A DNA stretch of 64,000 nt from contig OZ025865.1 of NCBI GenBank assembly GCA_964019425.1, positions 1-64,000 on the forward strand. The letters are read 5' to 3'. The notes below the pieces were generated by a model. The model saw nothing but the letters and a program-made list of their open reading frames with translations, was not told the DNA's origin and ran no database searches. Both the position numbers and the translations under genes were made by a program. The stretch's first letter is position 1. Each line of letters starts with the position of its first letter. Below, in pieces: positions 1-64,000 of the stretch. This DNA is from Flectonema sp. DT1601. Taxonomy: Eukaryota > Euglenozoa > Diplonemea > Diplonemida > Diplonemidae.

Positions 1-2945
1 CCGCAGCCGTTGCTAATCCTAAGGTTTGTCGGAGATACCCAGGGTTCCATCGAGTCAGGCTGCACAAGGCACTGGCTTTCACGCTGGCTGTCAATGCCAG
101 AAAGGAGGCCAGCCCAGTAGCTTTGGGTTGAGGCGAGTCTGTTGGTACTAGGTATCCAAGTCATGGCTTTATACCTGTAGTACGCTATCTTGGTTTGCTT
201 TTCAATCTGACGTTTAAAAGGAAGCATGTCCGCTTCCCACAGTAGAAGTTCTCTCGGTGTGCACCTGCTGCATCCAGTAACCAGCCTGGCAACCTTCCTC
301 AGTTCGAAATCAATACTATCAACGCTGTTGCTTATCAACCAACCAAAGCTATCGAGCGCATAAGAGATTCTCGCAGTTACGTAAAGGTTCTTGACCATAT
401 TTAGCGTTTTGTAGTCAAGATCATACGGTTGAAGGCATTGAAGCAGAGATATTCCCTTTTTCAGTTCTTCATGAATCTTAGCCACCTGTTTGTGGAAAGT
501 GAGTCTGTCGTCGATGTGAACTCCGAGGTATTTCACTGAGTCCACGATTGGCAACAGAAATGCGGTTTTAAATCTGGCTTTCACCACCATCACGTTGTCT
601 TCGAGAACAATATTCCGCAACATCACGTTGTCAAGTTCGTCTTGCGTTTTGATCAGAGTTCCATCAACCTCGAGAATAGTTTCGCCGCTTTGAAGCATGG
701 GTCTAGAAGAGTTTAAGTTGATACTCTTTTCAATGTCACTATAGTCCATTTTGATAACGTTTTCCACAACAGATCTGGAAAATAGTAATTCGCGATTGCA
801 GGTGTCGTTGAGAATCATATCCTTCGTACGGACTTTCATCTTAAGAGCACAGGTCTTTGAGACCGACAGGGCCATGTCGTTGTCAGAACACCATTGATCC
901 ACTTTATCAAGTATTATTTGAGCATTTGAAAGAGCTTCTTCCATGTTATGTCCAGATACTACACATGCTGTATCATCCGCATACAGAGCAGACGTCGTTG
1001 TTTCTTTCTCCAGTTCCAAAATCTTGCAGAGGTCATCAACGTAGATAAGATAGAGAAGAGGACCCAGGATCGATCCCTGTGGAACCCCCTTAGCCAGAGT
1101 ACGGAATTCGCTAAAGTAACCATTCGCTTCAACTCTAACCTTCCTGTTTGTAAGAAAGTCTGTGATCCATCTGATAATAACATTCGGAACACCCATCTTT
1201 ACCAATTTTAATAAAAGTATCTTATGGTTGATCCTGTCAAACGCAGCAGTAAAATCAAACGATAAGAACACCGATCTCTTTCTCTTCATGTGCATCCTTA
1301 CGACGGCATCTACCAAAACGGTGATCTGTTCGCAGGTATTTCTCCCCCTTCTGAAACCAGCCTGTAGTGGGCTGAGTGACGAATGTTTAGTGAGCCAGTG
1401 CATGAGTCGGTCATACACGAGCCTCTCCGCAAGTTTCCCAACAACCGATGTGAGCGTAATGGGTCTGAAACTCTTCAGTTCATTCCGAGGTTTTCCAGCC
1501 TTGAACATAGGCTTGATTAAACCTTGTTTCCACTGGTACGGTACTTTTGAAGTCTTCCAGGAAGTGTTAATAATTCTCAAGAGGTATTCCACTGTTGCCG
1601 GAGTGAAGTTTTTGATCATCTCATTGTGAACTCCATCAGGTCCTGCAGCCTTGCGGGTCTTCAGGTTCTTAATCGCTGCTTCAATTTCAGCCATTGTGAA
1701 ATCACAGCAAATATCCATTTCATTATCACCATCTGAGAGTGCGGGGGCCTCTAGCGATAATATTTCCGATTTCGAGACAAACAGGTCCAAGAATGCTGAT
1801 GGGAGATCGCAGTCGGAGATGTTGTTGACACTGATATCTTTACCAGCATCTTGCTGCAGTTCTTTGATCTTCTTAAACGCAAAGGCAAAGTTGTTACCCT
1901 TGTCAAGTTGATCACGTAGGTGGACACCCTTCGATTTGGCAGAATCAGGAGTTGACGTCTTCCACTTTCGTCTCCGTTTCCCTTTGAAAAGGACACGTCG
2001 ACGAATGAATTTAGCCGCCACTTCATGCAGTATGTTGTTAAAGAGCTTGGCATTCGCAGTTGCATCGTTGGAGAGTTTCGATTTTCTAATTCTCTTATCG
2101 AGCATATTTCCAAAGCAGTTCCAGTCCGTAGACTTGAAGTCCCACACTACGCGTTTCTTAGAACCTATCGTGGCCCGTGTAAGTTGACACATGGGATCCA
2201 GTACGGTGTAGAGAGGTCGGTGATCAGATCCATGTTTATTATCTTCTCTAATTACAGAGAATTCTTCCAGAATCATCGAGTTTTGAAAAAATACTACGTC
2301 CGGCGAGGTACCGCCCCCCGGGATATTAGGAAAAGGCCTTGTGATTGACCCCATTTTGTTGGCTACCAGTAGATCATTGTGTGCTGCCCATTCATGTAGA
2401 GTAGAACCTGCTGGCGTCGATTTTGATGACCACACCGGATGATGGGCATTAAAGTCACCCGCGACGATTGCTTTCGTTGAGACCGGAAGATCTGACTTTC
2501 TGATCTTGCATCCCGGGGGAGCATAAATATTTAAAATGTCAATCTTTCCACCTATGTTGACCTTTACAACTTCAACATCATTTAAGTGAGGCGGAAGTAC
2601 GATATCAGAACGCTGCTGAGTGTGGCATTTCTTCACCATAATAATAACCCCACCACCCCGTGTTGCCCTATCATTCCGATAGGTAAAATAATCCGTGTGT
2701 GAGACTACATCCCTTGTCCAAGTTTCTTGCAGGCACAGTATGTCAGGCGCATAGGCATTAAGCAGCTTGTGTATGTAGGCACCTTTGTTCCCCATTGATC
2801 GACAGTTCCAACTTAGTAGTGATATGAGGGAGTCGTCAGGGCCAGGGTTGCGTTCGACGTCGCCTGCTTTAAGCAGCAATTCACGAGCCGTATTCTTTTC
2901 CACGAGAGAGTTAGTTGGGCTGAGATCATCTTCATCGTCATCTAG
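1..2945 (-). CDS. LINE-A ORF2: 2A peptide, AP endonuclease, reverse transcriptase (partial)
   Basis: Encodes the enzyme that nicks the target and copies the element RNA by target-primed reverse transcription. I checked every codon from 2945 to 3 and found no stop. The order is a 27-residue acidic linker, the 2A peptide, then an exonuclease-endonuclease-phosphatase domain beginning LSWNCRSMGNKG (about 2815) with LQETW, a GDFNAHHPVW motif (about 2450) and SDHRPL. The RT follows with FRPITLTSV, motif A LSFDFTAAFDRI (about 1227-1265), GVPQGSILGPLLYLIYVDD (about 1035-1090) and the catalytic YADD (972-983), then a thumb-like region to the window edge. There is no in-frame Met between the ORF1 stop and the 2A motif, so independent initiation upstream of the endonuclease is unlikely. 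The C-terminus is cut off by the window. Confidence 0.93.
2838..2879 (-). other. 2A ribosome-skipping peptide of LINE-A
   Basis: Codons spell LLLKAGDVERNPGP, matching the 2A consensus D-(V/I)-E-x-N-P-G-P, with the leucine-rich stretch just upstream that efficient 2As carry. It lies 27 codons after the ORF1 stop and directly before the endonuclease domain, in the ORF2 frame. In known 2As the ribosome releases the chain after the glycine and resumes at the final proline. Activity here is inferred from the perfect match. Confidence 0.92.
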
Positions 2946-2948
2946 TCA
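2943..2948 (-). promoter_or_regulatory. Candidate stop-codon readthrough site, UGA CUA
   Basis: ORF1 ends AAC UGA CUA GAU and the same frame is open from CUA through the 2A and ORF2. UGA followed by CUA is the best known leaky-termination context, used by alphaviruses and by some animal readthrough genes. No frameshift would be needed to fuse ORF1 to ORF2. Readthrough itself is inference. Confidence 0.7.
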
Positions 2949-4577
2949 GTTGAGATCAAAGTCCGAGTCGTTACTTTCCATTTCTTCGTCACAGTTATTA
3001 TCACCATCTTGTTTAACGTTAGATTCGGTGGGCGGTGCTGGTGCTGGTGCTGGCGCTGGTGTTGGTACTGATGCTGGTGCTGGTGTCTGCTGCTGAGTTG
3101 GCTGCTGTGGTTGAGGAGTTGTCTTCGGTCTCTTCAGGGTTCCCGTCAATTTTTGAGCCGCGTCGCCTGGGTTGTAGGTTGGGCCTAAGGGCTTCCTGTC
3201 GCTTCGTTTGACTTCTTTGTTTATCACAAGATACTCATTTGTACCAATGCTTACGAAGTTGGGCGGTTGAGATTTTGCAATTGCAACTATTGTAGTACTC
3301 CCTCCTTTATGGAAAGATGCAACAACTGTGTGCTCCCAGTTGTGTGAGGACTTAAGGAAGTCGCTGATCTGCGCTATTGAAAACTTGCGAATCGCCATCG
3401 AGTTTATAATAAACCTGTCGCCCGAGGGCAGTGCAGGCTTGAATGCCGCGTTGAGCTTAATGCTGACTCTGATATTACAATCAGGGTGGACTCGGAGTCC
3501 AAAACAGCTTTTGAACCTGCACATGTAGAACTTCCCTTTAAATTCATCAAGTACAGAAGTCTTGGACTTCGCTGCCAGGAAGCCAAGGTCGTTTTTAAAT
3601 TGCAAAGTCGGCCAAACGTCACTTCCGTTCGACCATCCCGGATTTCTGATAAAGACATTCTTGGGTTTGTCGGTTTCAGGTTCGCTGTTGTTGTAATCCA
3701 GAACCTCGTGTACTTGGTTTCTGGGGATTCTGATCGCCATCGAGGTGTGGGATTCGTTCTTCCTGTAGCTAAAGGGGTCCGCCTTTATCTTCAATTTTTT
3801 AAGAATATCGGTCGATTTGACTGTCAATTCTTTCTCGGTTGATTTTCCCCAGTCTTGGATGAATAGAACTGGGTCGGGTGTTGGTATCTGGTGGTTAGCT
3901 GATGCTTTTGAGAAGTCATCACCATAGACGTGAGTGTAAAATACTCGCCTGATCTCGCAGACGCCTCCTTTTTTAATTACCGGTATTGCTACTGGAACCG
4001 TGCCCTTTGTGAGCGGGACTTTACTGATAGCAGCCCATCGGCCGCTCTTCTTCGTTTGGCGAAGCGCTTCAAAGTCTTGTTTTGAACGGACCAGAACTAG
4101 ACCAGAGGTAAGGTTGTTTGTAGCATTAGCTGCTACGTCGTAACTGATGGTGGCCACAGAGCCTGCCCACGCACCGTGAATGTGCCACTCCGGGTAGCTT
4201 GCTTTTGCTTTTCCCTTCGTGGTTTGATTGTCCTTCATTGCTGTTGGTATCGGCAATGAGAACGGCTTCGTACTCGTTTGTTGATTAGAAGCTGTAGATG
4301 CTCCTGTAGTTGGTTGGTTGACACCTGCGGTTGAGGGTGTCGTCGCTTCTGCTGCCGTCGTCGCGGTCGCTTCCGTCCCACCACCCCCATCGAGTGTGTC
4401 CGGTCTCCTCCTCTTCATCTCCGGGTTCCCATCTTCTGACCCAGCCACAAATTGAACGATCTCCATTAGGAGATTTGCCACCCTTCTTTCCTTCTCTTGC
4501 TCCGGGATCCCGTCTTCTCCCACCATCTTCAGGAGGTTCATAGCCTCCGACACCAACCTCTTCAGGTTGTCTCTCAT
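2946..4577 (-). CDS. LINE-A ORF1 protein
   Basis: A 543-residue protein from the ATG at 4575-4577 (MRDNLKRLVSEAMN...); the frame is open a little further upstream but without an ATG. The N-terminal 60 residues look helical. They are followed by a KRRR cluster, a Thr/Ala/Gln-rich linker, a roughly 330-residue globular region rich in aromatic and basic residues (SYPEWHIHGAWAG onward) and a Pro/Ala/Gln-rich acidic tail ending DSDFDLN. By position this is the RNA-binding ORF1 protein of the element. I see no CCHC knuckles, so the nucleic-acid-binding fold is not identified. It ends at the UGA that separates it from ORF2 in the same frame. Confidence 0.85.
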   Translation of the reverse strand: MRDNLKRLVSEAMNLLKMVGEDGIPEQEKERRVANLLMEIVQFVAGSEDGNPEMKRRRPDTLDGGGGTEATATTAAEATTPSTAGVNQPTTGASTASNQQTSTKPFSLPIPTAMKDNQTTKGKAKASYPEWHIHGAWAGSVATISYDVAANATNNLTSGLVLVRSKQDFEALRQTKKSGRWAAISKVPLTKGTVPVAIPVIKKGGVCEIRRVFYTHVYGDDFSKASANHQIPTPDPVLFIQDWGKSTEKELTVKSTDILKKLKIKADPFSYRKNESHTSMAIRIPRNQVHEVLDYNNSEPETDKPKNVFIRNPGWSNGSDVWPTLQFKNDLGFLAAKSKTSVLDEFKGKFYMCRFKSCFGLRVHPDCNIRVSIKLNAAFKPALPSGDRFIINSMAIRKFSIAQISDFLKSSHNWEHTVVASFHKGGSTTIVAIAKSQPPNFVSIGTNEYLVINKEVKRSDRKPLGPTYNPGDAAQKLTGTLKRPKTTPQPQQPTQQQTPAPASVPTPAPAPAPAPPTESNVKQDGDNNCDEEMESNDSDFDLN

Positions 4578-5982
4578 AATTGCTTTTTCCTGTGAAACGT
4601 ACCCACTGATTCTTACCAATATTAGGTTGCGAAATCAATAAAGTACAGAAGTACAGAAGTAGCCACATAATCGACGTTTCTTTTATTTCTATAAGTCAAT
4701 GTCTCTATTAGTTTTCTGACGATATCAAATATTTCTATCCCTTTATCAGGACCCCTGCCTTCATCACAAGAAAACTTATATTTAAATTAAGTCCCACCCA
4801 CCCTTCCCCCGCCGGTGTCCCGTCGAATCGAAACGGCCCGGTACAACCCCTACGCAGAAGTAATCTGCACCACAGTGTAGATTCTTCTAAGTGATCTCAG
4901 ACTTGTTAACTGCATGTTCATTCAATTAAGTATACTTCTCTTTCCCAGGTGCATACAGTATAGGAAGGCTAATTACCATCAAAGCTGCAGACCACCTTAC
5001 TATATGGGTGGGCAATACCACGGTATGCGGAGTTTTTAGGAAAAAGATGTCTGTTAAGCCATTCATTTAAAGAACAAGTGTTTGGTCAAGGCCATTGATT
5101 TTCTTTTTCTTTTGAAATGTTCCTACACCCTTGGATGGGTTAGTACGAAGTACAATCCTGCTGACCTTCAAGGGAGACTGTTTCTCATTCGACCAAGGGG
5201 AAGGTTAAACAAGCGTTGGGGGACTTTTTCAACATGCGCAGGGGTGGTGGAGCTGAGTCCAACGAAAACGGACTTCAGTTACCCCGCCGCAGCGAGCCAC
5301 CTTGAACCAGGGTGTTCTTGCAATCGCGCGTTCTAGTGTAATCGCTTGTTATTGGTGCGTGTGTAGTTTTTAAGTTTTATTATTTCGACAGGTGCAAAGC
5401 ACGGAAGGACAATTACCCACTTCTGTTGCTGTTTCTGTTTCGGCTGTTGTAGCTGAATCGGCTGCTGATTGTGCAGCTTCTCGTTCTTCGTTCTTCCAAA
5501 TTTTATTATCTTGGCCATAAGGCCGCTAATTTTTTTCACTGCCGACCTCTCGCAGAAATGGTCGGCGGCGAACAACTCCAGAAGCTTCGCTCATTAAATC
5601 ACTAAATGAATTAGTCATCTTGCTGTTTTCCTGATGGGTGGAAACCCGCACAAAATTGAAGTCTCACCCGGAAGGTTCGAAATCAATAAAGTACAGTAAT
5701 TATCTTGCATCCTTTGGGCACCTGTTTGGAAGAAAGGAAACATGAGAAACAAATCACTCGGTGATATCAATAAACTAAACAATGGTCAACTTGGTGGACT
5801 ACCCATGCGAGTAGGTCACCGCGTTGGGGTTGTGGTGGGTCCGCCATGGATGGGCTGGACGCCGCTGCCGGTCCCAGTTCTGTTCGTTGGGTTGCCGGCT
5901 CCACCACCGAAAAATTCGATGCTTGGTGAAACGGTGCTTTGGGATGCTGCAAATTACTGAAATATATTTAACAGAAACTCAT
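4578..5982. other. LINE-A 5' region and unassigned sequence
   Basis: No convincing gene. A 19-bp sequence, CGAAATCAATAAAGTACAG, occurs at 4630-4648 and again at 5678-5696, bracketing about 1.03 kb of more G+C-rich DNA. This could be a target-site duplication around an insertion or two copies of a LINE promoter piece; I cannot decide. The short plus-strand frames near 5.1 and 5.75 kb show no family features. Confidence 0.4.
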
Positions 5983-7383
5983 TTAATTCATTACTTTTTT
6001 CTTTTTATCTTTTTCTGACGTATAAACTTCACATTTGGTGGACGTGCCAGCAATCCAACGTAGTCGGATGTCCGGTAATTTGTGCAATTTCAAATTACCA
6101 TAAAGGTAGGGCACAGACCCTGAAAGTTTACTAAAATTTAATTTCTTTTTTGTCGCTTCCAAGTTTTTAAACATGTCCTCTTCTGCTAAAGAATAGGACG
6201 AAATTTCTTTTCTGAGTAATTGTAAATAAAGGGTTTTACACATTACGCCAACATCATGGCGGGCTTTATCAATTGGTAAAAACACAAAATTTTCTTTTAA
6301 ATTAGCTAATTCCTGTCGTAAGCGATAAACTGTATTATCTGCAGGCAGGGGTTGTAATAACAATAAATGAGATAACTTATTTTTAAGCCAGGAGTTGAGG
6401 TACCGTTCGTTTTGGTTCTGTTCCTCCACCGACTCTCCCTTAAGGCTTCGTCTTACTTTGTCCGTAAAAGTATCGATAGACAAATATAATTCTTCCAAAA
6501 TTTCCGTTTGCGGAGCATGCAAGCGAAACCATAAACCCAATTCAAATAGTTTACGTAGATCGCCACTACAATTGAGGTTTGTCCAGTGACCCACTAAATG
6601 TTCCTGAGATGATTTTTGTCCCTGTGTGGATCTCATCTCGTTACATTTGCAAATATCATCGGATATGTGTTCCTCATCAAGTTCGGTGACAGAACTCATA
6701 TTTAGAACAACAGATCCAACAGTTCTGCCTAAGGAAAAAGACACTTTAACAGGATCAAGAGAATTGAAAAAGTTTTTGAATAGTGCGTGTTTAAATACTG
6801 AACCAAAATTTAAATTCTTAAGAGAAGGGTGAACCATTCTAAGACAGAACCAATGACATGGGTTTGCTTTTTTCTTTTTCGCACGTAAGGACCTTAGAAT
6901 TCCCGTGAATATTTCAAACAACTCTTGTGTTCGGGGGTGTTCTTTGACTTTCTCACCTGCGAAACGTGCTAACCAATTAAACAAGCGTTTAATTCTGGTA
7001 AACGACCAACCTTCAAACTTATTCTCTTCTATCCTATTCAGATCAAAAAGAGACTGTAACTGTTTTCTTATACCATAAAATAACCTGTACGAAGGAGGTT
7101 CACACACATCAGCAATGACAACTTTGTTCGGTGGCTGTATTTCAGCCCAAGTTGTGATTTTCTTTGCATTTGGTTTCTTTTTTCTGCTCTTTCTGTTCCT
7201 AATTACTTCGTTACTTTCTTTTTTTCTTGTTGAATGCTTGAAAACTTGAGACTTTCTTTTTAACATAAAATTTTTAGATGGATTAAAATGTAAAATCCAG
7301 AACCTTTCTGGACCATCTGCCAAATTTCGAAAAAGAAACCTATTTCTTTTCAGAGATAAAGGTTCATTAATAACTTCTAACAT
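5983..7383 (-). mobile_element. Penelope-like reverse transcriptase, N-terminal fragment (fossil)
   Basis: A 466-codon open frame. The C-terminal third has the signature seen at the start of Penelope-like reverse transcriptases: FVFLPIDKARHDVGVMCKTL, then VPYLYGNLKLHKLPDIRLRW and IAGTSTKC. The N-terminal 300 residues are basic with Lys/Arg clusters (STRKKESNEVIRNRKSRKKK) and are otherwise unrecognised. The catalytic palm motifs and any GIY-YIG endonuclease are not seen, so the copy is incomplete. Family assignment rests on my recognition of the DKA...YG..KLHK pattern. No flanking repeats were found. Confidence 0.5.
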
Positions 7384-8089
7384 CCAAAAACATTTAATAT
7401 TAAAACCCTACGTGCAAGCATTCTTCCTCACCAAACACAAGTGATAGTTTATTGTGTATCTTACAAAGTGAGTGTGTAAGCTACTAATAAATACAACATA
7501 CAATGTCTGTAATAAATGTGTCTAAAAGTGATAACGTAATTGATACAAAGACACAGTGATAAGACTCAAAGAGCGCAGCACATTACAGGTACAGATCGGA
7601 AAGTGAGGAACATTTTTTTTTTTGCCTTTCACATTGCCTTTTGCGAAGTGTCACTAAGTGTCACGAAAGGCATAAAGGCGCGAAAGGCATAAAAAATAGA
7701 GATAAGTAAAAGAAAAGTATTAATTTTGCCATTGTTCGTTTTTGTAGTTTCTGTACAAAGAATTAGTTATTAATAGTTATCAATTCAATCAAAAAACTAG
7801 TTAGAATATGAACAAAAAACTACTTAGTTAGCATTCATCAGTCAACTAAAAAAAAAAAACAATAAAATTTCAATCAAAATGCAAAAATTTCGTACGTCAA
7901 AAAACAAATAATTGTTTGGAATCGGGAAACGAAAATTAGATAGTTAGTGGAAACACTTTCTTCGAACAACCGATTGAGGAGGATGACCATGTCAGCTCCG
8001 AAATGAAGGAAGGAGAGGGAGAATTGGGAACGAAATAGTGTTTTTAATTAACACATGTTTTGAGTTAGTATTAATAATTATCAGTCAAT
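7384..8089. other. AT-rich intergenic sequence
   Basis: No reading frame of substance. It holds A runs and a small inverted motif (TGCCTTTC / GAAAGGCA) around 7620-7690. I see no RNA gene here. Confidence 0.5.
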
Positions 8090-10260
8090 CAAAAAAAAGG
8101 GCAAAAGAATCCAACTATTTTGTTATCACACAAATGTGATAAACGGAGAACGTTGGCAACGGAATAAGGATCTGATTCTTTTCTTTTCTCATTTTTTTCA
8201 AAACAGAAATTCAAAGTTGTCTCGCCTTAGTAACTGTGTCCCATGCCTAAGTAAAGGCACACACGACAAGAACTAGTTCACTTCCAGACGTTAGAGCTGC
8301 CTGGAAGTGAATCAATCCTCGCACACTAGAGTGGTGATAGAGATAGAACAGAAGTCTTACATTGCGTTTTGTGCATCGCTACGAGGCAACAGCAATTGTC
8401 GGACAAACAAAATAAATAATGCTGGTTCTCCGTAGAATAAGAGGCAAAAAACTCTTTTCTTTGAGAAAGATTGAAAAAACTGACAAGGGAGAAAAGGGGT
8501 GTGAGGCGGTACCGTACCAGGGTTTTATCTATGTAATACGTTAGTTAGAATATGAGTTTATTATAAAAAAGTGTAACTAAAATAAAATACAAAAAGGAAA
8601 AGTTATAAAAACACATTGTTCTGCTGTTCCATAACACACTGTCGAAAAAATAAGAGAGGGGAAGGTTCTTCATGCGCTTGTCAGCGATAAGGCATGAACG
8701 ATCAAAGATAAAAGGGTAAACTAGCGTTTACTACACAAATAGTTTCAGAACGGGCGTTTATTACAAAATCCAAAATGGCTGGGGGGCCGAAAAACCATAT
8801 ACGGGATGCATCGAGACCCCCAAAAAAAAAAAAAAAAAAAAAACCAGCTGCCCAAGGGGGGTTGGGGGGACCTTTGATACGATACGAAAAGGGTTGGGGG
8901 GGGAGCCACTAATAAAAGCCAACCTCCCCCGTACAAAGTCCAACCTGAAAAAAAAATCCAGGAAAAAAAATAATGCCCTCACCCAGGATCGAACTGGACG
9001 GTTTACAGCCATTTTGGATTTTGTAATGAATGGCCGTTCTGAAACTATTTGTGTAAAGTGGAAAGACCCCTTTACCCAAGATAAAATATAAGATAAAAAA
9101 AATATTTTTAAGTTGGGAATCAAAAAAAAAAAAAAAAAAGGAATCCAACAAAATAGCAACTATTTTGTTATCACACAAATGTGATAAACGGAGAACGTTG
9201 GCAACGGAATAAGGATCTGATTCTTTTCTTTTCTCATTTTTTTCAAAACAGAAATTCAAAGTTGTCTTGCCTTAGTAACTGTGTCCCATGCCTAAGTAAA
9301 GGCACACACGACAAGAACTAGTTCACTTCCAGACGTTAGAGCTGCCTGGAAGTGAATCAATCCTCGCACACTAGAGTGGTGATAGAGATAGAACACATTG
9401 CGTTTTGTGCATCGCTACGAGGCAACAGCAATTGTCGGACAAACAAAATAAATAATGCTGGTTCTCCGTAGAATAAGAGGCAAAAAACTCTTTTCTTTGA
9501 GAAAAATTGAAAAAACTGACAAGGGAGAAAAGGTGTGAGGAGGTACCGTACCAGGGTTTTATGTATGTAATACGGCAGAGAGTATAATATAGTTTATTAT
9601 AGTTAGTTAGAATATGAGTTTATTATAAAAAAGTGAACTAAAATAAAATATAAAAAGGAAAAGTTATAAAAACACATTGTTCTGCTGTTCCATAATACAC
9701 TGTCGAAAAAATAAGAGAGGGGAAGGTTCTTCATGCGCTAGTCTGCCGATAAGGCATGGCGTCATCCATCCAATTTCATGGATGAACGATCAAAGATAGA
9801 AAATAAGATAAAAAAAATATTTTTAAGAAGTTGGGAATCAAAAAAAAAAAAAAAAGAATCCAACTATTTTGTTATCACACAAATGTAATAACGGAGAACG
9901 TTGACAACGGGATAAGGATCTGATTCTTTTTTTTTCCCCTTTTATTCAAAACAGAAATTCAAAGACACACACGACAAGAACTGCTAGTTCACTTCCAGAC
10001 GTTATAGCTGTCCGGAAGTGAATCAATCCTCGCACACTAGAGTGATAGAGTTAGAACAGGAAGTCTTACTTTGCGTTTTGTGCATCGCAACGACGCAACA
10101 GCAATTGTCGGACAAACAAAATAAATAATGCTGGTTCTCCGTAGAAAAAGAGGCAAAAAACTCTTTTCTTTGAGAAAAATTGAAAAAACTGACAAGGGAG
10201 AAAAGGGGTGTGAGGAGGTACCGTACCAGGGTTTTATGTATGTAATACGGCAGAGAGTAG
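8090..10260. repeat. Three-copy tandem repeat, unit about 0.65 kb
   Basis: The same non-coding unit occurs three times in direct orientation: about 8090-9110 (enlarged by a MITE), 9111-9838 and 9839-10260 (shorter). Landmarks in each are AATCCAACTATTTTGTTATC, a stem made of TTCACTTCCAGACGTTA and a GGAAGTGAA-type partner, and AAATAATGCTGGTTCTCCGT. Copies differ by small indels and a few substitutions. No protein is encoded. The short inverted motif around CACTTCCAG/CTGGAAGTG suggests a structured RNA or a protein-binding site. Confidence 0.85.
8714..9077. mobile_element. MULE-like MITE, copy 1 (364 bp)
   Basis: Begins GGGTAAACTAGCG and ends CCTTTACCC, with imperfect terminal inverted repeats of about 65 bp that share ACACAAATAGTTTCAGAAC and ACAAAATCCAAAATGGCT. 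It is flanked by a perfect 9-bp target-site duplication, AAGATAAAA (8705-8713 and 9078-9086). Long TIRs plus a 9-bp duplication point to Mutator-like elements. The paralogous repeat unit around 9797-9830 lacks the insertion. No transposase. The right arm carries GTTCGATCC on the minus strand, resembling a Pol III B box. Confidence 0.88.
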
Positions 10261-10746
10261 GTTTTCTTCCAATAAATTAAATCAATAATTCTTTGAAAAA
10301 AATATGTTGCAAAAATTGGAAAACAATCATCCATGTCAGACTTTCATTGTTAAGGGTTACCTCAGTGTTTGCTACCTGAATTCCAGGAATGTAATTTCTT
10401 TCGATAAAGAAACAAAATGACGTAAGTCAGTTTGATTTACATTATTTGAATTATACGAATTACAATAACGTTTTTCTCTAAATGTTGTCTTAATTCGAAG
10501 GAGATACCGACCAACTCAAGGTAACTAGCAAAGATCTTATCAAGTTTATGCGTCTTTTGAAATCGTTCTTGAAAAAACATTTCTTACCACCCCTCCGCAA
10601 ATTATAACTCCAGGCGTGTTACAGGTTGGACATGAACATCATCACAATCCCCATAATCACTTTCATTAAACTTACAGTGAAGCACGTTGCACTTCATATT
10701 AATAAATGAAGGATCTGGTTGGCTACTTACTTCATAAGAATGTTGA
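10261..10746. other. Intergenic, no feature recognised
   Basis: AT-rich sequence between the tandem repeat and the inverted duplication. I see no coding potential or RNA gene. Confidence 0.5.
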
Positions 10747-12155
10747 TATGAGAGGATGCCAAAAGTAGGGTACCATTTTGTACCACGGGTAACTGCCGGC
10801 CTCTAAATCTTGGTCTGAGCACTTTTTTGGCCCACTCTGTATATTAGAAAACTCAATTCCGGGTCTGGGATACAACTTTACTTGTCACCAGTTCAAAAAT
10901 TCTGCAATTTTTAGGGGAAATTGACTGTATTACTGTGTTATGCAGTACACACACAGGGGGCAGGTTTACTTCACATATCAGACCTCTGTAATTAGATGCA
11001 TTGTTCTCCGTGGCTGTCGAACTCCATATCCTGGGCAAGCAGACCCATCCCCATCCGATGAATTTAGAAACTGCATGACAAAATTAATACGTAAGTTTTG
11101 GCACAAGCAGCGAAGCTAAGAGGACTGATGGACTGATATTGATCATTCGTGTGCATTCTGCACCTACACTAACTTACTAATAATGTTGTACACACTTACG
11201 TTTTTTAAGGGGTTACACTGCTACTTGAATCAGAGCTTTCGGGTTCAGAACGACGGTCTGGACAATTTCGGAGATCTAAGAGAGCTGCACTGGCTGCATT
11301 GGCGCTTCTTTCTAACAGGCTTCTCGGGGGCACTTTTCCGTTTGCAGGCTCGTTGTTGGATGGTGTGCTCCCTGTCTAACCTTTCAAAAAAGGCTTCTTT
11401 TCTTGCTCGTTTATTCTTCAGGGAATCGATATGCTGACTGTGCTCTATCTCTGCAAACTTGTTGTTGTCCGCGGTTGTGTCAAAGGGTGTAGATCCAATA
11501 GTGCTCTTCTCAGCTCTAGTAAGGGGAAGCTTATCTGATATTTTGGGCTTGTGGTTCAGTAGCAAAGTAGCCTTACCTCCGTCAAGTGCAAATTGCTGGT
11601 TTTCGTCAGAGAAAGCTGTGATATATATCTGACCTGAAGTATCCTTTCGGTAGGTGGGGATGCTGGTTACGGCTGGGATGCGGAGGTTCTGCACACTCAC
11701 TTCTTGCTCTTCAAAGAAGAGGAATACAAGTGTTGTGTCGCTGAGCGTTCGGAGTACGCCTGCCACCTCGGTGAGGGTACGCACCGGTGCCCACTCTCGA
11801 TGAGGTCTGGATGACATTTGATATGCTGCCGAAATGCCTGTCACAGTGGCTCTCGTTCTAGAGTATCCTTAATTATCATTGTTATTTGTGAAGCTGTGAT
11901 TCAAGCGAGTGACACTCTCCTACTACTACCTTACAAATTGGTCTCAACTGTGCACAAACATCTTACAGTGTAATACAGTCAATTTCCCCTAAAAATTGCA
12001 GAATTTTTGAACTGGTGACAAGTAAAGTTGTATCCCAGACCCGGAATTGAGTTTTCTAATATACAGAGTGGGCCAAAAAAGTGCTCAGACCAAGATTTAG
12101 AGGCCAGCAGTTACCCGTGGTACAAAATAGGCCCTACTTTTGGCACGTCCTCATA
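10747..12155. repeat. Large inverted duplication, arms about 190 bp, around a 1-kb centre
   Basis: The left arm (about 10747-10938) and right arm (about 11963-12155) are near-perfect reverse complements; both contain GGGTCTGGGATACAACTTTA and its complement. Inside each arm lies ACAGAGTGGGCCAAAAAAGT, resembling a mariner/Tc1 terminus, but oriented with the element interior outward, so this is not a simple mariner. The arms could be long TIRs of an unidentified transposon or an inverted segmental duplication. No clear target-site duplication is visible at the outer edges. Confidence 0.75.
11245..11817 (-). CDS. Hypothetical protein within the inverted duplication
   Basis: A 190-residue frame from the ATG at 11815-11817 (MSSRPHREWAPVRTLTEV). 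The first 90 residues look globular with beta-like hydrophobic alternation (TLVFLFFEEQEVSVQNLRI, then a GQIYITAF strand). The C-terminal 80 are charged and strongly basic (KNKRARKEAFFERLDREH, ACKRKSAPEKPVRKKR). No domain is recognised. Sitting between inverted arms it may be element cargo or a captured host gene. It is not a transposase I can recognise: no DDE or RVT motifs. Reality as a gene is uncertain. Confidence 0.4.
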   Translation of the reverse strand: MSSRPHREWAPVRTLTEVAGVLRTLSDTTLVFLFFEEQEVSVQNLRIPAVTSIPTYRKDTSGQIYITAFSDENQQFALDGGKATLLLNHKPKISDKLPLTRAEKSTIGSTPFDTTADNNKFAEIEHSQHIDSLKNKRARKEAFFERLDREHTIQQRACKRKSAPEKPVRKKRQCSQCSSLRSPKLSRPSF

Positions 12156-13345
12156 TAATAAAGGCATTGTGTTTTCACTCACTGAAGTACAGCTAAGAGT
12201 TTCGTTTTGAAAGTGAGGGGCAAGAAAAAATAAAAAAATAAAAAATAAAACTACTTTTAGCCTTTGTTTGCACACAAGTGTAATCAGTAATTTTTATAAT
12301 TTCCCGAAAGGGAATTACAGTTCAATGATGTAAAAGTTAAAATCGTAAAAGCATAATAGATTAAAATAGGAAAGGAAGAAATAGAGATACGCGGACAAGG
12401 TGCCAACAGATATACTCGTTATAAGATAGACAAAATAGTTGCACCAAATTCAAGAATTAAAAAAAAAAAAAAAAAAAGTTCTGCTGTTCCATTCACGCCT
12501 ATATGTCCACTACAACTGTGAGACTCACAGGCGAGAAGAGAAAGTTTGATAACTTTCGTTTAAAAAAAAAAAAAAAAAAAAAGAAATTTGTTCAACATTT
12601 GTGTCTAAGCTCTCACCCGTCGAACATTAAAGAAAAAAAAAAGAAAAAAAAAAGAAAAAAAAAAGAAAAAAAAAACGGAAGAAACAAACACGATGTCATC
12701 GTAGTTGCAAAATAATTACATTGAATCCGAACACAATAACGATTCTTATTTATACGTCAGTCGAAGCAGAAGGTAATTGCTTCCACAAATAAGTCAAAGA
12801 GCAGGTCATCAATACAAACTATCGATTGTAAATGATAAAAAAAATTAAAAATTAAAAAAAATTAAAACTTTTTTTTTTAACAACACACTTTATTAAGTCC
12901 GAAAACCGTAGTAGTCAAATGCATCAAATAGAACCTAACCCGGAAAGGATGCGAGAAGGGTAACTTAATTACTTTAAATACCTATAAGCAACTGTTTAAC
13001 CAAATTTGTACGTATATAATAACAGCGGAGTTCAAAAAAAAAAAGGGGAAATTGACACGTTATTCTATTTGCAAAAATTGAGACGCTACAGAACAACTAC
13101 TGACAGCAGATCCTCACAGGCTTGCTCGACAACATTTATTACAAATCAAACAAATAATGATAATAAATAAATAAATAAATAAATCGTAGGACATAGTTTA
13201 GTTAGTTGGAAACACAACACGCAACTTTAATAAATAATTATTCTTTGAGGTAAAAAAGGGTTGAAAAATTACTTAAGTTAATTATACTAGATATTAAACA
13301 AAAAGGGGACTATAAAGTAATACCATCGAGATAAAATATCAAATG
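12156..13345. other. Low-complexity intergenic DNA
   Basis: Dominated by A runs, an (A)nG array near 12630-12675 and TAAA repeats near 13160. Frames here encode only Lys-rich low complexity and are rejected as genes. Confidence 0.6.
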
Positions 13346-15189
13346 CTACAAACAGTTGCGGCATCCAAGAGCTTCGGCTACCGGGTTACGAGAGCTAAGG
13401 CACCGCCACTTTGATGGAAGGGTTCGTTTAATACCAAATATAGCAAAGTAGTCGCTGCTTGATTGTGTTTCAGGGAGGTCTACTTTGCCCCCATTTGGGA
13501 CATCACTTCGGAAAGCTGTCATCGGATAAGCACGTTCACCAGTTTCAATAAGTGGCGCACACGAACCCGCATCCCAGCCTGCGAGTGGAAGGCTAGAAGG
13601 AAATCCCAAGCTGTGTGGCTGCGAGCACGGAGGACAGTGGTATACCACAACTAAGAATGTACATCCGTAAACACTTTCACATCCTACCTGAAATATTTCA
13701 TTCTGCGCAACTGGAAATTTCGGGAAGAAAGCATTCATCTGCTGATAGATTTCAGGAAGCTGCACCAGACTGAGACCCTGACTAGCTACTGAAGAACCAC
13801 TGACTGGAGTGATTGGAACCTGAACTCCATTCTGCTTCACTCCATAGAAGCTAATACAACATGTTGATGGAATGCATGGATAAGTCGTACACGGTGTACT
13901 CTCTGGAACCATTGTGCCTCTCGAAGAACACGTTGAACCTAAAGGCAACGTCCCACAGGTGGCAACAAAATTCTCACTCGGCATTGCCTGCGATGCTTGC
14001 ATGGAAAAGAAACTGACACCATATCCTGCACTCTTATAGAATACGAATGGTCTGAAGCAGCATCCGAGTTCGTGAAAGATTCCGTGAGTGTGACCATGTG
14101 GAGAGAACTCCTGTAATGTGGTTCCTGTTGGGTTTTGCTTTAGTTGTCAATATCAATAAATAGTCACTCCCTTATAACAAAAATAAAAACAATACCTTTG
14201 TAACCACTACCAGAACCATTATCTTCCATCCAGGTGACAACAAAACCCTCCCATCCATTAGTACCAATGCCTGCTGTGGAGTGATGGAGTTGTTTGTTTT
14301 CCAGAGCAGTGTTATTCGGGTGGTGGAGACGTTGAATGTCTGTGGTCGCAAGACCCTTATTATCATAAGTTCTTACGTAGAGTTTGTTTTTGTATTGCCA
14401 AGTCACAGCAAATCCTCCAGTTCCTGAGAGAGTCCTGACGTTTGGGAATCGAGACTGGTCACCGGCAATTATTTCATCGTAGGTAGACGTTTGACTGACC
14501 TGAAACGATGTTTTAATATTGCCAAAAGACTTCATAGTAACAACTACTGATCCCCTGATTTCATAAGCAATAACCCATCCTCCATCAGTAAGAGCAGCTA
14601 TTTTTGGATGGTTTCCGAAACTTGAGATTTCTTCAGCGCGAGTAGACCTAATTCCGTTAGCTTCATAGATCGACAGTCGTAAGTTGTTATAAGTTAACGT
14701 TCTCCAAGTTAACGCAAATCTACCTTCTGTAAGCATTGTTACATGTGGGTGACACTGTCCTAAACCAGTCGGATCCACGAATTCTATCTCATCACTTAAT
14801 AGCATGCCATTAAAATCAAAGATAGCTGTGCGGATTTGTTTGATAAAAGTGGAATCCATATACACAATTACAAATCCTCCTTCCCATGCTGATATTAAAG
14901 GCCAGGAGTAGAGAGACTCATCGTTGTGATCTAAAGACCACATTGACAGCATATGAGGAAGATATATTTCAAAATCATCAACAGCATCTCCTTCACAATT
15001 ATACCTTCTAATAAAATATCTTGTCTGTGTAACCAAATCAGTCCTGTACTCAACAGTTCCACAAGTTGGAAGAGGTGACGAGCCTATCATAATATGATCA
15101 CCAACAGGAGTCGGTTGTTGACGGCTAAACGGAGGATATAAGGCAGTGACTAACATCGCAGTGCTAAGAGTGAGAATAACACGCAGCAT
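13346..15189 (-). CDS. Secreted repeat protein with Cys-rich C-terminus (two exons)
   Basis: Two exons, 15189-14196 and 14124-13346, joined by a 71-nt intron (AAAG|GTATTG ... CAACAG|GAACC) give 590 residues. The start at 15189 yields a clean signal peptide (MLRVILTLSTAMLVTAL); an upstream in-frame ATG at 15255 would spoil it. The first exon holds about five degenerate beta repeats of the type GGFVIVYMDS, GRFALTWRTL, GGWVIAYEIRG, GGFAVTWQYKN and GFVVTWMEDNGSGSGYKG. This resembles the 'GGFVVTW..DGSG' repeats of large bacterial RTX-type secreted proteins. The second exon is Cys-rich (CTTYPCIPSTCC, CESVYGC, CPPCSQPHS) and ends CRNCL. It probably acts outside the cell. No function is assigned; bacterial ancestry of the repeats is only a possibility. 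Confidence 0.75.
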
Positions 15190-15464
15190 TATTTTCTTTC
15201 TTTTAAAACTGTTACAAGATAAGAGAATTAAGTAGCGAAAAAGATCAAAGATCATAATTATATTCGAATCCTTACCTGAGCAACCTGTGAAATAATTGAG
15301 AGTCTTCCCAACATATAAAATGACAGCTGTTATGAAAAAAACATAATGTACAAAGGTACGCTACATCTTTTATTGGTTCGCATGAAAAACGAATTGAATT
15401 ATTTTATTTCTTTGACTCGCCGTTGCAAAAAGAAAACAAATAAAATAAAAACTATTCTTTTTAA

Positions 15465-17180
15465 CCCTTTAAGCCCTGAAGGCCACTATAGTGGCCTTTC
15501 GCGTTTTTTTTTTTTTGACAAAGGGGAAAAATGTACCTTGTGAGTACAAGGGTGGAGCCAGAGCTGCCCAAAAACGACAAATTTTATGTGGGATCGTGCT
15601 GCAAAAATCACCAGCTTTTTCTGAGAAAAAGTTCATTTTTTTTTTTCTGCACTGGGAACAGTCTTAGCCAGGTTGCCCATGACTATCCCATGTTTTCAGC
15701 CAAAAATTAAAATCCCTAAAACTATTTCCATCGAAAATGATTCAGTAGGGTCACCTATCCCAGATTCGGGTGCTCCTGAGTCTTCTTCGAGCGATGAAAA
15801 GAGTACAATAGAGCCAAGCATTTCCCCTCTGAAATGGAGCAAGAAAATCACCAAGGTAAGACGACACACGTTTCGGCGGTCCTTGCAGGACATGTCAGAC
15901 CTGAAATTGATGAAGGAACTGCAGAAATTTGAACTTGTGTTCACCCCAAAGGTGATGAGATGATTTCGCACTGCAGCAACAACTAGGCACTCAATCTTAA
16001 CGTAGCTGAACTCAAACTCTCTTTAGGACTCAATATCCTCGTGGGTCTCTGTGATAAGCCAAATATCTCAGATTACAGGAACGGTACATCAGACCCAGCG
16101 TACACACCCCACTTCGCTTCCTGAGATCGGTTCCTCTAAATTCGAACCAATCTAAAGTTTTACACTGTCACCAACCCCGTACCTACTGACAAGCTCTACA
16201 AAATCCGCAGCTTTTGGGAAACAATAGTTCCCAAATGGTCCGAGATTAATAAGGCGGAGGCGCAGGGACGGGTGGAGAAGTTCTCTGCCTCGTACTTTCA
16301 GTCCTAGCACAATGTGCATCACATAAATTCAGGGACAATCCAAAAGAAGTACATGTCTTCAGCACATTGCCTCTCGAGGAGAATTATGAGACAGCCACGT
16401 GATGGACTAAAATAAGGAAATCTATCAAAAAGTGACTATCGACTTACTGGTACAGATCCATCAGTACAACAAACTGATGGGTGGTGTTGACCTCGTAGAC
16501 GGTATCAGGGGGAAGGCAAGAAGAACTCTGATGACAAAACGCTGGACCCTGAAAGTCTTTCACTACTTGTTAGAGATTTCTATCTTCAATGTTTTCACCC
16601 TCCAAAAGAAGTCTGAAAAAGACGTCGGGACATATGCTCAGTTCAAAAAGAGGCTATGTTCTCAACTTATTGTTCACGGAACACACCAAACTCACACAAA
16701 ATGTCACTACCTACGAAAATTCGGTATTTTTGGGGACTGCAGTTCACGGGTTTGTTCTCAAAAAAAGTAACGTCATCGATTTCTTGTTCAAAAAGCGAGG
16801 TTTTCTTATGCATGGATCCCTGCTTCGAACAATATCACGAAAATATTGACAAGTATTCAGCCCCTGTTTGCAACAACCATACCTTTGCTACACACAATCA
16901 TAGCCCACCGAAAAACATGAAACGGAAGCACTCTACTCCTACAACATTGCTAAAATCAAAGCGAACCCAGGGGTCCTAAGCAACAGTGTTTTTTTAGGCT
17001 GTTGTTGCATTTTCTCAAGTTATTTTGGCCCCTTGCGGGCTGACCTCAGTTTTTTTTCAATGCGCGGGGGGGTGTCTTTCACCCTGTAATTTTTTTGTAT
17101 TTTTCCCCACACCCCTTTTCCCCTTTGTCAAATTTTTCGATTTTTCTCAAAAACAGGGTTTTTGGCCTCTTATTAAAGGG
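15465..17180 (+). mobile_element. piggyBac-A copy 1, internally deleted and degenerate
   Basis: Flanked by TTAA on both sides (15461-15464, 17181-17184), with ends CCCTTTAAGCC... and ...GGCCTCTTATTAAAGGG. Near the left end is a perfect 20-bp palindrome, AAGGCCACTATAGTGGCCTT. The transposase frame starts MPMTIPCFQPKIKIPKT (15673) but has a one-base-type frame disruption near 15960 and a stop near 16306. Compared with copy 2, about 300 bp coding for the first two catalytic aspartates is deleted at about 16250. The C-terminal part with NKLMGGVDLVDG is still visible (16432-16770). It cannot move itself but could be mobilised in trans. Confidence 0.88.
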
Positions 17181-17199
17181 TTAAAATAAAAATAATTAA

Positions 17200-18664
17200 C
17201 CCTTACACCACCGGAGCTATCAGTCTGAAAAAAAAATTTTTTTTTGCTAAGTGAAAATTTTGCATTTCTGAGTACAACGATTTCACGGGGGAGGTATTGT
17301 TGCGATGTCTTTTATGTTCCTTACGTGTTGCGCCGCAATAGTTTTTATTAAATGGTAAATTTTCCATTTGCTAAAGCTGGCCAAAATCAACTTGGGAAAT
17401 ATGTCGGTCCACAGTTCTGATGAGGATGCACCAGTATTTGTTGTCGGTGTGCTCCGATTCGTCACTTGACGAAGTATCTGACCCCAAATGGGGAGGGGAG
17501 GTAACAAGGGTTACCAATAATAAAAACGCGTTTCCAAGAAACGTTAAAGATTAGAGTCGCACGCAAGTCGGAGCTGCAGGTTTTTGAGTTTTTCTTCGGA
17601 TAATCAATTTTCCAGCTGATGAAGAAAAACTCTGAGGTCTATGCCTCACAGAGGGGAAGAAAATTTAAAACCAGCACGCAGGAGCGAAGGGCCTTTGTTG
17701 GCACAACACTACTGACGCGCCTCCCAATAAAATCTAACCTGGGGGATTCCTGGGGTTTGAATGACATGCTGTTGACCCCCCTGTTGTTCTTTCCGCAAGT
17801 GTTTTCACGTAATCGCTTTGCCGAAATACTGAGGAACTTACACTTCTCTGCGATATTACCTGCTCCCGAGCATGAGGATCCGAAGTGGAAACGTGTATTT
17901 TGAATTCCTTTATCCTGATGCGACGTGGGCATGGTGGAATTTGGACGGATAGTAGTGAATCTGGCTGGAGAAGCAAGAGATTCTTATCCTTCAAATTGGC
18001 TTTGTTTTGGGCAGCTTAAAGGTACATTTAAACGTACCAGAGCGGCACCAACACTATTAATAACACCATCAGTACCGCCTTCTCCACAATCAGTATCAAT
18101 CCCTGATCGCCTCAAGCCAGCTTAGGGACACTACCCCGGAAAGATGGAAAAGGCTCGTCAGAGCGCAGTTCGCGCAAAGCGCGCACAATCACTAGATTAC
18201 TGTGAGCGATGCAACCAAGCGTAGTTGTGTCCGGTTTGGTACATAGGTTTTCTGGGGGGGACTTGGATAAATAAATCAAGGTTAACACGCAACAAATTAG
18301 ACATGAATCATTATAACTGGATTCTGTCCACACAAAATCGCATGCTTTAAATAAACTACCAGTGGGAAAAACTGGGGGGGTACCTTTTCTCTTCGCGAAC
18401 AAGTACAGTGATGGAAAGATGCAAAGAACTTTGAAAAGAGGGTTAAAAGTCCCTGAAACCGGTGAGTGGTAAGAGTACGAGATCCGTTCAAAACTTCATG
18501 ATTCTCCTCATCAGTCCTATCATTAAGTTGTCTGGTCGTATTCGACGCGCCTACATGCTGGGTGCCGTGAGCTTGCTCAGGCCCTGGTTCTGCAGTTTCT
18601 CTTTTTGAAAAAACAGTAAAGTTTTGGACCCGCTGTTTTGGGGGTTCTTACGGTGGTGTAAGGG
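17200..18664 (+). mobile_element. piggyBac-B: second piggyBac family, defective
   Basis: Starts 20 bp after piggyBac-A copy 1. Flanked by TTAA (17196-17199 and 18665-18668), with 14-bp inverted ends CCCTTACACCACCG / CGGTGGTGTAAGGG. The 94-codon frame at 17619-17903 has a piggyBac N-terminal segment (LLTRLPIKSNLGDSWGLND, then FSRNRFAEILRNLHFSA), the region before the first catalytic Asp. The rest of the transposase is eroded. Its ends and protein differ from piggyBac-A, so it is a separate family. Confidence 0.8.
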
Positions 18665-19168
18665 TTAAGGTCGTTATCCAGAATTCAGTTAGAAAACATG
18701 AGGGGTGTTGTAATCCCAACATACATCTAATCCATCCTGGTGACTACATCATGACTCTGGATTACAAAGAAAAGGGGAAGCTTACACTGATGCTAGAAGA
18801 GCCGATTCTCTTTTCTATCAACAGTCTGCTTGGATGTGTATTACAGAGAAACTGTTTTTCAAACCTTTTGGAACACAAATAGTTTCAAAAAAAAAGTGTT
18901 TCCAGAGTTATCGTCCAAAATACACCGCATCTGTGTGTCCTGCCGTATGTAAAGTGAAGCTGAAACAGAAGAAAGTGATAAACTACTACTCACCGTAAAT
19001 AAAGAACCTTCTAACTTCCAATTCAGTAACAAATAATAACATTATTGTGATGTGGCTCTGTATCAAATACTCGGATCAGGAAAGACTTACTCAAAATCAT
19101 CTCAGAACTCAACCCTGGAAAGGGTTGCGAAGATGAAATATTTCCGAAAACAACTCAAATAAAAGCTC
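18665..19168 (+). other. Coding-looking remnant after piggyBac-B
   Basis: A plus-strand frame from 18667 reads about 70 residues (IHLIHPGDYIMTLDYKEKGK region) to a TAG. A second frame just after reads KPFGTQIVSKKKC and a Cys-containing stretch to a TAA near 18998. Codon use looks protein-like, but I recognise no family, and neither has a clear start. It may be a decayed exon. The first 39 bp also occur at 54768-54806. The remainder up to 19168 is non-coding. Confidence 0.35.
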
Positions 19169-19750
19169 TCACACAAGATCCAAAAGCCCTTGCACGATCT
19201 CAGGACAGATTTCGCAACCTTTTGTAAATTTGTCATTAGTAATATAAAGGTGTCCCTGGGGATTAAAAAATTGCCAAACTCCCTGAATTTCGGTGTCCAC
19301 TACCTGAAAGGTGGAATCGATTTCCGGAGACTCAGTTCCCTGGAGAATACAAACGATGTCATCCTTACAGATACGACCATCATGGTTACGGTCGAGAATT
19401 GAAAATAAAATTTGGACCAGTCGTTCTGTTTTGAATAAAACAGCTTCTTGATAAAGAAGGAACTCGTCAAATGTAATTCCACCATCGCCGTTCAAGTCGT
19501 ATCCTCGGAATAACCGAATCGCCTGAGCCTCGGTATCCACTCGCATGACTTCACCGAGATTCTTGTTTAGACACAGGGAGTCTAAATATTTTTTAAACTG
19601 CTCTGCTCTCATTTCTCCTTCTGGTGCCATTTCATGAAAACTTTGATACATTAAAGTGATAGAATCCTGCGAAAACTTACTACGAGTAGTAGTGACATAA
19701 CGAGCCATGTCTTCATCTGGTACGGCTGCTTTGGTCTTTCCTATTCCCAT
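19169..19750 (-). CDS. EF-hand calcium-binding protein
   Basis: 193 residues from the ATG at 19750 (MGIGKTKAAVPDEDMARY). Two EF-hand loops are clear: DLNGDGGITFDEF (about residues 88-100) and DRNHDGRICKDDI (about 120-132), spaced as a canonical pair. The other two halves of a four-EF-hand fold appear degenerate. Size and layout resemble calcineurin-B/NCS-type sensors. Gly at position 2 would allow N-myristoylation, but the rest of the context is not a strong site. A splice-acceptor-like TTGGTTGCAG abuts the ATG, so there may be an upstream 5'-UTR exon. It likely senses Ca2+ in the cytosol; the partner is unknown. Confidence 0.8.
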   Translation of the reverse strand: MGIGKTKAAVPDEDMARYVTTTRSKFSQDSITLMYQSFHEMAPEGEMRAEQFKKYLDSLCLNKNLGEVMRVDTEAQAIRLFRGYDLNGDGGITFDEFLLYQEAVLFKTERLVQILFSILDRNHDGRICKDDIVCILQGTESPEIDSTFQVVDTEIQGVWQFFNPQGHLYITNDKFTKGCEICPEIVQGLLDLV

Positions 19751-20075
19751 CTGCAACCAATCTATGAAAAAAAAAAAGTTTTATTACCCTCTCTACCAGG
19801 AAGCGTCTTCACTTTTAATACCCCCCCTGAAGCATTTTTGTCCTGTTTATTCAAAATCAAACATGTTGGAATAAGTTTAAAAAAAAAGAAGTTTTTTTTT
19901 AAAAAAAAAAAATCGGAGTTATACTGTTGCGACCCACAAAAATAAATATTAATGAGCCACAAAGATGTCAATCAGGTTAAAATATTAAATGCTAGAAAAT
20001 AAGTGTTTGTGAAGTTGAGAATTTGTCAAGAACCAACCAAAAAAAAAAGTACCAACAGCTAAATCTAATTAATCC

Positions 20076-21286
20076 TCAAGAATGCGAATCACTGACAGAA
20101 GAGTCTTGTGGCTGACCTTTTGAAAACATTCCTCCGAATCCTTTGAGATCTTTTGCATCCTGAGCTTTATTGAGCTTCCTTAACTGATTGTATTGATGTG
20201 TTGTTCTCGACACAAAAGTGACGTTTGAGAATCGAATAAAAAACATACCCGCAGCATTTCCGCTAGAGCAGATTTATTCTCAGGATCGTAGTCCAGTAGT
20301 TTTTCAAGTGTTCGTCGGGCTTCCGTCCAGCGGTCGAGTTCAATTAATGCTTTTGCCTGTCGGAGAAGTGCTTTCAAGTTTTTAGAATCATTTTCTAAAG
20401 CCTTAGCACACGTTGTTAGGCAGTCAGTGTAAAGTTTGAGGTGCAGTTCCAGAAGTGCTTGGTTAGTAAGAGATGGAATGCGAATTTCTTTGAAGATCGT
20501 TTTGTCTTCGTCTGGAACTTCGTATTCGTCATCGAGATATTCTACTGCTCGCTGATACTTCTTAAGGGCTTGTTTATGTTTTCCATCAGCGTATAATAAG
20601 TTGCCATGTTCTTTTCTCTTTTTAGCTTCTGTAATCTTCTCCGATGGTTTGATGCTGAACCTAGAAAGCGGCACATCAAATTCATGCAAGTGAATAAGAG
20701 TGTCGGGTAGAGTTGATATCTTACTCTTTTCATTCTTCTTCATTGACAATATGCAGTTCTCGATATCTTCGGATAAGGTTTCCTCTCCGATGGTTACTGT
20801 TTTTCTTTCCTCATCTCCGATGGTAACGATGCATTCAGATTCGTATTCAGGGCAATCCCAACCGTCTCCCTTTTCAACTAATTCTTTGAGAAGAGACTTG
20901 TCGTGATCAGGTGAAATATCAGTTTTTTCAATCCAATTATTCAGTTGAATGTCATATGAGGTAGGAGGTGAAGGAGCATAGTCACCACTGCAGTGAATCA
21001 GAGACCTTTCTCCTTTCCTCATAGTACCAACAGCCACTTCTAATCCTTTCGCGATTCCTGAGTCTGGCTCACCCATGTGCCATTTCTTATTTTCTCCATC
21101 CAACATAACGTCAAGTTCATATCCCAGAGCTGGACGTTGTAAGTCCGTTCCTTCCATCAAACATTCCTTGACTACCATTCCATCTGATGTTAGTTGTTGT
21201 TTCATTCCAACTTTCGCATCTTCCGCATAAAACCCTTCACCGTTAGAAGAGTCGTCTGAATATTTATCTTCTTGAAACTGAGGCAT
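20076..21286 (-). CDS. FKBP-type immunophilin with TPR domain (two exons)
   Basis: Exons 21286-20249 and 20183-20076 around a 65-nt intron (CTGCGG|GTATGT ... AATCAG|TTAAGG) give 381 residues. The N-terminal 230 residues hold FKBP-like modules: GTDLQRPALGYELDVMLDG, then GLEVAVGTMRKGERSLIHCS, and a second, degenerate one (IENCILSMKKNEKSKI). They are followed by a TPR region (KKRKEHGNLLYADGKHKQAL, then NQALLELHLKLYTDC, KALLRQAKALIELDRWTEA). The tail KLNKAQDAKDLKGFGGMFSK is the conserved end of FKBP4/5-like co-chaperones. Such proteins bind the Hsp90 C-terminus through the TPR. The first FKBP module lacks the full aromatic pocket, so isomerase activity is doubtful. Confidence 0.88.
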
Positions 21287-21370
21287 GATTGAAATATTCC
21301 TTTTGAGAAGTAAAAGAAAAAGTGTTGATCAAACTCAACCGACTCACAAATCGTTAAATATGTGTATTGA

Positions 21371-21516
21371 TTGGGGGGATGCTTAAGTTGACATAATTCA
21401 ACTCGAAACAGTTTAATTATCGTCGAGTGGGGGATTCCGGCGCCGAGGGGTCGGCATCACCACGAGAAGATAATTATGAGTTGAGAGTTAAGACATTATG
21501 TCAACTTACCGCCCAA
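21371..21516. repeat. Hairpin-forming inverted repeat upstream of the FKBP gene
   Basis: AAGTTGACATAAT at 21385-21397 is mirrored exactly by ATTATGTCAACTT at 21495-21507. The outer TTGGGG / CCCAA and the inner AATTATC...CG / CG...GATAATT also pair imperfectly. The loop is G+C-rich. It could be a tiny MITE or a regulatory hairpin in the promoter. Confidence 0.6.
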
Positions 21517-21549
21517 TTTTATATTTAATGCCATAAATTAGAATTAGGA

Positions 21550-21651
21550 CTGTGCACATTTCATCACTTTCGATTTGCCAGGCCATCGGCCTTGTGTGCG
21601 GAATGTAATTATCGGAAACTTTCTACTCCGCGAGTGATGAAATGTGCACAG
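21550..21651. repeat. Perfect 19-bp inverted repeat, 64-bp spacer
   Basis: CTGTGCACATTTCATCACT (21550-21568) is the exact reverse complement of the sequence at 21633-21651. It is a second, unrelated hairpin within 40 bp of the previous one, again upstream of the FKBP gene. No target duplication is evident. Confidence 0.7.
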
Positions 21652-22042
21652 AAATAATTCGTTTATGTCATTAAGATAATAATAACTGGAATTCATTCAT
21701 TTTCAGTATTGCACTCCAACCTGAAGGAACTTATTTTAGTGAAGTATATTGAATAACAACATTACATTCTTAAAGGATGATTCCTCAGAGGGAAAAGCGC
21801 TTCGGAGGGGTATGGGAAATACAAGTTTTTTTTTTTTTAGGAATTGGATACAGGAACGTACAGAACAGAAATACAATTTTTTCTTTTTTTTTTTTTTTGA
21901 AAAAAAAAAAAAAAAAAAAACTTACGATTGGTTACCACACAATTGAATAGTTCACTACTCGACTCGACTTAATATAAGCAGTTTTTTAAATAATAATAAA
22001 ACTTCACAACCCTACAATCTAATAGGGCTTTCACTGTTGAAG
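21652..22042. other. Intergenic, A/T homopolymers
   Basis: Long T and A runs at about 21825-21920 and nothing coding. It probably contains the terminator of the downstream-oriented gene at 22043. Confidence 0.4.
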
Positions 22043-22984
22043 TTACCCAAATCGGCGAGTGGGTGCCGCAACAGGTTGATTCATCATCCCCATCTTCATT
22101 CGCCTGATTTCAATAATTGACATCGGCTTGTCAGTAGGGGGTCGCTCAGATTCCATCGGAAGTGACGTATTCACAACTACCGGGGGAGGAACATCTGTTG
22201 GGACATTACAAGACGGGTATTCTTGTGTCGGTGGCGACATGGCTACTGATCTTCCCTGCGACTGAGTATTTCTAACGGCAATGTCTCCAACTTCTCTATT
22301 AACAGGTGGTAAAGTAGGCTTACTTACTTTTCTTGAGCTCGCCGAATACAGAGAAGCCGTACGTGTACGACTTTTCAATTCTGAGCCTCTTCTCGCAGAA
22401 TGTGAACGACTTGCTGCAGGAGGATTGTCTGTTGCTAGCAGTGAGACGGGGGTCGGATCGCGGTCTCTGGCAATACTTGGTTTCCTCGGAGGAGGAAAAG
22501 GAAATGGAGTAGTGTGTTCGAGTTGATATTCGAGATCAGCTACTTTCTTCATCAGATTCTCAATTGTGACATCTCTCTCGACGATGATCGATTCGAGACG
22601 ACGAACTTCACTACCATCGTGACTGTCAAGTTGTTGAGAACTGATGGGGAGAACAGGTTCTGGACGCTGCGGATACTCCACAACTTCAACTTGACTGGCA
22701 GGCGGTTCAAACTTCATCGTCTGGCTATCAGAAGATTCAAATGTCCTCACCCATCTGTCACCGTCGCTCCATTGGAGTCCTCTTTGTTCAATTCTTGTGA
22801 CTCTCGCGTCAAGTAATCCAACTCTTCCAGCAGGTAGAACACTTAAGAAATGAGACTGCGATCCACCTCCGGACAGTCCCACCACTGCCTTATAATCTTT
22901 TACTGTCCATGTGTTTCCCGCAGCATCGCTCCATGTTCCTTGCAGCTGTTTGACTTCGTCGATTCGACCTTCTGCTGACGGCAT
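22043..22984 (-). CDS. WSDGD-domain protein with coiled coil and disordered tail
   Basis: 313 residues, single exon, from MPSAEGRIDEVKQL. Residues 14-85 form a small beta-type module with paired tryptophans: LQGTWSDAAGNTWTVKDYKA, then RVTRIEQRGLQWSDGDRWVR. This is a WSDGD pattern I associate with many uncharacterised protist proteins. A short coiled coil follows (EVRRLESIIVERDVTIENLM, about 125-155), then about 150 residues rich in Pro/Ser/Arg. The tail ends in a basic IIEIRRMKMGMMNQP motif. Probably a cytosolic or cytoskeletal scaffold, but no function is known to me. Confidence 0.7.
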   Translation of the reverse strand: MPSAEGRIDEVKQLQGTWSDAAGNTWTVKDYKAVVGLSGGGSQSHFLSVLPAGRVGLLDARVTRIEQRGLQWSDGDRWVRTFESSDSQTMKFEPPASQVEVVEYPQRPEPVLPISSQQLDSHDGSEVRRLESIIVERDVTIENLMKKVADLEYQLEHTTPFPFPPPRKPSIARDRDPTPVSLLATDNPPAASRSHSARRGSELKSRTRTASLYSASSRKVSKPTLPPVNREVGDIAVRNTQSQGRSVAMSPPTQEYPSCNVPTDVPPPVVVNTSLPMESERPPTDKPMSIIEIRRMKMGMMNQPVAAPTRRFG

Positions 22985-23137
22985 CTTATGGTGGGAAAAC
23001 CGGGTTACTGATTAATTTATATATTTTCGGCAATTATCGAAAAAAAAACTAAACAAACAAATATAAACTGAATTCAGGGTTCTCCCTTCCTTTATTTTTT
23101 TTAATCCCTCCCCCCCACTATGTTTGTGTGGCTGAAA

Positions 23138-23171
<34 letters not shown>

Positions 23172-23409
23172 CTCATTCTCTTTTTTCTACACAAACTGCA
23201 ATAAAGTTAACTAAGTGATTTGTATTAACTGAACTTGCGACAAGCAAGAGCAAGTTGTAGCTGAGAAATATTATATCGTAAACAACCATCCAAACTAATA
23301 ATTTCAGTTCAAACAGTATTGAGATTCAACCTACAAGTCAACTGACATGGGGGGGAACCAGCACATAGTCGGATCACAAACTTTTGATTAGAAAGTACAC
23401 TTAAGCATA
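22985..23409. other. Intergenic, poly-T rich
   Basis: Contains a T run of about 30 at 23140-23170. No gene or RNA recognised. Confidence 0.5.
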
Positions 23410-23631
23410 TCAACACAAAGAATAATAAGCCTTTGATCTTTTATGTGCGTTTTTCTTCTTCTTCTTTTTTTTTTTTTTTTTTTTTTTTTTTCCACTCTGC
23501 TTGAGCTGCTTGATAGTGAAGTCGACACCTTCTCTGACCAGAAGCTCTAGTTCGACCTTCGGAAACGGGATCTTTGCCAACAGACAGTTGCAATGCTGCA
23601 TTAGTTCATTGCAGGCGAGGTAGTAATCCAT
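23410..23631 (-). CDS. Small hypothetical protein ending in poly-Lys
   Basis: A 73-codon frame. The first 47 residues look like a real alpha-helical protein (MDYYLACNELMQHCNCLLAK, then VELELLVREGVDFTIKQLKQ). The rest is encoded by an A run of about 27 nt and a Lys tail. Either the true protein ends or is spliced near the A run and I cannot see the junction, or the poly-Lys is real, in which case ribosome stalling on poly(A) would be expected. The family is not recognised. Confidence 0.45.
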   Translation of the reverse strand: MDYYLACNELMQHCNCLLAKIPFPKVELELLVREGVDFTIKQLKQSGKKKKKKKKKKKKKNAHKRSKAYYSLC

Positions 23632-23816
23632 AGTGTACCGTAGAGAGGTACTGAAATTTTAGGGAAGTTAGTATTGCAGACAGATAAGAATGTTGCATGG
23701 CATCAACATGCACAAAAATAGGACCTGATGAGCTATAAGACGAATATGAAATATACAGAAGAGAAAAGATTGGTATCAAGTTCCTATTTTTATTAGGAAC
23801 TCAGATCCCTCTGTGA

Positions 23817-24752
23817 CTACAACATAAATCCATCTCTCCGCCGACTAGGAAGTGGATGCCGTCTCCACATCCGAGATGCCGGCAGTTGCCATCTTTGCAT
23901 CGTAAATCCGATTATAAATAAAAATGCGAACCAAATAAACGGAACTACCAGCGGTACTGTCCAAGGTCGGATTCGTGGTGGAAGAAATCCCGTTGACGGA
24001 GATAGAAATTGAAGCCAAATGTTCTTAGCTGAAGACAGGTCTTCTTCGATTTCAGGATCACCAGGCCGGGGTTTTTCATTAAGGATTACGTCAACAACTT
24101 GTCTAGCGAAGAATGTTAAGAAGACTTGAGCAGGAAGAGTACCAACTGCAGTCGTCCAAATATATGTTTTTAAAGGAACATCAACCACAGCCATAGCAGC
24201 ATTGAGTGGTCCAAATAGTGGAGGAACAAGTCTTAATGTGACAAGAAGCCAAGGAGGAGCCCCTCTTACTTTCCTGTCAATCCAATTTAGCCACTCTCGC
24301 GATCGAGGAGATACTCCTTCGTCACTATCTTGAGTAGTGGTTGGAAGGATTGGTTGCTGAGGATATTGACTGCTTCGGGTACTTCTCCACAATGGTGGTG
24401 GTGATCCATGCCATGCTATCCGAAGTATAGTAAAGTTAATAATCCCACCAATAATATGAGCCACCCAAGAGGTACAGACAGCAACTACCCAAGGAGAAAT
24501 CAGTACACCACACAATACTGTCAAAAACATTTCCCCTGGCAGCGAACATGCCAGAACAGCTGCTAATGCACAGCAGAATACCAACGGGGCACTAACTGGA
24601 TGAGTCTTAACAAATGCTTCAATTTGAGCTCTGTGTTGCCTTAAGTTGTCGACCGTTACGTAATTCTTTCCAAAATAAACCACGACGATAAATAAAATCA
24701 TCATCAAAACTCCTCTTTTCCTGCTACTGCTAATTGTTGCTGTGCGTGCCAT
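23817..24752 (-). CDS. VTT/DedA (TVP38/TMEM64-like) membrane protein
   Basis: 312 residues from MARTATISSSRKRG; frame upstream of that ATG is Phe-rich and likely UTR. A basic N-terminus is followed by a TM helix (GVLMMILFIVVVYFG) and a VTT-type core. The core has the re-entrant SLPGEMFLTVLCGVLISPWV element matching the family's (F/L)P(G) loop, then GGIINFTILRIA. After a variable Ser/Pro loop comes LLVTLRLVPPLFGPLNAAMA, the conserved R-x-x-P...N-x-x-x-G-like half. A final TM helix (VPLVVPFIWFAFLFIIGF) precedes a basic tail. Family members such as VMP1, TMEM41 and Tvp38 act as lipid scramblases or in ER/Golgi membranes. The function here is inferred from the family. Confidence 0.85.
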   Translation of the reverse strand: MARTATISSSRKRGVLMMILFIVVVYFGKNYVTVDNLRQHRAQIEAFVKTHPVSAPLVFCCALAAVLACSLPGEMFLTVLCGVLISPWVVAVCTSWVAHIIGGIINFTILRIAWHGSPPPLWRSTRSSQYPQQPILPTTTQDSDEGVSPRSREWLNWIDRKVRGAPPWLLVTLRLVPPLFGPLNAAMAVVDVPLKTYIWTTAVGTLPAQVFLTFFARQVVDVILNEKPRPGDPEIEEDLSSAKNIWLQFLSPSTGFLPPRIRPWTVPLVVPFIWFAFLFIIGFTMQRWQLPASRMWRRHPLPSRRRDGFML

Positions 24753-25300
24753 ATTTTTACATTTGCGAAAGACAGCGGGGTGAGCAGGAAAGAGTTCTGT
24801 TTTAAAAAAAAAAAATATAATAAATACACCCCAACACAACATTTCAGTACAGTTGTTGTCTAAGCATTGTGATTAGCTGATGAAATGTAAGTTATAATCG
24901 TCACTACAATTAAAGCAAGCTGATCATTAGCGGGTAGGGGATGTAGAGAATGCTTTTCTGACCTCTTTTTTATTATTTTTTTTATTTATTTATTAATATT
25001 CTCTTCTCCCTCAAATTCTTTATTAAAATTCCCCATCCCCACGCCCCTCTTTTTTTTTTTTTTTTTTTTTTTAAAAATTCTTTTTTTTTTAAATTTTTTT
25101 TTTTTTTTTTTGAAGCCTTCCCTGGGAAGGGTTCCAAGAAATCCTTTCAAGTGGAATAATTGCTTAAAGCAACAACAAAAATAAATAAATAAATAATAAT
25201 TTCTTCGTGCTCCAGTGCTTACCAAATTAGATTAAAAAGAACAGGAAGATAAAAAGGTACGGGAAAGGGTGCGAGAGGACTGGGGAAGGGGTCTTGTTGG

Positions 25301-25333
<33 letters not shown>

Positions 25334-28300
25334 TTAATTAAATTATGTCACCTTTGCCTTAATGAGAGGAAGAGACAATTAGTGTGACGACTACTGTTGC
25401 TCTCTTTACGGTGTGAACTTACTGACGATGTAGTTTTTTTTTTTTTTTTTTTTTTTGGTGGTAGCGGAAATTAAAAAAAAAAAAAGGGAAACGGGAATTC
25501 CGTGGTGCCTCTGGCCAGAACTCAAATTAAATTCTGGCTTTTCTTCGGCAAAGATTTTCTCAAGAGTTATAACAAATTAACATCTTTTTTTTTTGTGTTT
25601 TTGTGGTTTTTGTGTTTTATGCATCTGTTCTCCAAACAGATGCAAATGCTGTAGTGTTTTTGATCGAAAATAATATAAATTTTTTTTTTTTAAATAAATT
25701 TCTTCGTACCTATGAGTTCACCAAAGCAAAATTATTTTCATTCTTCACATTAGTTATTAAAAGGTTCCTTAAACGATAGCCCAGCAGCCAGAAGACTCCG
25801 GACTTCGCAAGAAAAAAAAAGCTAGAATAAACAAAGCAAAAAAAAAAAAAAAAAAAAATTATTAAAAAAAAAAAGGCACGATATTTCTTATCCTTTCAAA
25901 ATTTTCTTTAAAAATTATTTAAGAAAAAAATCCGAGAAAAGAAAAATCACAGCAATCGGAGGGCTTCGTAAATCTCTTCTTCCCTTTTTTTCTTTTTTTT
26001 TTTTTTTTTTCTTTCCTCCTGCATAAAGCGTCCACACGCTTAGAAAAAGAAAAAAAGTTCCCAACATCAAATAATAATTAGGTATATAGATTAACAGGTA
26101 CTACAAGCGTCTGGAACAAACGTACAACGCAAGGCAAGCTTTATTTGTGTGTTGCAAAGGGAATACGTGGATGGGATTTTTTTGTTCCATTAATCAAAAT
26201 ATTCTGACCCTTCGGGTTGAGGTTATTCACACGTCTCTTTTTTTTTCAATTGTCAGACTTGTTCTTAAAAAAATTAAATAAAAAATGTTTACACTTCACA
26301 TCCTAATTCTCCACAGTGGTAAAAAAAGAAAAAAAAAGAAAATAAAATAGTCAATATTTAGGATAAAAACTCAAATTGGGGAGGGAGAAGAACTGAAAAA
26401 GGTAGAAAGTGCCTTTTTGACTGTTTGGTGAAGTTGTTCTGTTCGGGTATGCTAAGAATGATATCAACTGACTTTCAGCGGCGGTGTGAGGAAATGATTA
26501 CATTCGTCAGTAACTAGACTTTTTCATTTGTCAGTCAGAAGATGTCACGTATACATTCAAAAAGACGAAGAGAGAACGAAAATGGAAAGGGAGGGGGAAA
26601 AAAACAAAAAGAAATGGGACAGGAGCATTAGGAAAGCAGTAGTCGAGAGAGCGATCGTCGTAATTGGTTATGCGCTAATCCTTGCTCAGCATCTATTCCA
26701 AAGAAAGCACAACGAGAGCAACAGAGAACAGCTGTGGACTACATGCAGAAGCATTGCGGCTCCAGCAGAACTGTCTCTTCGCTCTCTACTGAGACTGGAA
26801 TGGTCAGCAAAAGAAGAATTATTAACACAGATCCCGTCATTGAGAACAACGACAACTCAAAGTGAAGCATATTCTGCCCCACAATAATTCAAACCCCGGG
26901 TAGGGTACCTTTTATACGGAGATCTTCCTTCCAAAAGGTGAGGACTCGTAAACTAACTCAAAACTGCCAGACATGAACAGTTTCTGATACGGATGTCAAA
27001 TATTGTATTCCTTCCGTAAGGCGAGGAGCTCAGAAAATAACGGAATGAGACGATCATTCCCGTCTCGTAAGGTAAAGAATCATTTAGTTGACTTTCTTCC
27101 GCAATCTGTTCCGCCTCAGGTTGAAACCAGAGCTGGAAAAGTGAATACTCCCTTCCGTAAGGAAGGAACCTTTTTTTTTTTTTTTTTAAAATATGAAAAA
27201 CGACGAAACTGAAGCATTTTCTGCTCCACATCACCCAGTAGGGTTGTCATGATCAGCATCAAGAGTACAATTACGTAATCGTCGATGTTCCTCCCGTAAG
27301 GTGAGGGGTTTTCAATATGTTGATAACTTTTAGAAAGGTCTGCGACTGACACCACAATGAAAAACGAAGAATATTTAAGAAAAATTATATAAAAAAAAAA
27401 GAAAAAAAGACTATAGATTTGAGCTCCGTGTTTGTGTGTGTTGTGTGTGAGAGCAGAGAAGTTATATGGCCAGGAAATATATTATTAAAAATCAAATTCA
27501 GGACAAAATACGAGAAAAGAAATTCACAAATATTATAAACGCCGATCCCGCACACGGCAAAAAAAAAAAAAGAAAAAGAAAAAAAAAAAAAGGGAAATTA
27601 AACAAGCAATTCTTTTTAAAAACAATTATGTGGAAAGGGGGGGTAGTGATTAAAACAATTCGTGTGCTGGCTCCATGGATCTGACATTTGCTACTTTAAT
27701 TTTTTCGTTCAATTCTTCACACCAGTAGATCTTCCTTCGTGAGGTCAACGGCCAAGCTGTAAAGACATGCCGCATGATTCGTGTAACCTGCTGTACCTTC
27801 CTTGCTTCTCTTTTTTTTTTTTTTGATTTTTTCATTTTTAGTTTCTTCTACTACCTCCATTTTGTCGCCAAGAAGTGACTTTCCTCAGCTGACTGGTAGT
27901 GATCGTTTGTTTTCTTTCTGTGTGGGTGTTGGGTGAATTATTTCGTGTTTTTTTTCTTTTTTTTTTTTTTTTTTTTTTTCTTAAAGTGTGTTCTATCAAT
28001 TAAATAAGGTTTTCTTCTCACAAAAGGGAAATTAGGGAACCTGTACACTCCCTACTGAAGAGGTGCAAGGGAGAGATGTTTCAAAGCCACGGATGTGAGT
28101 AAAAAAAAAAAAAAAATTAAAAAAACTGAGTTTCTGAGTTGCAAAACTATCTTGAGCACAGTCGATTAGCAATAATCAACGTGGAGGGTGTTCTCTCAAA
28201 CCACAAGGGATGCTTCACAGAGCACCCTTCATGAGGTTCCCTTAAATATCGAAATAAACCTTCAAAGCCATAAACAGTACAGGCAACCAACGAACCCAGC

Positions 28301-28443
28301 AACTGGAGATCCGGAAAAGAAAACGTGGAAGGGATTTAAGGGAGCATTTAGTACAAAAGATATTAAGAGTTCCCCCACAGAGGGATTGATAAAAATGAAA
28401 AAGAGAACAAAAAACCCAAATCTGGGATAAAATGTAAACACTT
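24753..28443. other. Gene-poor AT-rich stretch
   Basis: About 3.7 kb with many A and T homopolymers of 15-30. A plus-strand frame at 26528-26887 (119 codons) begins MSVRRCHVYIQKDE. It has a helical hydrophobic middle (AIVVIGYALILAQHL) but no family likeness and no sign of splicing; I do not accept it as a gene. Nothing else is recognised apart from the repeated motif listed separately. Confidence 0.5.
26925..27312. repeat. Dispersed short palindromic motif, five copies
   Basis: Variants of CTTCCGTAAGGCGAGGAG recur at about 26928, 27011, 27058, 27150 and 27292, spaced by about 50-140 bp. The core CTTCCGTAAGG(A/C)(A/G) is semi-palindromic and its left part varies (CTCCCGTAAGG, TCTCGTAAGG, CTTCCAAAAGG). 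The intervening sequence is unrelated. It could be protein-binding sites or small hairpins in an RNA. Confidence 0.5.
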
Positions 28444-30690
28444 TTACGTTCCAACGGTAGTCCTGTTACCAGAAAGACCAACAAACGGGATAGCAGAAGG
28501 TGCGAGGGTAGGTTGAATGGTTGGTGTTACTGGTGAGGTTCCTTGCATAAGCAAAGGTTGGGTCTGCGGAGAGGTACCATTTACAAATCTAACTTCATGG
28601 AAGATAAGAGTCGATGGGTCTGCGGTACCAGACTGAGCATCTTGTTGTTCTACGTATACCACATTATCTCTAGGCTGTAATACATCTTGATGTGGAGTAC
28701 CGAGTGTCATGAACGCTTGATTTTCTAGATTTTCGGTCGTAGGAGTTCCCAACATTTCCAAAACAACCTCCTCACCCGGTAGTTTAAGTTGCTCAGAGCT
28801 AATAAAAGTATTCTGCTGTGGCTGTTGGAGCTGATGAACTTGTTGGTGTTGTTGTTGATGTTGTTGCTGAAGAAGATGAAAAGCAATACTTTGATCATCT
28901 TGTTGTTGAACAAACTGAGCCTGTTGGAAGACCTGTTGTTGCTGATGTTGTTGTTGTTGTTGTTGTTGTTGTTGCTGTTGTTGCTGTTGATGTTGATGTT
29001 GCTGCTGAAAGAATTGTTGCTGCTGGTGTTGCTGTTGTTGATGATGTGGGTGATGGTGTTGTTGAATTTGATATTGATCGACTACTTGCTGCTGAAACTG
29101 ATTGTCTCGCTGTCCGTAAACCAATTTTGCTCCCCACGAGTCGCCCCTTCCTAACTGGTCCTTGTTTCCGAGTCTGCCACCCTTTCCTTTGCCATTTCTG
29201 TTGCGACCCTTTCCGTCTCCCTTTCCACCCATCATTCCCCCAACCTGCATATTCATGTGCATAGACATGTCCCCACGATCACCTAAATGTGACATCTGTT
29301 GGAAGTCATCGTGTTGTTTTCCCTTTCCACTCTCCCAACCCTTCTTGGCGGTTTCAATTCTGCTGTCAATATCAGCCTGTTCTCCAAGACACTGAGAGTC
29401 GTGTTGTCTTCCCTGGAGTCCGACAACAGTTGGCTTGTCAGGGTCCATACTCCATACGAATCTGTCCTTGTGCCTGGATAAGAATCTCATTAATATCGAT
29501 AAGGTCGGTGATAAGAATGTTGCGAAGACAGTGTCGTTTGAAAGATTATCGAGTAGGTCTCTCTTATCCATATCTTTATTTCCCAACAGTTTAATAAGGT
29601 GGTCGTGGAGTCTAATTTCAGCCTCAGACATAGGAAGATTAGTACACAATTCACGCTGACCCGGCTTTAAGACAATTCGGGGTTCCGGTGAGACGGTTTT
29701 CTTCTTCAGAGCTTTGTTGCTGAATGTGAACAAAGTGAACACCTTGTCATGTTTGTTTAAGAAGTTATCAAGTCCTCCATATTTTCGTTGAATGATTTCA
29801 TCATAGAGACGAGGCATCTTTTCGATTAGCATCTCATGTGCGAGAGCAGATGTGATGGATCCACCTCGTGGGTTTACTTTCTCATCAGCAATTATGTTAC
29901 GCAAGCACTCCAACACTTCCTGTTCATCATCGCGAACAATGCAAGTAGCGTGATACCAAAGCTTCAGAGTAATATGCGTTGGTTTGAAATTTAATATTTC
30001 TGTTTGACAAACGGAGTCCATTCGAGTCATTAGATCTTTGAACACAACTTCGTACTCATAACCCTCACCTCTAAAGTAAAGAGATGAACGAATGTGACTA
30101 TCTCTGGGTAAAGCCATATTAGCGGATGTCAATAAAATATGAAACGGACACTGTCTTGGATCCACAACATCTAAACGACATCTCAAAGTGTTCGGCAACA
30201 CCTGAATAGTTCCTTGTGTTGTAGCGCCATTCTCATGTGGAGGAATTGATACTCGTAGTAGTTGCAATCCATTAATTACTACACTTATGCATTCATCAAC
30301 TACGTTCTGTTTAGTTGGTTGTTTTGTTTTGTTTTGTTTATTTGAGAATAATCACACAATGAAGCAAACTACATACATCAGTTTGTGCCATCGCATGAGA
30401 AGCCGTCACGGGAAGCAACGTCGGCATACTGGGACTCGGTTCAGTTTTCTCATCAAGAGAGCTGTTAAGTGATTTCTTTTTTTCTCTAATAAAGTAGACA
30501 AACCATGTTAAAGACAACATAATCAAAACATACATTCTATTTGCCTGCAATGGCTGAACTGGGTTTGTCTTAAACTTGTCAAATGGCGAAAACCCTCCGT
30601 CCTTTCCTTCTGGTGCGAGGAGTATCTGGTCTGCTGGTGAGTCGAAGGCTGGATCGTCAGCACTGAATAAGTTAGTTTTGTTAGGTTTCC
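28444..30690 (-). CDS. Multi-exon Q-rich protein with winged-helix-like domains
   Basis: Three exons can be joined in phase: A about 30690-30534, B 30485-30377 and C 30306-28444, with introns of 48 and 70 nt (GTATGT...TTAG and GTATGT...AACAG). The 5' end is not settled; an exon-like piece at 30739-30803 may belong but its phase does not fit. Exon C alone gives 620 residues. Its first 130 residues form a beta-rich domain. Then come two helical domains (ALAHEMLIEKMPRLYDEIIQ with YGGLDNFLNKHDKVFTLF, and LSPTLSILMRFLSRHKDRFV) that look like winged helices. A Gly/Lys/Arg-rich segment (GGKGDGKGRNRNGKGKGG), a long His/Gln tract with a near-pure run of Q, and a Thr/Pro tail follow. Probably an RNA-binding or condensate-forming protein; function not identified. 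Confidence 0.7.
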
Positions 30691-30738
30691 CTGTCACTTG
30701 ATATCAATACGACGTTTAAACAAGTAAATACATACCCC

Positions 30739-30803
30739 GACGACATTGGTGTAGAGATCCCCAGCAGGTTTGCTATCGCCATTGGGGATGATTGCTGAAG
30801 TCT
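30739..30803 (-). other. Possible upstream exon of the Q-rich gene
   Basis: Bounded by CTTCAG on its 5' side and GTATGT on its 3' side, and open as TSAIIPNGDSKPAGDLYTNV. The phase does not match exon A as I draw it, so either an intermediate acceptor or another transcript is involved. Confidence 0.35.
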
Positions 30804-33800
30804 GAAGAGAATGATGTAAAAAAAGACATTACTTCAAACACATTAAAGACACCAAATAAACACATTCATTCAACAAGACTGAAATAATAATATAAAAAAA
30901 AAGAACATTGATTATTATTACTTTCATCCAACACAAAAAAAAATAAAATAAATTAACTTCAGTTGAAATTTAAAAAAAAAAAAAAAACAGCAAGAAAAAA
31001 TAAAAAAAACCACAAAAGAAGTTCAAGAAGAAAAAACAGGAATCAATGTGAGGGAGGAAGTAGCACTATAAGGTACATTGGCTGTGGTATGAACAAAACA
31101 AAATTTCCATCCTTGAAAACATCTCAGTACGGTACACTACGCACTATTCACTCGTTAAAACTGTTCAAGACTAAACCGCTACCTAATAAGTTTGCCTTCT
31201 AGAGTCAAATCTAGCACAAGACTGGCAACAAAATAAATGTGTGACAAGAAAGAAAAGTTATTAAAAGAAAAACTGGATTCTGAAAAAGAGCAATGAGGAA
31301 ATCATCAACCAAGTCCTTCAGGCACGTCGAAAGCTAGCAAGTTGTTAGAGAGGAGTAGTGCAGAAGAAATATCGGGGGGACAGCATCCTTCAGTTTTCAT
31401 CCAGGTGTTCCCTGATAAATAGAAATCAATTTTTCGTGTCGTATATTCAGAGATTTTTACCAACCTGCTGAGAGCACTTTAGCAAGTTAATTATCTTTTA
31501 ATGAATAAAGAGTAAAGACATATCGCAAGCAACCGTACTGCACGTCAAGTAGTAAAGTACTTAACAATGACAGAGTTGGTTTGGAATTCGAAAAATGAGA
31601 AGACAACAAGTCTTGAAATTTACCGAAAAAAAAAAAAGAGGGAGGCAATGTGATCGTCAATAAAAGTAATTTCATTCCCGAAATACTAAATTAACTCATC
31701 ACAGTAATCTCAATTGCGAATTGAGATTATGTGATCTGCTGAGAACAGCAATTATTATTATTATTTTTTTTAATTTGCTGATTTGTAAACAGCCAACTAA
31801 GTAATGATTATGAAAAAAACATCAACAAAAACAAATACAGTCCCAACTGTGGACTTGTTTACTTTCGGCTACCTACAACACACACAAATAACCAATGAAC
31901 TTCCTACTACTTAGTTGTGAGGATAACTCATACAACAACAAGCTACGTATTTTAACTTATTATGAAAGTTCGATCAAGAAAGTCACTACTATTTGGTAGT
32001 GTGACATTGAGTGGGTTTACTTGTCCAAAGTTAGAACTTAAATTAAATTTATTTTTTCAACGAAAAAGGTTCAGAATTGTTGGTGAATGTCTCAAACAAT
32101 ACATTTCTGATGTAAGAAAAAAAACCTACTTCTGTAAAACAGATGTCACAAATGAAGAACAACTTCGAACTATAAAATAAATTTTGGAATGCAAACAACA
32201 AAACAAAAAAAAAAAAAAAAAAAAACAGATTACGCGAATCTGTCCAAAGAATGAAAAGTCAAACGGCTGCTTGGTATGAAAAAAGATGCTACTAGACTTT
32301 TATATTTGTTTATATTCGTCGTCTTCGTACTTCATTAACGTAATATATAAAAAAAAAACCCTCTCTCTCTCTCTCTCGTGGCTTTTTGTTTTTGAACGGG
32401 AAGTTGGGAAAACAGCCCACAATAGCGATGACGTGAACAGAGTCCTCCGACTGGTCTTCATCTGACCCCCATCCATAACAACTCTTAAGTCACCTTAATA
32501 ATAAAAGTTTTGAAAAAAAGAGGAAAAAAAACAGGGAAAAAAAAAAAAAAAAAAAAAAAAAACCTACTTCTGTTTTTTTGACGATCGATTAAGCAGCGCG
32601 CTGAGGTCGCATATTTTTGTAAACTCAATAGTCTAACGGAAGAAAATGAACTCTCAAGACAAGAGCTCAGGGGAATTATTCTGATGACCCATCGAAGGTA
32701 CGCAATAGGACAAGTCGAAGTCCATCAACAGAACGAAGAAGAAGATCAATAATTTGATTTGTTTAGTACCTTTCTTTAGAACGTTAAAAACATAAAACGT
32801 CACCTCATCAGTACTCGTGTTGCAACTACTAACAAAATACAGATGGTTATATAAAACAGAACAGAGAGAAACATAAAAACAGACATAAGTAACAGGATTC
32901 CGTCTCCAATGGATTGCTCAAAAACACACCTCACAACAAGTTAAAAATATAGAAACAAAAAAGAAAGGAAAAAGAGACGCTTCCAATGCGAGAAAAGAAA
33001 AGTTGTCATTCAGCAACTAAAACAATAATCTTTTCATTATCAAAGAGAAGTTAGTTTGAAGTATACATTCTCGCAGCAGAAAGGCACGAAATATCACGCC
33101 GATACGACAGGTGAGCGTCAATTTCTTTTTTTTTTTTCTTTTTTTTTTTTTTTCAAAAAAAATGTAGGTCGGAACTGAATTCGTCCCACAAAACAATAAT
33201 AAAAAAAAAAAAAAACTCAGAACGATAACGAAGGATACTCATTGCAACGCAAGAGAAGTTAACCTTCGCTCCACACACTTATTTTCCTCTCAGAGACAAC
33301 AATTATTTTACAAAAGAAGTGCATCAAAACAACTAAGTCTCCACCGTTGAAGCGACGCAACAATAATTTGAAGCCAGAAATAGGGAATTATCTAACATCA
33401 GTATTCTCTAAGTGATGTTCTGAGGACACGTCGTGCAAACAGAGGATTGTTTTCGCAAAATAAGAGAGCAAATCTTTTTTTTTATCTTTCTTTAAAAAAA
33501 AAAAAACAAATGGGAATTCCAATTGGGCAAACGTTTTTTGCTGTTAATTTTATGGTTCACAATTTTAATTATTTGAAAAAGAAAAGGGCACCGAAGTGCC
33601 ACTGCGATTCGTTTCTCAAACAAAATTGTTCTTTTTTTAGTACGACTGCTCTACAGTATTTGAACTCCTCCTTGAGAAGTATATTTCATAAGAAAAAGTT
33701 CCTCAAACCACTGAGCAGCTCATCAAATAACAACATCCTGCCCTCTACACTACTTCGCTATGAAAAAAGAAAAAAAACAAAAAAAAAAAAAAAAAAACTT

Positions 33801-34833
33801 TTTTCGTCTGCCTTCAAAGTCTGCAAGAGGTGCAGAAGAATAGATTTCAGATGAGAGTTTACAGCAAGTCAGCTTCTGTTATTTTTAAAACGCCCTACTC
33901 TACTCTACTCTACTCTACTCTGCGAGGTCATTCATGAGATTATTAAAACAGTGTCCTCCTTAGAGTATTTAAGAACATAGGAATGTCAACAAACTCAAGT
34001 TTGGACTAAAAATATAATAAAGGTTTGAATTCGCTTAATTCGCGAAAAAACGTAAGTACGAACAGGGTTGGGGGGAAGAGATCTACCCGACACCACAACT
34101 CAAGAAAATATCGAAAACTATTTATAGACTGAGTCAGGCAAGTTTACTACTTGTCTTTATCTCATGTTGAATGAAGATGTGGTCACATATCCTTACGCAA
34201 TGTGGTATTTCGGGGAAAATCTTAACAAAACAAAAAAAAAAAAAAAAAAACTAGATTCAAAGGTAACAAAAAATACTTTTTTGAGGCAATGCAAAAAAAA
34301 AAAAAAAAAAAAAAAAAAAACGAAAAACATTGCCAACACCTTTTTTTTAAACTAGTGATAAACTTTTCAAAAAAATAAACATAACAAAAAACTTACCTTC
34401 TATCCAGGTAACAAGCAGGATTAATGTCCACTTGTTCCAAGGGTTTTTTTTTTTTTTTTTTGTTGTTGATCCACCCAACTTGCTTGCTGAGTGCTGCGTT
34501 CGATGACAAGAGTGGCCACTAATCAAAATAGTTTCGATACGTAGCAAGAAAATCAAAACACGCAAATATTTTTTTTAACGATTCGAAGGTATTAGAGGTG
34601 TGTGACAACTCATCAATTTGGTGTTGGTGGGTTGTGTTGTTGTGTTGAATGTATGAAGATGTCTGAAGTGGTGGTAGTTCTTCACTTCACTTTGTTTTAA
34701 ATAAGTTTTAGTAAAATACAAAAAAAAAAAAAAAAAAAACACAACAAGATTATAATATTTTTTTTTAAAAAAAAAATTTTTTTAACACATCATTCTTTCG
34801 CTTCCTCATTATCTTTCGGAAATGACGCGACCT

Positions 34834-34872
<39 letters not shown>

Positions 34873-34899
34873 ATTCAGTTATTTAGATAAAAAAACAGG
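30804..34899. other. Gene-poor AT-rich stretch
   Basis: About 4.1 kb with A/T homopolymers, a CT dinucleotide run near 32360 and five copies of CTACT at about 33895-33920. Frames are short, Lys/Phe-rich and lack family signals. No gene or structured RNA recognised. Confidence 0.5.
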
Positions 34900-35241
34900 T
34901 CAACAACACACCTCAGTAGACTTATGAGGTGTTGAAGGTCTGGCTCTTCTCCATTCCGCAGTAAACGGAAGCGGATCACCACTTAATTTGAGTGCTTTAA
35001 TTGTTCCCGCAAGAGTATTTCTTCTGCTTGGCGTTGTACTAGAATGTGTTGGAGTAGTACTCTCTGATTGTAATGAGTTTTCCGGTGATCCACTTGCCTC
35101 AGAAATAATTGTCGAGTTATTAAGTGAATTGTAATTCTGTTTATGAATCTCCTCATTTGATTTGATGCTAATTTTACTTGGTGAGGTTGGTGAGCTTGCT
35201 GACGCATTCTTTTTCACTGGAGTGGTATGTGAGCAACCCAT
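34900..35241 (-). CDS. Small Ser/Thr-rich protein with MGC acylation signal
   Basis: 113 residues starting MGCSHTTPVKKNASAS. Gly2-Cys3 is the dual myristoylation/palmitoylation pattern of membrane-anchored proteins. The rest is disordered, rich in Ser, Thr, Asn and Pro (SPTSPSKISIKSNEEI). Near the end, ACTGAG|GTGTGT is a plausible 5' splice site like those used in the Rad23 and M16 genes, so the printed C-terminus STEVCC may be intron-derived and further exons may lie to the left. Likely membrane-associated; no function assigned. Confidence 0.55.
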   Translation of the reverse strand: MGCSHTTPVKKNASASSPTSPSKISIKSNEEIHKQNYNSLNNSTIISEASGSPENSLQSESTTPTHSSTTPSRRNTLAGTIKALKLSGDPLPFTAEWRRARPSTPHKSTEVCC

Positions 35242-35859
35242 TTCTTTTTTTTTTTAATATGATGTTTCTTTTTTTTTGTTGTGTTTAAATAAACCTGTCG
35301 TGAAGAAGGAGAAGTTACTAAACTAACAACATGAGGTAGGCTGGTGTGTGTGATCATCAGTTTTCTATATCTATCCCAAGCTGTAAAGAGAAAAAAAATA
35401 ACAACATAATTTTGTAACAAATTATCAGTCAGTTTTGGCAACAACACTTCATGTTTGCAGAGGGGGGAATTGGGGAAAAAAAAAGAAAAAAACAAGTCTA
35501 ATTATTTGGGTGAAAAAGTCCGTTTTCTTTTTTGTTTTTTAAGTTTTTTTTAAAGCTTTTTTTTTTTTTTTTTTTAATTAAGAGAGATTTTTGTGTGGCG
35601 TATCTTCCTTGCTTCGTTCTTTTAGGCAATCATAGCACTATCTTGAAGCTGTCCAGCAAGTACTGGATTGTTGCTTGCTAGGGCTAGTAAGGCAGAAGTG
35701 TTAGAAAATAAAAAAATAACAAGAAAATTACTAAAACAGAATTTGGTTCTTTCTTTAAAAAAAAAAGAATTTTTTATTGCAAATATAAGGATAGGAAATA
35801 AACTGCTGAAAGCTACAAAAAAAAAAAGAGCAAAGAAACAAATTGTTTTCTTTTTTCTC

Positions 35860-35897
<38 letters not shown>

Positions 35898-36109
35898 GAT
35901 ATTTTTATGCTTTACTTTTAAGATTTTTTTTTTTTTAAATTATCCACTCTAAGCAACTCAATCGTCAGTTAAGGCAACTCAAAAAAGGAAGCTTCTTTCT
36001 CGATGTAGTAGAGCAAACACTAAACAACAAGAGGTCATAACAAATATTTATTAATAACTCCACACACCCCCAACCTGAGCAGTAACCAGCTCCAAACAAA
36101 GTGTCAGTT
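35242..36109. other. Intergenic, homopolymer-rich
   Basis: T runs up to about 30 near 35865-35895. Holds the 3' side of Rad23 and the 5' side of the small acylated-protein gene. Nothing else recognised. Confidence 0.5.
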
Positions 36110-38447
36110 TTAGTCACCCATTCCTTGACAGAGGAGGTTGGCAGCGGTTTCTTCGTCACGATCACTGACGAGGTATGCCTGTGTTTGTTTATTAAAAGTA
36201 ATCCACTTCAGACTTATGATGTTTAATTTAGAGTGAATGTATACACACCTGTGCAGCAGCTTGCTCGCTGAATCCGAGCTGCATCAATCTGTTAATCGCC
36301 TCTCTGTCAGCGACGCTAATTACGATTGCACCTGGTGGTGGGGTTCCAGCTCCTGGGGCACCACCTTCACCACTCTGCTGAATAATCTGAAGGAACTCTT
36401 CCTGATTCGCTGTAATCAAATGGAATAGTTGTGGTGAGCTTCCTCTCAGAGCTTCTAACATGCTGCTCAGCGCAGCAGGGTTCTCGCGAATCTGTCTACA
36501 GATTTCAGGAAATTCACTAATTTCACTTAACGCCTGTCTGAGAGCAGAGCTACCAGCAGATGGCGCTCCTCCCTGTCCAGCAGGTGCACCAGTTGGGGTA
36601 CCTGCTGAACCTCCTGCACCTCCCGCCTCCATCACCTGATTGAGACGCGACAACTGCGCCAAAAACTGTCCCAACGCCTGTGGATCTGGAGGAGAGGCTC
36701 CCGAGTTACCCCTGGCCAAGATGGCCATAATCTCAGCTGTTTGCTCGGCAGTCACAGTTCCAACACCCTGTTTGTATTTTAGTTTTAATATAAACATTGA
36801 GGACATTGTTGGACCCTATTTGATTCTCAATAAAAGATTATCTACTGGCCATTCCAACAAAAAGAAATTGTAACAGTTCAGTAACTATTGTGTAGTGTTA
36901 CCCGACATAAATAATAATCTCATACCGGAATGTTAAAGGCAGGGGCAATCGTACCACCGGCAGGGGGAGCCCCGGTGGCCTGGGAAGGTGGCGCGGTTGG
37001 GGCTCCACCTTCAGCAGCTGCTGGAGTAGGCTCCTCTGGTACCTCAGGAATGGAGTCGGTGATGAGGAATTCGAACGCGCGGTCCGGGTTGAAGTAGGCA
37101 GCACGAAGAGCCTTGACAACTTTCTCACGTGGGAAATCGTGAGCGGCCATAATGGTGTTAATCGTTTCTTCCATTTCATCTCCAGTAACGAACGCATCTG
37201 CTGCAGAAGCAGCTGTTTCGGATTGAACTGGAGCAGGTGATGGTGCTGGTGCCGCCTCAGGTGCTGCAGCTGGAGCTGGTGTCTCCTCCTTTTTCTCAGC
37301 TGCTACTGGTGGCGGTATATTCAAAGCCTTGTTTCCGATGATTACAAGTTTCTCATTCTCAACAATTCCCTTTTCAACTAACACATCAGTGTCGCTCAAT
37401 ACTACTCCTTTGAAGACTCCCTTCTCTGTTATGTTTTATTTATTAGGGCAAACTAGTGTTTACTACACAAATAGTTTCAGAACTAACCATTCATTACAAA
37501 ATCCAAAATGGCTGGGGGACCCAAAAACTGTATATGGGATGCATCGAGACCCGCACCTGTCTTTAAGAGCGGATGTGGTTCAGCGGAGGGAGCACTGACT
37601 TTGGATACCCGACGCCCAGGCTCAATCCCGACCAACGTCATTTTTTTTTCACCGGATTTTTTCACCCAGAATAGGTATTAAGCTGGGGTATAGTGCAAGG
37701 GGGGGCTTGCGTTCCGCCAAGAACTTGGCGGAACGCAAGCCCCCCCCCCAAGGGGGGGGAGCCACTAATAAAAGCCAACCTCTCCCGTACAAAGTCTGCC
37801 TGTCCTGTACAAAGTCCAACCTCAAAAAACAAATTTGCTACTAATGGATATTAAGCTGGGAAGAGTGCAAGGGGGGGCTTGCGTTCCGCCAAGTTCTTGG
37901 CGGAACGCAAGCCCCCCCCCCAACCCCCCCCAAGGGGGGGGAGCCACTAATAAAAGCCAACCTCCCCTGTACAAAGTCCAACCTGAAAAAACAAGTTTGC
38001 TACTAATGGATGTTAAGCTGGGGAAGAGTGCAAGGGGGGGGCTTGCGTCCGCCAAATTCTTGGCGGGACGCAAGCCCCCCCCCCAACCCCCCCCAAGGGG
38101 GGGGAGCCACTAATAAAAGCCAACCTCCCCGTACAAAGTCCAACCTGAAAAAAAAATCGGGAAAAAAAAAAAATGCCCTCACCCAGGATCGAACTGGACG
38201 GTTTACAGCCATTTTGGATTTTGTAATGAATGGTTAGTTCTGAAACTATTTGTGTAGGAAAGACCCCTTTACCCTATTTATTATTTAGGTGTCAACTAAT
38301 GAAGGCGCAACAATACCGAAAACACGACATACGGATTTTGTACTGGTTTGTCTTCAAAACTTCCTCCTTAAGATCTGCGAGTGTTGCATTATCAGGAACA
38401 CTCACTGTGAACACTACCTTGTTAATGGTCTGAACGTTGACCTTCAT
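36110..38447 (-). CDS. RAD23: Rad23: UBL-UBA ubiquitin shuttle / NER factor (four exons)
   Basis: Exons 38447-38333, 37425-36926, 36767-36249 and 36178-36110 join in phase to 400 residues. The domain order is diagnostic: an N-terminal ubiquitin-like domain (MKVNVQTINKVVFTVSVPDN, then KGVFKGVVLSDTDVLVEKGI), a Pro/Ala linker, and UBA1 (EETINTIMAAHDFPREKVVK). The STI1-like XPC-binding region (ICRQIRENPAALSSMLEALR, then LFHLITANQEEFLQIIQ) and C-terminal UBA2 (AINRLMQLGFSEQAAAQAYL) follow. Rad23 carries ubiquitylated cargo to the proteasome and stabilises XPC/Rad4 in nucleotide excision repair. Splice sites are GTATGT/CAG, GTATGA/CAG and GTGTGT/CAG. Intron 1 (907 nt) contains a MITE; without it and one target copy it would be 69 nt. 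Confidence 0.95.
37446..38274. mobile_element. MULE-like MITE, copy 2, inside Rad23 intron 1 (829 bp)
   Basis: Same TIRs as the copy at 8714 (GGGCAAACTAGTGTTTAC... / ...CCCTTTACCC), with a perfect 9-bp target duplication TATTTATTA (37437-37445, 38275-38283). The interior holds a tRNA-like segment at about 37568-37640, with an A-box-like TGGTTCAGCGG and a B-box-like GGCTCAATCCC. A tandem array of hairpin-forming units follows. No transposase. Confidence 0.9.
37675..38150. repeat. Tandem array of about 165-bp units, each with a long palindrome
   Basis: Three units within the MITE. Each begins near TTAAGCTGGG and includes a nearly perfect palindrome of about 46-50 bp. The palindromes run GGGGGGGCTTGCGTTCCGCC, then AAG and TTCTTGG or its variant, then GGAACGCAAGCCCCCCC; they lie at about 37699-37750, 37871-37920 and 38029-38085. 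The third unit carries matching changes on both arms (GCGTCC / GGACGC), so the stem is kept. Confidence 0.85.
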
Positions 38448-39232
38448 TTTGTGTGTGGGAGATACCCTGAAGTCAAAAAAACGAAAAAATTACTACAGCA
38501 GATGGCTACTTTATGAACGAATAATCGTTTCGAAAACAGAGTCAGAAAATCTGACCACACGTCTGTGAGGAGGAGAACTTTTTTTTTTTTTTTTGCAGAA
38601 ATAGAAGAATACTTCTTGTTTCCAATTAAAAAGTTTGTTTCGCGGGAGGGACACAAGACGACGCCTACGCGCACGACAACAACTTTTCTAACTGAAAAAC
38701 ATAAAATTGCTCAGACAAGCTTATTAATATGAAATAAATCAAAATAGCAGCCCTCCCCTCGCACTTGGTGTATAACCGTAGATAGACTGCGAGACTGAAA
38801 AGACAAAAACCAGAAACAACACAACAAGACAGCCCACAAGGTTACCTTTAGTGATAAACAATATACTCTTTTGTCTGCATAGTTAAAAACTAGAAAAAAT
38901 AAATTCACTCGATTTTGCCTTGGCGTTTAACACAAAATAAGAAAGAAAAAAAAAAAAAAAAAAAAAGAAAAAAATTCACTTTTTTTTTAATATAATTTAA
39001 ATTTATATATAATTTTTGGGAAAGGAAAAAATAAAGTGCTGATTAGTTATTTCAACTCATCGTATCGTATCGGATAGCCCTGACACCAAACATGGCACCA
39101 AATACAACACCAGTTCTATCACAGGGAAGTGGCCAGTAGACTAACCGTTACAGAAAAGGAACAAATTGATACCCACTTCAGTAAATATATGAATTTAGTT
39201 TGCTTTTTTTTTTTTACACATCACACGGTTTC

Positions 39233-39268
<36 letters not shown>

Positions 39269-40461
39269 ATAACAAACAAGCAAACGAGGGGGAGCGATTT
39301 AATACGTTACGGAAAAAAAAAAATCTATGCGAGGAACGAATCCGTAAAGAGATTTGTCCTCGATGGTTCTAATGCACTAGCACAAGGCCGGGTGTAATGA
39401 AACCATGCACGATGAGTAGTCTTCAGACCAGGGGGAAACTTGATACTAATATTAAATGGAAAGCAACTTGAAACTGGTAAAAACGAGAATAGGGTTCGGC
39501 CAAACCTGGTTGCAATATAAGAAATTCAACAGTTGGTATCGAGAGGGGGGATGTATGTTCGATTTTGTAAAAATTACAACTGTGTTGTATCATAAAAACA
39601 TAAAGATAATTTAACATTAGTTTTAAATACAGTGACTAAGGGTGATGCGCAACTTAGCATATTAAAGTAACTATAGGTTTCGAGAGTAATCCATATACCT
39701 CTTACCTCTATTCTCTCTCATCAGTATGGTGTAGAAGTAAGTCAGTCAAATGTTGAGACTGAGTCATTCCAGTTTGCAGGACTGGAATGTAGTTACTTTG
39801 TGTTTCATGTTCATAAATAAAAAAAACATATTTTTCGAGAGGGGGGGGAAAAAAGGGGAGGTGATTAGTATTTTGACAATTGTAAGAAAACAGTAAATAA
39901 AACTTTAAAATAACTCAAATAGAATATTAAAGTTTAAGTCACTGTCAGATGTATAAAAGAATATTTTAGTTTTTTTTTTTTTTTTTATTAAAACTACATT
40001 ACAACTTATACATAATAAAAATAATGTCAAATATAACTATCCGTTGGACAGAGGGATGCCAAGTAGAATCACAAGAAAACAAAAGTTCAAAAGAATGAAA
40101 AGTGAAGTATTCAACAGAAGTAAACATCAACAACTAAAATAATTTGTTTTTTTTAATCATTCGGATAGAGAGGTGAGACAGCCTCACTTAGATATAACAA
40201 ACAACTGAGGAATATATCCCCGAGAGTGATGCTTTCGTATTGGATGTTGAACATTTTATTCATTTCATTTCATTTTTATTTTATAATTCAGTTAAATCAC
40301 CTGATTAGAAGATTGGTCGTACAATGCGATTGAAAGAAAATGAAGAAAAGTGAGAGCAATAATAATAATAAAAATACAAACAAAAGGTTCATATGCAGAA
40401 CTCTAACTGGGAGTCATCGGAAAACGGGGAGTCTACCGACGTGACTCGTGAGAAATGAAAT
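38448..40461. other. Gene-poor AT-rich stretch
   Basis: No convincing gene. Contains A/T runs near 38950, 39240 and 39970. It includes the Rad23 promoter side and the 3' side of the exchanger gene. Confidence 0.5.
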
Positions 40462-42258
40462 TTAGAAACTACCATCTCTATCTCGAGTAGTAGTTTCTGT
40501 TTCTGTAAAGGTGAACGGATTAGTACCGGGTGGTACCTGAGGGAATGAGTGCAGTAGTCCCGTCTGTTCAGTTGCCATAGGATGAGACCCTCTGGTAGAA
40601 GTCGTAAACTGAGGTGTGGATGAAGGAGGAGGACCACCAAAGAGTGGTTGCATTACCTTCTTATCAATCACTTTAATAATCTCTTGGAACTTTGACGGTT
40701 TCAACTCAGTTAAATTATCAGGTGGAGGAGGAGATGTTCTCAACGGTGAAAACGGAACATCAGTTCTGATTACGAGAGAAGACGCGAGAGTTGGTACAGC
40801 TCTAGTACTGCATCTAATGTGACTGAGGGTGTTCTTTCTTCTGAGTTCCTGAAATTCAAAACTTGCACCACTCGCACCCAAGTCAGGGAATTCTTCCCCA
40901 GTCGGAGAGAGGATCGCAGGCGATGCTTCGACAGATCTCATTTCTGCTGCCTCATCAGAACTCGTTGGTACTTTAAAACATCCAAAAATAGGTTTCGTCA
41001 GACATCCTCCAACAATCGTTGTGAATATAACAACAATGAATGTCGTAGTTATCATTCCATCCTTGTTCTCAGATGAGATTGACTGACTTAACGCAAAGGC
41101 GATGATTCCTCTGACTAACCCTCCGTACCACGCTGCTAATTGTTGTCTCCAATTCATACGTTCACTTCCACTTTTACCGAAATTACCAATGTAAAGCATC
41201 CAAGGTAGCAGCAATCCCCTACAGACAGCAATAGAGATAAACATTCCAATCGCCAGATACACATCTGACTCAGCTCCATCAATATCACTGAATACGAAGT
41301 CATTACCGAGGTATGTCCAAGTAAAGAAACCCAACACTGTAAAGACCAAGGCTTGCAATGTATAAGACAAGGCATTCAACGAATGAAACGAAGTAAACGC
41401 TGCTGTTTCACTAATATTCCTAACTGTGTACTGAGACATTGTAATCCCACAAACAAAAATTGATATTATTCCACTCGTGTCAGTTGCCTCTGCAGCAAAG
41501 TACGCAATTAACCCCCAGATATATATGTAGCAAGTTTCTACATCAGAGGGGGGTTTCTGTCTCGACCATTTGGCGCATAAAGCAGATAAAAGACCAACAG
41601 CGATACCTAACAAAAGCGATAGCGACAATACTCTTAGAAATTGAACAGCGAGTTGGCCGATTAAATGCATCGAAAGACCTTCATCTGTGTCATTATCCTC
41701 AGCGACATCAGTGACAGCTCTGTATAGTACCACAGAGATACCGTCATTTACCATTCCTTCACCAGCAAGAACCGAGTATAGGACTGGTGATGCCTCAGGT
41801 TCGAGTAGAGCGACGACAGCAATAGTGTCAGTTGAGGCGAGTACGGCAGCTAATATTAAGCACTCCATGTCAGACAGATCTCTTGCGAGTCCCATGTCTC
41901 GTAGTGCCATTGCGCTAAGTCCTAAACCTATCCATAGAAATACAGTTCCAAATATCCCTAAAATAGAAATCGATTTCAAATTTGCAAAAAAAGTCTTCAC
42001 ATCTAAACTATATCCAGTAGCAAACACAATTATCGGTAGCACAGCATGAAAAAATATCTTATCACCGAATTGAACATCTGACCAGTCACTGCCCGGGTAG
42101 AAGAGCCTCATCAACCCCCCAAATATCAACCCAAGTACTATTGCCGTGGCACTAAAATGGATGAACGGCAACTGAAAAGTGTCCACGAAAACTGAAATCA
42201 TGACGCTCAGCACCAAGAACATGAAAATAAAAAACAGAATGAGAGATTCCTCCTCCAT
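40462..42258 (-). CDS. Na+/H+ exchanger (CPA1/NHE family)
   Basis: 598 residues, single exon, starting MEEESLILFFIFMF. About 11-12 hydrophobic helices occupy residues 6-420, then a cytosolic Ser/Thr/Pro-rich tail. Family signatures are visible: FFHAVLPIIVFATGY (69-83, the FFxxLLPPIIFxxGY helix), ASTDTIAVVALL (141-152) and GEGMVNDGISVVLY (166-179). The last corresponds to the ESVLNDA ion-binding helix, with the essential Asn-Asp pair kept. It exchanges Na+ (or K+) for H+ across the plasma or an endosomal membrane. The lack of a cleavable signal and the short tail resemble organellar/vacuolar NHEs, but localisation is inference. Confidence 0.92.
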   Translation of the reverse strand: MEEESLILFFIFMFLVLSVMISVFVDTFQLPFIHFSATAIVLGLIFGGLMRLFYPGSDWSDVQFGDKIFFHAVLPIIVFATGYSLDVKTFFANLKSISILGIFGTVFLWIGLGLSAMALRDMGLARDLSDMECLILAAVLASTDTIAVVALLEPEASPVLYSVLAGEGMVNDGISVVLYRAVTDVAEDNDTDEGLSMHLIGQLAVQFLRVLSLSLLLGIAVGLLSALCAKWSRQKPPSDVETCYIYIWGLIAYFAAEATDTSGIISIFVCGITMSQYTVRNISETAAFTSFHSLNALSYTLQALVFTVLGFFTWTYLGNDFVFSDIDGAESDVYLAIGMFISIAVCRGLLLPWMLYIGNFGKSGSERMNWRQQLAAWYGGLVRGIIAFALSQSISSENKDGMITTTFIVVIFTTIVGGCLTKPIFGCFKVPTSSDEAAEMRSVEASPAILSPTGEEFPDLGASGASFEFQELRRKNTLSHIRCSTRAVPTLASSLVIRTDVPFSPLRTSPPPPDNLTELKPSKFQEIIKVIDKKVMQPLFGGPPPSSTPQFTTSTRGSHPMATEQTGLLHSFPQVPPGTNPFTFTETETTTRDRDGSF

Positions 42259-42590
42259 GTTTTAAATGTTTAGGACCCCACCCTCCTGAGAGAATAATTA
42301 GATTATCGTGTATGGAATATGTGAAAGTAGTATAAGAGTCATTTTTGTGTAGCTGAAAATGTTGAAAATACCATAAAATAAAAACACACAAAATAAACAA
42401 CCTCATTCAGATTGCTGAAACGGATAGCCTGCGAGAAGAAGATATCCCCACTAAATGTTCCCAAAAATAAAATGGAAATTCCAACCCCTTCATTGCATAT
42501 GCCGTTTTTTTTTTTTTTTTTTTTATTCGCAGCCGTGCGATGGTACGCGTCTAAAAAAAAAAGAAAACATCCCTTCTTCTTTTCTGTTTT

Positions 42591-42622
<32 letters not shown>

Positions 42623-43144
42623 CTTTTTTCTTGTTCCCCCTTTGACGAAGAAAAAAATAGGGGGAAGGGGAGGGGTGAATCATACACTTAATTAAAATAT
42701 CAAAAAAAGAAAACAAAAACAACGACCTCACACTACCAACTGTTGAACCCAATAAAGAACTGACGCGACACGGCTGGAATTAAAAAAAAAAACGCAAAGC
42801 GGAAGGAATAACAAAAAAAATAGAAAATCCTTCAGGTTTTGCCCATTGCCCACAAAAGAAAAAGGAAAAAAGACAAAAAGAAGAAAGAAAAAAAAAAATT
42901 GATAATAATAAAAAAAAAAAAGTAAAAAAAGATTCACATGTTTTTTTTGATAATAGCAACTAGGGGGGGACGGCGGTTTAGAGGGAAGAAATGGACATCT
43001 GGTCATTGCCCAGGAATCGAACAAAAAGCACGTCAGATACACACTCTACAAGCAGAACAAGAAATTGTAAAGAGTTCCTGACACGACCACATAAAAGGCA
43101 CCAGCTCCACCTCGACTACTGTACATGTGTACAGCTAGTCTAGT
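42259..43144. other. Intergenic, homopolymer-rich
   Basis: T run of about 30 near 42595 and Lys/Phe-coding low complexity; no gene. Includes the exchanger's promoter side. Confidence 0.5.
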
Positions 43145-44747
43145 CTAGTATCTCCACTTGAACATGTTACGTTTGATGTATGGGAAGATAGGAAGAGTCC
43201 AAGAGAGACCACGAGAAGCAACAACAGGTTCTCTGTCGTAGTAGTAGTGGTTCATTGTATCAGATACTTGTTGGGTTGTGATGTCTTCAATTCTCTGGAA
43301 CGCCTGTTCAATTGGCACAACTCCGTTACCTGAAATAAGTTGATGACCAATGGTCTTGTTTGACTTTGAAGTTCCGTCATTGTCAGCAAGAAGCTTTGAC
43401 TTCAACAAGTTCTTACCTTCAGCAACCTTCTCATCTTCTAACTTCATACAGTAGCCGATGAACTCATTTTGAAGCATAGCTGGGTAGCTGAATACCTCAG
43501 TCTTTGCTTCACCAAGTTTGTGGTTAATATGAAATCCCATAATACCAGTGTCAGAGTAGGTTTCAAAGATTGGAAGAACTTCCTCAAGAGGTTCAGCTCC
43601 ATACTGAGTACTGATATTCTCAGAGTTGAATCGAATCCAATAGTTTCTTGTTCTCTCACCGTGGAATCTGTCGTATGATCCAAACATTTCCATACACAAC
43701 TGAAGTGGGATTACATCAGGGGATGAGGCTCCACAGATTTCCCAACCAACAACAACCTGGTTAGCATATGGAGCACGAATCTGTTCCATTTGCTTGATGT
43801 GACCACCAGTGTATCTCTTGTCAGTAGTGTTGCCGCTTCCCTTTGCAATTCCTCCAAAGCTCTGTTTTTTTTTTTTTGATTTTATTGACAATAACCTTTT
43901 ATATAGCTGTTCACAAAGTAGTGAAGAAATTATAAACACACCTGCTCAGCAGCCTCGATGATTTTCTCAGATGAAACTGAACCGGTGGCAACGATTGCAA
44001 CATCAGATGCTGATTTGTGTTTTGTTGTTTTAGTTCATCATAAAAACTGAGTTAGTTGTGTGCAAGATAAACAAAAGACATACGAGTGAAAGACTTGTTG
44101 TAGAACTCAGCCATGTTCTCAATAGTGATATCCTCTTTGATGTGGTCGGCATCACCCATCGGGTGAAATGCCATTCCAGATCCAGAGACACCATCGTATG
44201 AGGTGGTCTCGTAGGCCTGGTGGAACAGTCTGGTTTTTAAATCAAATTGGGAGCAGTTTTCTGCCTGCTTGAGGTTCTCCAGAGCACCAGCTCTACCGAA
44301 TTCCAAGGCTGAGCTATCCATCTTAGCGTTCTGTGCAACGTCTCCCAACAAAGCAACCGCCTTCTCGGCGTCCTTTCCAAGGCAGTTGATGTAGACTGAT
44401 TGTCTCTCACGTCCCTGTTCGAATTTAATATTTCCTCCCAAAGACTTAATCTCAGCCTGGATCTGGTCAGCAGTTTTGGTGGCGGTTCCACCGAACATGG
44501 CTCTCTGAACCAACGCACTCACTCCCTGCTGGTTGGCAGTGTCGAAACGTGATCCCGACTTCGAGTGCATAGCAACAGTCGCAAATCCGTTAGGTCCTCC
44601 CTCCTGAGTGGCAACACGGAGACCGTTTCCAAGAGTAGTGGACTCAACTGGGGTCATTCTGTTCATGAACTTGCTAGCGAAGTCATTGGCAGTGGCCAGA
44701 AGGCGGGGGTTTCTCCCCATTACAACGGTTGACGCTGAAACAGACAT
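43145..44747 (-). CDS. M16-family protein lacking the zinc site (complex III core 1 / MPP-like), three exons
   Basis: Exons 44747-44084, 44009-43942 and 43861-43145 join in phase (introns of 74 and 80 nt; GTATGT and GTGTGT donors) to 482 residues. An N-terminal stretch rich in Ser/Arg/Thr (MSVSASTVVMGRNPRLLATA) suits a mitochondrial presequence. Two M16 halves follow. Where active members have HxxEH, this protein reads GVSALVQRAMFGG, so the catalytic His and Glu are gone. The second half includes RYTGGHIKQMEQIRAPYANQ and a C-terminal FPYIKRNMFKWRY resembling the core-1/beta-MPP ending. It is therefore most likely the structural core protein of the cytochrome bc1 complex in the inner mitochondrial membrane; a non-catalytic MPP subunit is the alternative. 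Confidence 0.85.
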
Positions 44748-46720
44748 TCTGTTTTAAATTCCTGATGATGTGAAAGATGTGAAATTAATTAAAATAATTA
44801 CTAAACCGATCGAAGTTCTTAAGCCGCCTGTCTTCAATTCAGTTGTTGTTATTCCTGTGAAGAAAGTGATCACTTTATGAGACACACTTTGAGATATCAA
44901 AAGTTACAAACAAGTTACTGTTGTCGATGTAAAAACGGTGGGAAGCTGGGGTTCGCTATCCCCCGAAAGTGTGCCTTCACTAACAAGAAAAAAGAAGAAA
45001 AAACTGGGGAAAATAGGGGGGGAAGTTGTCGTATAATTTCAAAGGAGATCATCCATCCTGACGAGTGACTTCCTTGAGCAGGAGAGGTTTTTTTTTTTTT
45101 TTTTTTCCCCGTCGTTTTTTTTTTTCTCCCTTCCGATGAGGGGGGCTGACCTTTGCCGTCGTTAAGTGTGTAGTATTAATTTACTTTTTCTTTTTTCTAT
45201 TTTTTTTTTTTTTTTTTGCTTCAAATTCTTGTCGTGTGTTTCCTACATAACAAAAATAATGGTGCTTACACTTTTCTCGAATTTTCAATCCAAGAGGAGA
45301 TCATTTCAATTCGGGGCCAGCTAAACACCACTCCCTGAGAGGTTAGATGGTTAGCTCAGCTTGCACGATTTAAAAAAAGTTACTTTATAGCCCTTTTTTT
45401 GGAGCCTAAAATGAGGTTCACGTTGCACTGCTTTGGTCGGCTCTATCAGGTGGTTGAATCACACATATGAAATTAAAAGGTTTTTTTTTTTTTTTTTTTT
45501 TTTTGTTTCTTAAAAGAATTAAAAATTTAAAAAAAAAAAAAAAATTAAAAGAAAAAAATAATTTATCTCACCCACCCCTTTAAATAGTTTTTCTTTTTTT
45601 TTTTTTTAGTTCTTGCTTTTCGTGGCTTTTTTCGTACGTAATTCATATTTCGTGTTTTTTTTTGCATATTTTTTTGCTTTTTTTTTTTTTTTTTTGTTGT
45701 AGTCGCGTAGTCTAATTTTTGGATAGCGTCAAACTAACAAAAAAAAAAAAAAAAAAAAAAAAGAAGGAAATTAGAAAATAAAAAAAGGAAGCGCGCGGAA
45801 GGCGGCGATTATATAAAAAGTGACTTGTACCTAATCTGCTTGTAGACATTACCACCTTCCCTTAGAGCCGTGGAACTTGCATCTGAGAACAATTTGTTAT
45901 TGTAACAAGAAGAAAAAGAACACCAACAAGTGTGTTTTGTAGTCCAGAAACTTTTTTTTTTTTTTCACCAACAAAAAAAATGGGTTTTTTGTTTTTAAGA
46001 ATTGTTTCCCGTTTTTTCCCTTCTTCCCTTCAATAAATCAAATAATCAGATCGCTCATGGCTACGAACAACGTTGTGTAAGAGTTAAAAGGAGTAAAAGA
46101 AATTTTTTTAAAAAAAATAAAAAAGAAAAATAAAGGTGGTACCCAAAAGCACAAAGACTATTAAGGACAGAGTGAAATACGAACTACTTCAAAAGCAATT
46201 TATTTATTCGATTTCCTGCAAAAGATACAAATCGCTTACATCTGGTGGTTATTCATTTTTTTCGTTCATTTTTTTCGGAAACTGTGTTTTTAAACAAAGA
46301 CACTAGATAACCTGTTTATTATACGTTCTGTTTTTGTTCTTCTCGATTTCAAAAAAACTTGGGAGGGGGTAAGTTGTCCAAGCCCAGCAATGTGTTCACC
46401 ATTAATTACTTTTAATTGCGTAAAGACAATTGCAGGAACGGGAAGGGGAACGTACTCTTCTCAGAAACTTGTCAAATTCTTACTCAACATAATTTATTTT
46501 CACAGGTTGTGAGAAAAGTTGATGTCTTTGGAAACAAGCAACGTCGAAGCGATTATAAGAATGTTACAAATATTGTACCGCAGAAGGAGAACAATTTTTC
46601 TTTCTTTTTTTTTTTTACGGTTCGTTCTATTTCCATTTCTGTTGTTTTTTTTTTTTCTTCTTTATTTAGAACACGTTAGAAATCGGGAAACGGGAATAGG
46701 AAGCAGTGAAGCAAAGGCAA
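44748..46720. other. Gene-poor, extreme homopolymer region
   Basis: Many T and A runs of 15-25 between 45090 and 45760. No gene or structured RNA recognised. Contains the 5' side of the M16 gene. Confidence 0.5.
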
Positions 46721-47297
46721 TTACTTTGCTTCTTCACGCTCACCAGCTCTTGATTCACGTTCCTTCTTCTGAGCCTCGTATAAGTCAGCGAAGTTGTCAG
46801 CTCTCTTGACGGTAATAATGATTTGAGAAGTGTTTTCAGTTTTTCCACCCTTGTCAGTCTTTATCTTTGTAATTGTGGCTAATTTATTTCTAGACAATCT
46901 GTCTGCCACACCAACTGCTGCTTCAATGCAACTTCCCAAGGCGTGGACGTGGAGGTTTTCCTGATCAGTCAGCATCTTTTCAGCTAAGGCGACGTAGAAC
47001 ATCGGAGGCTTTGAGCCCTATTATAGTGTTGTTGTTGTTTGATTTATTATTATAATTTGAAAGAAGGGGAACAATACCTGAATGTTCAATCTGTCTGCTG
47101 CACGCTCAACTCCTGCTGCTGGTTTGTCAGATCCCATCTTGTTTAATGTGTCGGAGATGTGCGTCTGTTAGAAAGGAATTAATTTATTAAATCTCTCAAC
47201 AAATATAACTACTCTGAATAGAATATTATGAGGAGGGGGGGGTTTCTTTTAAAAACAGTACTTCCACACTAAACAGAGTCGATTGATCAGAGATCAT
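46721..47297 (-). CDS. Alba-domain nucleic-acid-binding protein (two or three exons)
   Basis: The clear exons are 47164-47078 and 47017-46721 (60-nt intron, GTATTG...AATAG). They contain a complete Alba fold: VALAEKMLTDQENLHVHALG, then SCIEAAVGVADRLSRNKLAT with ITKIKTD, a loop and IIITVKRADNFADLY. A charged tail ends the protein. Starting at the ATG at 47137 gives 118 residues. An upstream exon (47297-47262, GAA|GTACTG) fits in phase and would start MISDQSTLFSVE, giving 139 residues. Alba proteins bind RNA or DNA; in eukaryotes they act in RNase P/MRP (Pop6/Rpp20/25 types), translation control and chromatin. Single-domain size fits the short Alba class. Confidence 0.85.
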
Positions 47298-47504
47298 GAA
47301 CGACCTCTCATCACCATCTGCTGTAAAGCTGTGAAAACATAATAAATATAAAGAAATCAATCACAACATTCACAATAACAATCTTCTAATAATCTAACGT
47401 ACTCTGAAAAGAGTATCACGAGGAGGAGTTTTAATTATATTTATCCGGAGTGTGGAGTGGTTGTTTTTGGTCAACAACAAAAAAAAAAAAAAAAAAAAAA
47501 AAAA

Positions 47505-49286
47505 TTATATTTTTATTATTTCACAACTGATGTATTTTGGTTGCCGATGGTTTACTTCTCTTCTGGGATTCGGTTCAAACACCAGACGAACATCACCATC
47601 AGGATCAATAAAAGGCTCTTCAATAGAAGAGAGAGTCAACTCATCTACCAATTGATGATTCGAAGGGTTCCAATCTTTCAAAACAGTACTTCCACTAAAC
47701 AGAGTTACGGAAGTTATAACAGAGTCGATCGACTTGATGAGAAGTCCTTTTGAATAGTAAGCAGCAGATACTATCTGGGGATCATTTTTTTGAATAACTG
47801 AACGATCTTCTATTCGACCGAGTTTACTGATAACTGACCAGGCTGGTGTTCCAATGAGTTGTTTTAACTCGGTGAATGATAATGTTGATTGGTCTTGAGT
47901 TCCAAAGACACCTCTTTCTGGTTGCTTTAGAGGAGGTCTCATTGGAATTAAAAGTCTGAATGAACAGTTTCGTAGCATTCGATACGGAGATCCAAACTGA
48001 AATAACATCGGAGATGATTTATTAAAAAGTCGATTCGCATCTCCCGGAGGAAGTATTTCCGACATCTGAAGCGACGACAATGTTCTGATGAGATGGGTTC
48101 CAGATGGGTCACCTGCTTCTAAATCAGAGAAAACTTTTCTAAGAGTCCCTTCTGTTTCCGATCCCTGAACAGAATTCCACTCTCCTCCACATCGATATAG
48201 ATTCTTTAACCCAAATGGTGAAACTACTTTTGAATATTTCCCATAAGATTGAATCACCGTTTCATTATTTATTTCTTCCAGGAAGAGTTCCTTGACATTT
48301 AACTCAGAGGAGGGGTATTTAAACCTTTCAATGCCGGAGGTTGCGATTTCCCAATGTTTCCAATCTGGTATTTCACAACCGAGTTTGCTTGCGATTCTTT
48401 TAGAAAGGAAATAAGGAACTTCGCAGAATTGTTTTTCAGGAGCTGTTACTCCACTTCCATCGTCTTTGTTGCGATGGTGATATTCGTATCTTTCAATTCG
48501 AATGTTTCCATCTTCGGTTTGAACTGTTTTGGGAATCCAATTCGAGGGTTTTGATTTGATCAAGTCGGACTCTTCATCGTAGAACTCAGCGTATTCCGGA
48601 AAGTAGAGTCCTGCTAATGACAGTCTGTGTAGGTCTTCTGAGGTAGCCGGAGATTCAGAAATAAAGTATCCATCAGTAAAAGTTTCCTTAGAAGGCGTGT
48701 TAAATAAATTATCACCACTTCCATCAGTTTGTTGATCATCATCTTTCGGTCCAACGTTATACCAACCTGACGGTATGAATACAAAACGGAGACCTGATAC
48801 TGAACTCATTTGTTTTGTCTTTTTTAAAGCAGTCAGATAATCAGCTTCCTCATCTTCTGTAAGAGAATTAATTGCAAGTTGTTGTTTCTGTCGTGACTCT
48901 GACGAGTCTTGTCGAAGGCTGTCTGAAGCGTTTTCGATATCAGCTATCTGTCGACTTCGTATTATTGCTGTGATTTCAGAACGGAACTCGTCAACATATT
49001 CGTAGATACCTTTTGGGTCGAAGTTGGTGAGTTCATCAAACAAGTACCCAATCTCAGTATTTAGTTCTTTAATAGGAATCGTTAAATGCGTATCATTTTG
49101 AAGTAACTTTCGTAGTCTAGGTTTCAATGAATTCACTTGAGTATGAACTAAATCTACTTTTGTTAGTTCCGCATCGAGACGGAGTTCCTCCCTTCTGAGA
49201 ATTGTTAGCTCTTCGTGGATTTCTTTTAAATTATTTTGAACTACCTCACTTTCGGTTATTTGATAGCCGTCTTCTATTTGGATCAT
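47505..49286 (-). CDS. FGE-sulfatase (SUMF1-like) fold protein with N-terminal coiled coil
   Basis: 593 residues, single exon, starting MIQIEDGYQITESEVV. Residues 10-165 are charged and heptad-like (NNLKEIHEELTILRREELRL), predicting a coiled coil. From about residue 165 the formylglycine-generating-enzyme fold appears: GLRFVFIPSGWYNVGP, DGYFISESPATSEDL, PDWKHWEIATSGIERFKYPS, SPFGLKNLYRCGGEWNSV and a terminal NCSFRLLIPM. This matches the 'F.IPGG.F.MG ... W.EAA.R ... N.FGL.DM.GNVWEW ... GFR' order. I do not see the catalytic cysteine pair, so it may be a binding rather than an enzymatic version of the fold. About 150 residues follow the fold with no likeness. Fragments of its 5' coding region are duplicated upstream. 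Confidence 0.72.
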   Translation of the reverse strand: MIQIEDGYQITESEVVQNNLKEIHEELTILRREELRLDAELTKVDLVHTQVNSLKPRLRKLLQNDTHLTIPIKELNTEIGYLFDELTNFDPKGIYEYVDEFRSEITAIIRSRQIADIENASDSLRQDSSESRQKQQLAINSLTEDEEADYLTALKKTKQMSSVSGLRFVFIPSGWYNVGPKDDDQQTDGSGDNLFNTPSKETFTDGYFISESPATSEDLHRLSLAGLYFPEYAEFYDEESDLIKSKPSNWIPKTVQTEDGNIRIERYEYHHRNKDDGSGVTAPEKQFCEVPYFLSKRIASKLGCEIPDWKHWEIATSGIERFKYPSSELNVKELFLEEINNETVIQSYGKYSKVVSPFGLKNLYRCGGEWNSVQGSETEGTLRKVFSDLEAGDPSGTHLIRTLSSLQMSEILPPGDANRLFNKSSPMLFQFGSPYRMLRNCSFRLLIPMRPPLKQPERGVFGTQDQSTLSFTELKQLIGTPAWSVISKLGRIEDRSVIQKNDPQIVSAAYYSKGLLIKSIDSVITSVTLFSGSTVLKDWNPSNHQLVDELTLSSIEEPFIDPDGDVRLVFEPNPRREVNHRQPKYISCEIIKI

Positions 49287-49287
49287 T

Positions 49288-49678
49288 TCTATAATCCAAT
49301 TAGTTGTTTTTAAAAGTATCGAAGTGTTAATCTACTACTCCCTCTTATGTACGTCTCGTTATCAATTCCTGTGATGAAAGTAAAGTTTATCACCAACTGA
49401 TGATCAAATTAAAAGAAACTAATTATTTTGCTAAACAGATGAACCGCTTTTTTTGGTTTGGTAATTCGCCTGAACAAAAAAAAATTGGGGAAGAGGAGTT
49501 TCCTGTGCTTCTTTTTTTTTCTCGTTTCCGTTTAATTTGTATCATTTTGAAGTAACTTTCGTAGTCTAGGTTTCAATGAATTCACTTGAGTATGAACTAA
49601 ATCTACTTTTGTTAGTTCCGCATCGAGACGGAGTTCCTCCCTTCTGAGAATTGTTAGCTCTTCGTGGATTTCTTTTAA
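49288..49678. repeat. Segmental duplication, copy 1 left part (FGE 5' region)
   Basis: The FGE gene's upstream sequence, followed by a second copy of part of its 5' coding region (49540-49678 repeats 49092-49230). The same block recurs at 54817-55202 with few differences. It continues after the piggyBac insertion at 52795. The unit therefore joined an FGE 5' fragment to the end of a UBL-LRR gene before the two copies separated. Confidence 0.85.
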
Positions 49679-49888
49679 CCCTTTAAGCCCTGAAGGCCAC
49701 TATAGTGGCCTTTCGCGTTTTTTTTTTTTTTTGACAAAGGGGAAAAATGTAACTTGTGAGTACAAGGGTGGAGCCAGAGCTGCCAAAAAACGACAAATTT
49801 TATGTGGGATCGTGCTGCAAAAATCACCAGCTTTTTCTGAGAAAAAGTTCTTTTTTTTTTTTCTGCACTGGGAAAAGTCTTAGCCAGG

Positions 49889-52667
49889 TTGCCCATGACT
49901 ATCCTATCTTTTCAGCCAAAAATTAATATCCCTAAAACCATGTCTAGCGAAAATGATTCAGTAGGGTCATCTATCCCAGATTTGGTCCCCGAGCCTCGCT
50001 CGAGCGATGACGAGAGTACAATAGAGCAAAGTATTTCCACTCCGAAATGGAGCAAGAAAATCACTAAGATAAATCGACACACGTTTCGGAGGTCCCTGCG
50101 GAACATGTCAGACCTGAAGAAGATGAAGGAACTGCAGGTATTTGAACTTGTGTTCACCCCAACGGTGATGAAGATGATTGTGCACTACAGCAACAACTAC
50201 AATCAGGCACTCAATCTTAACGTAGCTGAACTCAAACTCTTTTTAGGACTCCATCTCATGAGTCTTTGTGATAAACCAAATATCTCAGATTACTGGCACG
50301 GTCCATCAGACCCAGCGTACACACCCCACTTTGCTTCCTGCATGAGTCGAGATCGGTTCCACCAAATTCGAGCCAATTTAAATTTTTACACTGCTACCAA
50401 TCCTGAACCAACTGACAAGCTCTACAAAATCCGCAGCTTATTGGACACAATAGTTCCCAAATGGTCCGAGATTAATAACCTAGACAAAGAGTTATCTCTT
50501 GACGAGAGTATGATTCCCACCAAAGGTAAGCTCCCAGCAGGGATGAAAGTCTTTGAACCCAGAAAGAGAGTTAGGTTTGGTATTAAGGTTTACGTCTTGG
50601 CGGAGTCGAAATCTGGCTACGTGCAGGAAATACTGCTGCATCAGGGGAATAAGAACACAGCATCAGACTATGTTACAAAGTTGACCAAGCCGTATGAGAA
50701 CCAAGGCAGATGGATAGCCTTTGATAATTTCTATTCGAGTTATCAACTCTTCGTGGACATGTACGATCGTGGTTTCCACTGTGTCGGCACAGTAAGGAGA
50801 AACAGGAGAGGTGTACCTGAAGTCACGAAGCGAAAGTCAACCCCCGGGCCTGGTAGACAAAAAAGGGAGGAGGTGCAGGGACGGATGGAGAAGTTCTCTG
50901 CCTCGTACCTGGTTTCATTTGTTTGGTGAAACTTAATTTTAGAAGCGATGTGCTGGTTTGCATATCATGCTTCGTCGGCTGCTTCGCCCTCCTCGTCAAC
51001 GTCCTTATAATTGGCCCGTGATGCTTTTTGTTGCAGCATTTCGTGGCAGTCCGTTGTTCCGGATCCGGATTCCGCTTGCAGTCGTTGCAGGGAGCCATCT
51101 CGTGGTGACGGCATCGGTGGTGGCTGTTTCTGCAACATTGCTCAGATCCTCTGCCAATCACTATGCAGACTGCACATGGAGTAAGCTTGTGCTTGCTGCA
51201 AAAGTCCCATATCGGTATTTGTCCATCTTCATCCCCCAGAGTGTGATGGTTGTGGCAGTGGAAGGATTCCTTTTCCTTCTGTAGTTGTGACCGAGTCAGA
51301 TGCGTTTGCTGTTCAGACTCGGCGTCCTTCTTCTGCTGCTGGCTTTCCAGTTGCTGTCGTCGTTGGCGGTATTGCTTCTCCAATTCCTTCTGTTGGTGCT
51401 GATGTTGCTCTTTGAGTTGAGCCTGTAGGTTTTGCTCCTTCTGGAGACTTTCCGTTTCCTTCAGCTGATGGTGGCTTTGCAGTTGCTGCTGTTGTTGGTG
51501 GTACTGACTTTGCAGTTCCTGTTGTTGGTGTTGGCGTTGCTGTTCCAACTGTTTTTCTTGTCCTTGAAGGTTGGTTTCCTTCTGGTGGTGGTGCTGTTCC
51601 ATGGCCATTCTCTGTTGCCCCAGCCGCTGCTTCTCTTCCTCGATTTCGTCTAGCGACTCGAGTTTTTCCTTCTCGAGTTTCGCCAGCCGGCGTTCTTCCT
51701 TGTCCGTGCGGTCCTCGTCCCTGTCGCGAGTGTCGTCCCGCGGGCGTCGGTCTCTGCTGTCCTTCCTTGTTCCACCATTGCCATTCAAGGCATGGGCCAG
51801 CCTGTTTCTTTCTTTGTTGGATAAGAAACATCCAGTGTTCGGATGCTCTTGATGTGGTGGTTGGTGTTGATGTTGTTCGCATCCCTTGCGTTTGACACCG
51901 TCTTGTCGACCCCTATCGAAGTCGTCCGGGACCGCCGCGAGGAGGCAGGTGTCGTGATCCCCTTCAGCACATTGCCTCTCAAGAAAGGTTATGTGACAGC
52001 CACACGTTGGACAAAAGTAAAGAATATCCAGCAAAAGGTCAAAATTGACTTACCGGTACAGATCCATCAGTACAACAAACTAATGGGTGGTGTTGACCTC
52101 GTAGACGGTATCAGGGGGAAGGCAAAAAGAACTCTGATGACAAAACGCTGGACCCTGAAAGTCTTTCACTACTTGTTAGAGATTTCTATTTTCAACGTTT
52201 TCACCCTCCAAAAGAAGTCTGGAAAAGACGTCGGGACATATACTCAGTTCAAGAGTAGGCTGTGTTCTCAACTTATTGATAGCAGAACACCCCAAACTCG
52301 CACAGAAGGTCACTACCCACGCAGGTCCGATACTTCTAGGGACTGTGCCTACTGCAGTTCACGAATTTGTTCTTCAAAAAGAGTGAGGTCATCGATTTAC
52401 TGTTCAAAATGTGGGGTTTTCTTATGCATTGATCCCTGCTTCGAACAATATCACGAGAATATTGACAAGTTTTCAGCACCTGTTTGCAACAACCATACCT
52501 TTGCTACAGACAGTCATACCCCACCAAAAAAAAAACGTGAAACGGAAGCACTCTACTCCTACAAAATCGCCAAAATCAAAGCGAACCCAGGGGTCTTAAG
52601 CAACAGTGTATTTTTAGGTTGTTGTTGTTGCATTTTCCCAATTTCTTTTCGCCCCCTTGCGGGCTGA
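49889..52667 (+). pseudogene. piggyBac transposase, split by LINE-B insertion
   Basis: DDD-type cut-and-paste transposase specific for TTAA. The first part (49889-50910) runs MPMTILSFQPKINIPKTMSS through LSLDESMIPTKGKLPAGMKV (first catalytic Asp) and GRWIAFDNFYSSYQLF (second). The LINE-B insertion follows, with loss of about 63 bp of transposase sequence at the site, judged against copy 1. The second part (51961-52667) has VQIHQYNKLMGGVDLVDGIR (third Asp) and a C-terminal Cys-rich zinc module (DCAYCSSRIC, YCSKCGVFLCIDPC). Outside the interruption both parts are open, so the copy was probably functional until the LINE landed. Confidence 0.9.
50911..51960 (-). mobile_element. LINE-B short derivative (internal deletion, about 1.05 kb)
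   Basis: Starts at 51960 with GGATCACGACACCTGCCTCC, exactly the 5' end of the full LINE-B at 63622. It carries the first 0.7 kb of ORF1 (Q-rich coiled coil) and then jumps near 51270 to 3'-terminal LINE-B sequence, via about 60 bp not present in the full copy. One frame stays open across the whole element (roughly 340 codons), fusing the ORF1 coiled coil to a Cys/His-rich module: CHNHHTLGDEDGQIPIWDFC, then KHKLTPCAVC and RCRHHEMAPCNDC. The last 125 bp of the full copy's 3' end are missing. No target duplication; instead target sequence is lost. Confidence 0.82.
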
Positions 52668-53132
52668 CCTCGGTGTTTTTTCAATGCGCGGGGGGTGTCT
52701 TTCACCCCGTAATTTTTTTGTATTTTCCCCCACACCCCTTTTCTCCCTTGTCAATTTTTCTCAAAAACAGGGTTTTTGGCCTCTTATTAGAGGGTTAAAT
52801 TATTTTGAACTACAGAAAAGGAAAAAAAGAATTGGCTTTAACTTCAACTATACAGAAAATAGTGATATAACACTGTGATTTTTTGTTTGTGCACGAAACC
52901 GTGAGCCGACTTAAACTGATAAAGCTAAAGGAGGTTTACGTGTGCTGCCAACATTCTTTTTCGTTCTTACAATACTTGTTAAATGCAAAAAAAAAAAAAA
53001 AAAAAAAAAAAAGGAAAATGGCTTTAACTTAAACTAACACGGAAATTGGGAAACATAAAAAGTATTTTATTGTTTTCCCATCCGAACAATATTTCAAACT
53101 AAAATACAAAAAAAATAAATGACAATCAAGAA

Positions 53133-54287
53133 TCAATTCAACACTTTACATTTAACAGACCGTTCAAAGAGAGCTCTATTATTTTGAGGCAGCTGAACAG
53201 TTTTCAGGGCGCCGCAATTATCGAGGAAGCACCAACCAATTTCCATCACATCACTAAGACAGGAAAGGTCAAGAGAAGTGATTTTTAAACAATAAAATAA
53301 AAAATAATTTCCAATACTGGTGACACTACTAAGACCGGAAAGGTCAAGAGAAGTGATTTTTAAACACTCAGACAAGAAATTATTTCCAATACTGGTGACA
53401 CTACTAAGACTGGAAAGGTCAAGAGAAGTGATTTCTATACAATTACACAAGAAATTATTTCCAATACTGGTGACACTACTAAGACCTGAAAGGTCAAGAG
53501 AAGTGATTTTTGAACAATAAAACAAGAAATAATTTCCAATACTGGTGACACTACTAAGACCTGAAAGGTCAAGAGAAGTGATTTTTAAACACTCATGCAA
53601 GAAACAATATCCAATACTGGTGACACTACTAAGACCGGAAAGGTCAAGAGAAGTGATTTCTAAACACTTATACAAGAAGAAATTTCCAATACTGGTGACA
53701 CTACTAAGACCTGAAAGGTCAAGAGAAGCAATTTCTAAACACTCGGACAAGAAATCATTTCCAATACTGGTGACACTACCAAGACTGGAAAGGTCAAGAG
53801 AAGAGATTTCCTTACAATTACACAAGAATTCATCTCCAATAGCAGTAACCTGTGAGATGACTGTGCTATTGCAATTTGAGTGGCGGAATGAAATCCGTTT
53901 GGCATCTGAAGGAAGCAACCCCTCGTCAATAGTGAGGCAACCATCCACCGAGAATGTGGGAGTGTCCAGACATAAATCATCCGTAACGTGGTCTATGATC
54001 CAAAGAAGCAGCTTCTCCCTTTTTCTATCATCAACAAACCAACATTTACCGAAGATCCGAACCAGCTTCTCCCACATTTCCAACTCGCTGTTTGCACCCA
54101 CTCCATGATCTGCTAGCCGATCACTGTCGCAAAGGGCATCACCAGCGAACGACAGTTCAACTTCTTCCAGATCCACATCCCACTCACCGGCCGCTGCCGT
54201 CAACACGTCGCTCACAACAGAATCAGCACCAACTGTGACTGACACCGCAGGGAATCCTAAATCCGGACACGTCACGAAAACTTGCAT
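53133..54287 (-). CDS. UBL-LRR protein (BspA-like leucine-rich repeats), intact
   Basis: 384 residues, single exon. Residues 1-72 look like a ubiquitin-like domain (MQVFVTCPDLGFPAVSVTVG, then LEEVELSFAGDALCDSDRLA). A 60-residue linker follows (FVDDRKREKLLLWIIDHVTD). From about 140 there are nine 23-residue repeats of the pattern ITSLDLSGLSSVTSIGNNFL with C-x-x-I, the TpLRR/BspA type, ending in a cap (LKTVQLPQNNRALFERSVKC). There is no signal peptide or TM helix, so it is probably intracellular. Fusion of a UBL to BspA-type LRRs suggests a substrate-recognition or ubiquitin-pathway role, but that is inference. Repeats are nearly identical at DNA level, implying recent unequal exchange. Confidence 0.85.
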   Translation of the reverse strand: MQVFVTCPDLGFPAVSVTVGADSVVSDVLTAAAGEWDVDLEEVELSFAGDALCDSDRLADHGVGANSELEMWEKLVRIFGKCWFVDDRKREKLLLWIIDHVTDDLCLDTPTFSVDGCLTIDEGLLPSDAKRISFRHSNCNSTVISQVTAIGDEFLCNCKEISSLDLSSLGSVTSIGNDFLSECLEIASLDLSGLSSVTSIGNFFLYKCLEITSLDLSGLSSVTSIGYCFLHECLKITSLDLSGLSSVTSIGNYFLFYCSKITSLDLSGLSSVTSIGNNFLCNCIEITSLDLSSLSSVTSIGNNFLSECLKITSLDLSGLSSVTSIGNYFLFYCLKITSLDLSCLSDVMEIGWCFLDNCGALKTVQLPQNNRALFERSVKCKVLN

Positions 54288-54816
54288 TGTTGTTATTTTT
54301 GCTTCTTATTATTTTAGTAATCTACTGAAAGAAAAAAAGATTTATCAATCTTGCTGAAGTGTTCCAAACCGCGGCAACAATCGTAAAGTAATAATAAGGA
54401 AAAACTGAAAAGCAGCTTCCATTCCTGAACAGTGCAACATATTCTGTGGTTGTAATTTCCTATAAAATACTATTACGGCTCTGCTCTGTTTGTCAACACT
54501 TCCTTTGAACAGCTACGGATATTAACTTCCCAAGGATAAGAACTAACAAAAGCAACAATAACAACCAAAGCCTTGTTATGAGGAACTGTTACGGAAACAT
54601 ATTGCACGTGGCCACCAATTATGGTTTTTGTGACTCCCCCCCTTTTAACTTAAAACAATAAAAAGAACATCAATCAATCCCCAAAATAATAATAGTATAT
54701 TGATCCAAATGAAAAAGTATTAAAAATTAGTAGGACACTACATAGCGGAGTACTCACCTTAAATAAATTAAGGTCGTTATCCAGAATTCAGTTAGAAAAC
54801 ATGAGGATGAAAGAAA
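54288..54816. other. Intergenic between UBL-LRR copies
   Basis: No gene. Positions 54768-54806 repeat 18665-18703 (39 bp, beginning TTAAGGTCG), resembling an unoccupied piggyBac-B target. Confidence 0.5.
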
Positions 54817-55545
54817 AGTTTATCACCAATCCAATTAGTTGTTTTTAAAAGTATCGAAGTGTTAATCTACTACTCCCTCTTATGTACGTCTCGTTATCAA
54901 TTCCTGTGATGAAAGAAAAGTTTATCACCAACTGATGATCAAATTAAAAGAAACTAATTATTTTGCTAAACAGATGAACCGCTTTTTTTGGTTTGGTAAT
55001 TTGCCTGAACAAAAAAAAATTGGGGAAGAGGAGTTTCCTGTGTTTCTTTTTTTCTCGTTTCCGTTTAATTTGTAATCGTATCATTTTGAAGTAACTTTCG
55101 TAGTCTAGGTTTCAAATGAACTAAATCTACTTTTGTTAGTTCCGCATCGAGACGGAGTTCCTCCCTTCTGAGAATTGTTAGCTCTTCGTGGATTTCTTTT
55201 AAATTATTTTGAACTACAGAAAAGGAAAAAAAGAATTGGCTTTAACTTCAACTATACAGAAAATAATGATATAACACTGTGATTTTTTATTTGTGCACGA
55301 AACCGTGAGCCGACTTAAACTGATAAAGCTAAAGGAGGTTTACGTGTGCTGCCAACATTCTTTTTCGTTCTTACAATACTTGTTAAATGCAAAAAAAAAA
55401 AAAAGAAAAAAAAAAAAAAAAAAAAGGAAAATGGCTTTAACTTAAACTAACACGGAAATTGGGAAACATAAAAACTATTTTATTGTTTTCCCATCCGAAC
55501 AATATTTCAAACTAAAATACAAAAAAAATAAATGACAATCAAGAA
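54817..55545. repeat. Segmental duplication, copy 2, with intact TTAA empty site
   Basis: Matches 49288-49678 followed directly by 52795-53132. The junction TTCTTTTAAATTATTTTGAA at 55195-55214 is the uninterrupted form of the site occupied by piggyBac-A copy 2. Small differences (a deletion of about 15 bp near 55115, single substitutions) show modest divergence. Confidence 0.88.
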
Positions 55546-55940
55546 TCAATTCAACACTTTACATTTAACAGACCGTTCAAAGAGAGCTCTATTATTTTGA
55601 GGCAGCTGAACAGTTTTCAGGGCGCTGCATTTATCGAGGAAGCACTCACCAATTTCCATCACATCACTAAGACCGGAAAGGTCAAGAGAAGTGATTTCTA
55701 TACAATTACACAAGAAATTATCTCCAATACTGGTGACACTACTAAGACCGGAAAGGTCAAGAGAAGTGATTTCTATACAATTACACAAGAAATTATCTCC
55801 AATACTGGTGACACTACTAAGACCGGAAAGGTCAAGAGAAGTGATTTCTATACAATTACACAAGAAATTATCTCCAATACTGGTGACACTACTAAGACCG
55901 GAAAGGTCAAGAGAAGTGATTTGTGAACAATTAAAAAAAT

Positions 55941-56630
55941 TAACCAGTGTTTAGGGGTTTGAATCCCATGGATCCCGTCGCTCAGGCGGTCCGGTGGAGA
56001 ACCGGGTAGGGCACTGTGAACGAGTTGCGGTCCAGGTGGCGTCGGAAGGCCACCGCACCAACAGATTTGTTTCTTCGCACAACAGTAGCTTGGAGACCGT
56101 AAGAGACCCAAGGTGGTTCACAACCGCTCGAACAACCGCGTGTGAAGGAACAAGATTGAAAAGAAAAGAATATAAGAAAAAAAATGCCACACACAAAAAA
56201 CGACGTAGTAAAGCAGAGAGGTAGGGGGAGGGATGGCCTCTTTCTCCACACATTGCATGGGAGCTCCCCGAGTAACTCGCGGGGCTGATACTGTTAATAC
56301 ATTTCAGGCGACCTGAACTTATAATCCCCCCATGCGTGAAAAGACTAAACGGGGGAAGTTTGAAGGAAATGGGGGTAAAGGGAAATCATGCCACTAAGGA
56401 AAAAATAAAAACCCGGTGGCCCCTGTGAGCTCTGGGTGCCTGAGTATCCCGGGCCGGATCACCTGACCTTCTGCTATGTTGTCCTTTTTTTTTAAAGGTT
56501 AGGCTACCGGAAAATAAAACGGGGGTAAAAGAATACACAGCAACAACAATACGTCAGCACTCTAGTTACACACAAAGTGCATCCAGGTAACACCACGAGG
56601 AGGCGCGCTATCCGAGTTTCGTTACCCAAG
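55941..56630 (-). mobile_element. Unclassified about 0.7-kb retroposon in the LRR array
   Basis: Interrupts an LRR unit. Flanks are AAGTGATTTGTGAACAATT on the left and AAGTGATTTCTGAACAATT on the right, a plausible 19-bp target duplication with one mismatch, although the host repeats themselves are similar. The interior is G+C-richer than its surroundings, with no long frame. A GGTTTGAATCC near 55957 on the plus strand resembles a Pol III B box. Likely a SINE or truncated LINE; strand is a guess. Confidence 0.55.
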
Positions 56631-56796
56631 TGATTTCTGAACAATTACACAAGAAATAATTTCCAATACTGGTGACACTACTAAGACCGGAAAGGTCAAG
56701 AGAAGTGATTTTTAAACAATTATATATGTACCATTTTGAGTGCTGTCATTCAGGCTTGCTAGCACGGTGAGATGACGAGGCACTGGTTCGGCCAAC

Positions 56797-57130
56797 CTAA
56801 GTTAACCCCTTGTCCTGTGGTTCCCTTTCCGGGGTTTCCTCTGCTTTCGGTTTCATTTGTTTGGTGAAACCTAATTTTAGAAGCGATGTGCTGGTTTGCA
56901 TATCATGCTTCGTCGGCTGCTTCGCCCTCCTCGTCAACGTCCTTATAATTGGCCCGTGATGCTTTTTGTTGCAGCATTTCGTGGCAGTCCGTTGTTCCGG
57001 ATCCGGATTCCGCTTGCAGTCGTTGCAGGGAGCCATCTCGTGGTGACGGCATCGGTGGTGGCTGTTTCTGCAACATTGCTCAGATCCTCTGCCGATCACT
57101 ATGCAGACTGCACATGGAGTAAGCTTGTGT
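56797..57130 (-). other. LINE-B 3' Cys/His-rich coding segment
   Basis: A frame reading KHKLTPCAVCIVIG, then CCRNSHHRCRHHEMAPCNDC and a basic tail. Two C-x-x-H-x-x-x-P-C-x-x-C units suggest a zinc module. It is out of frame with the RT frame that ends at 57080. In the short copy the same segment is in frame with ORF1 sequence. Either ORF2 is shifted here or the module belongs to another product. Confidence 0.55.
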
Positions 57131-60100
57131 TTGCTGCAAAACCATCAGCCGTCTCTCCTCCAGTTGTTGATAGTCGTCCCTGTGGAGCCTGATCCGTGCG
57201 AACATTCGTTGTAGGTCTCCAGTGAGACCCGCCGGCAGTTCCACATTGTCGGGCTTGATGCCGAGTAGCCTCAGGCAATTGGGCCAATCGCATCGAACTT
57301 GTAGCATCACTTGCGGATATTCCTGTCGGATTGTGTCATAAGCTCTGCAATCCCAGTTCACGTGCTCGAGGGTCTCCGTCCTCTCTACGTCGTCAACCTC
57401 CTCGCAGTGCGCGCAGTTCTTGTTTCCCGCCTTCATCGAGCCAGTGTACACGTTGTCCAGGAGGCAGTGCTTCACTACTCCGCGCAGGTAGGGGTCGCCC
57501 TTTCCTTCCTTCAGGACCTTCAGGGTCTCTTTCCGGTCGATGCCCGCTTCAATACCTCTCAGGTTTACCCGTCTCGTTTCCGCAATTGTTTTGTTCCAGG
57601 TGAAACGCCTGCACGCCTCTCTGACATCGTGCCGCCAGCGCCCCGCATCCAGCCTTCCGTGTTCGGTCGTCCCTCCCGGACCTTCGAAGACCGAGAAAGT
57701 TGACCATTCCCATCCAAGTTCCTTCAGAGTACTCAGGGCGAGGCCGACTGGTCCTCTCGTCGCTTCAGTGTGCTCTTGCAGGTGTTCCCATACCCTGCGT
57801 ATCCTCTCAGTTAGCTTCGGTAGCATTCTGGTGAGTGCAAGGAGTCTGTTGTACCTAATGTACGTCGCGGGATCCACACAATGTCCCTTGCAGAGTAGCG
57901 TTAGGCCCATGGTGTGCGACATCTTAGTTCTTTTCCCTCCAAGTTTGCGGAAAATCCCCGTTGCCATTGCTCTTCTCAGCAGTCCGAGTCGCGTCGCATC
58001 GGGATCGTACAGTGCCGTTCCGAAGAGCGCCTTGGGCATGACACTAGCTGCAGCTATCTGTTCCTTCGCTTGATATCTGAGCGGAAGTAACCGGATTCGC
58101 CTCGCTCTATCGAGCACTTCTTCCGTGATCCTCCCCATCTGCTTGGTGGTTCCTTTCATACTGAGGTGGCATCCCACGATATCGACACTGTCATCGAAGT
58201 CTAGTGTTGTGTCCCCCATTGTGATGTTGGTCTGGCCCTGGTCTCTGTTCGAGAACCACTTGCACTTCTGAGGCGCGAGTTCTTGTCCGGTCAGGGTGCA
58301 GAACTCCGCAACGACTTCTACGCCTTCTTGTAGCTTCGTTCGTGATCCAAACAACGTCAGGTCGTCCGCATACGATCCGGGCGTCACATCTGCTTCCCTC
58401 TCGATTGCTTTGCTGAGTATCGAGCTCAGCGCATTGAAGAGCACCACGCTGAGCGGACATCCTTGCAGTATTCCGTTGGTGGTGGCAAATTCTTCTCCGA
58501 CGCCACTCGGGAACTTGAATCTCCTTCTGAGTCGCCGGTAGACATCCGTCACAGTTCTCAGGATCTTATCACTTAGGCCCAATTCCTTCACCAATTTCAG
58601 GAGGATGTCAGGTCGAAACACTTCCTGAAGTCCGTGGTCACTCCAGCAATCTCTTCTCCGTAGAGAGTTGCGTGTTCCACGTCTAGTGCTATCTTCCAGC
58701 TGAGGTCGAGCGTAGATCTCCCCTTCCGGTAGCCGTACTGCCCGTCGTGAGCCCACTTCTCTTGCCACTCCATTACATCCTTTTCCATACGTATACAGCC
58801 CCATAGCCTGTAAAGTGCGGATGTCACCGTAATGGGTCTCTGCTCCAGTGGTTTCGTCCCTGCCCCTTTGGGTATGGCCGACACCAGTGCTGTGAGAAGT
58901 GCTTCCGGCCAGTGTGTTCTCTCCACCATGTTGTAGAATTCCGCTATCATCTGAATCATGTCCTCCGGTAGCAACTTGAGCTCCGATATCCTGAAGCCGT
59001 CTACCCCAGCTGCTTTGCGCGAGCTAGTCCTTCTGAGGGCTTTTGCAACGTCCCCCCCGGTGATATCTTCGCATCGCATCGGGTGTTCCTCGATGTAGCT
59101 GCTGTATCGTTCTTCGAACTTCATCCAGTCTGGTTCTGGGTCTGACAAGTACTTTTTGAGTATGGGGTCCCATGCTGCGTGCATGGCCTCATCCAGTTGG
59201 CCGTCCAGCTTCCATCTGCCTTTTCCATCAGAACAGTCTTCGATTGCTCGACGTTCCTGATCCACTGGAAAACCTTCGTGCGGTCGTCGTTCCAATTGTC
59301 GACAACATTCCGTTTCCACATGCGGATGCGTTCGGTTCGGAGCTTCTTGCTTTCTATCGCTTGCTCCTGTCTCGCTTGTTGTAGCAGCATCCGAAGCTCC
59401 TCCGTCTGTGGTATTTCGGTTCCCGTCGTCGGATCGAGTTTTCGTAATTTTTTCCAGAGTTTCATCACTTCGTGGGACGGCACCGTCGGACCATCGTATT
59501 GCCTTGTGATTTTCGTCACTTCCTCCAGGACGCGGATCTTCTGCAGTCTTCTCCGCGTTTCCCTGCACGTCGCTCCTCTCCCGTCTTGTTTCGCCGCGTT
59601 CGTCCACATCACAGGCTCACGCTTCTTCCCGCGTCTTGTACTTGGCTGGGTTACTTATCTCCAGCTTTCCCGTCAGAAGGTATCTTTCGATGATCTCTCC
59701 AAGCGCCTCCAGCATCTTGTCAGGATCTTCCGTCGCTACAGCTCGCGTCCAGTGGAGTTGCCTTTCGGCCTTCCCCTCACTCGGGTCCGTTGTCTCGGAG
59801 GTATCCAACTGTTTCGGTACTATCAGCCTAGGAGCCTTCTCGTTGTAGCGTGAGATGTTGAGCTTTCTAATGATGACCGGCTTGTGTGTCGGGATCAGCT
59901 CACTCTTATGCACATGAATCGTTGTGTCATTCGAGATTGCTGTCGCCGCCCCGCGGTTCATCAGAATAGCATCGATTCTACGAAGTCCTTTTCCCGCTTC
60001 GCTTGTCGGTGTCATGTTTCCCATCGAGACGGCGGCATCTATCCAGAGTCCGTGTGCGAAAGCAGACAGAAGCGCCGGCGATTCCGTCGTTTCGACGTTG

Positions 60101-60654
60101 AAGTCCCCCGCTATCAATACGGGAACATCACCCAGAGCTGCTGCTTCCACGAGCATCTCCGCAATCAACTCTTCCGTGTAGACCGCCGAACGTACGTCTC
60201 CGTAGAACGAGAAAACGTGCAGTACCTTGCCATTTCCGTACGACACTCCCGCGTGTACGAATCGTCCTGTGTTGTCGAGCCGATCGTGTTTTATCCTTCT
60301 CACCGGTGTACCAGTGCGCGTCAAGATGGCCACGCCTCCCGCCGCCATCCACGTCTTTTGCCCATCGGTTAGTAATTTGCACTCTAATCCGAAAGTCGCT
60401 TCCCATCCTCTCTCACCGAGCTGTTTTTTCATCTGGCGTTGCTGTGGGCCCGTCAGAGAAGTTTCCTGTAGAGCTATCAGATCTAGGTTCAGATCTGTGA
60501 TGGCATCTATTTTTCCTTCCAGTGTGGTGACATTGATTGTTTCCACGGTGAGCCCATCGATTCGTGGTCTCGGTCCGGGGTTCCTCTCAACGTCGCCAGC
60601 TTGTAGCAGGAGACGTCTCCGTGTCTCCGCCCAGTTCCTTCCGTCCTCCGCCGG
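57080..60654 (-). pseudogene. LINE-B ORF2: 2A, AP endonuclease, RT, zinc finger (frame-disrupted)
   Basis: Begins in frame right after the ORF1 UGA. After the 2A, the endonuclease has LDLIALQETSLTG, AGDFNVETTESP and ELIPTHKPVIIRK, and ends at a TGA at 59617-59619. The linker continues in a shifted frame (LWKKLRKLDPTTGTEIPQTE). It returns to the first frame near 59210 with SRKAAGVDGFRISELKLLP and the RT motif A TTDFRKCFD. It shifts again near 58610 to carry GILQGCPLSVVLFNALSS, the catalytic SYADDLTLFG and KCKWFS. A finger CAHCEEVDDVERTETLEHVN with WDC (C-x2-C-x12-H-x4-C) follows, as in many APE-type LINEs. Three frame changes make this copy unlikely to give an active enzyme. Confidence 0.85.
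60571..60612 (-). other. 2A ribosome-skipping peptide of LINE-B
   Basis: LLLQAGDVERNPGP, a perfect 2A core, 19 codons after the ORF1 UGA and in the same frame, with no Met between. It differs from the LINE-A version only at one residue (Q for K) although the codons and the surrounding proteins differ. Confidence 0.92.
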
Positions 60655-63348
60655 TCAATTCCGTTCCATGAACGCCATCAGTAGACGTTCCAGTCGGTCC
60701 AATCTCTCGTCCACTGAGCTGTTCTCTTTCTTTTTTGTCGACTTGGGCTCCTTTTTCGCTGTTGTCGTTGCGGTGGCTGCCTTCGTAGGTGCCGTCGTAG
60801 TTGGTGTTGGGTTGCTGGCTTCTAACCATAGGCGTTGTCCCTTCTTCTTCCCATGAAACTCGATAAACTCCAATCGAGTGTACCACTTTCCTCCCGTTCC
60901 CTCCGTCGGGTCACGTCTTTTCTCCGGTTTCGTCGGTGTCGCATTCGGGCGTTTGGTCTCCTTCCGTTTCGGGTCGACTTCCACCTTCTGTTTCCCAGCC
61001 TCCACCATGCACAGGACGCCATCCACCGTGATGGTTTCCTGCGTTCTCACCGGACCGCGGACGACCATCCATCGCATGCCGTTCCGTACGCCTTTCTTCG
61101 TCTTCCTCACCTCCCAGCCTTCCTTCGTGATCAGCCACTTGATCGCTTCGTCGGTGGTTGTGCCGATCGGGATCCCCGTGATCTTTGTTTCCGGTAGCTT
61201 AGCCGGCAGGTGCAGTTTCTCCCTCGCCGCCGTTTCCTGCCAGCTGGTCACTCGAAGCCCGAGTCCGTGTTCGTTTACCACGAGTCCCAGCCCCCCATCG
61301 ACTTCTACAGCCTTGTCCCGAGTGATTCCGAGCGTCTCGTCCTTCGGTAGCCAAATGACCGCCGCCTTCACTGCTCGTTCCTCTCTCGGATCCTTTTCCT
61401 TGGTGAAGACGCCGTCCTTCCCCGATTCTCGGAGGAAGTTCTTCACTTCGGCTACCTTCACCCTGAGCATCACGGTCACGCTCTGGTCTCCGATCCGCGG
61501 GTTGTACGTATCGACATACCCCGGCATCTTCCTCAACTCTTCCGTTGCCCTGATCGGGGAGCGCTTCACTTCCGACCATCTCTTCTCTCCGGACCATTTT
61601 TTGTCCACTCGGACAACCATCTCCCTCGTGCTTTCCGTCCGCACGACGTCTGTTCCGGATGGTACAACCACTCTTCCCAGTGTTGTCATCCAGAGCTGCT
61701 TGAGAATTCTCTTCTCGCCGTCGCTCGTCGTCTCCTTAAGTACTACCTGTACTTTCTGCGCCGTGTCTGATGGTGGTTCCAGGGTTACTAGGGATAACGT
61801 TTCCCAGGCTCCCGGAGGTGTTCCCGACATCCTCTTCCTTGCCTCCTCTCTGGTGGTGAGGTGTACTCCCTTTGCACCGGCGTCGTACTGCTCCTTCGTA
61901 ATTGCCATTCCCTCTGGCCAATACTCCGGTGCCAGCGAGAGGTTATCCACTCTGGATCGCTCCTTGCGTGCTGCGTTCTCCCAGCTCTTCTGAGTCTGCG
62001 CCAGTCTCCCGGCCTCTCGGACCATCTGCTCTTGGATGGCCGATCGTCCGGCTACCTGCCCTTCATTGATTTCCTTCATCAGCTTCTTGCGTGAGGCGTC
62101 TAGCTCCCTCGTACCGTCTTGGGGCAGCTTCACCGGTGGCGTTTGCTTCACTTCCGTGTTTGCTTCCTGATCAGGGGTGGTGCCCATCTGATGTTCCTCT
62201 TCCTCTTCTCTCAGCGAGTTGAGCCCTCTGATCTGGACCCGTTCCGCTTCGAGTTCTAGCAAGAAACGTTCTTGCATCTCTCTCGCTTCCCGTCCCGCCG
62301 TTTCCTGCTGCCTCTTCGCCTCAGCATGTTGGGCCTTGAGTTCTTCTCTCAATCCGTCCAGTTGCTGTTGGAGAGTTCGGAGCATCTCGCGTAGTTCGCT
62401 CTTCTCCTCTCTCTCGCGCTTCAGTTCCTGCTGTAGTCCTTCGTAGTGGGAAGGCTGCTGCTGCTGGGCGTAGGTGTCGTACGTTGCATACGGTTGATGC
62501 TGCATGTAGTGTACGGGTTGCTGTTGCGGTTGTCGATGTTGTTGCAGTTGCTGTTGTAGTTGTTGTTGTTCCAGTTCCAGTTGTTGATGCTGTTGTTGTT
62601 GTTGTTGCCGTTGTTGTTGTAGTTCCAGTTGCTGATGTTGCGATTGCTGTTGCTGCTGCTCTAGTTGTTGCTGCTGTTGGTGTAGTTGCTGCTGTCCTCG
62701 GTTCACCTCTTCTTCACGCCGTTGAATCTCGTCTTCCTTCTGTTGGAGTTTTTGTTGTTGTTGGACTTTTTCTTGTCCAATCTGCTCCTTGAGCTTCTCT
62801 TCCTTCAGTTGGAGCCCCTGCTTCTGTTTGCCTATCTCGGCGTTCAGTTGTTGGTGGAGGTGCTCCTTCTCGTTCTTTAGCTGCTGATCCAGCTGGAGGT
62901 GGAGCCGTTCCTTCTCCGTCTGGAAGGATTCCTTTTCCTTCTGTAGTTGTGACCGAGTCAGATGCGTTTGCTGTTCAGACTCGGCGTCCTTCTTCTGCTG
63001 CTGGCTTTCCAGTTGCTGTTGTCGTTGGCGGTATTGCTTCTCCAATTCCTTCTGTTGGTGCTGATGTTGCTCTTTGAGTTGAGCCTGTAGGTTTTGCTCC
63101 TTCTGGAGACTTTCCGTTTCCTTCAGCTGATGGTGGCTTTGCAGTTGCTGCTGTTGTTGGTGGTACTGACTTTGCAGTTCTTGTTGCTGGTGTTGGCGTT
63201 GCTGTTCCAACTGTTTTTCTTGTCCTTGAAAGTTGGTTTCCTTCTGGTGGTGGTGCTGTTCCATGGCTGTTTTCTGCTGCTCTAGCCGTTGCCTCTCTTC
63301 CTCTATCTCGTCGAGCGAGTCGAGTTTCTCTTTCTCGAGCTTCGCCAT
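60655..63348 (-). CDS. LINE-B ORF1: Q-rich coiled-coil protein
   Basis: 897 residues from the first ATG (63348, MAKLEKEKLDSLDEIEEERQ). The frame is open without an ATG back to the element's 5' end at 63622, and that part is conserved in the short copy at protein level (HDTCLLAAVPDDFDRGRQDG), so a non-AUG start is possible. About residues 1-390 form a Gln/Glu/His-rich coiled coil. The C-terminal 450 residues hold basic, globular-looking regions (EYWPEGMAITKEQYD, WSGEKRWSEVKRSP) and end in a short heptad, SSVDERLDRLERLLMAFMER. It stops at UGA CCG. Presumed RNA-binding/assembly protein of the element; no known RNA-binding motif is recognised. Confidence 0.82.
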   Translation of the reverse strand: MAKLEKEKLDSLDEIEEERQRLEQQKTAMEQHHHQKETNFQGQEKQLEQQRQHQQQELQSQYHQQQQQLQSHHQLKETESLQKEQNLQAQLKEQHQHQQKELEKQYRQRQQQLESQQQKKDAESEQQTHLTRSQLQKEKESFQTEKERLHLQLDQQLKNEKEHLHQQLNAEIGKQKQGLQLKEEKLKEQIGQEKVQQQQKLQQKEDEIQRREEEVNRGQQQLHQQQQQLEQQQQQSQHQQLELQQQRQQQQQQHQQLELEQQQLQQQLQQHRQPQQQPVHYMQHQPYATYDTYAQQQQPSHYEGLQQELKREREEKSELREMLRTLQQQLDGLREELKAQHAEAKRQQETAGREAREMQERFLLELEAERVQIRGLNSLREEEEEHQMGTTPDQEANTEVKQTPPVKLPQDGTRELDASRKKLMKEINEGQVAGRSAIQEQMVREAGRLAQTQKSWENAARKERSRVDNLSLAPEYWPEGMAITKEQYDAGAKGVHLTTREEARKRMSGTPPGAWETLSLVTLEPPSDTAQKVQVVLKETTSDGEKRILKQLWMTTLGRVVVPSGTDVVRTESTREMVVRVDKKWSGEKRWSEVKRSPIRATEELRKMPGYVDTYNPRIGDQSVTVMLRVKVAEVKNFLRESGKDGVFTKEKDPREERAVKAAVIWLPKDETLGITRDKAVEVDGGLGLVVNEHGLGLRVTSWQETAAREKLHLPAKLPETKITGIPIGTTTDEAIKWLITKEGWEVRKTKKGVRNGMRWMVVRGPVRTQETITVDGVLCMVEAGKQKVEVDPKRKETKRPNATPTKPEKRRDPTEGTGGKWYTRLEFIEFHGKKKGQRLWLEASNPTPTTTAPTKAATATTTAKKEPKSTKKKENSSVDERLDRLERLLMAFMERN

Positions 63349-64000
63349 CCGACGTTCTTCCTTGTTTGGGCGGTCTTCGTCCCTGTCGCGAGTATCGTCT
63401 CGCGGGCGACGGTCTCTGCTGTTCTTTCTCGTTCCACCATTGCCATTCAAGGCGTGGGCTAGCTTGTTCCTTTCTTTTTTTGATAAGAAACATCCAGGGT
63501 TCGGATGCCCTGGATGTGGTAGTTGGTGTTGATGGTGTTGGCATCTCCTGTCTTTGACACCGTCTTGTCGACCCCTATCGAAGTCGTCCGGGACCGCCGC
63601 GAGGAGGCAGGTGTCGTGATCCCAAGTGATTTCTGAACAATTACACAAGAAACCATTTCCAATACTGGTGACACTATTAAGACTGGAAAGGTCAAGAGAA
63701 GTGATTTTTAAACACTTAGACAAGAAATAAGTTCCAATACTGGTGACACTACTAAGAACCGAAAGGTCAAGAAAATTGATTTGTGAACAATTATACAAAA
63801 AACAATCTCCAATAGCAGTAACTTGTGAAGTGACCGTGCTATTGCAAGTTGAATGGCGGAATGAAATCCGTTTGGCATCTGAAGGAAGCAACCCCTTGTT
63901 AATAAAGAGGCAACCATCCACCGAGAATGTGGGAGTGTCCAGACATAAATCATCCGTAACGTGGTCTCTGATCCAAAGAAGCAGCTTCTCCCTTTTTCTA

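Follow-up and report, generated by a model that had tools for sequence, protein, structure and literature searches.

LINE-A, a LINE of the diplonemid Flectonema sp. DT1601, carries ORF1 and ORF2 in a single frame, separated by a UGA stop followed by C, a short open linker and a 2A motif. This layout is conserved in seven LINE families of the genome, the linker is constrained at the protein level in most comparisons, and LINE-A offers no suitable AUG for ORF2. Very probably, the leaky UGA-C would set the output of ORF2 and the 2A would free the ORF2 protein. Such a reading, readthrough followed by skipping, was proposed in an earlier note; still a prediction from sequence, it is supported by the preservation of the frame and of UGA-C at 113 of 116 sites, by linker constraint in 7 of 11 comparisons and by the positions of the AUG codons in LINE-A.

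The window analysed is a stretch of 64,000 nucleotides (contig OZ025865.1). It contains a second LINE, LINE-B, absent from the earlier note, whose layout is like that of LINE-A, with UGA CCG at the junction. The features of both elements, with the basis of each, are as follows.

2946..4577, minus strand: LINE-A ORF1, 543 aa, AUG at 4577-4575, ending in AAC UGA (frame reading)
2946..2948, minus strand: putative leaky UGA ending LINE-A ORF1, context AAC UGA CUA G (sequence)
2838..2945, minus strand: open linker of LINE-A, 36 codons from CUA to the final 2A proline, without an in-frame AUG (codon-level constraint)
2927..2941, minus strand: three out-of-frame AUGs soon after the LINE-A UGA, at offsets of 4, 10 and 16 nt (AUG scan)
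2838..2864, minus strand: 2A core of LINE-A, GDVERNPGP (motif D[V/I]ExNPGP)
2793..2795, minus strand: first in-frame AUG past the UGA (Met51), 3' of the near-invariant endonuclease Asn47 (AUG scan)
1..2840, minus strand: LINE-A ORF2, from the 2A proline, running off the end of the window and contig (frame reading)
2220..2816, minus strand: EEP (APE-type) endonuclease domain, PF03372, frame residues 44-242 (Pfam)
825..1487, minus strand: reverse transcriptase (RT) domain, PF00078, frame residues 487-707 (Pfam)
60655..60657, minus strand: UGA stop of LINE-B ORF1, context AAU UGA CCG G (sequence)
60571..60654, minus strand: 28-codon linker and 2A of LINE-B, PAEDGRNWAETRRRLLLQAGDVERNPGP (sequence)
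59617..60654, minus strand: 2A and endonuclease frame of this LINE-B copy, closing stop at 59619-59617 (frame reading, Pfam)

In LINE-A, the UGA (2948-2946) is followed on the minus strand by CUA (2945-2943), and the frame past the stop remains open for 981 codons through the 2A, the EEP endonuclease and the reverse transcriptase to the window edge, which is also the contig end; the coordinates given earlier for this junction are borne out. The statement that no in-frame AUG precedes the 2A core also holds: there is none in the 36-codon linker, and the first lies 150 nt past the stop. The motif D[V/I]ExNPGP lies within the open frame. Skipping by this predicted 2A (StopGo) would be expected between the last glycine and the final proline (codon 2840-2838). 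By domain order LINE-A is an APE-type LINE, with the endonuclease N-terminal to the reverse transcriptase in one protein and both Pfam domains above cut-off. The single copy whose ORF2 was read to the end has UAA as its stop.

ORF1 of LINE-A matched no Pfam family, and its predicted fold is unusable (mean pLDDT 37.8). Among 7995 scored candidates, three homologues were found at E 0.001 (P0159-P0161), and in one relative ORF1 (P0161) and ORF2 (P0003) are listed under one Trinity gene name. The endonuclease gave no match in the solved-structure search. Relatives of the LINE were not found in viral_contigs, and the search of the prokaryotic genome_contigs gave two distant RT matches. The seven families have two types of ORF1, with no similarity between the types.

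A motif search identified 137 2A sites in the genome, and the D-I-E variant of the motif occurred at 0 places. The junctions of 116 sites were examined. AAN UGA C stands in the 2A frame at 113 of them, representing seven families; the remaining three are shifted or decayed copies, and no examined site is without an in-frame stop upstream (0/116). The earlier note had considered that copies with a frameshift, or with ORF1 and 2A in different frames, would speak against readthrough; the frame and UGA-C are instead kept. The distance from the stop to the final proline ranges from 25 to 56 codons among the 113 (linkers of 25, 26, 27, 28, 36 and 56). A separate pattern search, with NNN at the stop position and up to three mismatches allowed, found TGA in 39/39 LINE-A junctions. 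Together, these two counts argue that the layout of LINE-A is not due to chance.

Among the 113, the codon after the UGA is CUA, CUU, CUC, CCG, CGG or CAU, and UGA CUA G is found in families A and H. The earlier note had asked whether UGA CUA and the open linker are conserved; the UGA, the C and the frame are kept, but not CUA itself. Only the C is invariant after the stop, and the device is therefore UGA-C. Of the adenines favoured in yeast at -1 and -2, just that at -2 is retained. The families may descend from one ancestral junction, and for this reason they should not be counted as seven independent events.

Constraint on the linker at the protein level, in the readthrough frame only, is significant in seven of 11 comparisons drawn from families A, B, C, D, F and G (Fisher tests on rounded counts, sites treated as independent). 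The significant pairs are A1-A2, A1-A3 and five pairs among B, D, F and G. There are nine synonymous and two nonsynonymous differences in A1-A2 (p=3e-5), of which the 16 codons nearest the stop account for six and one (p=1e-4), and 13 and one in D-G (p=3e-8); for F-G, p=8e-16 with synonymous sites saturated. No significant constraint was found for A2-A3 (p=0.25) or for three pairs within C, which have few differences (p of 0.35, 0.79 and 0.92). Constraint extends 5' of the last 20 codons in A1-A2 (p=1e-4), F-G (0.002), A1-A3 (0.009), B-G (0.018), D-G (0.019) and G-G2 (0.04), but not in B-F (p=0.27), A2-A3 or C.

UGA CUA G has been described as the high-TR (high-readthrough) motif (PMC12233894), and PMC4207609 describes leakiness of UGA CU both in fungi and in human cells. 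The junctions thus carry contexts of the kind associated with programmed readthrough, UGA C generally and the full motif in two families. A stimulatory RNA structure 3' of the stop is a common feature of such systems and is not required. Seven stretches showed no consistent folding excess after the stop (z-scores of +1.65, +0.69, +1.05, -0.08, +1.91, -1.20 and -1.68), and a structural stimulator was rejected; an eighth fold (L059) lay within ORF1, off the junction, and was left out of this set.

From these observations we infer readthrough and skipping, along with their efficiencies and the amino acid inserted. One LINE-A mRNA would carry ORF1, the leaky UGA-C, the short linker, the 2A and ORF2 in a single frame. 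Most ribosomes would stop at the UGA and yield the ORF1 protein. A minority would insert an amino acid at the UGA and translate the linker as far as the 2A, where skipping of the Gly-Pro bond would release ORF1 extended at its C-terminus (by about 36 residues in LINE-A) and leave an ORF2 protein beginning with proline. The UGA-C context would set the ORF1:ORF2 ratio, and the 2A would stand in for the protease of gag-stop-pol systems.

Among the alternatives, the best placed is termination-reinitiation, in which ribosomes end ORF1 at the UGA, remain on the RNA and restart downstream for ORF2, the 2A being a relic. Reinitiation is known in SART1 and proposed for L1 (in the account given in PMC5972666), and an in-frame AUG does occur in the linker of eight of the 113 copies: four of the six family D copies and one F copy (10 codons before the proline), and three C copies. 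In LINE-A, however, out-of-frame AUGs come first (three in the window copy, two in copy L011), and the codon of the near-invariant Asn47 precedes the first in-frame AUG; these positions make AUG reinitiation unlikely there. The argument applies to LINE-A, since for families C, D, F, G and H the sequence read stops short of any in-frame AUG past the 2A. Nor would reinitiation call for a shared frame, for UGA-C or for constrained codons directly after the stop, and we consider it improbable overall.

A start of ORF2 at a non-AUG codon within the linker, where the near-cognates CTG, ACG and GTG are present, is less probable still: constraint reaches 5' of the last 20 codons in several of the pairs above, and late initiation would shorten the 2A to about 10-15 residues, probably not enough for activity. 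We give slightly less weight again to an alternative mRNA from which splicing, trans-splicing or editing takes out the UGA. T-rich runs upstream of several window ORFs suggest that RNA processing signals may be common, but such removal would not need the AAN UGA C context kept at nearly all sites.

Reassignment of UGA, or its reading as selenocysteine, is the least credible alternative: the junction stop is UGA in all seven families, with no UAA or UAG among the 113, but both frames are open save for this one UGA in 23 of the 38 LINE-A copies read, 60 of 65 HSP70 matches run without an internal stop, and Rfam gave neither a SECIS nor any other credible match in one LINE-A copy and its 3' region. 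The other five HSP70 matches contain one TGA each; all five match profile positions 431-599 and belong to one tandem cluster on C13. Rfam likewise gave no credible match in the window or the LINE-A region. Nothing suggests that UGA is a sense codon here.

The host stop-codon baseline from the window is small (14 ORFs, some of them not proven genes). Some of these window ORFs (the two M16 pieces, the UBA piece and the XPC-binding piece) may be exons, and the stop listed for them would then be intronic. Two HSP70 frames end in TAA. A Na/H exchanger has near relatives just among EukProt transcriptome proteins (54% and 47%).

LINE clades with a 2A include L1Tc/ingi of trypanosomes and Rex1, CR1 and L2 of animals. 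Like LINE-A, they are APE-type non-LTR elements in which the 2A shares the frame of the endonuclease-RT protein. Such LINEs reportedly have mostly a single ORF (Odon 2013), whereas the element described here retains a separate ORF1, joined through a putative leaky UGA. PMC4981915 treats the 2A sequences of non-LTR elements, those of trypanosomes among them, with the motif D[V/I]ExNPGP, and PMC4035085 a 5' HDV-like ribozyme in the Pr77 region of L1Tc/ingi. No Rfam match was found up to E 1 in positions 1-5500 of the window, a stretch that may not include the 5' end of LINE-A.

Gammaretroviral gag-pol uses UAG, a stimulatory pseudoknot and a protease. The LINEs here similarly have an in-frame stop ahead of the polymerase frame, but with UGA-C and a 2A, and no structure was found. 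In gammaretroviruses, GagPol is made by readthrough of the stop between gag and pol (PMC5009743). Ilarvirus CP-RT and cellular genes with UGA CUA, UGA CGG or UGA CNN have, according to PMC11166343, no conserved in-frame AUG and a coding signature past the stop. These properties and the UGA-C contexts are shared with the LINEs described here. Readthrough in those genes extends a protein, whereas here a whole polymerase is predicted to be expressed and then separated. Control of ORF2 translation on a dicistronic RNA is shared with SART1 and L1; there it works by reinitiation at an AUG, known for SART1 and proposed for L1 (PMC5972666), whereas LINE-A has no suitable AUG. As the earlier note supposed, no LINE combining a leaky stop with a 2A was found in the literature searched.

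On balance, we lean towards the view that 2A LINEs of this protist lineage are expressed by default through UGA-C with 2A, a device that at least two LINE lineages with dissimilar ORF1s would have kept or evolved. It would be the counterpart of gag-stop-pol without a protease, with the ratio set by stop context alone. How a dicistronic LINE RNA yields little ORF2 has long been asked, and few answers have been worked out, reinitiation being one. If correct, the proposed reading would add another, with the ratio set by leaky termination and the products separated by StopGo. It would link two recoding events on one mRNA, and this one genome would supply a natural collection of UGA-C contexts and of 2A variants. 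'Single-ORF' 2A LINEs known from other hosts may conceal an upstream ORF1 behind a leaky stop, and their upstream regions are worth rechecking for in-frame ORF1s.

LINE-A, a minus-strand element at the edge of the window, has a 543-residue ORF1 whose TGA is directly followed by CTA, and the same frame remains open for 981 codons, exactly as the earlier note had described. This ORF2 frame runs off at the window edge, which coincides with the contig end. The final proline of the 2A core, GDVERNPGP, is codon 36 past the stop, and the statement that no in-frame AUG lies between stop and core holds for the window copy. A second element with this layout, LINE-B, is present in the same window.

4577-4575, minus strand: AUG of LINE-A ORF1 (543 aa; last codons GAT CTC AAC TGA)
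Residues 44-242 of the LINE-A frame past the stop: profile match to PF03372 (EEP endonuclease)
Residues 487-707 of the same frame: profile match to PF00078 (reverse transcriptase)
60571-60657, minus strand: UGA-C, linker and 2A of LINE-B, laid out as in LINE-A, with a dissimilar ORF1

Two occurrences of a short repeat, cgaaatcaataaagtacag, precede LINE-A ORF1, at about 4631 and 5678 in the window; the repeat is perhaps part of the LINE-A 5' region. The ORF2 frame of the LINE-B copy closes after 345 codons. This copy appears to be inserted within an LRR_5 gene, and in another part of the window (49841-52667, plus strand, and 50823-52049, minus strand) a piggyBac-type DDE_Tnp_1_7 transposase gene is split by a stretch similar to a portion of the LINE-B ORF1 frame.

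Searching the 89.5 Mb genome with the junction as query yielded 39 long matches (13 additional short ones are to a simple repeat); the 38 copies beyond the window copy were taken as 6 kb pieces. Anchoring on 2A worked for 38 of the 39, window included; copy L017 has NLGP in place of NPGP and retains TGA CTA. The earlier note had proposed checking other copies for a conserved stop and open linker; AAC TGA CTA, the frame and the 36-codon length are conserved in all 38 anchored copies, and none has an in-frame ATG there. When the stop was left free as NNN in a pattern search (up to three mismatches), 39 genomic junctions were found, every one with TGA (control, 0). Both frames are open save for the junction UGA in 23 of the 38 copies (ORF1, 562 codons or more with bases before the AUG counted; ORF2, 945-1152 codons to the piece end), and in the remaining 15 at least one of the two is disrupted or truncated. 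In copy L009, which has a late frameshift, ORF2 ends in ...NLRLWK, followed by TAA.

Eleven of the 39 copies lie less than 50 kb from a contig end, versus 4.1 expected if uniform; a subtelomeric bias is possible. Subfamily A3 (L016 and 18 further copies) mostly shares 73-77% ORF1 identity with the window copy (68% for one L023 piece) and 97% at the ORF2 N-terminus. Between L016 and the window copy, synonymous difference is 0.34 for the linker and falls to 0.05 across the next 200 codons. A module swap near the 2A is likely in this subfamily.

The 2A pattern was found 137 times genome-wide (control, 0), and 116 of these sites, plus L017, were examined. AAN TGA C stands in the 2A frame at 113 of the 116, and an in-frame stop precedes the 2A at all 116. 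The remaining three copies have decayed or shifted: UGA-C persists in a different frame in L057, where the shift falls within the 2A, and in L111, which has a linker indel; L056 has ORF1 in a different frame and Trp at the stop position.

Table. Junctions of the seven LINE families with 2A (family; junction; linker, from the ORF1 stop to the final Pro of 2A; copies).
A; AAC TGA CTA; 36 codons; 38
G; AAG TGA CTT; 26 codons; 19
B; AAT TGA CCG; 28 codons; 14
C; AAC TGA CTT; 56 codons; 14, plus one CTC
F; AAA TGA CGG; 28 codons; 14, and one more with 27 codons
D; AAG TGA CAT; 26 codons; 6
H; AAC TGA CTA; 25 codons; 6

The ORF1 proteins form two families, A/C/H (A-H, 40% identity over 73 aa) and B/D/F/G (F-G, 33% over 119 aa), between which no similarity was found (last 111-149 aa compared for C, D, F, G and H). 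Because these are dissimilar, we take the UGA-C plus 2A device to be present in at least two LINE lineages; the junction may still have arisen once, in a common ancestor.

Selection on the linker was assessed by Nei-Gojobori counts in the readthrough frame for 11 pairs from families A, B, C, D, F and G, with p values that serve as guides since sites are treated as independent. Synonymous differences exceed nonsynonymous ones in A1-A2 (9.0/2.0, p=3e-5), G-G2 (5/0, p=0.001) and D-G (13/1, p=3e-8), and constraint is likewise seen in A1-A3 (p=0.003), B-G (1e-7), B-F (2e-6) and F-G (8e-16). For these seven pairs, the same test showed no synonymous excess in either alternative frame (p 0.5 to 1). 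Constraint was not significant for A2-A3 (p=0.25) or for three within-C pairs with 8-10 differences each (p 0.35, 0.79, 0.92). When counts are limited to linker codons upstream of the final 20, it persists in A1-A2 (16 codons, 6/1, p=1e-4), F-G (0.002), A1-A3 (0.009), B-G (0.018), D-G (0.019) and G-G2 (0.04), and is not significant in B-F (0.27), A2-A3 (0.34) and C (0.34-0.93). This comparative pattern indicates that the linker is translated in the readthrough frame.

Alternatively, ORF2 could start at an AUG beyond the stop, and an in-frame AUG does lie inside the linker at 8 of 113 sites (10 codons before the Pro in L053, L055, L105 and L109 of family D and L081 of family F; also in L092, L093 and L123 of family C). 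However, LINE-A carries three out-of-frame AUGs soon after the stop, at 4, 10 and 16 nt (L011 has two of them), and its first in-frame AUG is Met51, 150 nt past the stop (read for LINE-A, the C, D, F, G and H pieces being too short). Met51 is downstream of Asn47, nearly invariant in an alignment of 14 ORF2-like proteins; given this residue and the PF03372 match from residue 44, an AUG-started ORF2 would lack Asn47. Initiation deeper within the linker does not account for the pattern either, because the codons right after UGA are constrained in several pairs. Nor does UGA look like a sense codon in this genome, as 60 of 65 HSP70 matches (each of the other five has one TGA; all five cover profile 431-599 and belong to a tandem cluster on contig C13) and 17 of 18 proteasome matches (the other has TAA) contain no internal stop. 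Eleven HSP70 genes stand in tandem, spaced about 2.85 kb, at G000:C33:524102-554386.

The stop context is consistent with readthrough of UGA. The emphasis of the earlier note on UGA CUA is borne out in all anchored LINE-A copies and does not extend to the whole set: C follows UGA at 113 of 113 sites, and the next two bases vary. According to passages of PMC12233894, C after UGA favours near-cognate tRNA binding, UGA CUA G, found in families A and H, is the high-readthrough motif, and adenine at -1 and -2 raises readthrough in yeast; in the 113 junctions -3 and -2 are invariably A and -1 varies, so only -2 fits this preference. UGA CU is described as leaky in fungi and human cells in part of PMC4207609, and passages of PMC11166343 apply the same comparative argument to ilarvirus CP-RT, with contexts including UGA CUA, UGA CGG and UGA CNN. 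No consistent RNA structure was found downstream of the stop in the seven stretches folded across it. Among 14 window ORFs taken as host, a small baseline of not all proven genes, some perhaps exons, stops are TAA (7), TGA (5) and TAG (2), with C after one of the five TGA. A 398-codon frame (window 14164-15360, minus strand) likewise ends in TGA CTA.

The nearest proteins marked as from other sources are EukProt transcriptome ORFs, P0003 (ORF2, 52%) and P0161 (ORF1, 50%, spanning 88% of LINE-A ORF1 and, like it, ending in Asn). Both come from TRINITY_DN1157_c0_g1 (isoforms i5 and i6) and likely share one transcript, which is not proven because Trinity names can recur across assemblies. P0002, P0005 and P0006 are ENA proteins; P0002 carries the family C linker and 2A and is probably from this genome.

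We propose that most ribosomes would terminate at UGA-C, yielding the ORF1 protein, and that a minority would decode UGA and continue into the linker and 2A, which would release an extended ORF1 and a separate ORF2 with Pro at its start. The readthrough step rests on comparative evidence, and release is predicted from the motif and 2A biology as covered in passages of PMC4981915, PMC5972666 and PMC12846837. Open-licence literature, covered mainly by titles and abstract starts, partly by best-ranked matches, and by passages of the likeliest papers, showed no LINE whose ORF2 is reached by readthrough from ORF1 and none combining readthrough and 2A; on the latter the earlier note, too, knew of none. 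On the strength of this literature, we rate LINE-A as a LINE uniting two recoding devices, each already known, in a new combination.
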